Assembly: GCF_023544715.1 (NCBI RefSeq)
Contig: NZ_JAMJEZ010000016.1
Coordinates: 1-51,871 of the forward strand
DNA: 51,871 nt
Direction of reading: 5' to 3'
Source of the DNA: Pseudomonas eutrophicaquae
Lineage (GTDB): Bacteria; Pseudomonadota; Gammaproteobacteria; Pseudomonadales; Pseudomonadaceae
Shown piece after piece: positions 1-51,871 of this stretch; position 1 is the stretch's first letter, and the number at the start of each line of letters is the position of its first letter. The translations under genes were made by a program, and so were the position numbers. Under the pieces are notes generated by a model that saw nothing but the letters and a program-made list of their open reading frames with translations, was not told where the DNA came from and searched no databases.

Positions 1-52
1 TCGCCGATGGTAGTGTGGGGTCTCCCCATGTGAGAGTAGGTCATCGTCAAGC
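1..52 (+). rRNA. rrf: 5S ribosomal RNA, 3' end (partial)
   Basis: The first bases match the 3' half of pseudomonad 5S rRNA as I know it, including the stretch GGTAGTGTGGGGTCTCCCC and the closing GTCATCGTCAAGC, which pairs with the 5' end of 5S outside the window. The window therefore begins inside the last gene of an rRNA operon transcribed rightward. The exact mature 3' end is uncertain by one or two bases. Confidence 0.93.
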
Positions 53-60
53 ACCTATCC

Positions 61-97
61 CAAACCCCCGACCCGCGTAAGCGGATCGGGGGTTTGT
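61..97 (+). terminator. Rho-independent terminator of the rRNA operon
   Basis: A 12-bp stem with one mismatch (CCCCCGACCCGC against GCGGATCGGGGG), closed by a GTAA loop, starts about 10 bases after the 5S end. The flanks CAAA and TTTG extend the stem. Position and strength fit the terminator of the rRNA operon. It separates that operon from the pqi genes. Confidence 0.9.
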
Positions 98-153
98 CTT
101 TGCGCTGCCAAGCAGCCAGATCGTCGATATGAACTGCCACCACGGCTGACACC

Positions 154-807
154 ATGCCCACGACGCCGCCCCATCACCCCCTGCAAGACCTGCCGCTCGA
201 GCAATTGCTGGCCTGTCATGACTGCGACCTGTTGCTGCGTCGGCCGGTGCTGGGCGTCGAGCAGAAAGCGCGCTGTCCTCGCTGTGGCTGCGAGCTGTTT
301 GCTCAACGTGCGCAGGTGCAGCGACGTAGCCTGGCACTGGTGCTGACTGCACTGCTGCTGTTCATCCCGGCCAACTTCTTGCCGATCATGCAACTGGAGT
401 TGCTCGGTCAGCGCCGTGAAGAAACCGTCTGGAGCGGGGTCCTCGGGCTGTATTACGGTGAGATGCAGGTCGTGGCACTGGTGGTATTTCTCTGCAGCAT
501 GGTGATCCCGCTGCTCAAGCTGCTCTGTCAGCTGGCGGTCCTGCTCTGTATCCAGTGGCGCATGGCGCGAGGCTGGGGGCGCGGGCTCTATCGCGCCTAC
601 CATCACCTGCGCGAGTGGGGCATGCTCGAGGTCTACCTGATTGGCATCCTCGTCTCCATCGTCAAGCTGGTCGATATGGCTGATTTGCGTGTCGGCGTGG
701 GACTGTTCTGTTTCATCGCTCTGCTGCTGGCCCAGATATGGCTGGAGGTCAGCATGTCGCCACAACAGATCTGGGCGGCACTGGAGGATGAGCATGCGCG
801 CCCTTGA
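154..807 (+). CDS. pqiA: PqiA/LetA-family inner membrane protein (first of two single-domain proteins)
   Basis: This 217-residue integral membrane protein has one PqiA domain. A cytoplasmic zinc-ribbon-like head carries two CxxC pairs (Cys21/Cys24 and Cys41/Cys44). About four membrane segments follow, the first containing the family motif IPANFLPIM. E. coli LetA and PqiA have two such domains in one chain; here each domain is a separate protein, and the second is encoded by the next, overlapping gene. The role inferred from the family is to work with the MCE protein encoded downstream in moving lipids between the inner and outer membranes. The 3' end overlaps the next start by 14 bases, so translation is probably coupled. 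Family assignment is firm; substrate is unknown. Confidence 0.88.
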   Translation: MPTTPPHHPLQDLPLEQLLACHDCDLLLRRPVLGVEQKARCPRCGCELFAQRAQVQRRSLALVLTALLLFIPANFLPIMQLELLGQRREETVWSGVLGLYYGEMQVVALVVFLCSMVIPLLKLLCQLAVLLCIQWRMARGWGRGLYRAYHHLREWGMLEVYLIGILVSIVKLVDMADLRVGVGLFCFIALLLAQIWLEVSMSPQQIWAALEDEHARP

Positions 808-1414
808 TGCCGGTCTTTGGGTCTGTCACGAGTGTCACCAGCTCAACCGTCCATCTCCCGGCCAGGCTCCGCGTTGTCGTCGCTGCGGCGCGGTCTTGCA
901 TGCCCGGCGCCCCAACAGCATCGCCCGCACCTGGGCCTTGCTGCTGACGGCGGCGCTGCTGTACATCCCGGCGAATCTGCTGCCAATCATGAACGTCAGT
1001 CTGTTCGGTCGCGACAGTCCGGCAACCATCATGGGCGGTGTGATTGAGCTGATCCATGCCGGGATGCTGCCGATCGCGGCAGTGGTCTTTGTCGCCAGCA
1101 TTCTGGTGCCGAGCTTCAAGTTGCTGGGTATCGCGTTGCTGCTCTATTCCGTACAGCGTCATCAAGTGATGTCCGCACGTCAGCGCATCATCATGTACCG
1201 CTTCATCGAGTGGATTGGCCGCTGGTCGATGCTCGACATCTTCGTGATCGCCATCCTGGTGGCGTTGGTCCGCTTCGGCAATCTGGCCAGCATCGAAGCC
1301 GGAGCCGGGGCACTGGCCTTTGCCGCGGTGGTGATCCTCACCATGTTGGCCGCCATTACCTTCGATCCCCGGCTGATCTGGGACAACACCGACGGGAACC
1401 ACCCCGATGACTGA
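794..1414 (+). CDS. pqiA: PqiA/LetA-family inner membrane protein (second of two single-domain proteins)
   Basis: A 206-residue PqiA-domain protein, paralogous to the gene before it. It has the same plan: a zinc-ribbon head with Cys11/Cys14 and Cys28/Cys31, then membrane segments with the shared motif IPANLLPIM. The reading frame is open upstream, but I chose the ATG at 794 because GGAGG at 783-787 lies six bases before it. An ATG at 788 has no spacing for that site. It overlaps the upstream gene by 14 bases and the downstream MCE gene by 8. The two proteins together would equal one E. coli LetA, so they probably form a heteromeric partner for the MCE protein. Confidence 0.87.
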   Translation: MRALDAGLWVCHECHQLNRPSPGQAPRCRRCGAVLHARRPNSIARTWALLLTAALLYIPANLLPIMNVSLFGRDSPATIMGGVIELIHAGMLPIAAVVFVASILVPSFKLLGIALLLYSVQRHQVMSARQRIIMYRFIEWIGRWSMLDIFVIAILVALVRFGNLASIEAGAGALAFAAVVILTMLAAITFDPRLIWDNTDGNHPDD

Positions 1415-3689
1415 GCTGCTCACCCCCGAGATCCGCAAGACCAGCCATTGGTCCGCCATCTGGATCCTGCCCCTGCTGGCTCTGCTCATTGGGCTGTGGC
1501 TGCTCTGGCGCGCCTTCAGTGAGGCCGGCGTGGAGATTCGCGTGCAGTTTGCCGACGGCGAGGGTATCCAGGTCAACAAGACCCAGGTGATGCACAAGGG
1601 CATCGCGGTTGGCCGGGTGATTGATCTGCATGTCAGCGAGAACCTGCAAGGCGTCGAGGCCACCGTTGAGATCAACCGCGAGGCCAGGGAGTACCTGAGT
1701 CGCGACACGCGCTTCTGGCTGGTCAAGCCGCGGGTGTCACTGGCCGGAGTCACCGGTCTGGAAACCCTGGTGTCCGGCATCTATATCGCGATTGACCCGG
1801 TCAAGGGTGACCTGCACCGCGAGTTCCAGGCGCTGCGTGAGCCGCCGCCGCTCTCCGATCGCTTGCCGGGCCTGCACTTCACCCTCAAGGCGGAGCGGCT
1901 GGGCTCGCTGGAGCAGGGCAGTCCGGTCTACTACCGGCAGATTCAGGTGGGGCAGGTGAAGAACTACCGGCTGGCCGAGGATCAGCGCACCGTCGAGCTG
2001 CAGATCTACATCGAGGAGCCCTATGCGCCTCTGGTCCGCAAGCACACCCGCTTCTGGAACGCCGGCGGGCTGACCTTCAGCGGCGGCTTGTCGGGCTTCA
2101 AGCTGCGCACCGAATCGCTGGTCAGTCTGGCCACCGGCGGCATTGCCTTTGCCACGCCCGAGCACCGTGCCGACAGCCCGCCCACCGATCCGGCCTTGCC
2201 CTTTCGCCTCTACGATGATTACGAAAGCGCCGAGGCTGGCCTCAAGGTGATGCTCAAGCTGCGGGATGTGGCCGGGCTGCAGGCGGGGCGGACCCCGGTG
2301 ATGTACAACGGCGTGCAGGTCGGCACCCTGAAGAAGATCGACATGGGCCGCGACTTTGCCCAGCCGGTGGCCGAGCTGACCATGGACCCGCGCACCGAAG
2401 AACTGCTGCTGGCCAGCAGCGAGTTCTGGATGGTCAAGCCGTCGATTTCCCTGGCCGGCATCAGCGGCCTCGAGGCTCTGGTGCAGGGCAACTACCTGGC
2501 CGTGCGTTTTGGCAAGCAAGGTTCGCCCGGCCGCGAGTTCAATATTCTGGCCAAAGCGCCACCGCTCAATATCGATGCGCCGGGTGTACACCTGGTGCTG
2601 AGTGCGCCGCGACTGGGCTCCCTGGAGATCGGCAGCCCGCTGCTTTATCGGCAGATGCGGGTCGGTAGCGTGCAGAGCTACGAGCTGTCCCGTGATCGCC
2701 AGCAGGTGCTGATCGGTGTCCATATCGAAGCGCAGCATGCCGGGCTGATCAACGCTTCGACTCGCTTCTGGAATGCCAGTGGCGTGCGTCTCAAGGGCGG
2801 GTTGGGCGGTATCGATCTGCACAGCGAGTCGCTGCAGACCCTGCTGCTGGGCGGTATTGCGCTCGACACCCCGGATCCACAGGCCCGCCCGCTGGCCCCA
2901 GGGCAGCGCGTGCGCCTGTTCGATGATGAGCAGCAGGCGCTGTCCCGTGGGCAGGTGCTGGAGCTTAGTCTGCCCCGCGGTGATGGGCTGCAGGAGGGCA
3001 CACCGCTGCGCTACCGCGGCCTGCAGATCGGCCATGTTGAGCAGGTCGAGCTGAGTGGCGATCTGGAACAGGTGCTGCTACGGGTACGGGTCGAGCAGGC
3101 CGGCGAGCGCATTGCCCGTGTCGGCAGTCGCTTCTGGGTGGTGCGCCCGCAGCTCGGGCTGGTGCGCAGCGAGCATCTGGATACGTTGATCAGCGGACCC
3201 TATCTGGAGGTTCAGCCGGCCGTTCGTCCGGGGCCTGTACAGACCCGCTTCACGGTCGAGGAGCAGGCGCCGAATGCAGTGCAGCGCGAGGCCGGTCTGC
3301 CGCTGGTCCTCAGCACACCGCGGCGTGGTTCTCTCAAGGCTGGAGTGGCGGTGACCTACCGGGAGATGCCGGTGGGCAAGGTCACCCGTGTCGAGCTGGG
3401 GCCGCGCGCTGACCGTGTCCTGGTCCACATCCTGATCGAGCCGCGTTATGCCCCGCTGGTGCGGGGCGGCAGTCGTTTCTGGAATGCCAGCGGGATTGGT
3501 GTCGAAGTCGGCCTGCTCAAGGGTGCGCAGATTCGCACCGAGTCGCTGGAGGCCCTGCTGGAAGGCGGAATCGCCTTTGCCACCCCCGAGGAGCCGCGCC
3601 CGGTGCAGCCTGGCCAGACCTTTGCGCTGTTCGAGCAGCCAGAAGAGGAGTGGTTGCAGTGGGCGCCACACATCACGCTGAAGCCTTGA
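1407..3689 (+). CDS. pqiB: PqiB/LetB-like protein with six MCE domains
   Basis: This 760-residue protein has an N-terminal membrane anchor (about residues 16-33) and a periplasmic part made of six MCE/MlaD-type repeats. Each repeat can be recognised by a beta-rich unit containing YRG/YRQ-x-x-VG and then RFW or EFW. RFW/EFW motifs occur in all six units, and alternate units carry FWNA-G or FW-V-P variants. MCE proteins of this class stack hexameric rings into a tube that carries phospholipids across the periplasm. E. coli PqiB has three MCE domains and LetB has seven, so six is an intermediate architecture. It is the last gene of the overlapping pqiA-pqiA-pqiB operon. No PqiC-like lipoprotein gene follows it. 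Confidence 0.9.
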   Translation: MTELLTPEIRKTSHWSAIWILPLLALLIGLWLLWRAFSEAGVEIRVQFADGEGIQVNKTQVMHKGIAVGRVIDLHVSENLQGVEATVEINREAREYLSRDTRFWLVKPRVSLAGVTGLETLVSGIYIAIDPVKGDLHREFQALREPPPLSDRLPGLHFTLKAERLGSLEQGSPVYYRQIQVGQVKNYRLAEDQRTVELQIYIEEPYAPLVRKHTRFWNAGGLTFSGGLSGFKLRTESLVSLATGGIAFATPEHRADSPPTDPALPFRLYDDYESAEAGLKVMLKLRDVAGLQAGRTPVMYNGVQVGTLKKIDMGRDFAQPVAELTMDPRTEELLLASSEFWMVKPSISLAGISGLEALVQGNYLAVRFGKQGSPGREFNILAKAPPLNIDAPGVHLVLSAPRLGSLEIGSPLLYRQMRVGSVQSYELSRDRQQVLIGVHIEAQHAGLINASTRFWNASGVRLKGGLGGIDLHSESLQTLLLGGIALDTPDPQARPLAPGQRVRLFDDEQQALSRGQVLELSLPRGDGLQEGTPLRYRGLQIGHVEQVELSGDLEQVLLRVRVEQAGERIARVGSRFWVVRPQLGLVRSEHLDTLISGPYLEVQPAVRPGPVQTRFTVEEQAPNAVQREAGLPLVLSTPRRGSLKAGVAVTYREMPVGKVTRVELGPRADRVLVHILIEPRYAPLVRGGSRFWNASGIGVEVGLLKGAQIRTESLEALLEGGIAFATPEEPRPVQPGQTFALFEQPEEEWLQWAPHITLKP

Positions 3690-3785
3690 ACCGATGGTCG
3701 GGCGACTTTTCCGCCACGGCAATTCGCGCCACAATCGCGGCCCTGCCCATGTGGAGCCTGCGATGAAACCTGCTGACCTGTACGG

Positions 3786-4637
3786 ATGTCACCGGTGATC
3801 GACGAGCCGCAGCGGCGTGCATGGCTGAGTGCCATGCAGGTCGATGTCTGGCTGCCGCGCCAGACGTTGCCATTTGCCGCCCCCTCGCGCCCTGAGCTTC
3901 TGGTGCTGCCTGCGCCTGTCCCTGTACGGCCAGCGGCTGCGCCGCGGCGTCCGGTCAGTGCCACCGTGCCGCCACCGAAGCGCCCCCTCAGCGCAGTCAG
4001 CACAGCGCCACCGGCGCAGCAGGCGGCGGCCTTGAAGGCTGCGCTGCAGGCGCCGCCATCGGCGACGGCCGAGACCCAGCGCGCGGCCGCCCCCGTAGCA
4101 CCGGTCGAATCCCAGGACACGCCCCCCGTCACGCCCGCGCCGGCCGCGGCGCTGATCCCGCGCTTCAGCCTGCAACTGCTGCGGGCCGGTGCCTGCCTGC
4201 TGCTGGTCAGCCTGCCCACCGGTGAAGCCTTCGCTCGCCGTGATCCGGGCTATCTGCTGCTGCGTGATCTGTTGCGGGCGGCTGGACTGCCCGACAGCCC
4301 GCAGCCGCTGGGCGAGCCGATCCGCTGGCCGATGCTGCGCGGGCGCGTCAGTCATTTCGATCAGGGCGTTGAGGCGGCGCAGCGTTATGTCTGCACGGTG
4401 CTGCAGGCGCAGCAGGAAGCCACACTGACCCGCGGCCTCTGGCTGATCGGTGCCGCGGCCCGGCAGTTTGCCGGTGCGCCGCAGGTCGCCGATGGCCAGA
4501 GCGTGCGCCTGGATGGTCTGGGCACGGCCTGGGCGCTGCCTGATCTGGAGTCACTGCTGGAGCGTCCCGCCCTCAAGGGCGAGCTCTGGCACCATATGCG
4601 CCGTGAACGGCACCGCTGGATATTCCCCGATGAGTGA
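3786..4637 (+). CDS. holD: DNA polymerase III psi subunit, long pseudomonad form
   Basis: A 283-residue protein recognised as HolD from two short terminal matches and its neighbour. Residues 10-24 (RRAWLSAMQVDVWLP) resemble the chi-contacting N-terminus of E. coli psi. Residues 252-283 (LPDLESLLERPALKGELW, then an aromatic/acidic end) resemble the E. coli C-terminus. The middle (about 128-225) keeps the psi fold pattern of a hydrophobic strand and LLRDLLRAAGLP. Residues 32-125 form a Pro/Ala-rich linker absent from the 137-residue E. coli protein. Psi links chi to the clamp loader DnaX. As in E. coli, rimI follows directly and overlaps by 8 bases. The start is the best ATG available, but its ribosome-binding site is weak. 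Confidence 0.8.
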   Translation: MSPVIDEPQRRAWLSAMQVDVWLPRQTLPFAAPSRPELLVLPAPVPVRPAAAPRRPVSATVPPPKRPLSAVSTAPPAQQAAALKAALQAPPSATAETQRAAAPVAPVESQDTPPVTPAPAAALIPRFSLQLLRAGACLLLVSLPTGEAFARRDPGYLLLRDLLRAAGLPDSPQPLGEPIRWPMLRGRVSHFDQGVEAAQRYVCTVLQAQQEATLTRGLWLIGAAARQFAGAPQVADGQSVRLDGLGTAWALPDLESLLERPALKGELWHHMRRERHRWIFPDE

Positions 4638-5082
4638 TGCAATCCGCTTTCGCCCGATGACCGCCGCAGACCTCGATGCGGTCCTGAAGATCGAATATGC
4701 CGCTTTCAGCCATCCCTGGACGCGCGGCATCTTTACCGATGCGCTGCAATCCTACGAGTGCTGGCTGATGTTCGAGGGCGATCAGCAGGTCGGGCACGGG
4801 GTGATCAACCTGATCCTCGATGAAGCCCACCTGCTGAACATCACGATCAAGCCGCAGAGTCAGGGGCGGGGTCTTGGGCTGCGCCTGCTCGAGCACTTGA
4901 TGCAGCGCGCCCGCGCGCGCGGGGGCAACGAGTGCTTTCTCGAGGTGCGCGCTTCCAACCAGTCGGCGTACCGGCTGTACGAGCGCTTTGGCTTCAACGA
5001 GATCGGCCGGCGCCGCGACTACTACCCGCTGGCTGGTGGGCGTGAGGATGCGCTGATCATGGCGTGTCCGCTGTTCGACTGA
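4630..5082 (+). CDS. rimI: Ribosomal protein S18 alanine N-acetyltransferase
   Basis: A 150-residue GNAT acetyltransferase. The acetyl-CoA-binding motif A is QSQGRGLGLRLL (about residues 78-89), preceded by the beta-4 strand HLLNITIKP. It is followed by the family block ECFLEVRASNQSAYRLYERF and a C-terminal GRRRDYYP segment. RimI acetylates the N-terminal alanine of ribosomal protein S18. I chose the ATG at 4630, inside the end of holD, because the RimI domain begins right after it; the frame is open upstream only as a shadow of holD. The holD-rimI pair is conserved in gammaproteobacteria and is likely cotranscribed. Confidence 0.93.
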   Translation: MSDAIRFRPMTAADLDAVLKIEYAAFSHPWTRGIFTDALQSYECWLMFEGDQQVGHGVINLILDEAHLLNITIKPQSQGRGLGLRLLEHLMQRARARGGNECFLEVRASNQSAYRLYERFGFNEIGRRRDYYPLAGGREDALIMACPLFD

Positions 5083-5215
5083 CCCCGTGCGCTGGCCCGG
5101 TTGTTCACCGGGTGCCGCCGCGGCCGTGTCCTTTTTCGCAAGAGATGATCGTGATGCCTGAATCCATTGTGAGTACCCGTACCCTGGCAATGTGGCGGGG
5201 TTGTGGGGTGGGGCG

Positions 5216-6133
5216 ATGAACCGCGCGGCTGGATGGGCCGCAGCGGGGCTGGTGGTGGCGGTGCTGTGTTGGGCCGGCAATGCGCTGGTTGCCCGCGCGG
5301 TGGTCGACAGCCTACCGCCGCTGGCCCTGGCGTTCGGGCGCTGGAGCCTGGCACTGCTGATCCTGCTGCCCTTTGTCGGACGCAGCCTCTGGCAGCAGCG
5401 TGCCCAGCTGCGGGCGGCTGGCTGGCGTCTCTGGGGGGTGAGTGCGCTGGGCATTACCGGCTACAACTCGCTGCTCTATCTGGCCGCGCAGAGCACCACG
5501 GCCATCAATATCACCCTGCTCAATACCTGCCTGCCGCTGGCCACCTTCATCGGCGCTGGCCTGCTGCTCAATGAATGGCCGGCCCGCCGGGCCTGGCTGG
5601 GCATGGGCGTAGCGCTGTGCGGTCTGCTGCTGCTGATCGGGCGCGGTGATCCGGCGACCTTCCTGGCCCTGGATTTCTACCCCGGCGATCTGCTGATGCT
5701 GCTGGCGGTGGCGGTCTGGGCGCTGTACTCGCTGCTGATGCGCCTGTGGTCCGGGCGGTTTGCCCTGGCGCCGCTGGCGCTGCTGGGCGTGACCATCCTC
5801 TATGGCTGGATCCTGCTGCTGCCGTTCTATCTGCTCGAATGGTGGCTGGTCGGTGGCTTTGTGCCCGGCGTGGCCAGTCTGGGGGCGATGGCCTACACGG
5901 CGCTGTTCGCCTCGCTGCTGGCTTATCTCGCCTGGAACAACGGTCTGCGGGTGCTGGGGGCGGCGCGTGCCTCGCTGTTCAGCTACCTGATGCCGGTGTT
6001 TGCCGCGCTGCTCGGCTGGCTGCTGCTGGATGAGGGGCTGGCGTTCTATCACTGGCTGGGCGGTGCGCTGATCTTTGGCGGTCTGCTGCTGGCGACCCGC
6101 AGCGCCGCTGCGCCGCGTCCTGCGCCTCGCTGA
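5216..6133 (+). CDS. EamA-family DMT-superfamily transporter
   Basis: A 305-residue protein with about ten hydrophobic segments in two homologous EamA halves. It carries the typical first-helix motif CWAGNALVARAV and second-half blocks such as ALYSLLMRLWSG and LAYLAWNNGLRVLGA. Members of this family export small metabolites or drugs across the inner membrane; the substrate cannot be read from sequence. I chose the ATG at 5216 because a G-rich stretch (GGGGTGGGG) precedes it; a GTG at 5192 is a possible longer start. It faces a related transporter tail to tail, with 25 bases between them. The short CCCGGT/ACCGGG dyad at 5096-5112 upstream is too small to interpret. Confidence 0.85.
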   Translation: MNRAAGWAAAGLVVAVLCWAGNALVARAVVDSLPPLALAFGRWSLALLILLPFVGRSLWQQRAQLRAAGWRLWGVSALGITGYNSLLYLAAQSTTAINITLLNTCLPLATFIGAGLLLNEWPARRAWLGMGVALCGLLLLIGRGDPATFLALDFYPGDLLMLLAVAVWALYSLLMRLWSGRFALAPLALLGVTILYGWILLLPFYLLEWWLVGGFVPGVASLGAMAYTALFASLLAYLAWNNGLRVLGAARASLFSYLMPVFAALLGWLLLDEGLAFYHWLGGALIFGGLLLATRSAAAPRPAPR

Positions 6134-6158
6134 GCGGCGCGCCTGCGAAGTCCCTGAC

Positions 6159-7064
6159 CTAGCGAGTGCTCGCTGCAGCGGGCGCGCGCATGGTCAGCCC
6201 GATGCCACTTAGCACCAGCGCCATGCCGGCTAGGTGATAGCCCTGCGGGTACTCGCCGAGCAGGGCGATCGACAGCAGGGCGGCGAACACCGGCTGCAGG
6301 TGGATGAACAGCGAGCCGACCGCCGGCCCCACCACGGCCAGCGCCCGGTTGAACAGCAGCACCCCGAGAAACGCCGCCACCACCCCCGCATACAGGATGC
6401 CGGCCAGAGAGCCGGCATGGACGCGAATATAACGGCCGCTGGCCAGCTCCCAGAGATACAGCGGTGCCATCAGCAGCAGGCCGATGACGATCAGCGTGGC
6501 GAGCAGCAGCATCGGATCGACCCCCGCCGGGCGCCACTGCAGGCCCACGGTGTACAGGCTCCAGGCCAGCACCGCGCCGAGCATCCACAGATCGCCGATG
6601 TTCAGCCCCAGTGACAGCAGGCTGGCCGGCTCACCGCGGCTGATCAGCAGCGCCACACCGCTCAGCGACACCAGCACCCCGCAGGCCTCCAGTCGTCCCA
6701 GCCGGCGCCCGAACAGCACAAAGGCCAGCGCCAGAGTGGCCACCGGAATGAAGGAGTTGAGCAGGGTGGCGCTGGTCGCCGTGGTGTACTGCACGGCGAC
6801 GTAAGACAGCGTGTTGTAGCAGCCGATGCCGAACACGCCGAGAAACAGCAGCGGCTTCCAGGCCTGGCGCAGCAGCGGCCACTGGCTGCGCAGGTGGGGC
6901 AGTGCCAGCGGCAGCACGCAGAGCAGGGCAATCGCCCAGCGCCAGAATGCCAGACCGACCGGCGGCAGGTCCTCACGCAGGCCGCGGCTCATCACCATGT
7001 TGCCGGCCCAGAACAGCGAGGTCAGGGTCAGCAGCAGATAGGAATTGCGGGGAAGGCGCAGCAT
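6159..7064 (-). CDS. EamA-family DMT-superfamily transporter (paralogue of the convergent gene)
   Basis: A 301-residue ten-helix EamA transporter. It shares many blocks with the convergent neighbour: FWAGNMVMSRGL at the start, ACGVLVSLSGVALLISRG mid-chain, GDLWMLGAVLAWSLYTVGLQW, and FNRALAVVGPAVGSLF near the end. This suggests an old duplication followed by inversion, or two separate acquisitions of the family. A small-molecule exporter is likely; the substrate is unknown. Its start at 7064 lies 106 bases downstream of the LysR gene on the same strand, so readthrough from that gene is possible but a separate promoter cannot be excluded. Confidence 0.86.
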   Translation of the reverse strand: MLRLPRNSYLLLTLTSLFWAGNMVMSRGLREDLPPVGLAFWRWAIALLCVLPLALPHLRSQWPLLRQAWKPLLFLGVFGIGCYNTLSYVAVQYTTATSATLLNSFIPVATLALAFVLFGRRLGRLEACGVLVSLSGVALLISRGEPASLLSLGLNIGDLWMLGAVLAWSLYTVGLQWRPAGVDPMLLLATLIVIGLLLMAPLYLWELASGRYIRVHAGSLAGILYAGVVAAFLGVLLFNRALAVVGPAVGSLFIHLQPVFAALLSIALLGEYPQGYHLAGMALVLSGIGLTMRAPAAASTR

Positions 7065-7170
7065 GGCGGGAACCTAGGTGGGGGAGAGCGTGCAGTATCG
7101 GAGCAGTCCTTCGTGCAGATAAAGCGCGGCGCCCGCACTGCACTGTTCGTGCCGAGTAAATAGTGGGCGG

Positions 7171-8073
7171 TTATCGGGCGCCGGATGCCGGGAAGTGCTC
7201 GACCAGCCAGTCGATGAACACCCTAAGGCGCGGCGCCAGATGCTGGTGATGGGCGTACAGCACATGCATCGGCAGCGCCGGTGGCCGGTAGGCACTCAGC
7301 AGCTCCACCAGGGTGCCGGCCTGCAGCTGGCGGGCGACGTGATAGCGCGGGACCTGGATAAGACCCAGGCCGGCTTCGCAGGCGGCCACGTAGGATTCAC
7401 CATGATTGACCGCCAGCCGCGCCGGCAGCGTGAAGGCCTCCAGCCGGCCCTCGACCATAAACGCCAATGGCTGCACCCGCCCGGTGGTCGAGGACAGGTA
7501 CTCGACGCACTGGTGGCCGACCAGCTCCGGCAGCCCGGTCGGGAGGCCGTGTTGCGCGAGATACGCGCGGCTGGCGCAGGTGACCTGTTCCAGCGCCGCC
7601 AGTGGCCGGGCGATCAGCGTCGAATCGCCCAGCTCACCGATCCGCACCACGCAATCGACCCCCTCGCGCACCAGATCGATCATCCGGTCCCGCAGGCCGA
7701 TCTCCAGGGTGATATCCGGGTAGCGGGCGTGAAAATCCGGCAGTGCCGGGATCACCTGCAGGCGACCGAACGAGGCCGGCAGATCGACCTTCAGCCGGCC
7801 ACGCGGGTGCTGGGCATGCTGGGAGAGCAGCCCCTCGGCGGCCTCGAGACTGGCAAGAATCGCCAGGCAGTGCCGGTAGTAGGTCTGCCCATCAAGGGTC
7901 GGATTGACCTGACGGGTGGTGCGCTGCAGCAGGCGGGTGCCCAGATGCGCCTCCAGCTGCTTGAGCAGCGCGGTGGCCGAGGCGCGGGAAATGCCCTGCT
8001 GCTCGGCCGCCCGGCTGAAGCTGCCCAGCTCGACGATGCGCACGAACAACTGCATGGCCTGAAAGCGATCCAT
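7171..8073 (-). CDS. LysR-family transcriptional regulator
   Basis: A 300-residue LysR-type regulator. Residues 1-60 form the winged helix-turn-helix (MDRFQAMQLFVRIVELGSF, then RAAEQQGISRASATALLKQLE). The rest is the two-lobed effector-binding domain, in the CrgA/AaeR-like subgroup judging by its start and the LLQRTTRQVNPTLDGQ segment. The frame is open 56 codons further upstream, but the ATG at 8073 gives the canonical LysR N-terminus and keeps the divergent promoter region free. It is divergent from a BenE-family symporter gene, which it probably regulates. A LysR-type dyad at 8092-8110 lies between them. Confidence 0.9.
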   Translation of the reverse strand: MDRFQAMQLFVRIVELGSFSRAAEQQGISRASATALLKQLEAHLGTRLLQRTTRQVNPTLDGQTYYRHCLAILASLEAAEGLLSQHAQHPRGRLKVDLPASFGRLQVIPALPDFHARYPDITLEIGLRDRMIDLVREGVDCVVRIGELGDSTLIARPLAALEQVTCASRAYLAQHGLPTGLPELVGHQCVEYLSSTTGRVQPLAFMVEGRLEAFTLPARLAVNHGESYVAACEAGLGLIQVPRYHVARQLQAGTLVELLSAYRPPALPMHVLYAHHQHLAPRLRVFIDWLVEHFPASGAR

Positions 8074-8091
8074 GGGAAATACCGGGCTGAT

Positions 8092-8110
8092 TGTTTGAAA
8101 TGGCTGAACA
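8092..8110. promoter_or_regulatory. Probable LysR-type operator
   Basis: The sequence TGTT-N11-AACA is a perfect interrupted dyad with the T-N11-A architecture of LysR-family recognition sites. It lies 19 bases upstream of the lysR start and about 97 bases upstream of the divergent symporter start. That position allows both autoregulation and activation of the symporter gene. I could not assign convincing -35/-10 elements to either gene. Confidence 0.5.
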
Positions 8111-8206
8111 GTGTTGTCGGTTCTGCACAGTTTATCAATCGCCGCCCGCTGCCTAAGGTGAGGCGTCCGGCTGAGGCCGGCCTGCTTCTCTCTCAGGATG
8201 TTCTCC

Positions 8207-9385
8207 ATGATCCATAAAGACGTTTCCGTATCGGCGCTCACGGCCGGCTTTCTCGCGGTGCTGGTCTCCTATGCCGGGCCGCTGATCATCTTCTTCCAGG
8301 CGGCGCAGAGCGCCGGGGTCTCCACCGAGATGATGAGCTCCTGGGTCTGGGGGATCTCGGTGGGGGCGGCGCTGTCGGGCATCGTGCTCAGTCTGTGGCT
8401 GAAGATGCCGGTGGTCACCGCCTGGTCGGCGCCGGGGACCGCGCTGCTGGTGACCCTGTTCCCCGGACTCAGCCTCAACGAGGCGGTGGGGGCCTACCTG
8501 ACGGCGGGGGTGATCATCCTCTTGATCGGGCTGAGCGGCTATTTCGACCGTATCGTGCAGGCCATTCCGCGCGGCATTGCCAGCGCGATGATGGCCGGCA
8601 TTCTCTTCCAGTTCGGCGCCGGTGCCTTCAAGGCGGTGGAGATCATGCCGGCGCTGGCCTTTGGCATGCTGGCCGCGTACCTGCTGGTCAAGCGTCTGCT
8701 GCCGCGCTATGCGCTGGTCCTGCTGCTGCTGGTCGGTGTGCTGCTGTCGGTCTTGCTGGAGGACAGCAACCTCTCGGCGGTGACCCTGAGCCTGGCGCAG
8801 CCGCAGTTCATCAGCCCGCAGTGGACCTGGAGTTCGACCCTGAGTCTGGCGATTCCGCTGGTACTGGTCAGCATGACCGGCCAGTTCCTGCCCGGTATGG
8901 CGATTCTGCGCGGCGCCGGTTACCAGACCTCGGCCAAGCCGATCATCACCATCACCAGCCTGGCCTCGCTGGCGGTGGCCTTTGTCGGGGGGATCACCAT
9001 CGTGATCGCCGCGATCACCGCGGCGCTGTGCACTGGCAAGGATGCCCATGAAGATCCGGCCAAGCGCTACATTGCCGGGGTCGCCAATGGCCTGTTCTAC
9101 CTGATCGGCGGCTGCTTTGCCGGCACCATCATCCTGCTGTTCAGTGCCATGCCGACCACCTTTGTGGCGGTGCTGGCGGGTCTTGCGCTGATCGGCGCAA
9201 TCACCAGCAACCTGATGGGCGCGGTCGAGGATGCCGAGCACCGTGAGGCGTCGGTGATCACCTTCCTGGCCACTGCCTCGGGGATGAGCTTCTTCGGTCT
9301 GGGCTCGGCATTCTGGGGCATCGTGATCGGCACGCTGGCTTATCTGCTGCTGCACAAGAGCGACTGGTTCGCCAAGCGCGCCTGA
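8207..9385 (+). CDS. BenE-family (benzoate/H+ symporter type) transporter
   Basis: A 392-residue inner-membrane protein with about 11-12 hydrophobic helices. The N-terminal half contains the BenE signature VVTAWSAPGTALL, followed by GLSLNEAVGAYLTAG and FDRIVQAIPRGIASAMMAGILF. The second half has TGQFLPGMAILRGAGYQ. BenE proteins import benzoate or related carboxylates with protons. No benzoate catabolic genes are nearby, so the true substrate may differ. I chose the ATG at 8207 because CAGGA lies eight bases upstream; an in-frame ATG at 8198 overlaps that site. The gene is probably controlled by the divergent LysR regulator. Confidence 0.88.
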   Translation: MIHKDVSVSALTAGFLAVLVSYAGPLIIFFQAAQSAGVSTEMMSSWVWGISVGAALSGIVLSLWLKMPVVTAWSAPGTALLVTLFPGLSLNEAVGAYLTAGVIILLIGLSGYFDRIVQAIPRGIASAMMAGILFQFGAGAFKAVEIMPALAFGMLAAYLLVKRLLPRYALVLLLLVGVLLSVLLEDSNLSAVTLSLAQPQFISPQWTWSSTLSLAIPLVLVSMTGQFLPGMAILRGAGYQTSAKPIITITSLASLAVAFVGGITIVIAAITAALCTGKDAHEDPAKRYIAGVANGLFYLIGGCFAGTIILLFSAMPTTFVAVLAGLALIGAITSNLMGAVEDAEHREASVITFLATASGMSFFGLGSAFWGIVIGTLAYLLLHKSDWFAKRA

Positions 9386-9395
9386 CGGGCGGGTG

Positions 9396-9416
9396 GGGGC
9401 TGCCGGGCGCGGCCCC
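9396..9416. terminator. GC-rich hairpin between convergent genes
   Basis: GGGGCTGC and GCGGCCCC form an eight-pair stem (one G-U pair) with a five-base loop between the stops of the symporter gene and the convergent ntrC. There is no T-run on either side, so intrinsic termination would be weak. It may act with Rho or as a bidirectional 3'-end stabiliser. Confidence 0.4.
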
Positions 9417-9449
9417 TCTGCCCTGTTATTCACGGGCACGCTGTGGGGC

Positions 9450-10876
<1,427 letters not shown>

Positions 10877-10880
<4 letters not shown>

Positions 10881-11962
10881 GGGGTCGGGGCTCCTTGTTC
10901 AAGCGGCAGAAACAGCGAGAAGACCGTGCAGCCGGGCTGGCTTTCGCACTCGATCAGCCCGTGATGCTGGTTGAGGATGTTCTGCGCGATGGCCAGGCCC
11001 AGGCCGGTGCCATCGGCGCGTCCGCTGACCATCGGGTAGAAGAGGGTGTCCTTGAGTGCCGGGTCGATGCCCGGCCCGTTGTCGATGATCTCCACCCGGC
11101 AGACCAGCCGGTGGCGCTGATGGCCGATTGTGAACTGGCGCAGCGCGCGGGTGCGCAGCACGATGCGCCCCGGCTCAGTCGGGTTGCGGCGCGTGGCGAT
11201 GGCCTGCATGGCATTGCGCACAATATTGAGCACCGCCTGGATCAGCTGCTCGCGATCGGCCAGCAGTTCGGGAATGCTCGGGTCGTAGTCACGCTCAAGG
11301 GTCAGGCGCCCCTGGCTCTCGGCCTCGACCAGGCTGCAGACCCGCGCCAGCACTTCATGGATGTTCACCGGCGCCAGCTGCGGCAGCTTGTTGGAGCCGA
11401 GCAGGCGATCGACCAAATTTCGCAGCCGGTCGGCTTCCTCGATGATCACCTTGGTGTAGTCCTTGAGCGCCGGATCCGGCAGCTCGCGGGCCAGCAACTG
11501 CGCGGCACCGCGGATACCGCCGAGCGGATTCTTGATTTCATGGGCCAGACCGCGCACCAGCTGGCGGGTGGTTTCCTGCTTGGAGAGCTGCGCTTCCTCC
11601 TTGGTGATGCGCAGCAGGCGATCGCGCGGGTGCAGCTCGAGCAGCAACAAGGTGCCGTGGCTACCGAGGATCGGCGTGGCGGTGTAATCGACGGTCAGGC
11701 TGGTGGGGCTGCTGCACAGCAGCTGCGCCTCGCGCTTGGTGAACGGGTGGGCGCTGGCCACCGCCTGACGCAGGGCGGACAGGCCATCGGGCACTTCCTT
11801 GAACAGTTCGCTGACAAAGAGGCCGAGGCTGCGCTGGCCGCTGACCCCCAGCAGCATTTCAGCGGCCGGATTCATGTATTCCAGGCGCAGCTCGGCATCG
11901 AGCAGCACCACGGCGGTGGTCAGGTTGTCGAGCAGCAGGCGTTGCAGGTGATCGTGAGCCAT
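10877..11962 (-). CDS. ntrB: Nitrogen regulation sensor histidine kinase/phosphatase NtrB (NR-II)
   Basis: A 361-residue soluble kinase. The N-terminal PAS domain covers about residues 5-115. The H-box RGLAHEIKNPLGGIRGAAQLL has phospho-acceptor His141, and the ATPase part contains the N-box NIVRNAMQAI and G-boxes DNGPGI and GRADGTGLGL. NtrB phosphorylates or dephosphorylates NtrC depending on PII status. The start at 11962 gives the family N-terminus MAHDHLQRLLLDNL; the frame is open 47 codons upstream, across a probable NtrC-controlled promoter region. It forms an operon with ntrC. A terminator separates it from glnA upstream, so ntrBC likely has its own promoter. Confidence 0.97.
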
Positions 11963-12071
11963 GATCGGCGGGCGCTCCGTGAGGGTGCAGTGTTTCTGCA
12001 AGAAGCGCGCCAGACTGTCGTGCCCCAGCAGCGGGCGGCCTGCGCCACTTCCCGAGGCGAGGGATGCCGGC

Positions 12072-12077
12072 AGTATA
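12072..12077 (-). promoter_or_regulatory. Probable -10 element of the ntrB promoter
   Basis: On the minus strand this reads TATACT, five of six matches to the sigma-70 -10 consensus, 110 bases upstream of the ntrB start. No good -35 is present at 16-18 bases. The -35 region instead runs into the NtrC dyad at 12097-12111, which fits a promoter that NtrC represses. Confidence 0.45.
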
Positions 12078-12096
12078 GGCAGTGCACCGCGAGGAC

Positions 12097-12111
12097 GCAC
12101 CAAGACGGTGC
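12097..12111. promoter_or_regulatory. NtrC-binding site upstream of ntrB
   Basis: GCACC-AAGAC-GGTGC is a perfect 5-5-5 dyad that matches the NtrC recognition sequence (GCACC-N5-GGTGC). It lies about 135 bases before the ntrB start and 19 bases upstream of a TATACT -10 element, where bound NtrC would cover the -35 region. This resembles the operator at E. coli glnLp, so negative autoregulation of ntrBC is the likely job. Confidence 0.75.
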
Positions 12112-12143
12112 TTGGCGCCCTGTCAGGGGGCGTGCCCGAAACG

Positions 12144-12171
12144 ACAGAGGCCTCCCGAAGGAGGCCTCTGT
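12144..12171 (-). terminator. Terminator of glnA
   Basis: A perfect 12-bp inverted repeat (ACAGAGGCCTCC and its complement), closed by a four-base loop that reads TTCG on the minus strand, lies 16 bases after the glnA stop. A stable UUCG tetraloop hairpin followed by TCGTTTCG is consistent with an intrinsic terminator. It insulates ntrBC from glnA transcription. Confidence 0.85.
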
Positions 12172-12187
12172 ACGCATCACGCTACGA

Positions 12188-13594
12188 TCAGCAGCTGTAG
12201 TACAGCTCGTACTCCAGCGGGTGCACGAAGGTGCGCACCTTGATCTCTTCAGCGGATTTGAGCTCGATGAAGGCGTCGAGGAAGTCCTTGGTGAACACGC
12301 CGCCCTTGAGCAGGAACTCGTGGTCGGCTTCCAGCGCCTCCAGCGCTTCCTTCAGGCTGCCGCACACCTGCGGGATGTTGGCAGCTTCTTCCGGCGGCAG
12401 GTCGTAGAGGTTCTTGTCGGCGGCATCGCCCGGGTGGATCTTGTTCTGGATACCGTCAAGGCCCGCCATCAGCAGCGCGGCAAAGGCCAAGTACGGGTTG
12501 GCCGACGGATCCGGGAAGCGCGCCTCGATACGGCGGCCGCGCGGGCTGGCCACGTAGGGGATGCGGATCGACGCGGAGCGGTTACGCGCCGAGTAGGCCA
12601 GCATCACCGGCGCCTCGAAGCCCGGGACCAGACGCTTGTAGGAGTTAGTCGACGGGTTGGTCAGGGCGTTCAGCGCCTTGCCGTGCTTGATGATGCCGCC
12701 GATGAAGTACAGGGCGGTATCGGAGAGGCCAGCATAGCCTTCACCGGCGAAGGTGTTCTTGCCGTCTTTGGCGATCGACATGTGCACGTGCATGCCAGAG
12801 CCGTTGTCGCCGTACAGCGGCTTGGGCATGAAGGTCACAGTCTTGCCGTAGGCGGCGGCGACGTTCTGCACGCAGTACTTGAGGTTCTGCACCTCATCAG
12901 CCTTGGCAACCAGGGTGTTGAACTTGACACCGATCTCGTTCTGGCCGGCGGCCACCTCGTGGTGGTGCACTTCGACGACCTGACCCATCTCTTCCAGGGC
13001 GTTACACATGGCGGCACGGATTTCGTGATCCGGATCAGCCGGCGGGGTCGGCAGGTAGCCGCCCTTGACCGCGATGCGATGACCGTTGTTGCCCTGGCCG
13101 CCGTTCATGTCGGCGTCGCTGTTCCAGCTGGCCTGCTCGGAGAAGATCTTGAACATCGAGCCGGACATGTCCGACTTGTACTTCACGGAATCGAAGATGA
13201 AGAACTCCGGCTCCGGGCCGGCAAATACGGTGTCACCGATGCCGGTGGTCTTGAGGTATTCCTCGGCGCGCTTGGCGATGGCGCGCGGGTCGCGCTCGTA
13301 GCCCTGCATGGTCGAGGGCTCGATCACGTCGCAGACCAGGATCAGGGTCGGCTCCTCGGTGAACGGGTCCATCACCGCGGTGCTGTCGTCCGGCAGCAGG
13401 ATCATGTCGGAGGCTTCGATGCCCTTCCAGCCCTCGATGGAGGAGCCATCGAACATCTTGCCGACTTCAAAGAAGTCCTCGTCGGCATCGCGCGCCGGCA
13501 TGGTGATGTGGTGCTGACGACCCTTCGGGTCGGTGAAGCGCAGGTCAATCCACTTTGCGCCATGTTCTTCGATCAGTTGCAATGCCTTTGACAT
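12188..13594 (-). CDS. glnA: Glutamine synthetase, type I (GSI-beta)
   Basis: A 468-residue enzyme that makes glutamine from glutamate, ammonia and ATP and is the centre of ammonia assimilation. It has the GS signature FDGSSIEGW (48-56), the metal/ATP segment EPEFFIFD (128-135), the [16 protein letters not shown] block (258-273) and NRSASIRIP (338-346). Tyr397 in KNLYDLPPE is the adenylylation site, so activity should be controlled by GlnE. The start ATG has an excellent site, GGAGG, eight or nine bases upstream; the frame is open 22 codons further but without family residues. Transcription is probably from the sigma-54 promoter at 13703-13718, activated by NtrC. Confidence 0.98.
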
Positions 13595-13702
13595 GCGGTC
13601 CTCCAGGGGTACTCGTGGGCGGTGATGATGCCCGGTGAAATCGGTTGGCTCCGGGCGCAACGCCCGCGGGACAGTTTCCCGGTAACCTGACCACTAGCAT
13701 GA

Positions 13703-13718
13703 AGCAACTAGCGTGCCA
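13703..13718 (-). promoter_or_regulatory. Sigma-54 promoter of glnA
   Basis: The minus strand reads TGGCACGCTAGTTGCT, a full match to the -24/-12 consensus TGGCACG-N4-TTGC. It lies 109 bases upstream of the glnA start. NtrC-like dyads lie about 80 and 120 bases further upstream at suitable enhancer distances. Confidence 0.92.
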
Positions 13719-13794
13719 GTGCCCGTCAGCATGCGCGCCCCGCGCCGTTTCGGGGCTCGGGCCGGGCCTGCCCCTGCGCGCCGCTCAGGATCAT

Positions 13795-13809
13795 GCACCA
13801 TGCACGTGC
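13795..13809. promoter_or_regulatory. NtrC enhancer site 1 upstream of glnA
   Basis: GCACC-ATGCA-CGTGC matches the NtrC dyad GCACC-N5-GGTGC at nine of ten positions. It is 77-91 bases upstream of the sigma-54 element. With the second, weaker site it forms the paired-enhancer layout known at glnA in enteric bacteria. Confidence 0.65.
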
Positions 13810-13838
13810 TTTCAAGTGCCAGCCTGAAACATTTTGGT

Positions 13839-13853
13839 GCAGACTGGCGGTGC
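13839..13853. promoter_or_regulatory. NtrC enhancer site 2 upstream of glnA (weaker)
   Basis: GCAGA-CTGGC-GGTGC has one perfect half-site and one that matches three of five bases. It lies 44 bases from site 1, which is close to a whole number of helical turns (about four), so NtrC dimers could bind cooperatively on one face. Confidence 0.4.
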
Positions 13854-13858
13854 CTGCG

Positions 13859-13885
13859 AAAACTGCTCAAGAGTTGAGCAGTTTT
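13859..13885. repeat. Perfect inverted repeat in the glnA/thiI divergent region
   Basis: A 12-bp arm (AAAACTGCTCAA) is followed by GAG and the exact complement ending in TTTT. It resembles an intrinsic terminator in both directions, yet no gene ends here: glnA and thiI diverge. It lies just upstream of a TATACT -10 candidate for thiI (13890-13895), so it would overlap the thiI -35 region. Operator, promoter-insulating terminator or small-RNA terminator are all possible. The rest of the 342-base glnA/thiI gap holds only the glnA control sites listed here. Confidence 0.7.
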
Positions 13886-13889
13886 CCGT

Positions 13890-13895
13890 TATACT
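13890..13895 (+). promoter_or_regulatory. Possible -10 element of thiI
   Basis: TATACT, five of six consensus matches, lies 42 bases before the thiI start codon. The -35 region would fall in the inverted repeat at 13859-13885 and has no good consensus hexamer, so the promoter may depend on an activator or be weak. Confidence 0.4.
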
Positions 13896-13936
13896 CCGCG
13901 TCCTTTTTTCCCGCCGCGCCGCTGCCACACCCCTGC

Positions 13937-15391
13937 ATGAAACTTATCGTCAAGCCCTTCGCCGAGATCACCATCAAGAGCCGTCCGGTACGCCGGCAGT
14001 TCATCCGGCAGCTGGGCAAGAACATCCGCAGCGTGCTCAAGGATCTGGATCCGGCCATCGATGTGCAGGGCGAGTGGGACAACATCGAGGTAATCAGCCA
14101 GCAGGATGCGCCGGCGGTGCGCGAGGCGATCATCGAGCGTTTGTGCTGCACGCCGGGCATCGCCCACAGTCTTGAGGTCATCGAGTACCCGCTGGGCGAC
14201 TTCGATGCGGTGTTCGAGCACTGTCGCGAGCACTTTGCCGAGCGGCTGGCCGGGCGCACCTTTGCCGTGCGCTGCAAGCGCTCCGGCAAGCACCCGTTCT
14301 CCTCGGTGGAGCTGGCCACCTATGTGGGCGGTCGTCTGCGCAGCGAGTGCGGGGCGGCCGGGATCGACCTCAAGCACCCGGAAATTGAGGTGCGCCTTGA
14401 GGTGCGCTTCGACCGCCTGCTGCTGATCCGCGCCCAGCACGAAGGGCTGGGCGGTTATCCGCTGGGGGTGCTAGAGCAGACCCTGGTGCTGATGAGCGGC
14501 GGTTTCGATTCCTCGGTGGCGGCCTGGCAGATCATGCGCCGCGGGCTGCTCAGCCACTTCTGCTTCTTCAACCTCGGCGGGCGTGCCCATGAGCTGGGTG
14601 TGATGGAAGTGGCCCATCACCTGTGGCAGAAGTACGGCCGCTCGCACCGTGTCATGTTCATCAGCGTGCCCTTCGAGGAAGTGGTCGCCGAGATCCTCGG
14701 CAAGGTCGATGACAGCCACATGGGCGTGGTGCTCAAGCGCATGATGCTGCGCGCCGCCAGCCGGCTGGCCGAGGAGCTGCAGATTTCGGCACTGGTCACC
14801 GGCGAGGCGATCTCCCAGGTGGCCAGCCAGACCCTCAGCAACCTGTCGGTGATCGATGCCGCCACCGAGGCCCTAGTACTGCGGCCGCTGATTGCCACCC
14901 ACAAGCAGGACATCATCGCCACCGCTGAGCAGATCGGCACCGCCGCCTTTGCCCGGCACATGCCCGAATACTGCGGGGTGATCTCGGTCAACCCGACCAC
15001 CCGCGCCAAGCGCCTGCGGGTCGACTATGAGGAAAGCCACTTCGACATGGCGGTGCTGGATCGCGCCCTGGCGCGGGCCACGCGCACCACGGTCGATCGG
15101 GTGCTCGACGAGCTGGGCCAGGCGGTCGAGGTCGAAAGCGTGAGCGCAGCATTGCCCGGGCAGATCGTTCTCGACATCCGCCACCCCGATGCGGCCGAGG
15201 ATCAGCCACTGGTGCTGCCCGGCATCGAGGTGCAGTGCCTGCCGTTCTATGCCATCAACCAGCGTTTCCAGACGCTGGACACCAACCGTCAGTACCTTCT
15301 GTACTGCGAGCGCGGCGTGATGAGCCGCCTGCATGCCCACCATCTGCTCAGCGAGGGGCATGTCAATGTGCGCGTCTATCGCCCGGCCTGA
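13937..15391 (+). CDS. thiI: tRNA 4-thiouridine synthetase / thiamine-thiazole sulfur carrier ThiI
   Basis: A 484-residue enzyme with the full ThiI plan: N-terminal ferredoxin-like and THUMP domains (about 1-170), the PP-loop ATP pyrophosphatase SGGFDSS (187-193), Cys346 in EYCGVIS and a C-terminal rhodanese-like domain with Cys457 in the loop CERGVMS. It activates U8 of tRNA with ATP and transfers sulfur from IscS persulfide through the rhodanese cysteine to make s4U; sulfur also goes to ThiS for thiazole synthesis. I chose the ATG at 13937, which begins the family N-terminus [15 protein letters not shown]. The frame is open 48 codons upstream, but this stretch spans the glnA control region. 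Confidence 0.97.
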
Positions 15392-15550
15392 GCACCCGGT
15401 GCGTCAGGCGGGCCTTCTGGGCGGCAGCATCCGCCACCGCCCCCCCGACGGCGCCCGGCGGGCCTCCCGTTAATCAGATTGTCGCCGGTCCTGCGCCATG
15501 CTGGCGCCCGGCATCCGTATTCAAGCGTCACCTATCGAGAAGACACCCCT

Positions 15551-17371
15551 GTGATCGAAAATCTGCGCAATATCGCCATCATCGCCCACGTTGACCACGG
15601 CAAGACCACCCTGGTCGACAAGCTCCTGCGCCTGTCCGGCACCCTTGACCGCAAGGAGCTGGAAAACGAGCGCGTGATGGACTCCAACGACCAGGAAAAG
15701 GAACGTGGCATCACCATCCTGGCCAAGAACACCGCGCTGAAGTGGAAGGACTACAGCATCAACATCGTCGACACCCCCGGCCACGCCGACTTCGGCGGTG
15801 AGGTCGAGCGCGTGATGTCGATGGTCGACTCCGTGCTGCTGGTGGTCGACGCCCAGGACGGCCCGATGCCGCAGACCCGCTTCGTGACCCAGAAGGCCTT
15901 CAAAGCCGGCCTGCGTCCGATCGTGGTGGTCAACAAGATCGACCGTCCGGGCGCGCGTCCGGACTGGGTGATCGACCAGATCTTCGACCTGTTCGACAAC
16001 CTCGGCGCCACCGACGAGCAGCTCGACTTCCCGATCGTCTACGCCAGCGCCCTGAACGGCATCGCCGGTCTCGACCACGAGGCCATGGACGACAACATGG
16101 ATGCGCTGTTCCAGGCGATCATCGACCACGTGCCGGCGCCGACCGTCGACACCGAAGGTCCGTTCCAGATGCAGATCTCGCAGCTGGACTACAACAGCTT
16201 CCTCGGCGTGATCGGCATTGGCCGCATCGCCCGTGGCAAGGTCAAGACCAACACCCCGGTCACCGCCATCGGTGCCGACGGCAAGAAGCGCAACGGCCGC
16301 ATCCTGAAGATCATGGGCCACTCCGGCCTGCAGCGCGTCGAGGTGGAAGAAGCCACCGCTGGTGACATCGTCTGCGTCTCCGGCATGGACGAGCTGTACA
16401 TCTCCGACACCCTGTGCGACCAGCAGAACGTCGAGGCGCTACCGCCGCTGACTGTCGACCAGCCGACCGTGAGCATGACCTTCCAGGTCAACGACTCGCC
16501 GTTCGCCGGCAAGGAAGGCAAGTTCGTCACCAGCCGCAACATCAAGGATCGTCTGGAGAAGGAACTGCTGCACAACGTGGCGCTGCGCGTCGAGCAGGGC
16601 GACTCCCCGGAGAAGTTCAAGGTCTCCGGCCGTGGTGAGCTGCACCTGTCGGTGCTGATCGAGACCATGCGCCGCGAAGGCTTCGAGCTGGCCGTCGGCC
16701 GTCCGGAAGTGGTGATCATCGAGAACGAGGCCGGCGAGAAGCAGGAGCCTTACGAGAGCGTCACCATCGACATCGAGGAGCAGCACCAGGGTCCGGTGAT
16801 GGAGCAGATGGGCCTGCGCAAGGGCGATCTGACCAACATGATCCCCGATGGCAAGGGCCGTATCCGCCTGGAATACACCATCCCGGCGCGCGGTCTGATC
16901 GGCTTCCGTAACAACTTCCTGACCCTGACCTCGGGCACCGGCATCCTGACCTCGACCTTCAGCCACTACGGCCCGATCAAGGCCGGCGAAGTCACCAACC
17001 GTCTCAACGGCGTGCTGGTCTCGATGGCCACCGGCACCGCACTGACCTACTCGCTGGAAACCCTGCAGGCGCGCGGCAAGCTGTTCCTTGAGCCCGGCCA
17101 GGAGATCTATGAAGGCCAGCTGTGCGGCATCAACAGCCGTGACAACGACCTGGTGATCAACCCGACCAAGGGCAAAAAGCTCGACAACATGCGCGCGTCC
17201 GGCAAGGACGAGGTCATCGCCCTGGTGCCGCCGATCAAGTTCACCCTTGAGCAGGCGCTGGAGTTCATCGATGACGACGAACTGGTGGAAGTGACGCCGA
17301 AGTCGATTCGTCTGCGCAAGAAGATGCTCAACGAGAACGACCGCAAGCGTTACGAGCGCAGCAAGGTCTGA
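15551..17371 (+). CDS. typA: Ribosome-associated translational GTPase TypA/BipA
   Basis: A 606-residue GTPase of the EF-G family. It has G1 AHVDHGKTT at 11-19, then [10 protein letters not shown] (G2), [15 protein letters not shown] (G3) and [11 protein letters not shown] (G4). After the GTPase domain come domain II, EF-G-like domains III and V, and the TypA-specific C-terminal domain ending in [18 protein letters not shown]. It acts in ribosome assembly and stress adaptation. Translation should begin at the GTG at 15551, which gives the conserved N-terminus (M)[12 protein letters not shown]; an open frame of 24 codons upstream is not conserved. The 159-base gap after thiI holds nothing I can name. 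Confidence 0.97.
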
Positions 17372-17396
17372 TCCGCGCTGAGTAAGCGGTAACGAG

Positions 17397-17431
17397 AAGC
17401 CCCGCCCGGTCTGCGCCTGGCGGGGCTTTTT
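17397..17431 (+). terminator. Terminator of typA
   Basis: AAGCCCCGCC and GGCGGGGCTT form a 10-bp stem around a 12-base loop, followed by an uninterrupted T-run. It begins 25 bases after the typA stop. A classic intrinsic terminator. Confidence 0.93.
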
Positions 17432-17536
17432 GCGCTCTGGGCTGGCTGCGGCTAACGCCCTGTCGGCAGCGGTGGGCGCAACGGTGTAGCATGCGCACGT
17501 GATCCAAAAAGACTTTCTCGGGATGGAGGAGTGGGG

Positions 17537-18835
17537 ATGGACTTCCCGAACAGGCAGATCGCCACGCACCGTGCGCCGGTGCAGGACAGGGAGGCCGCGC
17601 TGCCGGATTCGCTGCTGGCCAGTGCGCTGGAGCAGTGCAGCTACGCGGCGTTGATCACCGATGCCACGCTGGATGGGGCGGGGCCTTCCATCTGCTATGT
17701 GAATGCCGCCTTCTGCCGGATGAGCGGTTACGCCCCAGAGGAGCTGCTCGGCCAGAGTCCGCGCCGGCTGCAGGGTCCCTTGACCAATCGTGACGTGCTC
17801 CAGCAGCTGCGCGCACAGCTACGCGCCGGGGAGAGCTTCCGGGGTTCCACCATCAACTACCGCAAGGACGGTACGCCCTACGCGGTGGAGTGGAATATTT
17901 CGCCGGTGCGCGATGCCCAGGGGCGAATCACGCATTTCATGGCTCTGCAGCAGATGCTGTGCGGCGACGCGGCGCGTCCCCTGCACCTGCTGGCCCGCGC
18001 GCTGGATGTGGCCGGGGATGCGGTGCTTATCGCCAATGCCCGCGGGGTGATCGAGTTCGTCAATCAGGGCTTCCAGCGCCTGACAGGCTACCCGGCAGAC
18101 GAGGTGCAGGGCCGCACGCTGGTGCTGCTGCGCCCGGGACTGGATGTGCCGCGCTTCTGCCGCACCCTGTGGCAGAACATTGCCGGCGGGCAGACGTATC
18201 AGTGCGTGGTCACCCACCGGCACCGTGCCGGCCATGAGCTGCACTGCGAGGAGACCATCACGCCGATCTTTGATGCCAACGGGGTGGCCAGCCACTTCAT
18301 CAGCATCACCCGCGATATCAGCGAACGGCTCAAACGCGAGCGAGAGCTGCAGCAGCAGGCAACCCGCGATGCGCTGACCGGGCTGTTCAACCGGCGCGGC
18401 GGTGAGCGGCATCTGGAGCGCGCCTATCAGGCGACTCAGGAGCTTGGCCAGATGCTCTGCGTGATGCTGGCCGATGTCGATCACTTCAAGCGCATCAACG
18501 ATCGCTGGGGGCATGCCGCCGGTGATCGGGTGCTGCGTGAAGTGGCGGACCTGCTACAGGGCAATGTGCGCAGCAGTGACCGGGTGGTGCGCTGGGGCGG
18601 TGAGGAGTTTCTGCTGATTCTGCCCAGCTGCCCGCTGAAGGCGGCGCTGGCGCAGGCGGATCGGCTGCGTGAGCTGATCGGCCATAACGAGCGCTTTGAA
18701 ATCGGCCCGATCACCCTGTCGATCGGCGTGGCCGAGCTGCAGGTGGGCGAGAGTCTGGCCAGCCTGATCGACCGCGCCGACAAGGCCCTGTACCGGGCCA
18801 AGAACAGCGGGCGCAATCAGGTGCGCCCGGGCTAG
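17537..18835 (+). CDS. Diguanylate cyclase with LOV-like PAS, second PAS and GGDEF domains
   Basis: A 432-residue soluble sensor enzyme. Residues 30-140 form a PAS domain that resembles LOV photoreceptor domains (VNAAFCRMSGY; RRLQGPLTN; NYRKDGTPYAVEWNISPVRD) but has Pro75 where LOV proteins have the flavin-adduct cysteine. A second PAS domain covers about 150-262. The GGDEF domain (275-430) has DHFKRIN, an intact active site GGEEF (354-358) and an inhibitory I-site RSSD (345-348), so it should make c-di-GMP and be product-inhibited. I chose the ATG at 17537, six bases after GGAGGA; the GTG at 17531 directly abuts that site. It ends one base before the convergent Cys-cluster gene. Confidence 0.9.
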   Translation: MDFPNRQIATHRAPVQDREAALPDSLLASALEQCSYAALITDATLDGAGPSICYVNAAFCRMSGYAPEELLGQSPRRLQGPLTNRDVLQQLRAQLRAGESFRGSTINYRKDGTPYAVEWNISPVRDAQGRITHFMALQQMLCGDAARPLHLLARALDVAGDAVLIANARGVIEFVNQGFQRLTGYPADEVQGRTLVLLRPGLDVPRFCRTLWQNIAGGQTYQCVVTHRHRAGHELHCEETITPIFDANGVASHFISITRDISERLKRERELQQQATRDALTGLFNRRGGERHLERAYQATQELGQMLCVMLADVDHFKRINDRWGHAAGDRVLREVADLLQGNVRSSDRVVRWGGEEFLLILPSCPLKAALAQADRLRELIGHNERFEIGPITLSIGVAELQVGESLASLIDRADKALYRAKNSGRNQVRPG

Positions 18836-18836
18836 G

Positions 18837-19247
18837 TCAGCGGCTGGCCGGCTTGGGGCGGAAGGCGCAGAAGCCCGGTCGCGGGCCGATCTGCGGATGG
18901 TTGCGGCAGGTGTCCGGACGGTTGGCGTAGACCGTGCACAGGCGGGTCTTCTGATCCAGATACAGGCAGTCGCCGCTGCTGTGCTGCTCCAGGGTGAAAA
19001 TGCCGGTCTTCTGATGAAAGCGCGCCACCACCCCCTCGCGGATCAGGCGCTTGGCAATGTTGCGCGGCGGCTCGCTTACCTCGAACTCATCAATCAGCCC
19101 CAGGCGCAGCAGGTCCTTGAGGCGCACCTCCACCGGCAGGCTGCAGCAGGTGGCGCGGCATTCACGGCACAGGCTGTTGCCGGTGAACTTGATCCAGGTG
19201 TCCAGGCGCTCGGGGTCGGCGCCGACGATCAGGTGAGGGTTGGGCAT
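18837..19247 (-). CDS. YkgJ-family cysteine-cluster (putative zinc/iron-chelating) protein
   Basis: A 136-residue small protein with conserved cysteines in CRECRATCC, GDCLYLD, LCTVYANRPDTCRNHP and FCAFRP. These are the pattern of the YkgJ cysteine-cluster family (CxxCxxxC with a later C-x-x-Y-x-x-RP-x-x-C). The family is thought to bind Zn or Fe, but its function is not known. The start at 19247 gives MPNPHLIVGADPERL; an in-frame ATG at 19262 is an alternative, and neither has a good ribosome-binding site. It lies between the diguanylate cyclase (convergent, one base apart) and fbp (divergent). Confidence 0.82.
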   Translation of the reverse strand: MPNPHLIVGADPERLDTWIKFTGNSLCRECRATCCSLPVEVRLKDLLRLGLIDEFEVSEPPRNIAKRLIREGVVARFHQKTGIFTLEQHSSGDCLYLDQKTRLCTVYANRPDTCRNHPQIGPRPGFCAFRPKPASR

Positions 19248-19365
19248 GGCAGGTGGGGTCATGGTCAGGACGGGGCGCGATGATAAGGGCTGCAGGGGCG
19301 GCGTGCAGCGCTTTTTCACGCCCGGCAGACGCTGCATGCCTGCAGCGCGGTGCGGCAACTCGGGT

Positions 19366-19371
19366 TAAAAT
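19366..19371 (+). promoter_or_regulatory. Probable -10 element of fbp
   Basis: TAAAAT, five of six consensus matches, lies 38 bases before the fbp start in the gap between the divergent Cys-cluster gene and fbp. The -35 region shows no clear match, so confidence is modest. Confidence 0.4.
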
Positions 19372-19409
19372 GGCGCGCTTTCTCCCCAGCCCCCCGGAGC
19401 TTCGCCACC

Positions 19410-20420
19410 ATGTCCCGTGTGACCCTCAGTCGCTACCTGATCGAAGAAACCCGCAGTAACCACACCCCGGCCGATCTGCGCTTCCTCATCGAGGTAGTGG
19501 CGCGTGCCTGCAAGGCCATCAGCCATCAGGTCTCCAAGGGCGCGCTGGGCGGTGTGCTCGGCAGTGCCGACAGCGAGAACGTGCAGGGCGAGGTGCAGAA
19601 GAAGCTCGATGTGCTGTCCAACGAAATCCTGCTGGAAGCCAACGAGTGGGGCGGTCACCTGGCGGGCATGGCGTCTGAAGAGATGGATCACGCCTACCAG
19701 ATCCCCGGCCAGTACCCCAAGGGTGCTTACCTGCTGGTGTTCGATCCGCTGGATGGTTCCTCCAACATCGATGTGAACGTCTCGGTCGGCACCATCTTCT
19801 CGGTGCTGCGCTGCCCGGACGACTACGACGGCGATGGCCATCTGGGCGATGACGCCTTCCTGCAGTCGGGCACCCGGCAGGTGGCGGCTGGCTATGCGAT
19901 CTACGGTCCGCAGACCATGCTGGTGCTGACCCTGGGTTATGGCGTCAAGGGCTTCACCCTGGATCGCGAGCTGGGCAGCTTCGTGCTGACCCACGAGGAC
20001 ATGCAGGTGCCGGCCAGCACCGCGGAATTTGCCATCAACATGTCCAACCAGCGCCACTGGGAAGCCCCGGTCAAGCGCTACGTCGATGAGCTGCTGGCCG
20101 GCAAGCAAGGTCCGCTGGGCAAGAACTACAACATGCGCTGGATTGCTTCGATGGTTGCCGATGTGCACCGCATCCTCACCCGGGGCGGGCTGTTCATGTA
20201 CCCGCGCGATGGCCGCGACCCGTCGATGCCCGGCAAGCTGCGCCTGATGTACGAGGCCAACCCGATGGCGATGATCATCGAGCAGGCCGGTGGCGCGGCT
20301 ACCGATGGCGTGCAGCGTATTCTCGACATCGAGCCGACCAGCCTGCACCAGCGGGTACCGGTGTTCCTCGGCTCCCGTGAGGAAGTCGAGCGCGTCACCT
20401 CCTACCATCGCGCCGACTGA
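19410..20420 (+). CDS. fbp: Fructose-1,6-bisphosphatase, class I
   Basis: A 336-residue gluconeogenic phosphatase that converts fructose 1,6-bisphosphate to fructose 6-phosphate. It shows the class I metal-binding signature [13 protein letters not shown] (about residue 111 onward), an acidic segment [18 protein letters not shown], the substrate region [18 protein letters not shown] and [20 protein letters not shown]. The ATG at 19410 is preceded by CGGAGC and begins the conserved [15 protein letters not shown]. Length is normal. An 8-bp-class GGCGGCC/GGCCGCC dyad shortly after the stop (about 20430-20447) may be a weak terminator, but it has no T-run. Confidence 0.97.
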
Positions 20421-20495
20421 TGCCATCTGGCGGCCGCCCGGCCGCCGTCTGCGGCCCGCCGGTGCCTGGCGGGCACTTTGCCGAGGAGTTTCGTG

Positions 20496-20750
20496 ATGTC
20501 GCTGCGCCCCCTTGCGCTGCTGGCCTGTGCGCTGCTGCTGAGCGCCTGCAGCAAGGTCACCCAGGAAAACTTTGCCCAGCTGCGGACCGGCATGAGCAAG
20601 GCCGAAGTCGAAGCCCTGCTCGGCGCCCCCAGCGAGTGTGCCGGCGCGCTGGGCTTTACCAGCTGCAACTGGGCCGACGAGCGCGCGCTGATCAGCGTGC
20701 AGTTCGGCAATGACAAGGTGCTGGTGTTCTCCGGCTCCGGGCTCAAGTAG
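20496..20750 (+). CDS. Small outer-membrane lipoprotein of SmpA/BamE-like fold
   Basis: An 84-residue lipoprotein. The signal peptide ends in a lipobox LLSAC with the lipidated Cys at residue 19, followed by SKVTQENF. The mature part contains QLRTGMSKAEVEALLGAPSEC, which is the helix pattern of SmpA/OmlA (BamE-like) and DUF3862 domains. Such proteins are envelope lipoproteins; the specific role here is unknown. Serine at +2 predicts outer-membrane sorting. The ATG at 20496 has GAGGAG eight bases upstream. It stands alone between fbp and the glutamate-synthase-domain gene. Confidence 0.8.
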   Translation: MSLRPLALLACALLLSACSKVTQENFAQLRTGMSKAEVEALLGAPSECAGALGFTSCNWADERALISVQFGNDKVLVFSGSGLK

Positions 20751-20847
20751 TACCTGCCTGACCTTCGTGCGGTCTGGGCACGTCCAGCGGTGACCGAATG
20801 CCTGTGGAGGTGCTACAAGTGCAGTACTGTCCACCGGAGAGATCAGG

Positions 20848-22482
20848 ATGAGAACCACGCTGTCGCTGCTGAGCCGTTATGCCGTTTTTGCCGGGTGTGC
20901 GCTGTTATTCCTGCTCAGCCTGCCCTGGCTGTCCGAGTGGTGGCTGCTGACCCTGCTGACCGGCGCACTGACCCTGCTTGGCATCCGTGACCTGCGCCAG
21001 TCGCGCCATGCGCTGCTGCGCAACTACCCGGTCATCGGTCATATCCGTTACCTGATCGAGCAGGTGCGCCCGGAAATCCGCCAGTACCTGGTCGAGGGCG
21101 ACAACGAGCAGCTGCCGTTCTCTCGCGCGCAGCGCTCGCTGGTCTATGCCCGGGCCAAGAACGAGGGGGCCGACAAGCCGTTTGGTACCCTCAGTGATGT
21201 CAGCGAACCGGGCTTTGAGTTCATCGGCCACTCGATGCTACCGGCCGATCACGTCGATCCGGCGACCTTTCGCATCGAGATCGGCGGCCCGCAGTGCAGC
21301 CAGCCTTATTCGGCGTCGATCTTCAATATCTCGGCGATGAGCTTTGGCTCGCTGAGCGCCAACGCGATCCGCGCCCTCAACCAGGGCGCAGCGCAGGGCG
21401 GCTTTGCCCATGACACCGGTGAGGGCAGCATCAGCCCTTACCACCGCGAGCACCGCGGGGATCTGATCTGGGAGATCGGCAGCGGCTACTTTGGCTGCCG
21501 TGACGGCGCTGGGCAGTTCGATGAGCAGCGCTTTGCCGTGCAGGCCAACGACCCGCAGGTGAAGATGATCGAGATCAAGCTCAGTCAGGGTGCCAAGCCC
21601 GGGCATGGCGGCATCCTGCCCCGGCACAAGATCACCGCCGAGATCGCCGCTACCCGCGGCATTCCGATGGATCAGGACTGCATTTCACCGGCCCGGCACA
21701 GTGCCTTCTCCACTCCCATCGAGCTCTTGCAGTTCATCGCCCGGCTGCGCGAGCTGTGCGGCGGCAAGCCGGTCGGCTTCAAGTTCTGCCTGGGGCATCC
21801 GTGGGAGTTCATGGCCATCGTCAAGGCGATGCTGGCGACCGGCATCCTGCCGGACTTCATCGTGGTGGACGGCAAGGAGGGCGGCACCGGCGCCGCGCCG
21901 TTGGAGTTCACCGACCACATGGGCGTGCCGCTGCGCGAGGGGCTGCTGTTCGTGCACAACACGCTGGTCGGCGCCAACCTGCGCAGCCAGATCCGTATCG
22001 GCGCGAGTGGCAAGATCATCAGCGCCTTCGACATTGCCAGCGTGCTGGCGATCGGTGCCGACTGGGCCAACTCGGCGCGCGGCTTCATGTTTGCCATCGG
22101 CTGCATCCAGAGCCAGTCCTGCCATACCAACCGCTGCCCGACTGGTGTCGCCACCCAGGACCCGCTGCGCCAGCAGGCGCTGGTGGTGCCGGACAAGGCC
22201 GAGCGCGTCTACAACTTCCACCGCAACACCCTCAAGGCGCTGGCCGAGCTGGTGGCGGCGGCCGGGCTGCGCCATCCCGGCGAGCTGGGCCCGCAGCACC
22301 TGGCCCAGCGCATCCCCTCCAGCGCCATCAACCTGTTCTCCCAGCAGCACGCCTATCTGGCTCCGGGGGCGTTGCTGGAGAGCGCGGGCGCCGAGGATTT
22401 CTACACGCGGATGTGGCAGCTGGCGCAGGCGGAGAGTTTCGCCCCGGTGCGCGCCGTGACCGCCGCCGATGCCCGCCTCTGA
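20848..22482 (+). CDS. Membrane-anchored FMN-binding glutamate-synthase-domain protein
   Basis: A 544-residue protein that carries only the FMN/3Fe-4S synthase domain of glutamate synthase (GltB type), behind two hydrophobic N-terminal segments (about 9-45). Visible blocks include ISAMSFGSLSANAIRALNQGA, SQGAKPGHGGILP, the catalytic segment FIVVDGKEGGTGAAPLEF, and GCIQSQSCHTNRCPTGVATQ, whose cysteines are the 3Fe-4S cluster pattern of GOGAT. No glutaminase (Gn-AT) domain and no GltD partner are nearby. The reaction is therefore not certain; it may be a ferredoxin-type or unrelated amino-acid oxidoreductase. The ATG at 20848 is preceded by GAGAGATCAGG. The next gene, pip, starts 10 bases after its stop, so the two form an operon. 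Confidence 0.85.
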   Translation: MRTTLSLLSRYAVFAGCALLFLLSLPWLSEWWLLTLLTGALTLLGIRDLRQSRHALLRNYPVIGHIRYLIEQVRPEIRQYLVEGDNEQLPFSRAQRSLVYARAKNEGADKPFGTLSDVSEPGFEFIGHSMLPADHVDPATFRIEIGGPQCSQPYSASIFNISAMSFGSLSANAIRALNQGAAQGGFAHDTGEGSISPYHREHRGDLIWEIGSGYFGCRDGAGQFDEQRFAVQANDPQVKMIEIKLSQGAKPGHGGILPRHKITAEIAATRGIPMDQDCISPARHSAFSTPIELLQFIARLRELCGGKPVGFKFCLGHPWEFMAIVKAMLATGILPDFIVVDGKEGGTGAAPLEFTDHMGVPLREGLLFVHNTLVGANLRSQIRIGASGKIISAFDIASVLAIGADWANSARGFMFAIGCIQSQSCHTNRCPTGVATQDPLRQQALVVPDKAERVYNFHRNTLKALAELVAAAGLRHPGELGPQHLAQRIPSSAINLFSQQHAYLAPGALLESAGAEDFYTRMWQLAQAESFAPVRAVTAADARL

Positions 22483-22492
22483 GGAGTTGGCC

Positions 22493-23464
22493 ATGCTCAG
22501 TCTGTATCCCGACATCAAGCCCTATGCCCGCCACAGCCTGGCGGTGGATGGGCAGCACACGCTGTACGTCGATGAAAGCGGCTCGCCGGACGGCCTGCCG
22601 GTGCTATTCGTGCACGGTGGCCCGGGGGCTGGCTGTGATGCGAGCAGCCGGCGCTGGTTCGATCCCAGCCTGTACCGCATCGTCACCTTCGATCAGCGCG
22701 GCTGCGGGCGCTCCACCCCGCATGCCAGCCTTGAGAACAACACCACGGCGCACCTGATCGCCGATATCGAGCAGATCCGCGCGCAGTTAGATATCGAGCG
22801 CTGGGTGCTGTTTGGCGGCTCCTGGGGCTCGACGCTGTCCTTGGCCTATGCCCAGGCCCATCCCGAGCGGGTGCTGGCGCTGATCCTGCGTGGCATCTTC
22901 CTTTGTCGCCCGCAGGAGATTCACTGGTTCTACCAGAGCGGTGCCAGCCGGCTGTTTCCCGATTACTGGGAGGACTACCTCGCGCCGATCCCGCCCGAGG
23001 AGCAGGACGATCTGCTTGGCGCCTATTACCGCCGCCTGACCGGCAGCGACCAGATTGCCCAGATGCAGGCTGCCAAGGCCTGGTCGGTGTGGGAGGGGCG
23101 CACGGCGACCCTGCGCCCCAATCACGAGGTGGTCGAGCGTTTTGCCGACCCGCATCGTGCACTGTCGATTGCCCGCATCGAGTGTCATTACTTCACGCAT
23201 CAGGCCTTCCTCGCCCCCGACCAGCTGCTGCAGCACATGCCACGGATCGCCCATCTGCCTGGAGTGATCGTGCATGGCCGCTATGATGTGGTCTGCCCGC
23301 TGGACAACGCCTGGGCGCTGCACAAGGCCTGGCCGGGCAGCGAGCTGCTGATCATCCGCGATGCCGGACACGCCGCCGCCGAGGCCGGGATCACCGATGC
23401 GCTGATACGCGCCAGCGACCGCATCGCCCGTCAGCTGCTCGGCCTGCCGGAAGAGCAGGCCTGA
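22493..23464 (+). CDS. pip: Proline iminopeptidase (prolyl aminopeptidase)
   Basis: A 323-residue alpha/beta-hydrolase of peptidase family S33 that removes N-terminal proline from peptides. It has the oxyanion-hole motif HGGPGAG, the family motif DQRGCGRSTPHA, the nucleophile elbow GGSWGS, and near the end the acid DVVCPLDNAWALHKAWP and the histidine GHAAAEAG. Length and motifs match pseudomonad Pip. The ATG at 22493 has GAGGAG upstream. It follows the glutamate-synthase-domain gene by 10 bases. A GAGCGGG/CCCGCTC dyad after the stop (23478-23501) could be a weak terminator. Confidence 0.94.
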   Translation: MLSLYPDIKPYARHSLAVDGQHTLYVDESGSPDGLPVLFVHGGPGAGCDASSRRWFDPSLYRIVTFDQRGCGRSTPHASLENNTTAHLIADIEQIRAQLDIERWVLFGGSWGSTLSLAYAQAHPERVLALILRGIFLCRPQEIHWFYQSGASRLFPDYWEDYLAPIPPEEQDDLLGAYYRRLTGSDQIAQMQAAKAWSVWEGRTATLRPNHEVVERFADPHRALSIARIECHYFTHQAFLAPDQLLQHMPRIAHLPGVIVHGRYDVVCPLDNAWALHKAWPGSELLIIRDAGHAAAEAGITDALIRASDRIARQLLGLPEEQA

Positions 23465-23563
23465 GGGCCTCTGCCACGAGCGGGGAATTTATCGCCCGCT
23501 CACGGCTCTAACCCATCACTTGCTTCACACCCTGAAGCGCATTGCTCTGCAAGGAGAACGTCC

Positions 23564-24244
23564 ATGAAACTGTCCCGCCGTCTGATCCTGTCCGCCACGG
23601 CCCTCACGCTGCTCGCCGGTTGCGCGCAGAGCCCCTACCAGCAACAGGGCGGTGCGCCCGCCGACAGCAACAAGACGGCTATTTATGGTGGGCTGGGTGC
23701 CTTGGCCGGCGCAGTAGCCGGCGCGGCCATCAACCATGACAACCGCGGCAAGGGCGCGCTGATTGGCGCGGCCGTGGCGGGTGCCGCGGGTGCGGGTTAT
23801 GGCTACTACGTCGACAAGCAGGAAGCCCAGCTGCGCCAGCAGATGCAGGGCACCGGGGTGGAGATCCAGCGTCAGGGCGATGACCTGCAGCTGATCATGC
23901 CGGGCAACATCACCTTCGCCACCAACTCGGCCGACATCGCCAGCAACTTCTATGGCCCGCTGAGCAACCTGGCCAACTCCTTCAAGCAGTTCGACCAGAA
24001 CAGCATCGAGATCGTCGGCCACACCGACAGCACCGGTGGCTATCAGTACAACGTCGGGCTGTCCCAGCGCCGTGCGCAGAGCGTGGCCAATTACCTGGTC
24101 TCCCAGGGCGTCAACCCGGCGCGTGTCACCACCCGTGGCGCTGGCCCGGATCAGCCGGTGGCCAGCAACAACACCGAAGCCGGTCGCCAGCAGAACCGCC
24201 GCGTGGAGGTCACCCTGCGTCCGCTGCCGGGCGCTCAGTACTGA
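23564..24244 (+). CDS. OmpA-family outer-membrane lipoprotein (YiaD-like)
   Basis: A 226-residue lipoprotein: signal peptide with lipobox LLAGC and lipidated Cys20, then a glycine-zipper stretch (GGLGALAGAVAGAAI and GAAVAGAAGAGYGYY, about 42-80), then a C-terminal OmpA peptidoglycan-binding domain (about 105-222). The OmpA domain has the NITFATNSADI strand, the GHTDSTGGYQYNVGLSQRRA motif and QNRRVEVTLRP. It should tether the outer membrane to peptidoglycan. AAGGAG precedes the ATG by about eight bases. The gene is monocistronic, with a strong terminator behind it. Confidence 0.92.
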   Translation: MKLSRRLILSATALTLLAGCAQSPYQQQGGAPADSNKTAIYGGLGALAGAVAGAAINHDNRGKGALIGAAVAGAAGAGYGYYVDKQEAQLRQQMQGTGVEIQRQGDDLQLIMPGNITFATNSADIASNFYGPLSNLANSFKQFDQNSIEIVGHTDSTGGYQYNVGLSQRRAQSVANYLVSQGVNPARVTTRGAGPDQPVASNNTEAGRQQNRRVEVTLRPLPGAQY

Positions 24245-24267
24245 GTCGGCCTTTGCCGGGACAAGGA

Positions 24268-24296
24268 GGGGACGCTGCGGCAGCGTCCCCTTTTTT
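24268..24296 (+). terminator. Terminator of the OmpA-like lipoprotein gene
   Basis: GGGGACGCTG and its perfect complement CAGCGTCCCC flank a CGG loop and are followed by six T residues. It lies 24 bases after the stop. On the other strand the same hairpin lies just past the convergent AEC transporter gene, though with a poorer T-run, so it may serve both. Confidence 0.95.
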
Positions 24297-24321
24297 GTGG
24301 CGTTGCGGCGGGTCTGGCGTT

Positions 24322-25254
24322 TCAGACATCCAGCAGCATCAGCAGCAGGCTGATGCTGAAGAACGACAGCGCTGTGGCGCTGACCAGGGCCGCGGTGCAG
24401 CGGTTCTCCAGGCCATACTGCTGACCGATCAGCGGGTAGATGCTCATCATCGGCGCACTGGCAAACAGCAGGGCGGTCAGCAGCTGGGTCTGGCTCAGCG
24501 AGGGGCTGAGGCTGAAGGCGATCCACACCGCCAGTGGATGCAGCAGCAGCTTGCCGACGGTGATCTGCCCCACATCCAGCCACAACCCGCCGGGCTTGAG
24601 GCCATGCAGCGTGGCGCCGATGACGAACAGCGCCAGCGGCGCCGAGGCGCGTGCCAGCAGCTCCAGGCTATGGGCCAGCACGCCGGGCAGCGGCAGTTGT
24701 AGCAATGACAGGCTCAGGCCCGCGGCAATGCCCAGCAGCATCGGATTGCCGGCCAGACGCCGGCCGATCTGAGCCGCGAGCTGCAGGCGCGAGCCGCCGC
24801 CCTCCTTGCCGATCTCGCAGAGAATCAGGGTCAGCGGCACCATGATCACCGACTCGACCATCATGCCCAGCGCCATGGCCAGCGCCGCCGGGGTGCCGAC
24901 CACCATCACCGCCACCGGATAGCCGATAAAGCCGCTGTTGGAGCCGGACATGCCCAGCCCGTTGAGCGCCGCGCCAGCCAGACTGTCACCGCGCCCATAG
25001 CGCGAGAAGCCGGCGCCCAGCGCGAACACCGCCAGCGAGGCCAGGGCATAGGCCAGCAGGTAGTCGAGCTGCAGGATCTCGCTGATCGGCCGGCTGCCCA
25101 GCTCGCGCACCAGCAGGGCCGGCAGGGCGAAGCGGATGACGAAGTTGCCCATGCCGCGTGCCTGGTCGCGGCTGACCAGCCCGCGACGCGCCGAGACAAA
25201 GCCTAAAAGGATGATCAGAAAGATCGGCAGGGTGATGCCGAGCACATCGCGCAT
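24322..25254 (-). CDS. AEC-family (auxin efflux carrier) transporter
   Basis: A 310-residue membrane protein with about ten hydrophobic helices. It has the AEC/PIN-family features GNFVIRFALPALLV in the second helix region, GLGMSGSNSGFIGYPV in the crossover region and LLFASAPMMSIYPLIGQQYG in the second half. Bacterial members export carboxylates such as malate or malonate; the substrate here is unknown. It is convergent with the OmpA-like gene. The 123 bases up to the MCP gene hold no clear element. Confidence 0.88.
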   Translation of the reverse strand: MRDVLGITLPIFLIILLGFVSARRGLVSRDQARGMGNFVIRFALPALLVRELGSRPISEILQLDYLLAYALASLAVFALGAGFSRYGRGDSLAGAALNGLGMSGSNSGFIGYPVAVMVVGTPAALAMALGMMVESVIMVPLTLILCEIGKEGGGSRLQLAAQIGRRLAGNPMLLGIAAGLSLSLLQLPLPGVLAHSLELLARASAPLALFVIGATLHGLKPGGLWLDVGQITVGKLLLHPLAVWIAFSLSPSLSQTQLLTALLFASAPMMSIYPLIGQQYGLENRCTAALVSATALSFFSISLLLMLLDV

Positions 25255-25377
25255 GGCAGGGGATCCATCAGCAGGGAGGCCGCCGCCGCGGCCCCGTTAC
25301 GCGGCATTATCGACGGCCCCCGGGCCGTGCGGCACGGAGACCGGCGATAGTGGGCGCTGATCGAACAGGGCCGCGCC

Positions 25378-26661
25378 TCAGCGATCGGAGAAGCGCTGCA
25401 CCACCTGCACCACCTGCTCGGCCCCCTGATGGATCTGCTGGATCGAGGCGCCAGCCTGATTGACCAGACTGACGCTCGACTCCACCTGACTCAGGCTGCC
25501 GGACATGCTTTCCACCACCCGGTTGGTTTCCTCGCGGATCGCCTCGATCAGCGAGGTGATGCCGCTGGTGGCCTGCGCGGTACTGACCGCCAGCTTGCGC
25601 ACCTCACCGGCCACCACCGCAAAGCCCTGGCCGCTTTCACCGGCCCGCGCCGCTTCGATCGCCGCGTTGAGTGACAGCAGGTTGGTCTGCTGGGCGATGG
25701 TCTGGATGCTGTCCACGATCGTGGTGATCTGGCGGATCTGCCGATCGAGCTGGCCGACCTGCGCCGCCGCGGCCTGCACTTGACGGGCCAGCGCCTGCAT
25801 GTCTTGGGTGGCGTGACGGATGATCGCCTCGCCCTCGCGGGACAGCTGCTCGGTTTCCTGGGCGGTCTGGTAGGCGATACGTGCCCCTTCGCGCTCGACC
25901 TCCTGACGCTTGACCTGCTCGCTGATGTCAGAAGCCAGCTTGATTACCCGCACCACCTGCCCCTGATCGTCGAGAATCGGGTTGTAGGTGGCATCCAGCA
26001 GCACCGTCTGCCCCGACTTGGTGACCCGTTCACACTGCCCGGCATAGAACTGCCCACTCTGCAGCTGCTCCCAGAAGCGCTGATAGTCGTGGCTGGAGCG
26101 GTAGGCCTGGGTGCAGAACTGGCTGTGGTTGCGGCCCTCGATCTCTTCCAGGCGATAGCCCATGGCGCGCAGAAAGTTGTCGTTGGCGGTAATGACCGTG
26201 CCATCCGGCTCGAACTCGATCACCGCCATCGAGCGGTCAAGGGCGCTGACCAGGCTGTTGGTGTGCATGGCATCGGCGGCACGGCGGGTGATGTCGTTGG
26301 CCAGCTTGAGGATCTTGCTGACCTGCCCCTGACGGTTGCGCACCGGGATGTAGGTGGCTTCCAGCCAGAGGATCGAGCCATCGCGGTGGCGGCGCTTGAA
26401 CTTGCCACCGAACGACTCACCGCCCGCCAGCCGCTGCCAGAACTGCGCATACTCACTGCTCTGCACCACATCGGATGGGCAGAGCAGGCGGTGATGAGCG
26501 CCTTGCAGCTCGCTGCGCGGGTAGCCGACGGTGTCACAGAACAGGTCGTTGGCATCGATGATCTGCCCGTCCGGGCGGAACTCGATGGTGGCGACCGAGG
26601 CTTTGATGGCGGCGAATTCATCCTGACCGCGGGAGCTGCGTTGCAACCATTGACGCATCAT
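25378..26661 (-). CDS. Soluble PAS-PAS methyl-accepting chemoreceptor, BdlA-like
   Basis: A 427-residue receptor with no membrane segment. Two tandem PAS domains (about 18-130 and 140-255) contain the paired motifs [17 protein letters not shown] and [17 protein letters not shown]. An MCP signalling domain follows, with the hairpin-tip sequence [23 protein letters not shown]. This is the architecture of Pseudomonas BdlA (biofilm dispersion) and Aer-type soluble receptors. A role in redox- or c-di-GMP-linked biofilm dispersal is inferred only. The start ATG-ATG is preceded by GAGG seven bases upstream. The homologous position in Pseudomonas aeruginosa, beside the rsmE-like gene, also holds a chemoreceptor, as I recall. 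Confidence 0.88.
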
Positions 26662-26732
26662 CGTGCATCCTCATTGTTTTGGTACGGCAATACCCTGCCG
26701 CGTGGGTCGATTCCTGGCGCCCGCAGGCCCGC

Positions 26733-27443
26733 TCAGAACAGGCGGGCGAGCAGGGCGGTGACAGCGGTTTCCACTCTCAGGATACGCTCGCCCAGCTGCA
26801 CCGGCGCAAGTCCTGCGCGCTGCAGCTGTTCCACCTCGTAGGGGATCCAGCCACCTTCCGGGCCGATCGCCAGGGTGAGCGGCGTGTTCAGCGCACGCGG
26901 GCAGGGCGGATAGTCGCCGGGGTGGGCAATCAGGCCCTGGGTGCCCTGCGCCAGCGCCGGCAGACGATCCTCGACGAACGGCTTGAAGTAGCGCTCGATG
27001 CGCACCTCGGGCAGCACGGTATCGCGGGCCTGCTCAAGGCCGAGGATCAGCTGTTCGCGGATGGCCTCGGGGCTGAGGAACGGGGTCTGCCAGAAGCTCT
27101 TCTCCACCCGGTAGCTGCCCATCAACACCAGGCGCGGCACGCCCATGCTGGCCACGGTCTGCAGCACGCGCTTGAGCATCTTCGGCCGTGGCAGGGCCAG
27201 CAGCAGGGTGATCGGCAGCTTGGCCGGCGGCGGCTGATCGAGCGGCTGCAGAACCAGTTCGGCGCAGGTTTCGTCCAGATGCACGATCTGCGCCAGGCCC
27301 ATCCGCCCCTCCAGCAGACCGACCCGCAAGCTGTCACCGACGCCGGCGCGGTGCACCTCATGCAGGTGGCGCAGGCGCCGGCCTTGCAGCCGGGCACGGT
27401 CGCTGGCGATCAGGTCCGCAGCTTCGAGCAGCAACAGGTTCAT
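26733..27443 (-). CDS. rsmE: 16S rRNA m3U1498 methyltransferase, RsmE family
   Basis: A 236-residue SPOUT methyltransferase. The N-terminal PUA-like part contains [21 protein letters not shown]. The C-terminal knotted domain has the family blocks [36 protein letters not shown] and [16 protein letters not shown]. RsmE methylates U1498 of 16S rRNA. Pseudomonads usually carry more than one RsmE-like gene, so this could be the tat-linked paralogue rather than the canonical one. The start at 27443 overlaps the tatC stop by 4 bases, so it is the last gene of the tat operon. Confidence 0.85.
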
Positions 27444-28219
27444 GGCAGGGGCGCCGGCGGGCCGGGCTGCTCGGCCGGGGGCGGCGGACTGCGCCGCACC
27501 AGGCGACCAAACAGCAGGCCGGCCTCGAACAGCAGCCACATCGGCACGGCCAGCAGGGTCTGCGAGAACACATCCGGCGGGGTGAGCAGCATGCCGATCA
27601 CAAAGCAGGCGAGGACTACGTAGGGTCGGCTGCGGCTGAGGGTTTCGACCGGGGCGATGCCGGTCCAGATCAGCAGGAAGGTGGCAATCGGGATCTCGAA
27701 GGCGACGCCAAAGGCGAAGAACAAGGTCAGCACGAAGTCCAGGTACTGGCCGATGTCGGTCATCATCGCCACGCCTTCAGGCGTCACGCTGGCGAAGAAG
27801 CCGAACATGATCGGGAAGACCACGAAGTAGGCGAAGGCCATGCCGGCATAGAAGAGCAGGATGCTGGCGACCAGCAGCGGGATGGCAATACGCTTCTCGT
27901 GCTGGTACAGCCCCGGCGCGATGAAGCCCCAGGCCTGCTGGAGGATCACCGGGATGGCCAGAAAGAGCGAGACCATCAGGGTCAGCTTGAACGGGGTGAG
28001 AAACGGCGAGGCGACCCCGGTGGCGATCATGGTTGCGCCTTCGGGCAGGTAGACTCGCAGCGGCGCGGCGACCAGCGCGTAGATGTCCTGGGAGAAGTAG
28101 AACAGTCCGGCAAACAGCAGCAGGACGATGACCACGCAGCGCAGCAGGCGGTTACGCAGTTCGGTGAGGTGGGCAACCAGGGGCATTTCCTGATCGCTGG
28201 CAGGGGTCTGATCGGTCAT
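27440..28219 (-). CDS. tatC: Sec-independent (twin-arginine) translocase subunit TatC
   Basis: A 259-residue, six-helix inner-membrane protein that recognises twin-arginine signal peptides. It shows the N-terminal [12 protein letters not shown] motif, the FxxPF-like [20 protein letters not shown] segment and [12 protein letters not shown] in the loop before the third helix. The C-terminal tail is rich in proline. It overlaps tatB by 4 bases and rsmE by 4 bases. Length is normal for the family. Confidence 0.97.
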
Positions 28220-28647
28220 GGCGTGCGCGGCGGCTCACTGGGGGCGACGGGTTGGTCGGCAACGGCGTGGCTGGCGGCGCCGGTGGCGGACGGACCTGGC
28301 GAGGCCGGGCTGGGCGGCATGGAGCCGGGCGGGACAGCCTCTGCCTGGGCGCCGTCCGGCATGGCAGTGCCTGGCGGCGCCGCGCTCGGCGTGGCCGGCG
28401 GGTTGCTCGCCTGGGTTGCCTGCTGCTGGCGCTCCAGGGCGAGGATGTTCTCGTTGTGCAGCTGGCGGCGGATCTCGTCGGCGCCGATCTCGCGCTCCAC
28501 CTCGCTCCTGATCGCCGCAAAGCTGCGCCGGATCCGGCCGATCCACAGGCCGGCGGTGCGCGCCGCACCCGGCAGGCGCTCGGGACCCAGCACCAGCAGC
28601 GCCACCAGGGCGACCAGCAGCAGTTCGCTAAAGCCTATGTCGAACAT
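28216..28647 (-). CDS. tatB: Sec-independent translocase subunit TatB
   Basis: A 143-residue protein with one N-terminal transmembrane helix ([21 protein letters not shown]) containing the conserved Glu8 and the hinge GPERLP. An amphipathic helix follows ([21 protein letters not shown]), then a long proline/alanine-rich tail that pseudomonad TatB proteins tolerate. TatB with TatC forms the signal-peptide receptor. The start at 28647 was chosen because the family N-terminus begins there; the frame is open 31 codons upstream. It overlaps tatC by 4 bases. Confidence 0.95.
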
Positions 28648-28672
28648 GATTGCGCCACGCTCCGCGAGAGGC

Positions 28673-28906
28673 TCAGGGCTTTCGCGCCGGATCGTCGACC
28701 TTGCGCGATTCGCCCTGCAGGGTCTGGGTCTTGTCCTCAACCGTGGGCTTGCCGGCGTCTTCCTCGGTGTTCACCGACTTGCGAAAGCCCTTGATGGCAT
28801 CACCCAGGTCCGAGCCCAGCGACTTGAGCCGCTTGGTGCCGAACAGCATGACCACGATGAGCAGGATGATCAGAAGTTGCCAGATGCTGATGCCGCCGAA
28901 TCCCAT
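28673..28906 (-). CDS. tatA: Sec-independent translocase subunit TatA
   Basis: A 77-residue protein with one transmembrane helix ([15 protein letters not shown]), the conserved FGTKRL hinge and the amphipathic helix [18 protein letters not shown]. The tail is charged. TatA oligomers form the translocation pore or weaken the membrane. It precedes tatB by 25 bases and follows hisE by 25 bases, so the tat and his genes probably share a transcript. Confidence 0.96.
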
Positions 28907-28931
28907 GATGGAATCTCCGAGTAGGTTGAAA

Positions 28932-29279
28932 TCAGGAGTGCGAACGGGCGGCCTTTTCGGCGTGCCCGGAGAGGCCGAAGCGGCGGTCCAGCTCGTCGAG
29001 CACCGCCTGCGGGTGCTGGCCGAGGGCGGCGAGCATCACCAGCGAGTGGAACCACAGGTCGGCGGTCTCATAGATCAGCTCGCTGCAGTCGCCGCTCACG
29101 GCAGCGTCCTTGGCGGCGAGGATGGTTTCCACCGACTCCTCACCGACTTTCTCGAGGATCTTGTTCAGGCCCTTGTGGTACAGGCTGGCGACATAGGAGC
29201 TGTCGGCTGCGGCGCCCTTGCGCGCTTCCAGCACTGCGGCCAGGCGGGCGAGGGTGTCGTGGCTGGTGGCTTCACTCAT
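28932..29279 (-). CDS. hisE: Phosphoribosyl-ATP pyrophosphatase
   Basis: A 115-residue all-alpha enzyme for the second step of histidine synthesis. Its MazG-like fold shows [21 protein letters not shown] with the metal-binding glutamates, and [17 protein letters not shown] with the second EXXD pair. It is a separate protein, not fused to HisI as in enterics. The start at 29279 overlaps the hisI stop by 8 bases. Confidence 0.95.
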
Positions 29280-29673
29280 GGCTGTGACCCTTTTCATAGA
29301 TGGCGTGCGGATCCTTGAGCACCGCATCGACGGTCTGCCAGGCGCCGTTTTCGTAGACCCGGTAGAAGCAGCTCTCACGCCCGGTGTGGCAGGCAATGCC
29401 ACCGAGCTGCTCGACTTGCAGGACGATCACGTCGGCGTCGCAGTCCAGGCGCAGCTCGTGCAGCTTCTGCACGTGGCCGGATTCCTCGCCCTTGCGCCAC
29501 AGCTTGCCGCGCGAGCGCGACCAGTAGATGGCGCGGCCCTCGTCAACGGTCAGTTGCAGGGATTCGCGGTTCATCCAGGCCATCATCAGGATGCGCCCGG
29601 TCTTGTGGTCCTGGGCAATCGCCGGGACCAGTCCGTCGGCGTTCCAGTGAATTTCGTCCAGCCAGTTGCTCAT
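29272..29673 (-). CDS. hisI: Phosphoribosyl-AMP cyclohydrolase
   Basis: A 133-residue zinc/magnesium enzyme for the third step of histidine synthesis. It has the conserved [31 protein letters not shown] and [13 protein letters not shown] blocks with the metal-binding DCDAD, and the zinc cysteines in [15 protein letters not shown]. It is translationally coupled to hisE. Standing beside ubiB and tat rather than the other his genes is the usual pseudomonad arrangement. Confidence 0.96.
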
Positions 29674-29731
29674 CGGTCGTTCTTCATTGTCAGGGGGCGC
29701 TGCGCAGTGTGCCAGCGCCGGGCGTTGGTGG

Positions 29732-31312
29732 CTATCGGCGCAGGATCAGGTACAGACCGCCGGCCAGCATGCTCCAGGCCGGCCAAGTCTGCGGATCAGG
29801 ATGCACGCCCAGACTGGCCGCGCCCAGTAGCAGCACGGCACCCAGCAGGCGCTCCGGCCAAGGATGACGTTTTGCCGCAGGCTGCGCGCCGCCCTGGGCG
29901 ATGCGCTCCAGGGCGCGCTCGGCCTTGCGGGTCAGCTGCGGCACCTGCTCGGCCTGCTGGTGCAGGTTGCGCAAGAGGCGCAGCGGGCTGATCCGCTCGC
30001 GCATCCAGCGCTCGAGAAACGGCTTGGCGGTGACCCACAGATCCAGATCGGGGTAGAGCTGGCGGCCCAGCCCTTCGATGTTCAGCAGGGTCTTTTGCAG
30101 CAGCACCAATTGCGGCTGCACCTCCATGTTGAAGCGCCGCGCGGTCTGGAACAGACGCAGCAACACCTGGCCGAAGGAGATGTCCTTGAGGGGCTTCTCG
30201 AAGATCGGCTCACAGACGGTGCGGATCGCTGCCTCGAAGTCATTGAGCGGGGTATCCGGCGGCACCCAGCCGGAGTCGATGTGCAGCTGGGCGACCTTGC
30301 GGTAGTCGCGCTTGAAGAAGGCCAGCAGGTTGCGGGCCAGGTAGTCCTGATCCTCGGCGGTCAGGCTGCCGATGATCCCGCAGTCGATGCCGATGTACTG
30401 CGGATCATGGGGCGTGCGAGTGCTGACGAACACGTTGCCGGGGTGCATGTCGGCATGGAAGAAGCTGTCGCGAAACACCTGGGTGAAGAAGATTTCCACC
30501 CCGCGCTCGGCGAGCTTCCTGAGATCGGTGCCCTGATCGCGCAGCGCCGCCAGGTCGGTGACCGGAATGCCGTAGATGCGCTCCATGACCATCACCTGCG
30601 GGCGGCACCAGTCCCAGTAGACCTGCGGGACGTAGAGCAGCGTCGAGCCCTCGAAGTTGCGCCGCAGCTGGGTGGCGTTGGCCGCCTCGCGCAGCAGATC
30701 CAGCTCGTCGAGGATGGTCTTCTGGTAGTCGCTGACCACCTCGACCGGGCGCAGGCGGCGGGCATCGCGGGACAGCCGCTCGGCCAGCCGCGCCAAGAGG
30801 AACAGCCAGGCCATGTCCTGACGGATCACCGGCTCAAGCCCCGGACGTACCACCTTGACCACCACATCCTCGCCGCTTTTCAGCTGCGCGGCGTGTACCT
30901 GGGCCACCGAGGCACTGGCCAGCGGCTGCGGGTCGAAGCGGGTGAACAGGCGGGCGAGCGGTGCGCCGAGCTGCTGCTCGATCAGCGCGATCGCCTGCGC
31001 GGCGGGGAAGGGCGGGACCCGGTCCTGCAGGCGGGCCAGCTCGTCGGCGATATCGCCGGGCAAGAGATCACGCCGGGTGGAGAGGATCTGCCCGAACTTG
31101 ATGAACACCGGGCCGAGTTCCTCAAGGCTGCGGCGCAGGCGCTCGCCGCGCGGCATCTCCAGCGTGCGGCGCGGCAGCCAGCGCCAGGGCAGCAGGCGCA
31201 GCAGCAGGCGCAGGCCCCAGGGCAGCGGCAGGGCGAGCAGCAGATCGTCGAGCCGGTAGCGGACGATGACGCGCTGGATGCGAAACAGGCGGCGCAGGGC
31301 AAGCAGCTTCAT
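29732..31312 (-). CDS. ubiB: Ubiquinone biosynthesis protein kinase-like UbiB
   Basis: A 526-residue UbiB/ADCK-family atypical kinase. It has the signature KxGQ segment [13 protein letters not shown], the Ala-rich nucleotide loop ASASVAQVH, the catalytic HADMHPGNV and IDCGIIG, and C-terminal hydrophobic helices (about 495-522). It supports ubiquinone synthesis, probably by ATP-driven extraction of lipid intermediates. I chose the ATG at 31312, which gives [15 protein letters not shown]; the frame is open 21 codons upstream inside ubiJ. It lies 4 bases after the ubiJ stop, in the conserved ubiE-ubiJ-ubiB operon. Confidence 0.96.
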
Positions 31313-31316
31313 GGGC

Positions 31317-31946
31317 TCAGTCGGTGTCCGGCAGGCGGCGGGCAAGGCGCGCACAGCGGGCCTCGAGGCGCTCAAGATCGAGTTTCAGGGCATCGAGTTC
31401 GGCAAAGCGTGCCTCGGCCTCGCGCTGGCCGATCAGGCTGTGCAGCTCCTCGCTGAGCCAGTCGGCCAGATCCTCGCCAAGCCTTGTGCGGGTTTCGCGC
31501 TGCCAGCGCCACAGCTGCTGCAGCGGACGCGCCAGCGCCAGCGCACCGAGCGGGCCGAGCCGCTCGGCCAGGGCGCCTTCCCAGTCCAGCTCCAGATCCT
31601 GGAGGATGGCCGCCAGTTCCAGCAGGGCGCTGCTCTGACCCTCAAGCTGGACATCCGGGGCGTGCAGCACGCGGGTCTTGTCGCGGCTGGCGAGTAGCTG
31701 CAGCAGGCGGCTGGCCGGTGCCTTCAGGGTGCAGGTGGCGGGTGCGGCCCAGTGGGCCGCCAGGCGCAGGCCATCGGCCCCGGGCAACAGATACAGCGCG
31801 CCGCGTGGTGCGCTGTAGTGCAGCGCGACCACGTGGCCCTGCAGGCGGGCCAGACGGGGCAGGGCGGTGCTGTCCAGACGCAGGGCCTGTGTCAGGACGG
31901 CCTCGGCGGCAGCCAGCACGGCGTGCGGCAGCAGCGGCGCTTCCAT
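31317..31946 (-). CDS. ubiJ: Ubiquinone biosynthesis accessory factor UbiJ
   Basis: A 209-residue protein with an N-terminal SCP2-like lipid-binding domain (about 15-110) and a C-terminal helical coiled-coil region (about 170-205, [26 protein letters not shown]). UbiJ with UbiK organises the soluble Ubi complex and binds lipid intermediates. Family identification rests mostly on the SCP2-like layout and on its place between ubiE and ubiB. It overlaps the ubiE stop by one base (ATGA). Confidence 0.9.
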
Positions 31947-32716
31947 CAGGGCTTGATACCGCGATGCAGGGCGACAATACCGCCGGTCATGTTGTGGTAG
32001 GTGACCTGCTCGAAGCCGGCATCCGCCATCATGCCCTTGAGGGTTTCCTGATCGGGGTGCATGCGGATCGACTCCGCCAGGTAGCGGTAGCTGTCGGCAT
32101 CGTTGGTGATCAGCTTGCCGGCCAGCGGCATGAAGGCGAACGAGTAGGCGTCATAGGCCTTGGCCAGCAGCGGGTTGCCGGGCTTGGAAAACTCCAGGAC
32201 CAGCAGCCGGCCGCCGGGCTTGAGTACTCGCAGCATCGAGCGCAGGGCGTCTTCCTTGTGGGTGACGTTGCGCAGACCGAAGGCGATGGTCACCACATCG
32301 AAGTGGTTGTCGGGGAAGGGCAGCTTTTCGGCATCCGCCTGGACGAAGCTGATATTGCCGGCCACGCCGCAGTCGAGCAGCTTGTCGCGACCGACCTTGA
32401 GCATCGAGTCGTTGATATCGGCCAGCACCACCTCGCCGCTCGGGCCGACCAGACGCGAGAAGGCGCGGGCCAGATCGCCGGTGCCACCGGCAATGTCCAG
32501 CACCCGGTTGCCGGGACGCACACCGGACAGCTCGAGGGTGAAGCGCTTCCACAAGCGATGCAGACCACCGGAGAGCACGTCGTTCATCAGGTCATACTTG
32601 GCGGCCACCGAGTGGAATACTTCGGCGACCTTCTGCGCCTTCTGGCTCTGCGGCACGCTCTGGTAACCGAAGTGGGTGGTGGGCTCGGCAGAATCGGGCT
32701 TGCGCGGGTCGCTCAT
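31946..32716 (-). CDS. ubiE: Ubiquinone/menaquinone C-methyltransferase UbiE
   Basis: A 256-residue SAM-dependent methyltransferase. It has the UbiE signature [17 protein letters not shown], the SAM motif [12 protein letters not shown], the second motif [15 protein letters not shown] and the C-terminal motif [15 protein letters not shown]. It C-methylates the demethylated quinone precursor. It starts the ubiE-ubiJ-ubiB operon, 83 bases after the DUF971 gene. Confidence 0.98.
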
Positions 32717-32799
32717 GTCGCTGTCACCTGAAAAAATGTGCCGGCCATTCTAATCGCCAGCCCGGGCTTTGTCTTGACGCGCGCGGCCGCGGGGGCCGC

Positions 32800-33171
32800 T
32801 TAGAGCAGCAGGCGCACCACCGATTCATCCGGATCGCGCGACTTGCCGGCGGCGGCCAGGGCGGCGAGATACTCGGCCCACAGCGCGTCCTGGGTGGTGG
32901 CCAGCTGGTAGAGGTAATCCCAGCTGTACAGGCCGCTGTCGTGGCCGTCATCAAAGATCAGCTTGAGCGCGTACTGCCCGGCCGGCTCGACCCCGACCAG
33001 CGCGACCGCCTGCTTGCCGTGCTGCAGCACCGGCCGGCCGTGGCCGCGCACCTCGGCCGAGGGAGAATGCACGCGCAGGAACTCGGCGCTGAGCTGATAA
33101 TGCGCGTCACCATACTGCAGTTCGAGGGTGCGAGAGGCCTTGTGCAGCCGGATAGCGGTCGGGATGGACAT
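32800..33171 (-). CDS. DUF971 (gamma-butyrobetaine hydroxylase-like N-terminal) domain protein
   Basis: A 123-residue protein that consists of one DUF971 domain: IRLHKASRTLELQYGDAHYQLSAEFLRVHSP, later ALKLIFDDGHDSGLYSWDYLYQL. DUF971 also forms the N-terminal domain of gamma-butyrobetaine hydroxylase and is often encoded beside hslU and ubiE. Its function is unknown, with proposals in iron-sulfur metabolism. The start at 33171 removes nine non-conserved codons. A GCGGCC/GGCCGC hairpin follows the stop directly (32783-32799), without a T-run. Confidence 0.9.
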   Translation of the reverse strand: MSIPTAIRLHKASRTLELQYGDAHYQLSAEFLRVHSPSAEVRGHGRPVLQHGKQAVALVGVEPAGQYALKLIFDDGHDSGLYSWDYLYQLATTQDALWAEYLAALAAAGKSRDPDESVVRLLL

Positions 33172-33275
33172 GGGAAAACGGGCTCGGCGAGGGATCAAAA
33201 CACGGGGCGGGGAGTGCCCGGGGCAGGCCGCGAAGACGGGCGCCGCCCCCGCTCGGGGTGCGGCGCCGCCAGGCG

Positions 33276-34616
33276 TTACAGGATGTAGCGCGACAGGTCT
33301 TCGTCCTCGGCCAGCTCGCCCAGCTGGGTGTTGACGTAAGCGGCATCAATGACGATGGCGCTTTCACCGCGCTCCAGCGCCAGATCGGCGGCGGCAAAGG
33401 AGACCTCCTCCAGCAGGCGCTCGAGCAGGGTGTGCAGGCGGCGCGCACCGATGTTCTCGGTCTTCTCGTTGACCTGCCAGGCGACCTCGGCGAGGCGCTG
33501 GATACCATCAGCGGCGAACTGGATGTTCAGCCCCTCGGTCTTCATCAGCGCACTGTACTGCTCGGTCAGCGAGGCATGCGGCTCGCTGAGGATGCGCTGG
33601 AAGTCCTGTGGGCTCAGCGCCTTGAGCTCGACGCGGATCGGCAGACGGCCCTGCAGCTCCGGCACCAGATCGCTCGGCTTACTCAGATGGAAGGCGCCGG
33701 AGGCGATGAACAGAATGTGGTCGGTCTTGACCATGCCGAGCTTGGTGTTGACCGTGCAGCCCTCGATCAGCGGCAGCAGGTCACGCTGCACGCCCTCGCG
33801 GGACACATCGGCGCCACCAACGTTACCGCGCTTGGCGATCTTGTCGATCTCGTCGATGAACACGATGCCGTTCTGCTCGACCGCTTCCAGGGCGCGGGCC
33901 TTGAGATCCTCCTCGTTGACCAGCCGCGCGGCTTCCTCGTCGCGGATCATCTTCAGCGCATCGGCGACCTTGAGCTTGCGGGTCTTCTTCTTGCCCTTGG
34001 CGAGACCGGCGAACAGATTCTGCAGCTGGCTGGTCATCTCCTCCATGCCCGGCGGAGTCATAATCTCCACGCCGGCCGGCAGATCGGCGACTTCGATGTC
34101 GATTTCCTTGTCGTCCAGCTGGCCCTCGCGCAGGCGCTTGCGGAACAGCTGGCGGGTGCTGGAGTCCTCGCGCGGCGCCGGCTCATCGCCAAAGCCGGTG
34201 CGCGCCGGTGGCAGCAGGGCGTCGAGGATGCGCTCCTCGGCAGCGTCCTCGGCGCGAAAACGCATCTTCTCGACTTCCTGCTCGCGCAGCATCTTCAGTG
34301 CGGCATCGGCCAGATCACGGATGATCGACTCGACATCGCGGCCAACGTAGCCGACTTCGGTGAACTTGGTCGCTTCGACCTTGATGAACGGCGCGTTGGC
34401 CAGCTTGGCCAGGCGGCGGGCGATTTCGGTCTTGCCGACGCCGGTCGGGCCGATCATCAGGATGTTCTTCGGGGTGACTTCCTGGCGCAGCTCAGCGGGC
34501 AGCTGCATGCGCCGCCAGCGGTTGCGCAGGGCGATGGCCACGGCGCGTTTGGCGTCGTCCTGGCCGATGATGTGGCGGTTGAGTTCGGAGACGATCTCGC
34601 GGGGTGTCATGGACAT
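33276..34616 (-). CDS. hslU: ATP-dependent protease ATPase subunit HslU (ClpY)
   Basis: A 446-residue AAA+ unfoldase. It has Walker [18 protein letters not shown], the pore motif GYVGRDVES, Walker [13 protein letters not shown] and sensor [25 protein letters not shown]. The C-terminus ends in LSRYIL, the tail that docks into HslV. It unfolds substrates for HslV. GGAG lies nine bases before the ATG at 34616; a second ATG at 34610 is possible. It follows hslV by 28 bases in the same operon. Confidence 0.98.
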
Positions 34617-34644
34617 GTCGGGCTAACTCCGGGCGACCCCGCGC

Positions 34645-35181
34645 TTACTGCGCGCAGTCCTGTTCTTCGAGGGTCAGGTTCTGGTTGGTGAACACGCAGA
34701 TGGAGCCGGCGATGTTCAGCGCCGTTTCGGTGATTTCGCGGGCCGAGAGGTTCGGGTCGCCCTTTTGCAGCAGCGCCAGCGCCGCGGCCTGGGCGAAGCC
34801 GCCCCCCGAACCCATGGCGATCAGCCCGTGTTCGGGCTCCACCACATCGCCGTTGCCGGTGATGATCAGCGAGGCGTCCTTGTTAGCCACCGCCAGCATG
34901 GCCTCCAGACGGCTGAGGCTGCGGTCGGTACGCCAGTCCTTGGCCAGCTCGACGGCGGCGCGGATCAAATGGCCCTGGTGTTTTTCCAGCTGGCCTTCAA
35001 AGCGCTCGAACAGGGTGAAGGCATCGGCGGTGGCACCGGCAAAACCGGCCAGCACCTGGCCGTGATAGAGGCGGCGGACCTTCTTGGCGTTGCCTTTCAT
35101 CACGGTGTTGCCGAGGGACACCTGGCCGTCACCGCCCATGACGACTTTGCCGTTGCGGCGTACTGAAACGATGGTGGTCAA
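34645..35181 (-). CDS. hslV: ATP-dependent protease subunit HslV (ClpQ), TTG start
   Basis: A 178-residue N-terminal nucleophile protease. The mature chain begins at the catalytic Thr in (M)[19 protein letters not shown], so the initiator codon must be the TTG at 35181 directly before it. GGAG lies nine bases upstream of that TTG. The open frame upstream to 35271 lacks family residues and would bury the nucleophile. Other family blocks are [21 protein letters not shown] and [21 protein letters not shown]. HslV forms the peptidase core of the HslVU heat-shock protease. A sigma-32 promoter lies upstream. Confidence 0.96.
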
Positions 35182-35228
35182 GGGGGCGATCTCCTGCTGG
35201 GAACGAATAAAAGCAATGATGCAGGACG

Positions 35229-35256
35229 ATATGGGGAATGTGGCGCAGCTTTTCAA
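35229..35256 (-). promoter_or_regulatory. Sigma-32 (heat-shock) promoter of hslVU
   Basis: The minus strand reads GGTTGAAA, 14 bases, then CCCCATAT. These match the sigma-32 consensus CTTGAAA and CCCCATNT, with the -35 hexamer TTGAAA at 35256-35251 and the -10 at 35236-35229. The expected start point is about 40 bases before the TTG start of hslV. This fits the known heat-shock control of hslVU. Confidence 0.88.
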
Positions 35257-35286
35257 CCGCCGCCCGACCAAGGTCGCAGGCGGCGG
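35257..35286 (-). terminator. Hairpin after the SPOR gene
   Basis: A long imperfect hairpin (outer arm CCGCCGCC pairing with GGCGGCGG, a two-base bulge, inner GACC/GGTC) lies just past the stop of the SPOR-domain gene and abuts the hslV -35 element. It lacks a T-run, so termination may be partial. Confidence 0.5.
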
Positions 35287-35293
35287 TGGGCGC

Positions 35294-36145
35294 TTAGCGG
35301 CGCTGCTGGACCACGCCGTTCAGGCCATTGGTCCCCAGCTGGCGCTGGGCGCTGTCGGCCTGCTGGCGGTTGCCGAACGGGCCGACCACCACGCGGTGCC
35401 AGGTCCGGCCATTGACCTGCCCGGATTCGATGCGGGCATCCTGACCGATCAAGAGCAGCCGTGCGCGGGTACTTTCCGCCTGCTCGCGGGTACTGAACGC
35501 GCCGGCCTGCACCACAAAGCGCTGATTGCTGCTGGCGGGGGCGGCCGCTGGGGCGGGCGGCGGTGCCGCTGGGCGTGCCGGTGGCGGAGCCGGGGGTGGT
35601 GGTGCCGGGCGCGCGGGCGGCGGGCTGACCGGGACCGGTGGCGGGCGCACCGCTGCCACGCTCGGCGCGGGGCTTGCCGGCGGGGCGGTTGTGATGCTCG
35701 GCGCCGGTGCGGGTGTCACCGGCAGCGGTGCGGCGGCCGGGGCGGCTGGCGCGGCCGCGGGCAGTGGTGGCGGGGTGCGGCCTTCGAGCAGCGCCTGGGC
35801 ACGTGCGGCATCCAGCGCGCGCAACTGTTCGGGTGTCGGTGCCGGCGTGCTGGGCGGTTGCTGGCGCTGCGGCGGGTTGTTGACCTGCGACTCCTGCAGC
35901 AGCTTGTAGAAATCGTAGCGGGCCGCAGGCGGCTCGCTGGCGGTCTGCGCCGCCGGGGCACTTGCGCGCTTGGCCGCGCTCGGCTCCTCGCGGCCCGGCT
36001 CCAGCTGATAGAGGAAGGACGCGAAGGCGGTGATCACCGAGCCGATCCCCAGCCAAGCCCAGGGCGGCAGCGTGCGGCGTTGCGGCGCCGCCGGCTGGGG
36101 TCGGCTGGCGCCCCGCGGGCGTGACTTGTGCTTGCGGTTCGCCAT
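35294..36145 (-). CDS. SPOR-domain cell-division protein (FtsN-like)
   Basis: A 283-residue bitopic protein: a short basic cytoplasmic tail, one transmembrane helix (about 28-47), a low-complexity Pro/Ala-rich linker (about 90-205), and a C-terminal SPOR domain (about 208-283) with [18 protein letters not shown] and [20 protein letters not shown] domains bind denuded glycan at the septum. Layout and the place next to argS match the pseudomonad FtsN-like protein, but FtsN's essential membrane-proximal motif cannot be confirmed by eye. It starts 4 bases after the argS stop. Confidence 0.86.
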
Positions 36146-36149
36146 GGGC

Positions 36150-37958
36150 TTACATGCGCTCCAGCGGGCTCAGGCCGAGCAGTTCCAGACCCTGCTTGAG
36201 GGTGCGACCGGTCAGCGCAGCGAGGCGCAGGCGGCTCTGCTGCACGGCGGCCTCTTCGGCGGCGAGGATCGGGCAATGCTCGTAGAAGCTGGAGAACAGC
36301 CCGGCCAGCTCGTACAGGTAGCTGCACAGCACATGGGGCGTGCCCTTGGCGGCCACGGCGTTGACCACCTCGGCGAACTGAGCGAGCTTGGCGGCCAGCG
36401 CCTGCTCGTGTTCGGCTTGGATGGTGATCCGTCCTGGGAGTGCGTCGCTGATCTGTTTGTTCAGTTTGCGGAATATGCTGTGGATTCGGGTAAGTGCGTA
36501 CAGGAGATAGGGTGCAGTGTTGCCTTCAAAGCTGAGCATCTGCTCGTAGTTGAATATGTAGTCACTGGTGCGGTGCTTGGATAGATCTGCGTACTTAACT
36601 GCTCCAATACCTACCGCTTTTGCAATTTCCTTAATGTCACTTTTTCCCATGACGGCAGGTGGAGGGGACTTTTCACGAGAGTGTTCGTGACCAAGTTGCC
36701 CGTTTTGAACAACCGTTTTGGGGTTTTTGGTTCTAAGTACTGCTTCTGCCTTTGCCTCGGCCTCGTCGAGCAGGTCGATCAGCTTGACGGTGCCGCCGTC
36801 GCGGGTCTTGAACGGCCGGCCATCGGCGCCGTTCATGGTGCCGAAGCCCATGTGCTCCAGCTCCATGCCGGCGTGGACGAAGCCGGCGCGGCGCGCCACC
36901 TCGAAGGCCATCTGGAAGTGCAGGGCCTGGCGCTGGTCGACGAAGTACAGCACCCGGTCGGCCTTGAGGGTCTGGCTGCGATAGCGCATCGCCGCCAGGT
37001 CGGTGGTGGCGTACAGGTAGCCGCCATCGGCCTTCTGCACGATCACCGGCAGCGGCTTGCCCTCGGCGTTCTGGTACTCGTCCATGAACACGCACTGCGC
37101 GCCATCGCTCTCGCTGAGCAGACCTTTGGCCTCCAGCGCGGCAACGATCTGCGGCAGATCGGCGTTGTAGGCGCTTTCGCCGCGCACATCCGCCGGGCCG
37201 AGCTGCACGCCCAGACGGTCATAGACCTCCTGGCAGTGGGAGAGGGAAATCTCGTTGAAGCGCTGCCACAGGCGCCGGCATTCGGGATCGCCAGCCTGCA
37301 GCTTGACCACCAGGCCGCGGGCGCGGTCGGCGAAGCCTGCGGATTCGTCAAAGCGTTTCTTGGCGGCGCGGTAAAAATGTTCCAGATCGCCGAGGTCCGC
37401 GGCGCTGTCCACTGGCTGATCCTGCAGGAAGGCCAGCAGCATGCCGAACTGGGTGCCCCAGTCGCCGACATGGTTCTGGCGGATCACCTCATCGCCGAGA
37501 AAGTCCAGTGTGCGGGCCACGGCGTCACCGATGATGGTCGAGCGCAGGTGACCGACGTGCATTTCCTTGGCGAGGTTTGGCGAGGACAGATCGACCACCA
37601 CGCGCTGCGGCGCTTCCGCTTTGGTGACCCCGAGTTTGGAATCAGCCAGCGCCGCTTCCAGACGCTCGGCCAGGGCGTCGCTGTTCTGGAAGAAGTTGAG
37701 AAAACCGGGGCCGGCAATCTCCACCTTGCTCACCGACGGATCGGCGGGCAGCGCGGCGATCAGCTGCTCGGCCAGCTCGCGCGGCTTGCGCCCAGCGGGC
37801 TTGGCCAGCATCAGGGCGATGTTGCTGGCGAAGTCGCCGTGGCTCTTGTCCTTGGTGTTTTCCACCTGGATCGCCGGCGTCAGTCCCTCGGGCAGCACCC
37901 CCTCGGCGGTCAGGCGGGTCAGGGCTTGCTGGATCAGGTGGCGAATGCTGTCTTTCAT
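36150..37958 (-). CDS. argS: Arginyl-tRNA synthetase (mosaic allele)
   Basis: A 602-residue class I synthetase. It has the Add-1 N-terminal domain, the HIGH-equivalent HVGH (134-137 in [15 protein letters not shown]), [22 protein letters not shown] in the KMSK-equivalent region and the anticodon-binding C-terminus from about 470 ([23 protein letters not shown]). I recall Pseudomonas ArgS as about 587 residues. The extra length is in residues 410-440, a Lys/His/Pro-rich stretch. Residues about 404-513 are encoded by DNA with much lower GC and atypical codons such as AGA, CTA, ATA and AAA. The frame is intact, so the protein is presumably active. The start at 37958 begins [13 protein letters not shown]. 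Confidence 0.95.
36421..36750. other. Low-GC recombinant segment inside argS
   Basis: A hand count over 36421-36720 gives 146 of 300 G+C (about 49%), while the adjoining 36781-36840 has 42 of 60 (70%). The change is abrupt near 36750 and more gradual near 36420. The reading frame continues and conserved ArgS motifs are kept, so this is replacement by homologous DNA rather than an insertion of unrelated sequence, apart from the extra Lys/Pro-rich residues 410-440. Confidence 0.8.
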
Positions 37959-37996
37959 CGGTGAGCTCTTGGCGGGCACTGCGTGAAAAACCGCAG

Positions 37997-38026
37997 ATTA
38001 TCCGCGCCGGGCGGGCCCCGCTTCAA
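37997..38026 (-). promoter_or_regulatory. Sigma-70 promoter of argS
   Basis: The minus strand reads TTGAAG (38026-38021), an 18-base spacer, then GATAAT (38002-37997). The -35 matches four of six and the -10 five of six consensus bases. The expected start point is about 30 bases before the argS ATG. A TCAAGCG-gcg-CGCTTGA inverted repeat at 38039-38055, just upstream, may be a weak thiO terminator or an operator. Confidence 0.55.
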
Positions 38027-38116
38027 GGGCTGTGGTGATCAAGCGGCGCGCTTGAGCCCATCCGCTGCGCGTACGCACCGGCTGGGTGAGCTATTTGCCG
38101 ATCACCGCGCGGTCGA

Positions 38117-39202
38117 TCACAGCACCGGCGTGTAGGGCGTTGGATCGACGATCGGCGCTTGCCCGAGCAGCAGGTCGCAGAGGAGCTGGCAGGAAGCCGG
38201 GGCCAGTACCAGGCCGTTGCGAAAATGCCCGCAGTTCAGCCACAGCCCGGGGATCGACGCGACCTTGCCAATGAACGGAATGCCCTCGGGGGAGCCCGGC
38301 CGTAACCCCGCCCAGTGACCGACCACCTCAGCCTCTGCCAGCGCCGGCAGCAGCGTGGCGGCCGAGGCGCGCAGGCTGTCCAGCGCCTCGGGGGTGGGGG
38401 TCTTGTCGAAGCCGGCGTGCTCCAGGGTGCTGCCGATCAGCACATGGCCGTCGCGGCGCGGAATGGCGTAGCGCCCGCCGGCCAGCACCATGGCCGGCAG
38501 GAAATTCGGAGCGCACTTGAACAGGATCATCTGGCCCTTGACCGGCACCACCGGCAGGGCAAGGTCTAGCTGTGCCAGCAGCTCCCCGCTCCAGGCGCCG
38601 GCAGCGATCACCACTGCGTCGGCGCGCAGCTCGCCCTGGGGGGTGCGCACACCGACCAGACGGCCCTGCTCCAGCACAAAGTCCTCGACCGGGCAGTGCT
38701 CTAGCAGTTGTACGTTGTCCAAACGCTGCAGCGCGGCGCGCAGTGCCTTGACCAGCCGCGGATTGCGCACGTTGGCGACATCGGCCAGATGCAGGGCGCG
38801 CGCAAAGCCGCCTCCCAGCGCGGGCAGGCGCTCTGCCACCTCGCGGATCGGTACCGGCTGCAGGGGGCGGTGCTGTGCACGGGCCCAGTCCAGCGCCTCG
38901 GCCTCATCGTCGAGATCCAGCCAGTACAGGCCGGTGACCTGCACCTCGGGGTCGATGCCGCCTTCCTCGATCAGCTGCTTGCCGAGTGTGGGGTAATAGT
39001 CCTGCGACCAGTGCGCCAGCGCTGTCACGGCCGGGCTGTAGCGCCACGGATAGAGCGGCGAGACGATGCCGCCGCCCGCCCAGGACGACTCGCTGCCCAG
39101 CGCACCGCGCTCGACCAGGGTCACCCGGCAGCCGGCGCGCGCGAGCAGGCGGGCAGACTGCAGGCCGATGGCACCACCACCGACGATAAGGATATTGCGC
39201 AT
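38117..39202 (-). CDS. thiO: Glycine oxidase ThiO (FAD-dependent)
   Basis: A 361-residue DAO-family flavoenzyme. The N-terminal dinucleotide fold is ILIVGGGAIGLQSARLLARAG, then VTLVERGALGSESSWAGGGIVSP. The second FAD region is ADAVVIAAGAWSGELL, and the C-terminus has GLRPGSPEGIPFIG and LWLNCGHFRNGLVLAP. It oxidises glycine to iminoacetate for the thiazole half of thiamine. The length fits the family. It lies between the minor pilin cluster and argS. No thiamine riboswitch is visible upstream of it. Confidence 0.93.
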   Translation of the reverse strand: MRNILIVGGGAIGLQSARLLARAGCRVTLVERGALGSESSWAGGGIVSPLYPWRYSPAVTALAHWSQDYYPTLGKQLIEEGGIDPEVQVTGLYWLDLDDEAEALDWARAQHRPLQPVPIREVAERLPALGGGFARALHLADVANVRNPRLVKALRAALQRLDNVQLLEHCPVEDFVLEQGRLVGVRTPQGELRADAVVIAAGAWSGELLAQLDLALPVVPVKGQMILFKCAPNFLPAMVLAGGRYAIPRRDGHVLIGSTLEHAGFDKTPTPEALDSLRASAATLLPALAEAEVVGHWAGLRPGSPEGIPFIGKVASIPGLWLNCGHFRNGLVLAPASCQLLCDLLLGQAPIVDPTPYTPVL

Positions 39203-39226
39203 GGACAGACCTCTGCGGGGATCGAC

Positions 39227-39811
39227 TCAGGGGGCTGCAGAGTCTAGCGCGCTTGTCGCGGCATCGGCGGTCGATGGCGCAGAAGAGGGCGCTTCATCCG
39301 GCAGTGGGCAGAGGCGCTGACGGAGGGCGCTTGGCAGCCGGCGCCGCTGGATCAGCTGGACCTCGGCGCGGGCTTGCTGGTGCAGGTCGTGGGCGCTGGC
39401 CTGCAGCTGCCAGAGGGTCAGCCAGTGGTCGGGAGGGTGGGGGGCGAGTGTGAGCGGCGTGGTGCTGCCCGGTGTGTCTGGCTGATCAGATGCCGGGGGC
39501 TCCGACGGTGCGGGGTCGGGATCGGCTCGCAGGCAGAGCGGGGCGGCGAGGGTGATCTGATGGTCAGGCTGGTCATCGCCGTCCAGATCCAGAGTCAGCG
39601 CTTGTGGCGGCTGGCCCGGCCAGTCTGTGGCGAGCTGCTGCATCAGGGCCAGCCAGGCGGCGCTCTCGGCCTGCTGGTGCTGCTGCAGATGCTGGACGAT
39701 CCGCGTCTGGGTGTCGCTGGTGCGCAGGCTGGCGCTGACCGCCAGTGCCATGACCGGCAGCAGCGGCAGGATCAGCAGCATCAGGGTACCGCGCTGCTGG
39801 CGCGCGTTCAT
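39227..39811 (-). CDS. pilX: PilX-like minor type IV pilin assembly protein
   Basis: A 194-residue protein with a short leader (MNARQQRG) and one hydrophobic helix (TLMLLILPLLPVMALAVSASL), followed by a polar alpha-helical and proline-rich region. Position after pilW and general layout make it the PilX member of the minor pilins, which prime pilus assembly. The processed helix lacks the usual Glu5 of major pilins. The proline-rich part (about 98-122) and the Ser/Ala-rich tail are unusual. Its start overlaps pilW by 4 bases. Assignment rests on context more than sequence. Confidence 0.7.
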   Translation of the reverse strand: MNARQQRGTLMLLILPLLPVMALAVSASLRTSDTQTRIVQHLQQHQQAESAAWLALMQQLATDWPGQPPQALTLDLDGDDQPDHQITLAAPLCLRADPDPAPSEPPASDQPDTPGSTTPLTLAPHPPDHWLTLWQLQASAHDLHQQARAEVQLIQRRRLPSALRQRLCPLPDEAPSSAPSTADAATSALDSAAP

Positions 39812-40890
39812 GGGGCCTGGCGGCGCAGGGCGACGTGCGGCAGCAGCACGCTCAGGCTGTGCAGCTCGCGCAGGCGCGCCCCCGTGCGCTCATCGACCGG
39901 GTAGCTGCTGCCGCCCATCTGGTAGCGGCGCTGGCTGCCCGGCAGCGACTCGCGCTGCGCCGCGCGCGCCAACACATGCAGGCGTACGACCACCACCGCC
40001 AGCAGCTGATCCGCCGTGCAGCCCTGCAGCGGGCAGCGCACGAACGGGCCTTCGGCGCGGCCATCGCCGCGATAGCGAGCCTGTGAGCGGCCGGCCAGTG
40101 GCTGTGGCGCACGCTGATAATCGACGGGTGACCCCTCGGCATCGCGCTGGTCCAGCCCCAGCTCCACCACCAGTTGCTCGATGCCATCGACCAGCGGTTG
40201 CAGGTTCCATTCGCTGCCCTCGTTGCCGATGCGCTCGGCGCGCATCAGGGTGTGATCCTGACGCACGAAGTACAGTCGCTCCAGATAGCGATGCAGTGGC
40301 GCGGGCGTCTGGCAATCGCGCTGCAGAGCGTCGAAACCGCTGGCGGCGAGCCGGTAATGCCCCCGGGGCTGGCGATGGCAGAGGGCGACCTGCAGGTGCA
40401 GGCGTGCATTGCCGACGCCGCTGCTGGGCTGCGCCTCGACATGCCGCACCAGCAGGATATCGCTGCCGGCCTTGTGCTGGCGCAGCAGACTCTCGCAACC
40501 GGCCGGCACGGCGGCAAAGCTCTGCAGCGGCATGCGCAGGCGGTTGTCCTGCTCATCGGCGGACCACTGAGCAAACGGCAGGCAGGGCGTGGGCGGCTGG
40601 AGGCGCTGTGGGTAGCCGGTCAATGGCTGACGTGCGTAGGGGTTGTCATGCTCGGGCAGAAAACTCGCCCAGAAACCGGCCTGCCGGCTGCTGGAGGCCA
40701 GGCTGTGCAGGGCAAAGCGAGCGCTTTCACTGACCAGCGCGCTGCGCTCCAGGGCGGCCTGGTTGCGACGCACCTCGAGCAGCAGTTGCAGCGCCGCCGC
40801 GCCCAATAGCAGGCCGAGGGTGGTGGCCAGCAGCAGCTCGAGGAGGCTCAGGCCATGCTGGCGCCTTTGCAGTGGGTGAGGGCGGCGCAT
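39808..40890 (-). CDS. pilW: Minor type IV pilin PilW
   Basis: A 360-residue prepilin-like protein. The leader ends at RRQHG, followed by the N-methylation-type helix LSLLELLLATTLGLLLGAAAL with Glu5 (GLSLLELLL). The large C-terminal pilin domain (FALHSLASSSRQAGFW, ILLVRHVEA, DGIEQLVVELGLD) is typical of PilW. With PilV, PilX and FimU it forms the tip-priming complex of the type IV pilus. It overlaps pilX by 4 bases and abuts pilV. Confidence 0.86.
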   Translation of the reverse strand: MRRPHPLQRRQHGLSLLELLLATTLGLLLGAAALQLLLEVRRNQAALERSALVSESARFALHSLASSSRQAGFWASFLPEHDNPYARQPLTGYPQRLQPPTPCLPFAQWSADEQDNRLRMPLQSFAAVPAGCESLLRQHKAGSDILLVRHVEAQPSSGVGNARLHLQVALCHRQPRGHYRLAASGFDALQRDCQTPAPLHRYLERLYFVRQDHTLMRAERIGNEGSEWNLQPLVDGIEQLVVELGLDQRDAEGSPVDYQRAPQPLAGRSQARYRGDGRAEGPFVRCPLQGCTADQLLAVVVVRLHVLARAAQRESLPGSQRRYQMGGSSYPVDERTGARLRELHSLSVLLPHVALRRQAP

Positions 40891-41478
40891 TCAGGTTGGC
40901 CCCGGCAGGCGCCGGCTGATCACCCGCCGGCAGCGATCAGCGCTGCAATGCGCCGGTCCATCGTACTGGCCAAGGCCGCAACTCAGACTGACGGCAGGGG
41001 CCTCCAGCGCCAGCCCGCTCTGCCAAGCGATGCTGATCCGGTAAGCGCCCTCCGCCAGCCGCTCGATGCAGCCCCGTGCGCCATTCAGGCCGGCCAGCGG
41101 CTGCCAGTGATTGTCCTGCTGCTGCAGGACAGCATGGCCCTGTAGCCGCCGGCACCAGTCATATAAGTCGTGAGAAGCCGCGCTGATGCCGGGGGCCGGG
41201 CAGTCGCCGCTGCCAAGGCCTGCGGTCGGCGTCAGGTAGGCGGATAGGGGCGATGAGGTGGCAAGCAAACGCTGCTGTAGGTCATCCAGCAGACGCAGGG
41301 CGTGGGCGTGCTGGCTGGACTCCAGCTCAGCCTGGCGGGCGTGCGCCTGCAGCAGCGCCAGGCCGACGATGCTCAGGGTCATCAGACTGCTGGCCACCAA
41401 CAGCTCGATCAAGGCCACGCCCCGCTGGCGGTGTGGCTTACCACCGATCGGGTGGCGTGCGCTGGCCATCACTGCCAA
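40891..41478 (-). CDS. pilV: Minor type IV pilin PilV
   Basis: A 195-residue prepilin-like protein. The leader ends at HRQRG, followed by VALIELLVASSLMTLSIVGLAL with Glu5. The C-terminal part has cysteines (CPAPG, WCRRL, GCIERL, SCGLG, CSADRC). PilV starts assembly of the minor pilin complex. It begins 41 bases inside the end of the pilE-like gene, so translation is strongly coupled. Confidence 0.84.
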   Translation of the reverse strand: MAVMASARHPIGGKPHRQRGVALIELLVASSLMTLSIVGLALLQAHARQAELESSQHAHALRLLDDLQQRLLATSSPLSAYLTPTAGLGSGDCPAPGISAASHDLYDWCRRLQGHAVLQQQDNHWQPLAGLNGARGCIERLAEGAYRISIAWQSGLALEAPAVSLSCGLGQYDGPAHCSADRCRRVISRRLPGPT

Positions 41479-41830
41479 GGCTCAGGGGGGCATCGGCAAA
41501 CTGGGCACTGCCGGGGCGAGGGGTGAAGTACAGCGTGTAGGCGGGCGGTGTGCTGCTCAGGCTCAGGCGGTAGGCATAGAGCGGCTGCAGGGCATCCGGC
41601 AGCTGGTAGCCGCTGGCCTCGAGCTGCTCCTGGGAGGCATAGCGGCCCTGGGTGAGCAGAAACTGCTGCTGGCGGCTGGCGATTTCCAGCATCTGGGCCT
41701 GGGCGCTCAGGCGGTGACTGCGTACCCGGTGCTCCTGATAGCTCGGCCAGCCGAGGACGGCCAGCAGGCTGGTCACGGTCAGGACCACGACCAGCTCGAT
41801 CAGGGTGAAACCATCCATCCGCTGCAGCAT
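41438..41830 (-). CDS. pilE: PilE-like minor type IV pilin
   Basis: A 130-residue prepilin with the classic cleavage motif MDGFTLIELVVVLTVTSLLAVLGWPSYQEH. The mature domain has the PilE-type block RLSAQAQMLEIASRQQQFLLTQGRYAS. I chose the ATG at 41830 because GGGAGG lies about ten bases upstream; an ATG at 41818 would leave only a two-residue leader. It is the first gene of the minus-strand pilin operon. In P. aeruginosa pilE lies at the other end of this cluster, after pilY1. Confidence 0.85.
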   Translation of the reverse strand: MLQRMDGFTLIELVVVLTVTSLLAVLGWPSYQEHRVRSHRLSAQAQMLEIASRQQQFLLTQGRYASQEQLEASGYQLPDALQPLYAYRLSLSSTPPAYTLYFTPRPGSAQFADAPLSLGSDGQRTPPDRW

Positions 41831-42026
41831 CGCGATTTGCCCTCCCGGCAAAAGTTCCCTCTGCCGGTGCAGTGTGCCTGCGATGCGCGTGGTGAAACGG
41901 GGCGTGGTCGAGCAACCGGTCGCGATCCAGGTCGCAGTTTTGCGGTTTGCGCGGGCCGTCGACTGGCCGCTGTGCCGGCAGCCACTAGGCTGCCCAGAGG
42001 CCAGAATGCCTCACGGGAGTCTGATG

Positions 42027-42545
42027 ATGGGATTCAAGGGACAGTGCGCCGGGTTTACCTTGCTGGAGACCCTGCTGGTGATGGCGGTGCTGGGGCTGCT
42101 GGTGACGCTGGGCGCGCCCCAGCTGCAGCACCTCTGGCACACCCAGCAGATGTACAGCGCCTTCTGGCAACTGCAGCAGGATCTGAATCTAGCCCGTCAC
42201 GCGGCGGTCAGCGAGCGGCGTCCGGTGCTGCTGGGGGCGCATGCCGAGGGCTGGCAGGCCGGCTGGGTGATGTTCGTCGATCACAATCGCAACGGCCGCT
42301 GGGATGACGGCGAGCGCCAGCTCGGCCACGGTGCAGCGCTGCGTGGTGTGCTGCTGCGCGGGAATGCGCCGGTCAGCCAGTATGTGCGCTTCATGCCGCA
42401 TGGCGGCACGGAACTGCTGGGCGGTGGCTTTCAGGCCGGCACCCTGACCCTCTGCCATGCCAGCGGCCGGCAGCCGATCCGCCGGCTGGTAATCAGCGCC
42501 AGTGGCCGCCTGCGCAGCGAGCAGGGCGAGGCCGGCCACTGCTGA
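42027..42545 (+). CDS. fimT: FimT/FimU-like minor pilin (GspH family)
   Basis: A 172-residue pseudopilin-like protein with leader MGFKGQCAG, the helix FTLLETLLVMAVLGLLVTLGAP with Glu5, and a GspH/FimT C-terminal domain (QQDLNLARHAAVSERRPVLL; GWMFVDHNRNGRWDDGE-like segment; LVISASGRLR near the end). FimU and FimT are paralogues, and in the absence of another copy here this gene may serve the FimU role. GGAG lies seven bases before the ATG at 42027; the ATG at 42024 is an alternative. It is divergent from the pilE-pilV-pilW-pilX operon and convergent with ispH. Confidence 0.83.
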   Translation: MGFKGQCAGFTLLETLLVMAVLGLLVTLGAPQLQHLWHTQQMYSAFWQLQQDLNLARHAAVSERRPVLLGAHAEGWQAGWVMFVDHNRNGRWDDGERQLGHGAALRGVLLRGNAPVSQYVRFMPHGGTELLGGGFQAGTLTLCHASGRQPIRRLVISASGRLRSEQGEAGHC

Positions 42546-42548
42546 GGC

Positions 42549-43496
42549 TCAGTCGCGGGCGATCAGGCGCAGCTCGCGGGGCATTGAGAAGGTGATGTTC
42601 TCCTCGCGGCCTGCCAGTTCCTGCACATCGCTCACCCCCCATTCGCGCAGCTGGCGGATCACCGCCTGCACCAGCACTTCCGGAGCTGAGGCACCGGCGG
42701 TGATGCCGATGCGCTGCACACCGTCCAGCCAGGGGCGCTGCAGGTCCTCGGCGCCATCGATCAGGTAAGCCCGGCAGCCCATGCGCTCGGCCAGCTCGCG
42801 CAGGCGGTTGGAGTTGGAGCTGTTCGGGCTGCCGACCACCAGCAGCAGGTCGCAGCCTTCGGCCAGCTGTTTGACCGCGTCCTGGCGGTTTTGCGTGGCG
42901 TAGCAGATGTCGCTCTTGCGCGGACCCTGAATGGCCGGGAAGCGCGCGCGCAGGGCGTCGATCACCCGCGCGGTGTCATCCATCGACAGGGTGGTCTGAG
43001 TCACGTAGGAGAGCGCCTGCGGGTTGCGCACCTCAAGGCGCGCGACATCTGCTTCGTCTTCGACCAGATAGATCGCCCCACCGTTGCCGGTGTGGTACTG
43101 GCCCATGGTGCCTTCCACCTCGGGGTGGCCGGCATGGCCGATCAGGATGCACTCCTGGCCATCCTGGCTGTAACGGGCCACCTCCAGATGCACCTTGGTG
43201 ACCAGCGGGCAGGTGGCGTCGAAGACCTTGAGGCCGCGCCGCTCGGCTTCCTCGCGTACCGCCAGCGAGACACCGTGGGCGCTGAAGATGACGATGCTGC
43301 CATCGGGCACCTGGTCGAGCTCCTCGACAAACACCGCGCCACGCTGGCGCAGGTCCTCGACGACGAACTTGTTGTGCACCACTTCATGGCGGACGTGGAT
43401 CGGTGGGCCGAACACCTCAAGGGCGCGGTTGACGATCTCGATGGCACGGTCGACGCCGGCGCAGAAGCCGCGGGGATTGGCGAGGGTGATTTGCAT
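42549..43496 (-). CDS. ispH: 4-hydroxy-3-methylbut-2-enyl diphosphate reductase
   Basis: A 315-residue iron-sulfur enzyme that makes IPP and DMAPP in the last step of the MEP pathway. The three cluster cysteines are Cys12 ([12 protein letters not shown]), Cys96 ([13 protein letters not shown]) and Cys197 ([11 protein letters not shown]). Other blocks are HEVVHNK and [13 protein letters not shown]. The ATG at 43496 gives the conserved [11 protein letters not shown]. It is the last gene of the murJ-ribF-ileS-lspA-fkpB-ispH operon and ends three bases from the convergent fimT-like gene. Confidence 0.98.
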
Positions 43497-43608
43497 GGCT
43501 GTTCTCGACACGCGCAAGAAAATGAAACATCAGCGGAAGGCCTGGCGGCCCTCCGCGCGGGCGGTGGATAACGCGGATGCGGTTATCCACCAGCGCCGAA
43601 ATCGCCAA

Positions 43609-44049
43609 TCAGGCCGGCTGCACGTCGACGATATCCACCTCGAAGGTCAGCAGCTTGCCGGCCAGCGGGTGGTTGAAGTCGATGGTCACCTGGGCGTCAT
43701 CGAAGGCCTTGACCACCCCGGGCAGTTCGGTGTTGGCCGCATCGTTGAAGATGATCAGCAGGCCTTCGGACAGCTCCATGCCTTCGAAATTGCTGCGTGG
43801 CATCACCTGTACGTTCTGCGGGTTGGGCTGGCCGAAGCCCTGCTCGGGAGCAATCGCCAGCGCGCGCTTGTCACCGGCCTTCAGGCCATAGAGGGCCTGC
43901 TCGAAGCCCGGCAGCAGGTTGCCATCGCCCACGGTGAAGGTGGCCGGTGCCTTGCCTTCGGTGCTGTCGACCACCTCGCCCGATTCCAGCTTGATGGCGA
44001 AGTGCAGGGTTACCTGACGGTCAGGGCCGATACGCTGTGCTTCAGTCAT
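43609..44049 (-). CDS. fkpB: FKBP-type peptidyl-prolyl cis-trans isomerase FkpB (SlpA)
   Basis: A 146-residue SlpA-type FKBP. It has VTLHFAIKLESGEVVDST, TFTVGDGNLLPGFEQALYGLKAGDKR, the insert EQGFGQPNPQNVQVMPRSNF and the C-terminal IDFNHPLAGKLLTFEVDIVDV. The enzyme isomerises peptidyl-proline bonds and acts as a chaperone. The start at 44049 overlaps the lspA stop by 8 bases. The 112-base gap to ispH has no clear promoter. Confidence 0.95.
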   Translation of the reverse strand: MTEAQRIGPDRQVTLHFAIKLESGEVVDSTEGKAPATFTVGDGNLLPGFEQALYGLKAGDKRALAIAPEQGFGQPNPQNVQVMPRSNFEGMELSEGLLIIFNDAANTELPGVVKAFDDAQVTIDFNHPLAGKLLTFEVDIVDVQPA

Positions 44050-44554
44050 TGCGCTCTCCGCTTTGCTCGGTTTTCTCGGATTTGAACATGTCCACCGCCA
44101 GCAGCAGCGCCCCGACACTGATCGCGCAGTCGGCGATGTTGAAGGCCGGGAAGTACCAGCGATGCTGCCAGTGGACCAGGATGAAATCGATCACATGGCC
44201 ATAAGCCACGCGATCGAACAGGTTGCCCAGCGCACCGCCCAGCACCAGTGCCAGCCCGAGGGCCAGCCAGCTCTGGCCGCGGCGCGGCAGACGCTTGAGC
44301 CAGACCAGCAGCACGGCGCTGACACCGACCGCGACCAGGGCGAAGAACCAGCGCTGCCAGCCGCCGTGCTCGGCGAGGAAGCTGAACGCGGCGCCGGTGT
44401 TGTAGGTCAGCGTCCAGGCGAAGTAGCCGGGAATCACCTCGATCTGCTGATAGAGGCTGAGCCAGCCCTCAAAGTGCAGCTTGCTGAGCTGATCGAGGAC
44501 AAAGACCAGCACGCTCAGCCACAGCCAGGGCAGGGCAGAGGGGCGGGCGCTCAT
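44042..44554 (-). CDS. lspA: Lipoprotein signal peptidase (signal peptidase II)
   Basis: A 170-residue four-helix membrane aspartyl protease that removes signal peptides from lipidated prolipoproteins. The catalytic pair is Asp123 (HVIDFI) and Asp142 (FNIADCAISVG), with the helper motif GGALGNLFDR and the N-terminal YNTGAAFSFL. It should process the lipoproteins encoded elsewhere in this window. It is 33 bases downstream of ileS in the standard ileS-lspA-fkpB-ispH order. Confidence 0.97.
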   Translation of the reverse strand: MSARPSALPWLWLSVLVFVLDQLSKLHFEGWLSLYQQIEVIPGYFAWTLTYNTGAAFSFLAEHGGWQRWFFALVAVGVSAVLLVWLKRLPRRGQSWLALGLALVLGGALGNLFDRVAYGHVIDFILVHWQHRWYFPAFNIADCAISVGALLLAVDMFKSEKTEQSGERND

Positions 44555-44587
44555 CTCACGCCCCCGCAGGGCAGGCCGTGACGGCGA

Positions 44588-47455
44588 TCAGGCATAGTGA
44601 CGCACCTCGCCTTCGCCCTCGACGTTGTCCACGCAGCGCCCGCACAGCTCGGGGTGTTCGGCGTGGCTGCCGACATCCTCGCGCAGGTGCCAGCAACGCG
44701 CGCACTTGGCGTGTGCCGACTTGACCACCCGCAGCTTGAGGCCGGGCAGCTCGCTGTCCACCGCATCGGCAGGCGCTGTGCTGAGTGGCGCCAGGGTGGC
44801 GGCGGAGGTGATCAGCACAAAGCGCAGCTCATCACCGAGGCGCGCCAGCTTGTCGGTCAGCGCCTCTTCGGCGTACAGGGTGATTTCGGCCTGCAGGCTG
44901 CCGCCGAGGGTCTTGGCGTTGCGCTGGTTCTCCAGTTCCTTGTTGACCGCGGCCTTGACCGCCATCGCTTCGGCCCAGAATTCGCGGCCCAGCGGTTCGG
45001 CGGCATCCAGTTCGAACAGGCCGTCGTACCAGGTGTTGAGGAACACCGATTCGTTGCGCTCGCCCGGCAGGTACTGCCAGATTTCCTCGGCGGTGAAGGC
45101 GAGGATCGGCGCGATCCAGCGCACCAGCGCCTCGGCGATGTGGAACAGCGCGCTCTGGCAGGAGCGCCGCGCCACGCTGTCGGCGGCGGTGGTGTACTGG
45201 CGGTCCTTGATGATGTCGAGGTAGAAGCCGCCCAGCTCCTGCACGCAGAAGTTGTGCACCCGCGAGTAGACGTTCCAGAAGCGGTACTGCTCGTAGGCCT
45301 CGGTCAGTTCGTTCTGCAGCTGCGCGGCGGCGTCTACCGCCCAGCGGTCCAGCGCCAGCATCTCGCTGGGCGGCAGCAGGTCGGTGGCCGGGTTGAAGCC
45401 GCTGAGGTTGGAGAGCAGGAAGCGCATGGTGTTACGGATCCGCCGGTAGGCGTCGGCGCTGCGCTGCAGGATCTGCTTGGAGACCGCCATCTCGCCGGAG
45501 TAATCGGTGGCCGAGACCCACAGGCGCAGGATGTCGGCGCCCATGCTGTCGGTGACTTCCTGCGGCATGATCACGTTGCCCAGCGACTTGGACATCTTGC
45601 GGCCGTTCTCATCGACCACAAAACCGTGGGTCAGCAAGCCGCGGTACGGCGCGTGGCCGTCGATCGCCGCACCGGTCAGCAAGGAGGAGTGGAACCAGCC
45701 GCGGTGCTGGTCGGAGCCTTCCAGGTACAGGTCGGCGCGCGGACCCTGCTCGTGACCCATCGGGTGCGAGCCGCGCATCACGTGCCAGTGGGTGGTGCCG
45801 GAGTCGAACCACACATCCAGGGTGTCGCTGATCTTCTCGTAGTCGACTGCTTCGGCGCCGAGCAGCTCGGCGGCGTCCAGCTTGAACCAAGCCTCGATGC
45901 CTTCCTGCTCGACACGCTGGGCGACCAGCTCCATCAGCTCGGCCGTGCGCGGGTGCAGCTCGCCGCTTTCCTTGTGCAGGAAGAACGGGATCGGCACACC
46001 CCAGTTGCGCTGGCGCGAGATGCACCAGTCCGGGCGATTGGCGATCATCGCGTGCAGGCGCGGCTTGCCCCAGCCGGGGAAAAATTCGGTCTGCTCGATG
46101 GCGGCCAGCGCGCGCTCGCGCAGGGTGGCGCCCTGCTCAGGCTGCGTGTCCATGCCGACGAACCACTGCGCGGTGGCGCGGTAGATCAGTGGGGTCTTGT
46201 GCCGCCAGCAGTGCATGTAGCTGTGCTGGATGCCTTCGTGCTTGAGCAGCGCACCGGCGGCTTCCAGCGCGGTGACGATCTGCGCATTGGCTTTCCAGAT
46301 GAATTGGCCGCCGAACAGCGGCAGATCCTTCACATAGACGCCGTTGCTCTGCACCGGGTTGAGGATCTCGTCGTTCTGCATGCCGTGCTGCTTGCAGGAG
46401 CGGAAGTCGTCCTCGCCATAGGCCGGCGCCGAGTGGACGATGCCGGTACCGGCGCCCAGTTCGACGTACTCGGCCAGGTACACCGGCGACAGGCGGCGGT
46501 AGCTGTAGGGGCTGTCCAGACCTTCGGCGCTGTCATGCAGTGGGTGACGGAAGCGGATCAGCTCCAGCGCCGCGCCCTTGGTGGTGGCGAGCACTTCACC
46601 TTCCAGGCCATAGCGCTGCAGGCAGGACTCGACCAGCTCGGCGGCCAGCACCAGCAGGCGCGCGCCGGTGTCGACCAGCGCGTAGTCGAATTCGGGGTGG
46701 ACGTTGAGCGCCTGGTTGGCCGGGATGGTCCAGGGTGTGGTGGTCCAGATCACGATGGCCGCTGGTTTGGTCAGCAACTCCAGGCCGAAGGCGGCGGCCA
46801 GCTTGTCAGCGTCCTCGATGGCGAAGGCCACATCAATGGCGTCGGACTTCTTGTCCTGATACTCCACCTCGGCCTCGGCCAGCGCCGAGCCGCAGTCGAA
46901 GCACCAGTTGACCGGCTTGAGGCCCTTGAACACGAAGCCAGCCTTGACCATCTCGGCCAGCGCGCGAATCTCGCCGGCTTCGTTGGCAAAGCTCATGGTC
47001 TTGTAGGGATTATCCCAGTCGCCCAGCACGCCGAGGCGGATGAAGTCGGCCTTCTGGCCCTCGACCTGCTCGCCGGCGTAGTCGCGGCACAGTTCGCGGG
47101 TCTTGTCGGCCGGCAGGTTCTTGCCGTGGGTGACTTCAACCTTGTGCTCGATCGGCAGGCCATGGCAGTCCCAGCCCGGCACATAGGGCGCATCAAAACC
47201 CGCCAGGGTGCGCGAGCGGATGATGATGTCCTTGAGGATCTTGTTGACCGCGTGACCAATGTGGATGTTGCCGTTGGCGTAGGGCGGGCCATCGTGCAGG
47301 ACGAACTTCGGCCGGTTCTCGCCCAGGGCGCGCAGCTTGGCGTACAGGTCGATGTCCTGCCAGTACTGGAGGGTTTGCGGCTCGCGCTGCGGCAGCCCGG
47401 CTTTCATCGGGAATGCCGTGTCCGGCAGATTCAGGGTCGCTTTGTAGTCGGTCAT
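44588..47455 (-). CDS. ileS: Isoleucyl-tRNA synthetase (zinc-containing, bacterial type)
   Basis: A 955-residue class I synthetase. HIGH is at residues 65-68 ([17 protein letters not shown]), followed by the CP1 editing domain, then [10 protein letters not shown] and the anticodon-binding domain. The C-terminal zinc fingers are CARCWH and [10 protein letters not shown]. This is the IleS1 form, not the IleS2 form. I chose the ATG at 47455, giving [22 protein letters not shown]; the 145 open codons upstream are a shadow of ribF. It overlaps the ribF stop by 4 bases. Confidence 0.98.
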
Positions 47456-48399
47456 CTCGGGTTCTCTAACGGTTGACCCTGCCAGTGGGCACGGGCGGCG
47501 GCGATGTCGGCAGTGATCGCCGTCTTCAGTGCCTCCAGGGAGGCGAATCGTTGTTCGTCGCGCAGCTTGCGGTGGAACTGCACGCACAGGCGGCGACCGT
47601 AAAGATCGCCGGCAAAATCCAGTAGGTGAACTTCCAGATGGGCGCGGCCATCGCCTTTTACGCTCGGGCGGGTGCCGATGTTGGCCACCCCTGGCCAGTG
47701 CCGCCCGGCCAGTTCGACGCTGACCAGATACACGCCCTGCAGCGCCGGGAGCAGGCGATTGAGCTGTACGTTGGCGGTCGGTGCGCCCAGGGTGCGGCCG
47801 AGCTTCTGTCCGTGCAGGATGCGACCCTGAATGGCGTAGGGGCGTCCGAGCAGCACCTTGGCGGCGGCAAAGTCGCCCGCGGCCAGGCATTCGCGCACCC
47901 GCGTGCTGCTGATGCGCCGGCCATCCAGCAGGATGGTGCTGGCCGACTCGACGCTGAAACCGGCCTGGCGACCGGCCTCGACCAGCAGGCGAAAGTCGCC
48001 GCGCCGGTCGCAGCCAAAGCGAAAGTCATCGCCGACTTCCAGATGCGCCACGCCCAGCCCCTCGATCAGCACCTGCTGGATGAACTGATCGGCCGACAGC
48101 TCGCGCAGGCGAGGGTTGAAGCTCAGGCACAGCACCCGGTCGATGCCCAAGGCCCGCAGCAGTTCGAGCTTCTCGCGCAGGCTGCTGAGCCGCGCCGGCG
48201 CTTGCGCCGGGGTGAAGAACTCGCGAGGTTGCGGCTCGAACAGCACCACACAGCTGGGCAGGCCCGCCTGTTGCGCGCGCTCGCGCAGGCGCGCCAGCAC
48301 GCCCTGGTGGCCGCGATGTACACCGTCGAAATTGCCAATGGTGGCAACACAGCCCCGGTGACAGGGCCGCAGGTTATGGAGACCTCGGACCAGTTGCAT
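47452..48399 (-). CDS. ribF: Bifunctional riboflavin kinase / FAD synthetase
   Basis: A 315-residue enzyme that makes FMN and FAD. The N-terminal FAD-synthetase domain has [18 protein letters not shown] (HxGH-like) and the [10 protein letters not shown] motif; the C-terminal riboflavin kinase domain has [28 protein letters not shown] and [14 protein letters not shown]. The start at 48399 ([12 protein letters not shown]) is the family N-terminus; an ATG at 48408 is also possible. It overlaps ileS by 4 bases. A TATAAT -10 lies about 30 bases upstream. Confidence 0.97.
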
Positions 48400-48427
48400 A
48401 GCACGCATCTTGCTCGAAAGGGCGCCG

Positions 48428-48433
48428 ATTATA
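48428..48433 (-). promoter_or_regulatory. -10 element upstream of ribF
   Basis: On the minus strand this is a perfect TATAAT, about 29 bases before the ribF start and within the 75-base gap after murJ. No good -35 is present at 16-18 bases. It probably gives ribF-ileS a promoter besides readthrough from murJ. Confidence 0.5.
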
Positions 48434-48474
48434 CCCATGCGCAGGCAGCAGGCGTAGGGCTGTTTGGCCCGGCC

Positions 48475-50022
48475 TCAGCGGCGCAGGTGGCGCAGCCGCA
48501 GGCCCAGCAGCAGCAGGGTGGCGACGAAAACCGCGATCCCCGCGCCGACCAGCACAGCCAGCTGCTGGGCGCGTTGCTGCCAGTCCCAGGCGAACCACTC
48601 GGCTGAGGGCGCATTCAGCCAGAAGATCAGCGCGGCCATCGCCGCACAGGCCAGCCCCAGACGCAGACTGAACAGTGCCCAACCGGCCGCCGGGGTGTAG
48701 ATGCCCAGCCGGTACAGACCCCAGAACAGCAGCGCGGTGTTGAGCATCGAGGACAGCGAGGTGGCCAGCGCCAGGCCGGCGTGTTCGAGCGGCCAGATCA
48801 GCAGCAGGTTGAGCGCCATGTTGGCGATCATGCACTGAATGGCGATGCGCACCGGGGTCTTCATGTCCTGACGGGCAAAGTAGCCGGGCGCCAGTACCTT
48901 GATCAGCATGAAGGTCAGCACCCCCAGCGCGTAAGCCTCCAGCGCCTTGGCCGCCTGCAGCACATCGCGCTCGGTCATCGCGCCGTAGTGGAACAGGCTG
49001 GCAATCAGCGGCTCGGACAGGATCGCCAACGCCAGCGCCGCCGGCACGCCGACCAGCAGCACCATGCGCAGTGCCCAGTCGAGGGTCGCCGAGAAGGCCT
49101 TGGGGTCATCGCTGGCATGCTGGCGCGACAGGCTGGGCAGGATCACCGTGCCGATGGCGATGCCGAAGGCGCCCAGCGGCAGCTCGGAGAGGCGGTCGGC
49201 GTAATACAGCCAGGACACGCTGCCGGTCTGCAGGAAGGAGGCCAGCACCGTGTCCAGCAGCAGGTTGATCTGGCTGACCGACACCCCGAACAGCGCCGGG
49301 ACCATCAGGGTCAGGATGCGCTTGACCCCCTCATCGCCCCGCCGTACACGCGGCACCGGCAGCAGGCGCATGCGGGCCAGGAAGGGCAGCTGGAACAGCA
49401 GCTGGGCGAGACCGGCGATGAATACGCCCCAGGCCAGTGCCATGACCGGCTGCTCCAGGTAGGGGCTGAGCAGCACGGCCGAGCCGATCATGCAGACATT
49501 CAGTAGCACCGGGGTGAACGCTGGTACCGCAAAGCGTCCATAACTGTTGAGGATCGCCCCGCAGAAGGCGGTCAGCGAGATCAGCAGCAGGTAGGGAAAG
49601 GTGATGCGCAGCAGGTCACCGGCCAGCGCGAGCTTTTCGGTATCACCATGAAAGCCCGGCGCGAACAGCATGACCAGATACGGCGAGGCGATCACGCCAA
49701 GGGCCGTGAGCGCGGTCAGCACCAGCCCGAGCGTGCCGGCGACGTGGTCGACCAGCTGCTTGACCTCGGCCAGTGAGCGCCGCGTGCGGTACTCCGACAG
49801 CACCGGCACGAAGGCCTGGGCGAAGGCGCCCTCGGCAAACAGGCGACGCAGGAAGTTGGGAATCTTGAAGGCCACGAAAAAGGCATCGGCCGCGGATCCT
49901 GAGCCAAAGTAGCCGGCCACCACCATATCGCGCACCATGCCCAGCACCCGCGAGAGCAGGGTCATCACGCTGACGACTGCACTGGAACGCAACAGACCGC
50001 CTTTGCTCGACTCGCCAGACAT
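48475..50022 (-). CDS. murJ: Lipid II flippase MurJ (MviN)
   Basis: A 515-residue MOP-superfamily protein with about 14 helices that moves lipid II across the inner membrane. It has the N-terminal block VMTLLSRVLGMVRDMVVAGYFG, then ADAFFVAFKIPNFLRRLFAEGAFAQAFVPVL, which is highly conserved in MurJ. It is divergent from rpsT, as in other pseudomonads, and heads the murJ-ribF-ileS-lspA-fkpB-ispH run. Confidence 0.97.
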   Translation of the reverse strand: MSGESSKGGLLRSSAVVSVMTLLSRVLGMVRDMVVAGYFGSGSAADAFFVAFKIPNFLRRLFAEGAFAQAFVPVLSEYRTRRSLAEVKQLVDHVAGTLGLVLTALTALGVIASPYLVMLFAPGFHGDTEKLALAGDLLRITFPYLLLISLTAFCGAILNSYGRFAVPAFTPVLLNVCMIGSAVLLSPYLEQPVMALAWGVFIAGLAQLLFQLPFLARMRLLPVPRVRRGDEGVKRILTLMVPALFGVSVSQINLLLDTVLASFLQTGSVSWLYYADRLSELPLGAFGIAIGTVILPSLSRQHASDDPKAFSATLDWALRMVLLVGVPAALALAILSEPLIASLFHYGAMTERDVLQAAKALEAYALGVLTFMLIKVLAPGYFARQDMKTPVRIAIQCMIANMALNLLLIWPLEHAGLALATSLSSMLNTALLFWGLYRLGIYTPAAGWALFSLRLGLACAAMAALIFWLNAPSAEWFAWDWQQRAQQLAVLVGAGIAVFVATLLLLGLRLRHLRR

Positions 50023-50108
50023 GCTTTAATCCCCGCCCCTGAAAGGCCGGCGAGTGTAAGCCAGTGCCCACCTGGCCGGCCAGCGATCCCCCCATGCTGC
50101 ATCAGCGC

Positions 50109-50137
50109 TTGACAACCGGAGTCGGTGTCGGCAAGAT
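50109..50137 (+). promoter_or_regulatory. Sigma-70 promoter of rpsT
   Basis: A perfect -35 TTGACA (50109-50114) is followed by a 17-base spacer and CAAGAT (50132-50137), three of six matches to the -10 consensus. The start point would be about 40 bases before the rpsT GTG, leaving a short leader in which S20 could act on its own mRNA. Confidence 0.6.
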
Positions 50138-50184
50138 TCGCGGCCTTATTTATTTGGTATTCCCAGTTTCCGAGGAGCTCGACG

Positions 50185-50454
50185 GTGGCCAACTCCCCCT
50201 CCGCCAAAAAACGTGCCAGACAGGCTGAGAAGCGTCGCAGCCACAATGCCAGCCTGCGCTCGATGGTGCGTACCTACATCAAGAACGTAGTCAAGGCCAT
50301 CGACGCCAAAGACGTCGCCAAGGCCCAGGCTGCTTACACTGCAGCTGTCCCGGTCATCGACCGTATGGCTGACAAGGGCATCATCCACAAGAACAAGGCT
50401 GCTCGTCACAAGAGCCGTCTGAACGCGCACATCAAGGCGCTGGTTCAGGCTTAA
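50185..50454 (+). CDS. rpsT: 30S ribosomal protein S20
   Basis: An 89-residue basic helical protein: [20 protein letters not shown] at the start and [16 protein letters not shown] near the end. Translation begins at the GTG at 50185, eight bases after GAGGAG. A non-AUG start is usual for rpsT and is part of its autoregulation in E. coli (there a UUG). The upstream open frame to 50125 covers the promoter and is not coding. Confidence 0.97.
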
Positions 50455-50467
50455 TCCTGTTCTGTGC

Positions 50468-50493
50468 AAAAGACCGGCTTCGGCCGGTTTTTT
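50468..50493 (+). terminator. Terminator of rpsT
   Basis: ACCGGC-TTCG-GCCGGT forms a six-pair stem with a UUCG loop, preceded by an A-run and followed by six T residues. It lies about 20 bases after the rpsT stop. A classic intrinsic terminator. Confidence 0.93.
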
Positions 50494-50534
50494 GTTGCCT
50501 GCAGGAAAGGGACGAGCGGTTGCTGTATGTCTGT

Positions 50535-50571
50535 ACAAGTCATTTGACTTGTCCGGGCATTGGCGTAAACT
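50535..50571 (+). promoter_or_regulatory. ssrA promoter with an overlapping palindrome
   Basis: -35 TTGACT (50544-50549), a 16-base spacer and -10 TAAACT (50566-50571) give a good sigma-70 promoter about 30 bases before the mature tmRNA 5' end. A perfect 8+8 palindrome (ACAAGTCA-TT-TGACTTGT, 50535-50552) covers the -35 hexamer. That is where a repressor would bind, but no such regulator of ssrA is known to me. It could also be chance. Confidence 0.65.
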
Positions 50572-50695
50572 GCGCGCCAAGCCAAACAAGCTGCTGATTC
50601 TGGGGCCGATCAGGATTCGACGCCGGTAACAAAACTTGAGGGGCATGCCGAGTGGGTAACAGAACTCGTAAATCCACTGTTACAACTTTATAGTT

Positions 50696-50728
50696 GCCAA
50701 CGACGACAACTACGCTCTGGCGGCTTAA
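50696..50728 (+). CDS. tmRNA proteolysis tag peptide
   Basis: The resume codon GCC opens a ten-codon frame that reads ANDDNYALAA and ends in TAA. This is the tag I know from Pseudomonas. The terminal ALAA is the ClpXP/ClpAP recognition signal. It is translated only after the ribosome switches from a broken mRNA. Confidence 0.95.
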   Translation, partial: ANDDNYALAA

Positions 50729-50918
50729 TGCCCCAGCAGTCTCTAGGGGATGCCTGTAAACCCAAAAAGACTGTCAGATAGAACAGGATCGTCGCCAAGT
50801 TCGCTGTAGACGTAACGACTAAAACTTATACAGCTCGCCCAAAGCACCCTGCCCGTCGGGCGGCAATGGGTTAACTCAATAGACTGGGATAAGCATGTAG
50901 AACCGATAGCGGAGAGCT

Positions 50919-50953
50919 GGCGGACGGGGGTTCAAATCCCCCCGGCTCCACCA
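50919..50953 (+). mobile_element. Probable attachment site (attL) in the ssrA 3' end
   Basis: The 3' end of ssrA, from the TPsiC arm through CCA, is the usual core of tyrosine-recombinase attachment at this gene. An integrase gene begins 112 bases downstream in the same direction. This is the geometry of islands or prophages integrated at ssrA. The matching attR copy lies outside the window, so the core length cannot be set. Confidence 0.6.
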
Positions 50954-50965
50954 TCACAAGCGCAG

Positions 50966-50986
50966 AGCCCCGGATTCCGGGGCTTT
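50966..50986 (+). terminator. Terminator after ssrA
   Basis: AGCCCCGG-ATT-CCGGGGCT, an 8-bp perfect stem followed by TT, lies 12 bases after the tmRNA CCA. It probably terminates ssrA transcription. If the island boundary lies at the CCA, this terminator is island-derived. Confidence 0.75.
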
Positions 50987-50997
50987 GTGCTATCTGG

Positions 50998-51076
50998 ACC
51001 TGCCATTTTCGGCAGGTGCGCCACTGACAGGTCACACCGACGTGGGGCATCGACAGGTGCCCAGTATGAAACCTGC
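50998..51076. repeat. Cluster of CAGGT/ACCTG repeats before the integrase gene
   Basis: Five copies of the motif CAGGT or its complement occur in 79 bases: ACCTGCC at 50998 and 51070, GGCAGGT at 51011 (the first pair also forms a 7-bp inverted repeat around ATTTTC), and ACAGGT at 51027 and 51053. Their place between attachment site and integrase suggests arm-type integrase or excisionase binding sites. Function is inferred. Confidence 0.5.
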
Positions 51077-51833
51077 CCCTTCCTACCTGACCCGGAACCG
51101 CCACGGAACCTTCTACTTCCGCATGGTGATCCCTGCCCCGTTGCGCCCGCTGGTCAACGGCAAGCGAGAGGTCCGGCGCTCCCTGAAAACTGATAGCCAA
51201 AGGCTGGCACTCAAGCGTGCCCGGTTGCATGCTGTGCGGTTCGAATCAGTCTTTGACAGGGTGTTGGCTGTGGTTTCGCGAGACGATGATGTAGAGCTGT
51301 CCCTTAAGTATGCGGATGACCTGGACCTGCTGGAGCTGCAGACCTCGGGAGGCTACGGCAGCCCGCCAGAGTCGAAAGCAGAGCCGGAGCCAGCGCTTAC
51401 CGATGCCGAGCTAGAGGAGCGCCAGCGCCAGCACTGCATTGCCGAGCTACTGGAAGGCAGGTACGACCGCCCAATTCGGCCAGAGCTTGACCCGCTCGCA
51501 CAGAAGCTGCTGGAGCTTTCGCGCTCCTACCAGCCGACCGAGCTGCGGCAGGTGTTGCCCAGACTACGGGATGAACTGGTGAAGGCCAGCCTTGTACCTG
51601 CTGGGGCTGTAGCCGTAGCGGAGCAAGCGGCAGCTGCGAAGCCCAGCTATGACCCGGAGATGGCGGGGTGGACGCTGTACCAGGTGTGGGAGCACAGGTT
51701 GGCAGGCTTAAGGGCTGACCCATCCCAAGAGGGCGGGGAAGCGGATCATGCCGGCTCTTGGGAGCGGGCGGAGCGCGCTGCCCGTGCCGCCACAGTGAAC
51801 CGCCCCGGCTTTCCCGGAGGCTCCAACCTTTGA
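51066..51833 (+). pseudogene. Tyrosine-type site-specific integrase, 3' end lost to an IS insertion
   Basis: The first residues (MKPAPSYLTRNRHGTFYFRM, then VNGKREVRRSLKTDSQRLALKRARLH) match the DUF6538 N-terminal domain of tyrosine integrases. A charged linker and the start of a core-binding domain follow. The frame then runs into IS sequence at about 51796: the last residues VNRPGFPGGSNL are the translated IS terminal repeat, and a stop follows at 51831-51833. The catalytic Arg-His-Arg-Tyr domain is missing, so the protein should be inactive unless the remainder lies beyond the IS. It sits directly downstream of ssrA in the orientation expected for an integrase acting at that site. Confidence 0.8.
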
Positions 51834-51871
51834 GAGGATGGAGCCATGAAGAAATCCACCAAGTACTCCCC
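51796..51871 (+). mobile_element. Left end of an IS3-family insertion sequence (partial)
   Basis: TGAACCGCCCCGGCTTTCCC begins a terminal inverted repeat of the kind I know from IS3-family elements. It is followed by GGAGG and the start of a transposase orfA 50 bases in. It interrupts the integrase gene. The window ends inside the element, so neither the right end nor the target duplication can be seen. Confidence 0.75.
51846..51871 (+). CDS. IS3-family transposase OrfA, N-terminus (partial)
   Basis: Only eight codons are visible (MKKSTKYS, then the window ends). This start is typical of IS3-family OrfA proteins, the helix-turn-helix half of the two-frame transposase. GAGAGGATGGAGCC precedes the ATG. 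Family assignment rests on these few residues together with the terminal repeat just upstream. Confidence 0.65.

What the first reader, a model, noticed from the sequence alone, without database searches (positions are those of the whole stretch)
36421..36750. argS carries a low-GC recombinant patch: a mosaic housekeeping synthetase
About 330 bp inside argS has about 49% GC by hand count (146 of 300 over 36421-36720) against 70% in the flank at 36781-36840. Codons that high-GC pseudomonads avoid (AGA, CTA, ATA, AAA) are concentrated there. The frame is intact and ArgS motifs continue, so this looks like homologous recombination with DNA from a distant, lower-GC donor. The patch codes for residues about 404-513, at the catalytic/anticodon-domain junction, and includes extra residues about 410-440 rich in Lys, His and Pro. 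The gain could come from a neutral gene conversion, or from selection, for example to evade an ArgS-targeting antibiotic or toxin.
Basis: partly seen in the sequence, partly recalled or inferred. Interest (0 to 1): 0.7.

Follow-up and report, generated by a model that had tools for sequence, protein, structure and literature searches.

The report
Foreign patch inside arginyl-tRNA synthetase gene
An essential enzyme gene in a Stutzerimonas-like bacterium carries a sharply bounded stretch of about 340 letters, with a 22-amino-acid insert, that looks imported from an unknown lower-GC relative and still codes for a working-looking enzyme.

Summary
A two-breakpoint fit against the closest relative, G003, puts the tract at 36417-36755, minus strand, ArgS residues 409-521: divergence 0.359 inside, 0.087 outside. 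No 339-base stretch elsewhere in the window has GC as low. It is the strongest internal GC3 dip among 326 ORFs in 452 kb of the genome. The 22-residue insert is in none of 178 other argS genes; the 8 other same-genus genomes searched lack the tract. The frame is open; 26 of 28 strongly conserved residues are kept.
Best explanation: a tract imported by recombination after the split from G003, its insert in a disordered loop. No donor was found (best protein segment 78%). Foreign descent rests on composition, codon choice and sharp edges, not on a tree: AU tests reject neither placement with the genus (p 0.54) nor outside the family (p 0.58). 'Distant donor' is thus only partly supported; evasion by selection has no evidence. 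Unexplained: divergence beyond the transformation range I read of, and an excess of changes to A on the coding strand.

The parts
36150..37979 (-). argS, arginyl-tRNA synthetase, 609 codons as an ORF from GTG; the likelier start is the ATG at residue 8 (about 37958)
   Evidence: TIGR00456 546.9 bits against a cut-off of 261.65; Pfam tRNA-synt_1d, DALR_1 and Arg_tRNA_synt_N; one match in the genome; M8 and K9 invariant in 27 aligned proteins
36417..36755 (-). divergent low-GC tract, residues 409-521
   Evidence: two-breakpoint fit, same ends against 4 of 8 genus members; the other 4 put the 5' end at 36755-36756 and end the tract at 36597 or 36618; GC 0.484
36651..36716 (-). 66-base in-frame insert, about residues 422-443, not in the 178 other argS genes examined
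   Evidence: predicted disordered, pLDDT under 50 at 423-441
36756..36794 (-). native sequence just upstream of the tract (codons 396-408), a possible recombination anchor
   Evidence: identical to G003 over these 13 codons
36150..36506 (-). DALR anticodon-binding domain, residues 492-609; its first 30 residues lie in the tract
   Evidence: PF05746 residues 492-609

Best explanation
In this Stutzerimonas-like lineage an internal stretch of argS that is 270 bases long in G003 was replaced by a 339-base homologous tract from an unsampled, lower-GC gammaproteobacterium, probably of the order Pseudomonadales. Shown: sharp edges, alien composition and codon choice, an insert, absence in sampled relatives, an open frame and kept conserved residues. 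Inferred: entry by natural transformation, with the highly conserved codons just outside and within the tract acting as anchors, so that only this piece was converted. The insert sits in a flexible loop between two helices, so the mosaic enzyme should still charge tRNA-Arg, and the event was most likely neutral.
For: Sharp change in divergence, 0.359 inside and 0.087 outside. Low GC and GC3 in the tract alone within the gene. Codon identity at shared residues 26/57 against 299/362 and 73/81. Flanks pair with G003 at 100* support with an end branch of 0.092, while the tract has an end branch of 0.98 in a tree whose median end branch is 0.08. Absent from the 8 other same-genus genomes; insert absent from 178 argS genes. 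26 of 28 residues conserved at 95% or more, and 37 of 40 at 90% or more, are kept. One argS and no second copy of the tract in the genome. A ComEC domain gene is present. Codon usage fits best the argS of three Pseudomonas species with argS GC 0.54-0.56.
Against: AU tests do not exclude that the tract belongs with the genus (p 0.54), and the free tree puts it inside Pseudomonadaceae in an unresolved group of 47 rows. 36% divergence exceeds the range, up to about 23%, in which transformation was measured in Bacillus subtilis (PMC6382021, passages). The codon signature (GCA for 9 of 11 Ala, NNC for 18 of 21 two-fold pyrimidine codons, no TTA/TTG among 9 Leu) has no match for GCA among 178 argS genes, whose maximum is 0.39. 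The two halves differ in GC3, about 0.32 and 0.67. Retention of conserved residues, 26 of 28, is at the low end: the median of the relatives is 1.0, with six of 178 lower. mutS, a barrier to divergent exchange, has an open frame over its cut-off.
Confidence: 0.74

Rival explanations
1. In-situ change: the tract diverged in this lineage by a local, strand-biased burst of mutation plus a 66-base insertion, under selection for a working enzyme.
For: Against G003 the tract gained A at 52 sites and T at 15 (flanks 25 and 39). Among 38 low-GC3 relatives the A share is at most 0.65, median 0.51, against 0.78 here. Gaining A under purifying selection would by itself give GCA, GAA and AAA while keeping NNC codons (inference). 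Placement of the tract protein with the genus is not rejected.
Against: 97 changes in 270 aligned bases plus an insert, bounded at two places, needs an unknown targeted mutator. 21 swaps between G and C (G>C 12, C>G 9) do not fit a pure A-gain process. An A share of 0.75 or more also occurs in 10 of the 155 relatives with at least 15 gains of A or T, so the bias alone is not unique.
Confidence: 0.1
2. Assembly artefact: sequences of two organisms were joined inside a conserved gene.
For: The genome is a 57-contig draft and reads are not available here; the 5' edge abuts conserved sequence.
Against: It needs two joins 339 bases apart in the same gene, both in frame, with conserved residues kept, from an organism unlike any found in the searches; reported contamination 0.01%.
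Confidence: 0.08
3. Two-step import: a whole lower-GC argS or a mobile copy was acquired, converted the native gene over this tract, and was then lost.
Against: No second argS or tract remnant in the genome; no close argS in plasmids, phages or viral contigs.
Confidence: 0.06
4. Selected replacement: the tract or insert protects ArgS from an inhibitor, toxin or selfish element.
For: An unusual event in an essential gene; the tract covers part of the anticodon-binding domain.
Against: The insert is a predicted disordered loop at a length-variable linker; most of the catalytic-domain match (107-428) is native; the native G003 allele has no spacer-like exact match in the genome among those listed.
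Confidence: 0.02

Closest known systems
Mosaic genes made by natural transformation with divergent DNA (Bacillus subtilis: PMC13344027 and PMC6382021, passages read)
   Same: Short donor segments inside otherwise native DNA; at about 15% divergence the integrated pieces were 130-340 bases long (PMC6382021), the length of this tract; a ComEC domain gene is present here.
   Different: Donor identity there is about 90% (PMC13344027) or divergence up to about 23% (PMC6382021), and at 17-23% the pieces averaged 3-4 bases; here 339 bases differ by 36% where they align.
Homology-facilitated illegitimate recombination in transformable Pseudomonas stutzeri (Meier and Wackernagel 2003, seen only as a reference and in a citing passage)
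   Same: Same or a close genus; foreign DNA enters beside a homologous anchor.
   Different: That process joins heterologous DNA at a few bases of homology on one side; here the tract is homologous argS in register apart from the insert.
Mosaic penA alleles of Neisseria (PMC10926701, abstract start in a listing only)
   Same: Interspecies replacement of part of a gene.
   Different: There commensal donors and drug resistance are reported; here neither donor nor selection is known.

Membership tests
Arginyl-tRNA synthetase (argS, TIGR00456) | Score over the curated cut-off and the three ArgS domains | tested here: met
   546.9 bits against 261.65; three Pfam domains; residues 33-609 align with E. 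coli-type ArgRS 4oby residues 25-578 (organism recalled)
Arginyl-tRNA synthetase (argS, TIGR00456) | Conserved residues kept within the tract | tested here: met
   26 of 28 residues conserved at 95% or more; R410K and Y496L differ; relatives keep a median of all 28
Recombinant mosaic gene | Two sharp breakpoints with different divergence inside and outside | tested here: met
   2*dLL 57 to 119 against 8 of 8 genus members; 4 of 8 give the full tract, 4 only its first half
Recombinant mosaic gene | Tract absent from sister lineages | tested here: met
   0 of 8 other same-genus genomes; insert in 0 of 178 argS; strains of the same species not available
Recombinant mosaic gene | Tract and flanks have significantly different phylogenies | tested here: inconclusive
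   Tract end branch 0.98 with no sister, 118 of 179 argS used; AU p 0.54 for placement with the genus and 0.58 outside the family
Recombinant mosaic gene | Identified donor with a near-identical sequence | tested here: not met
   Best protein segment 78% over 63 residues; best over residues 434-516 is 73%; no closer match
Natural transformation as the route | Competence in this strain | tested here: inconclusive
   ComEC domain present; the rest of the machinery and competence itself not tested

The most novel reading that the evidence does not exclude
A local, strand-biased rewriting process acted on a 339-base stretch of an essential gene (gain of A on the coding strand, 52 against 15 gains of T) and added 66 bases while selection kept the enzyme working. 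It would be a targeted mutagenesis without a known counterpart rather than an import.
Probability: 0.06. Interest if true: 0.85.

Novelty: new member of a known kind. Interest (0 to 1): 0.42.

Why it matters
If the import reading is right, recombination can place a tract about 36% diverged, with an insertion, into an essential single-copy gene in a wild bacterium. That lies beyond the range measured in the transformation studies read here. It gives a concrete junction and allele to test how such exchange happens, and warns that an argS tree built on whole genes can mix two histories. If it is in-situ change instead, it would point to an unknown local mutator.

Tried and rejected
Donor in another order or class: no class or order genome searched matches the tract better than the best Pseudomonadaceae do (best E 9e-33 in the family; 1.8e-28 outside it in the order; 2.5e-25 outside the order in the class). 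An Aeromonas DNA match (75.5%) was set aside because over the same bases the 178 argS genes have a median of 0.77 and a maximum of 0.83. Second argS or repeat in the genome: only weak short matches. Viral, phage or plasmid source: nothing close. Self-targeting escape: the native G003 allele used as query against the window's genome gave, apart from argS itself, only short matches, the strongest 44 bases at 80%; CRISPR arrays were not examined. Loss of mismatch repair easing divergent exchange: mutS has an open frame over its cut-off; mutL was not tested. Simple deamination: 53% of tract changes are transversions. Literature: seven searches showed no report of this mosaic argS in their listings; most subscription papers are not held.

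Failed or repeated work: one search used wrong start positions, stopped with an error, and was replaced. Part of the alignment printed was cut (rows between L065 and L080); the insert count rests. redrew a class set of the same size with the same matched genomes but for the centre, and added nothing. Structure comparison was not available; no other fold library was tried. The AlphaFold model used 27 argS proteins, mean pLDDT 80.3; loops outside the insert are also low (380-396, 469-474). Tree and AU tests used quick trees with LG+G4, no mixture model.

Full report
Setting. The window is a whole contig (C7) of a 2.55-Mb, 57-contig draft, 99.85% complete and 0.01% contaminated. One same-genus genome (G004) has a contig of the same length, 715,868 bases, as the Stutzerimonas stutzeri K1 record found (one search gives the G004 contig length), so the genus is inferred to be Stutzerimonas. 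argS lies on the minus strand at 36150-37979, next to an SPOR-type ORF and hslVU (these names by eye and recall, from the ORFs). It scores 546.9 bits to TIGR00456 (cut-off 261.65) and is the only argS match in the genome.

The observation. No 339-base stretch clear of the tract has GC as low. GC3 is 0.50 in the tract against 0.87 in the rest of the gene. argS is first of 326 ORFs in a 452-kb sample (20 stretches plus the window, about 18% of the genome) for an internal GC3 drop. In the 119 argS loci, which include the window's own gene twice and some duplicates, no other locus drops by more than about 0.07 in GC3 over these columns, by my reading of the table. The window's other low-GC stretch, near 50.4-50.9 kb, holds rpsT (by eye) and the tmRNA gene.

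Edges. A two-breakpoint likelihood fit against G003, the closest relative, gives 36417-36755, residues 409-521, with divergence 0.359 (97 of 270 aligned bases) inside and 0.087 outside (2*dLL 118.8). Four of eight genus members give those same ends; the other four agree on the 5' end to within a base but end the tract at 36597 or 36618, because its second half is less diverged. The 13 codons before the 5' edge are identical to G003. At residues shared with G003 the codon is also identical at 299 of 362 positions upstream, 26 of 57 in the tract (3 of 18 in its first part, 23 of 39 in its second) and 73 of 81 downstream.

Relatives. The 8 other same-genus genomes have argS without the tract, at 68-70% identity over the part that aligns. 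Across 178 other distinct argS genes the linker that is 40 residues in the window (406-445) holds at most 26 and mostly 18 residues, so the insert of about 22 residues is unique in this set; shorter inserts at the same linker occur in some family members (L005, L006, L016, L017).

Donor hunt. Matches to the tract were found in 394 of 399 family, 176 of 390 order, 42 of 369 class and 9 of 9 genus genomes (window's own included; the sets overlap). Phages, plasmids and viral contigs gave nothing close. The protein keeps the family's state at 4 of 5 sites where Pseudomonadaceae differ from the others, and codon usage is closest to argS of three Pseudomonas species at argS GC 0.54-0.56. That suggests a lower-GC Pseudomonadales donor, but the tree cannot decide. 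On 91 columns the tract has an end branch of 0.98 and falls in an unresolved group of 47 Pseudomonadaceae rows, and AU tests reject neither placement with the genus (p 0.54) nor outside the family (p 0.58).

Function. The tract runs from the end of the catalytic-domain match (107-428) into the DALR anticodon-binding domain (492-609). 26 of 28 residues conserved at 95% or more are kept; relatives keep a median of all 28, and six of 178 keep fewer than the window does. The AlphaFold2 model (mean pLDDT 80.3) puts the insert between helices 400-418 and 446-466 with pLDDT under 50 at 423-441, so a tolerated loop is the simplest reading. No evidence bears on drug or toxin evasion.

Mechanism and what remains odd. 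A ComEC domain gene and mutS are present. In B. subtilis, transformation falls steeply with divergence: at about 15% the integrated pieces were 130-340 bases, at 17-23% mostly 3-4 bases (PMC6382021, passages). Mosaic outcomes with many short segments are common with a donor at about 90% identity (PMC13344027, passages). A 339-base tract at 36% is outside that range, so either conserved anchors sufficed in a rare event, or several steps were involved. The tract also shows a strong excess of changes to A on the coding strand (52 against 15 to T; flanks 25 against 39), beyond each of 38 low-GC3 relatives (maximum share 0.65, here 0.78), though 10 of 155 relatives with enough changes also reach 0.75. 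Its codon signature (GCA 9 of 11 Ala, NNC 18 of 21, no TTA/TTG among 9 Leu) is matched for GCA by none of 178 argS genes. This may reflect an unsampled donor with strong strand asymmetry; it is also what keeps an in-situ process from being excluded.

Verdict. A real, sharply bounded, functional-looking mosaic tract, most likely imported, of a known kind but with an unusually diverged and unidentified source.

Noticed in passing
window 36417-36755: Changes relative to G003 gain A 52 times and T 15 times on the coding strand, and codon usage combines GCA Ala with NNC codons and no TTA/TTG; none of 178 argS genes has so high a GCA share.
   Followed up: partly
window 50602-50953 and 50985-51833: A tmRNA gene (tag ANDDNYALAA) is followed at once by an integrase-like ORF at the contig end, the usual layout of an island inserted at ssrA; integrase name by eye, from no search.
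   Followed up: no
L221:5832-7403 (G000 contig C6): A 523-residue ORF resembling Cas8e/CasA by eye, GC3 0.70 with an internal dip to 0.47; suggests a type I-E CRISPR system.
   Followed up: no
window genome G000: The genome is 2.55 Mb at 99.85% completeness while the eight other same-genus genomes are 3.2-4.7 Mb: it looks like a reduced genome for this genus.
   Followed up: no
window 35294-36145: The SPOR-type ORF (name by eye) next to argS has a very proline/alanine-rich middle with GC up to 0.82 in 300-base windows.
   Followed up: no
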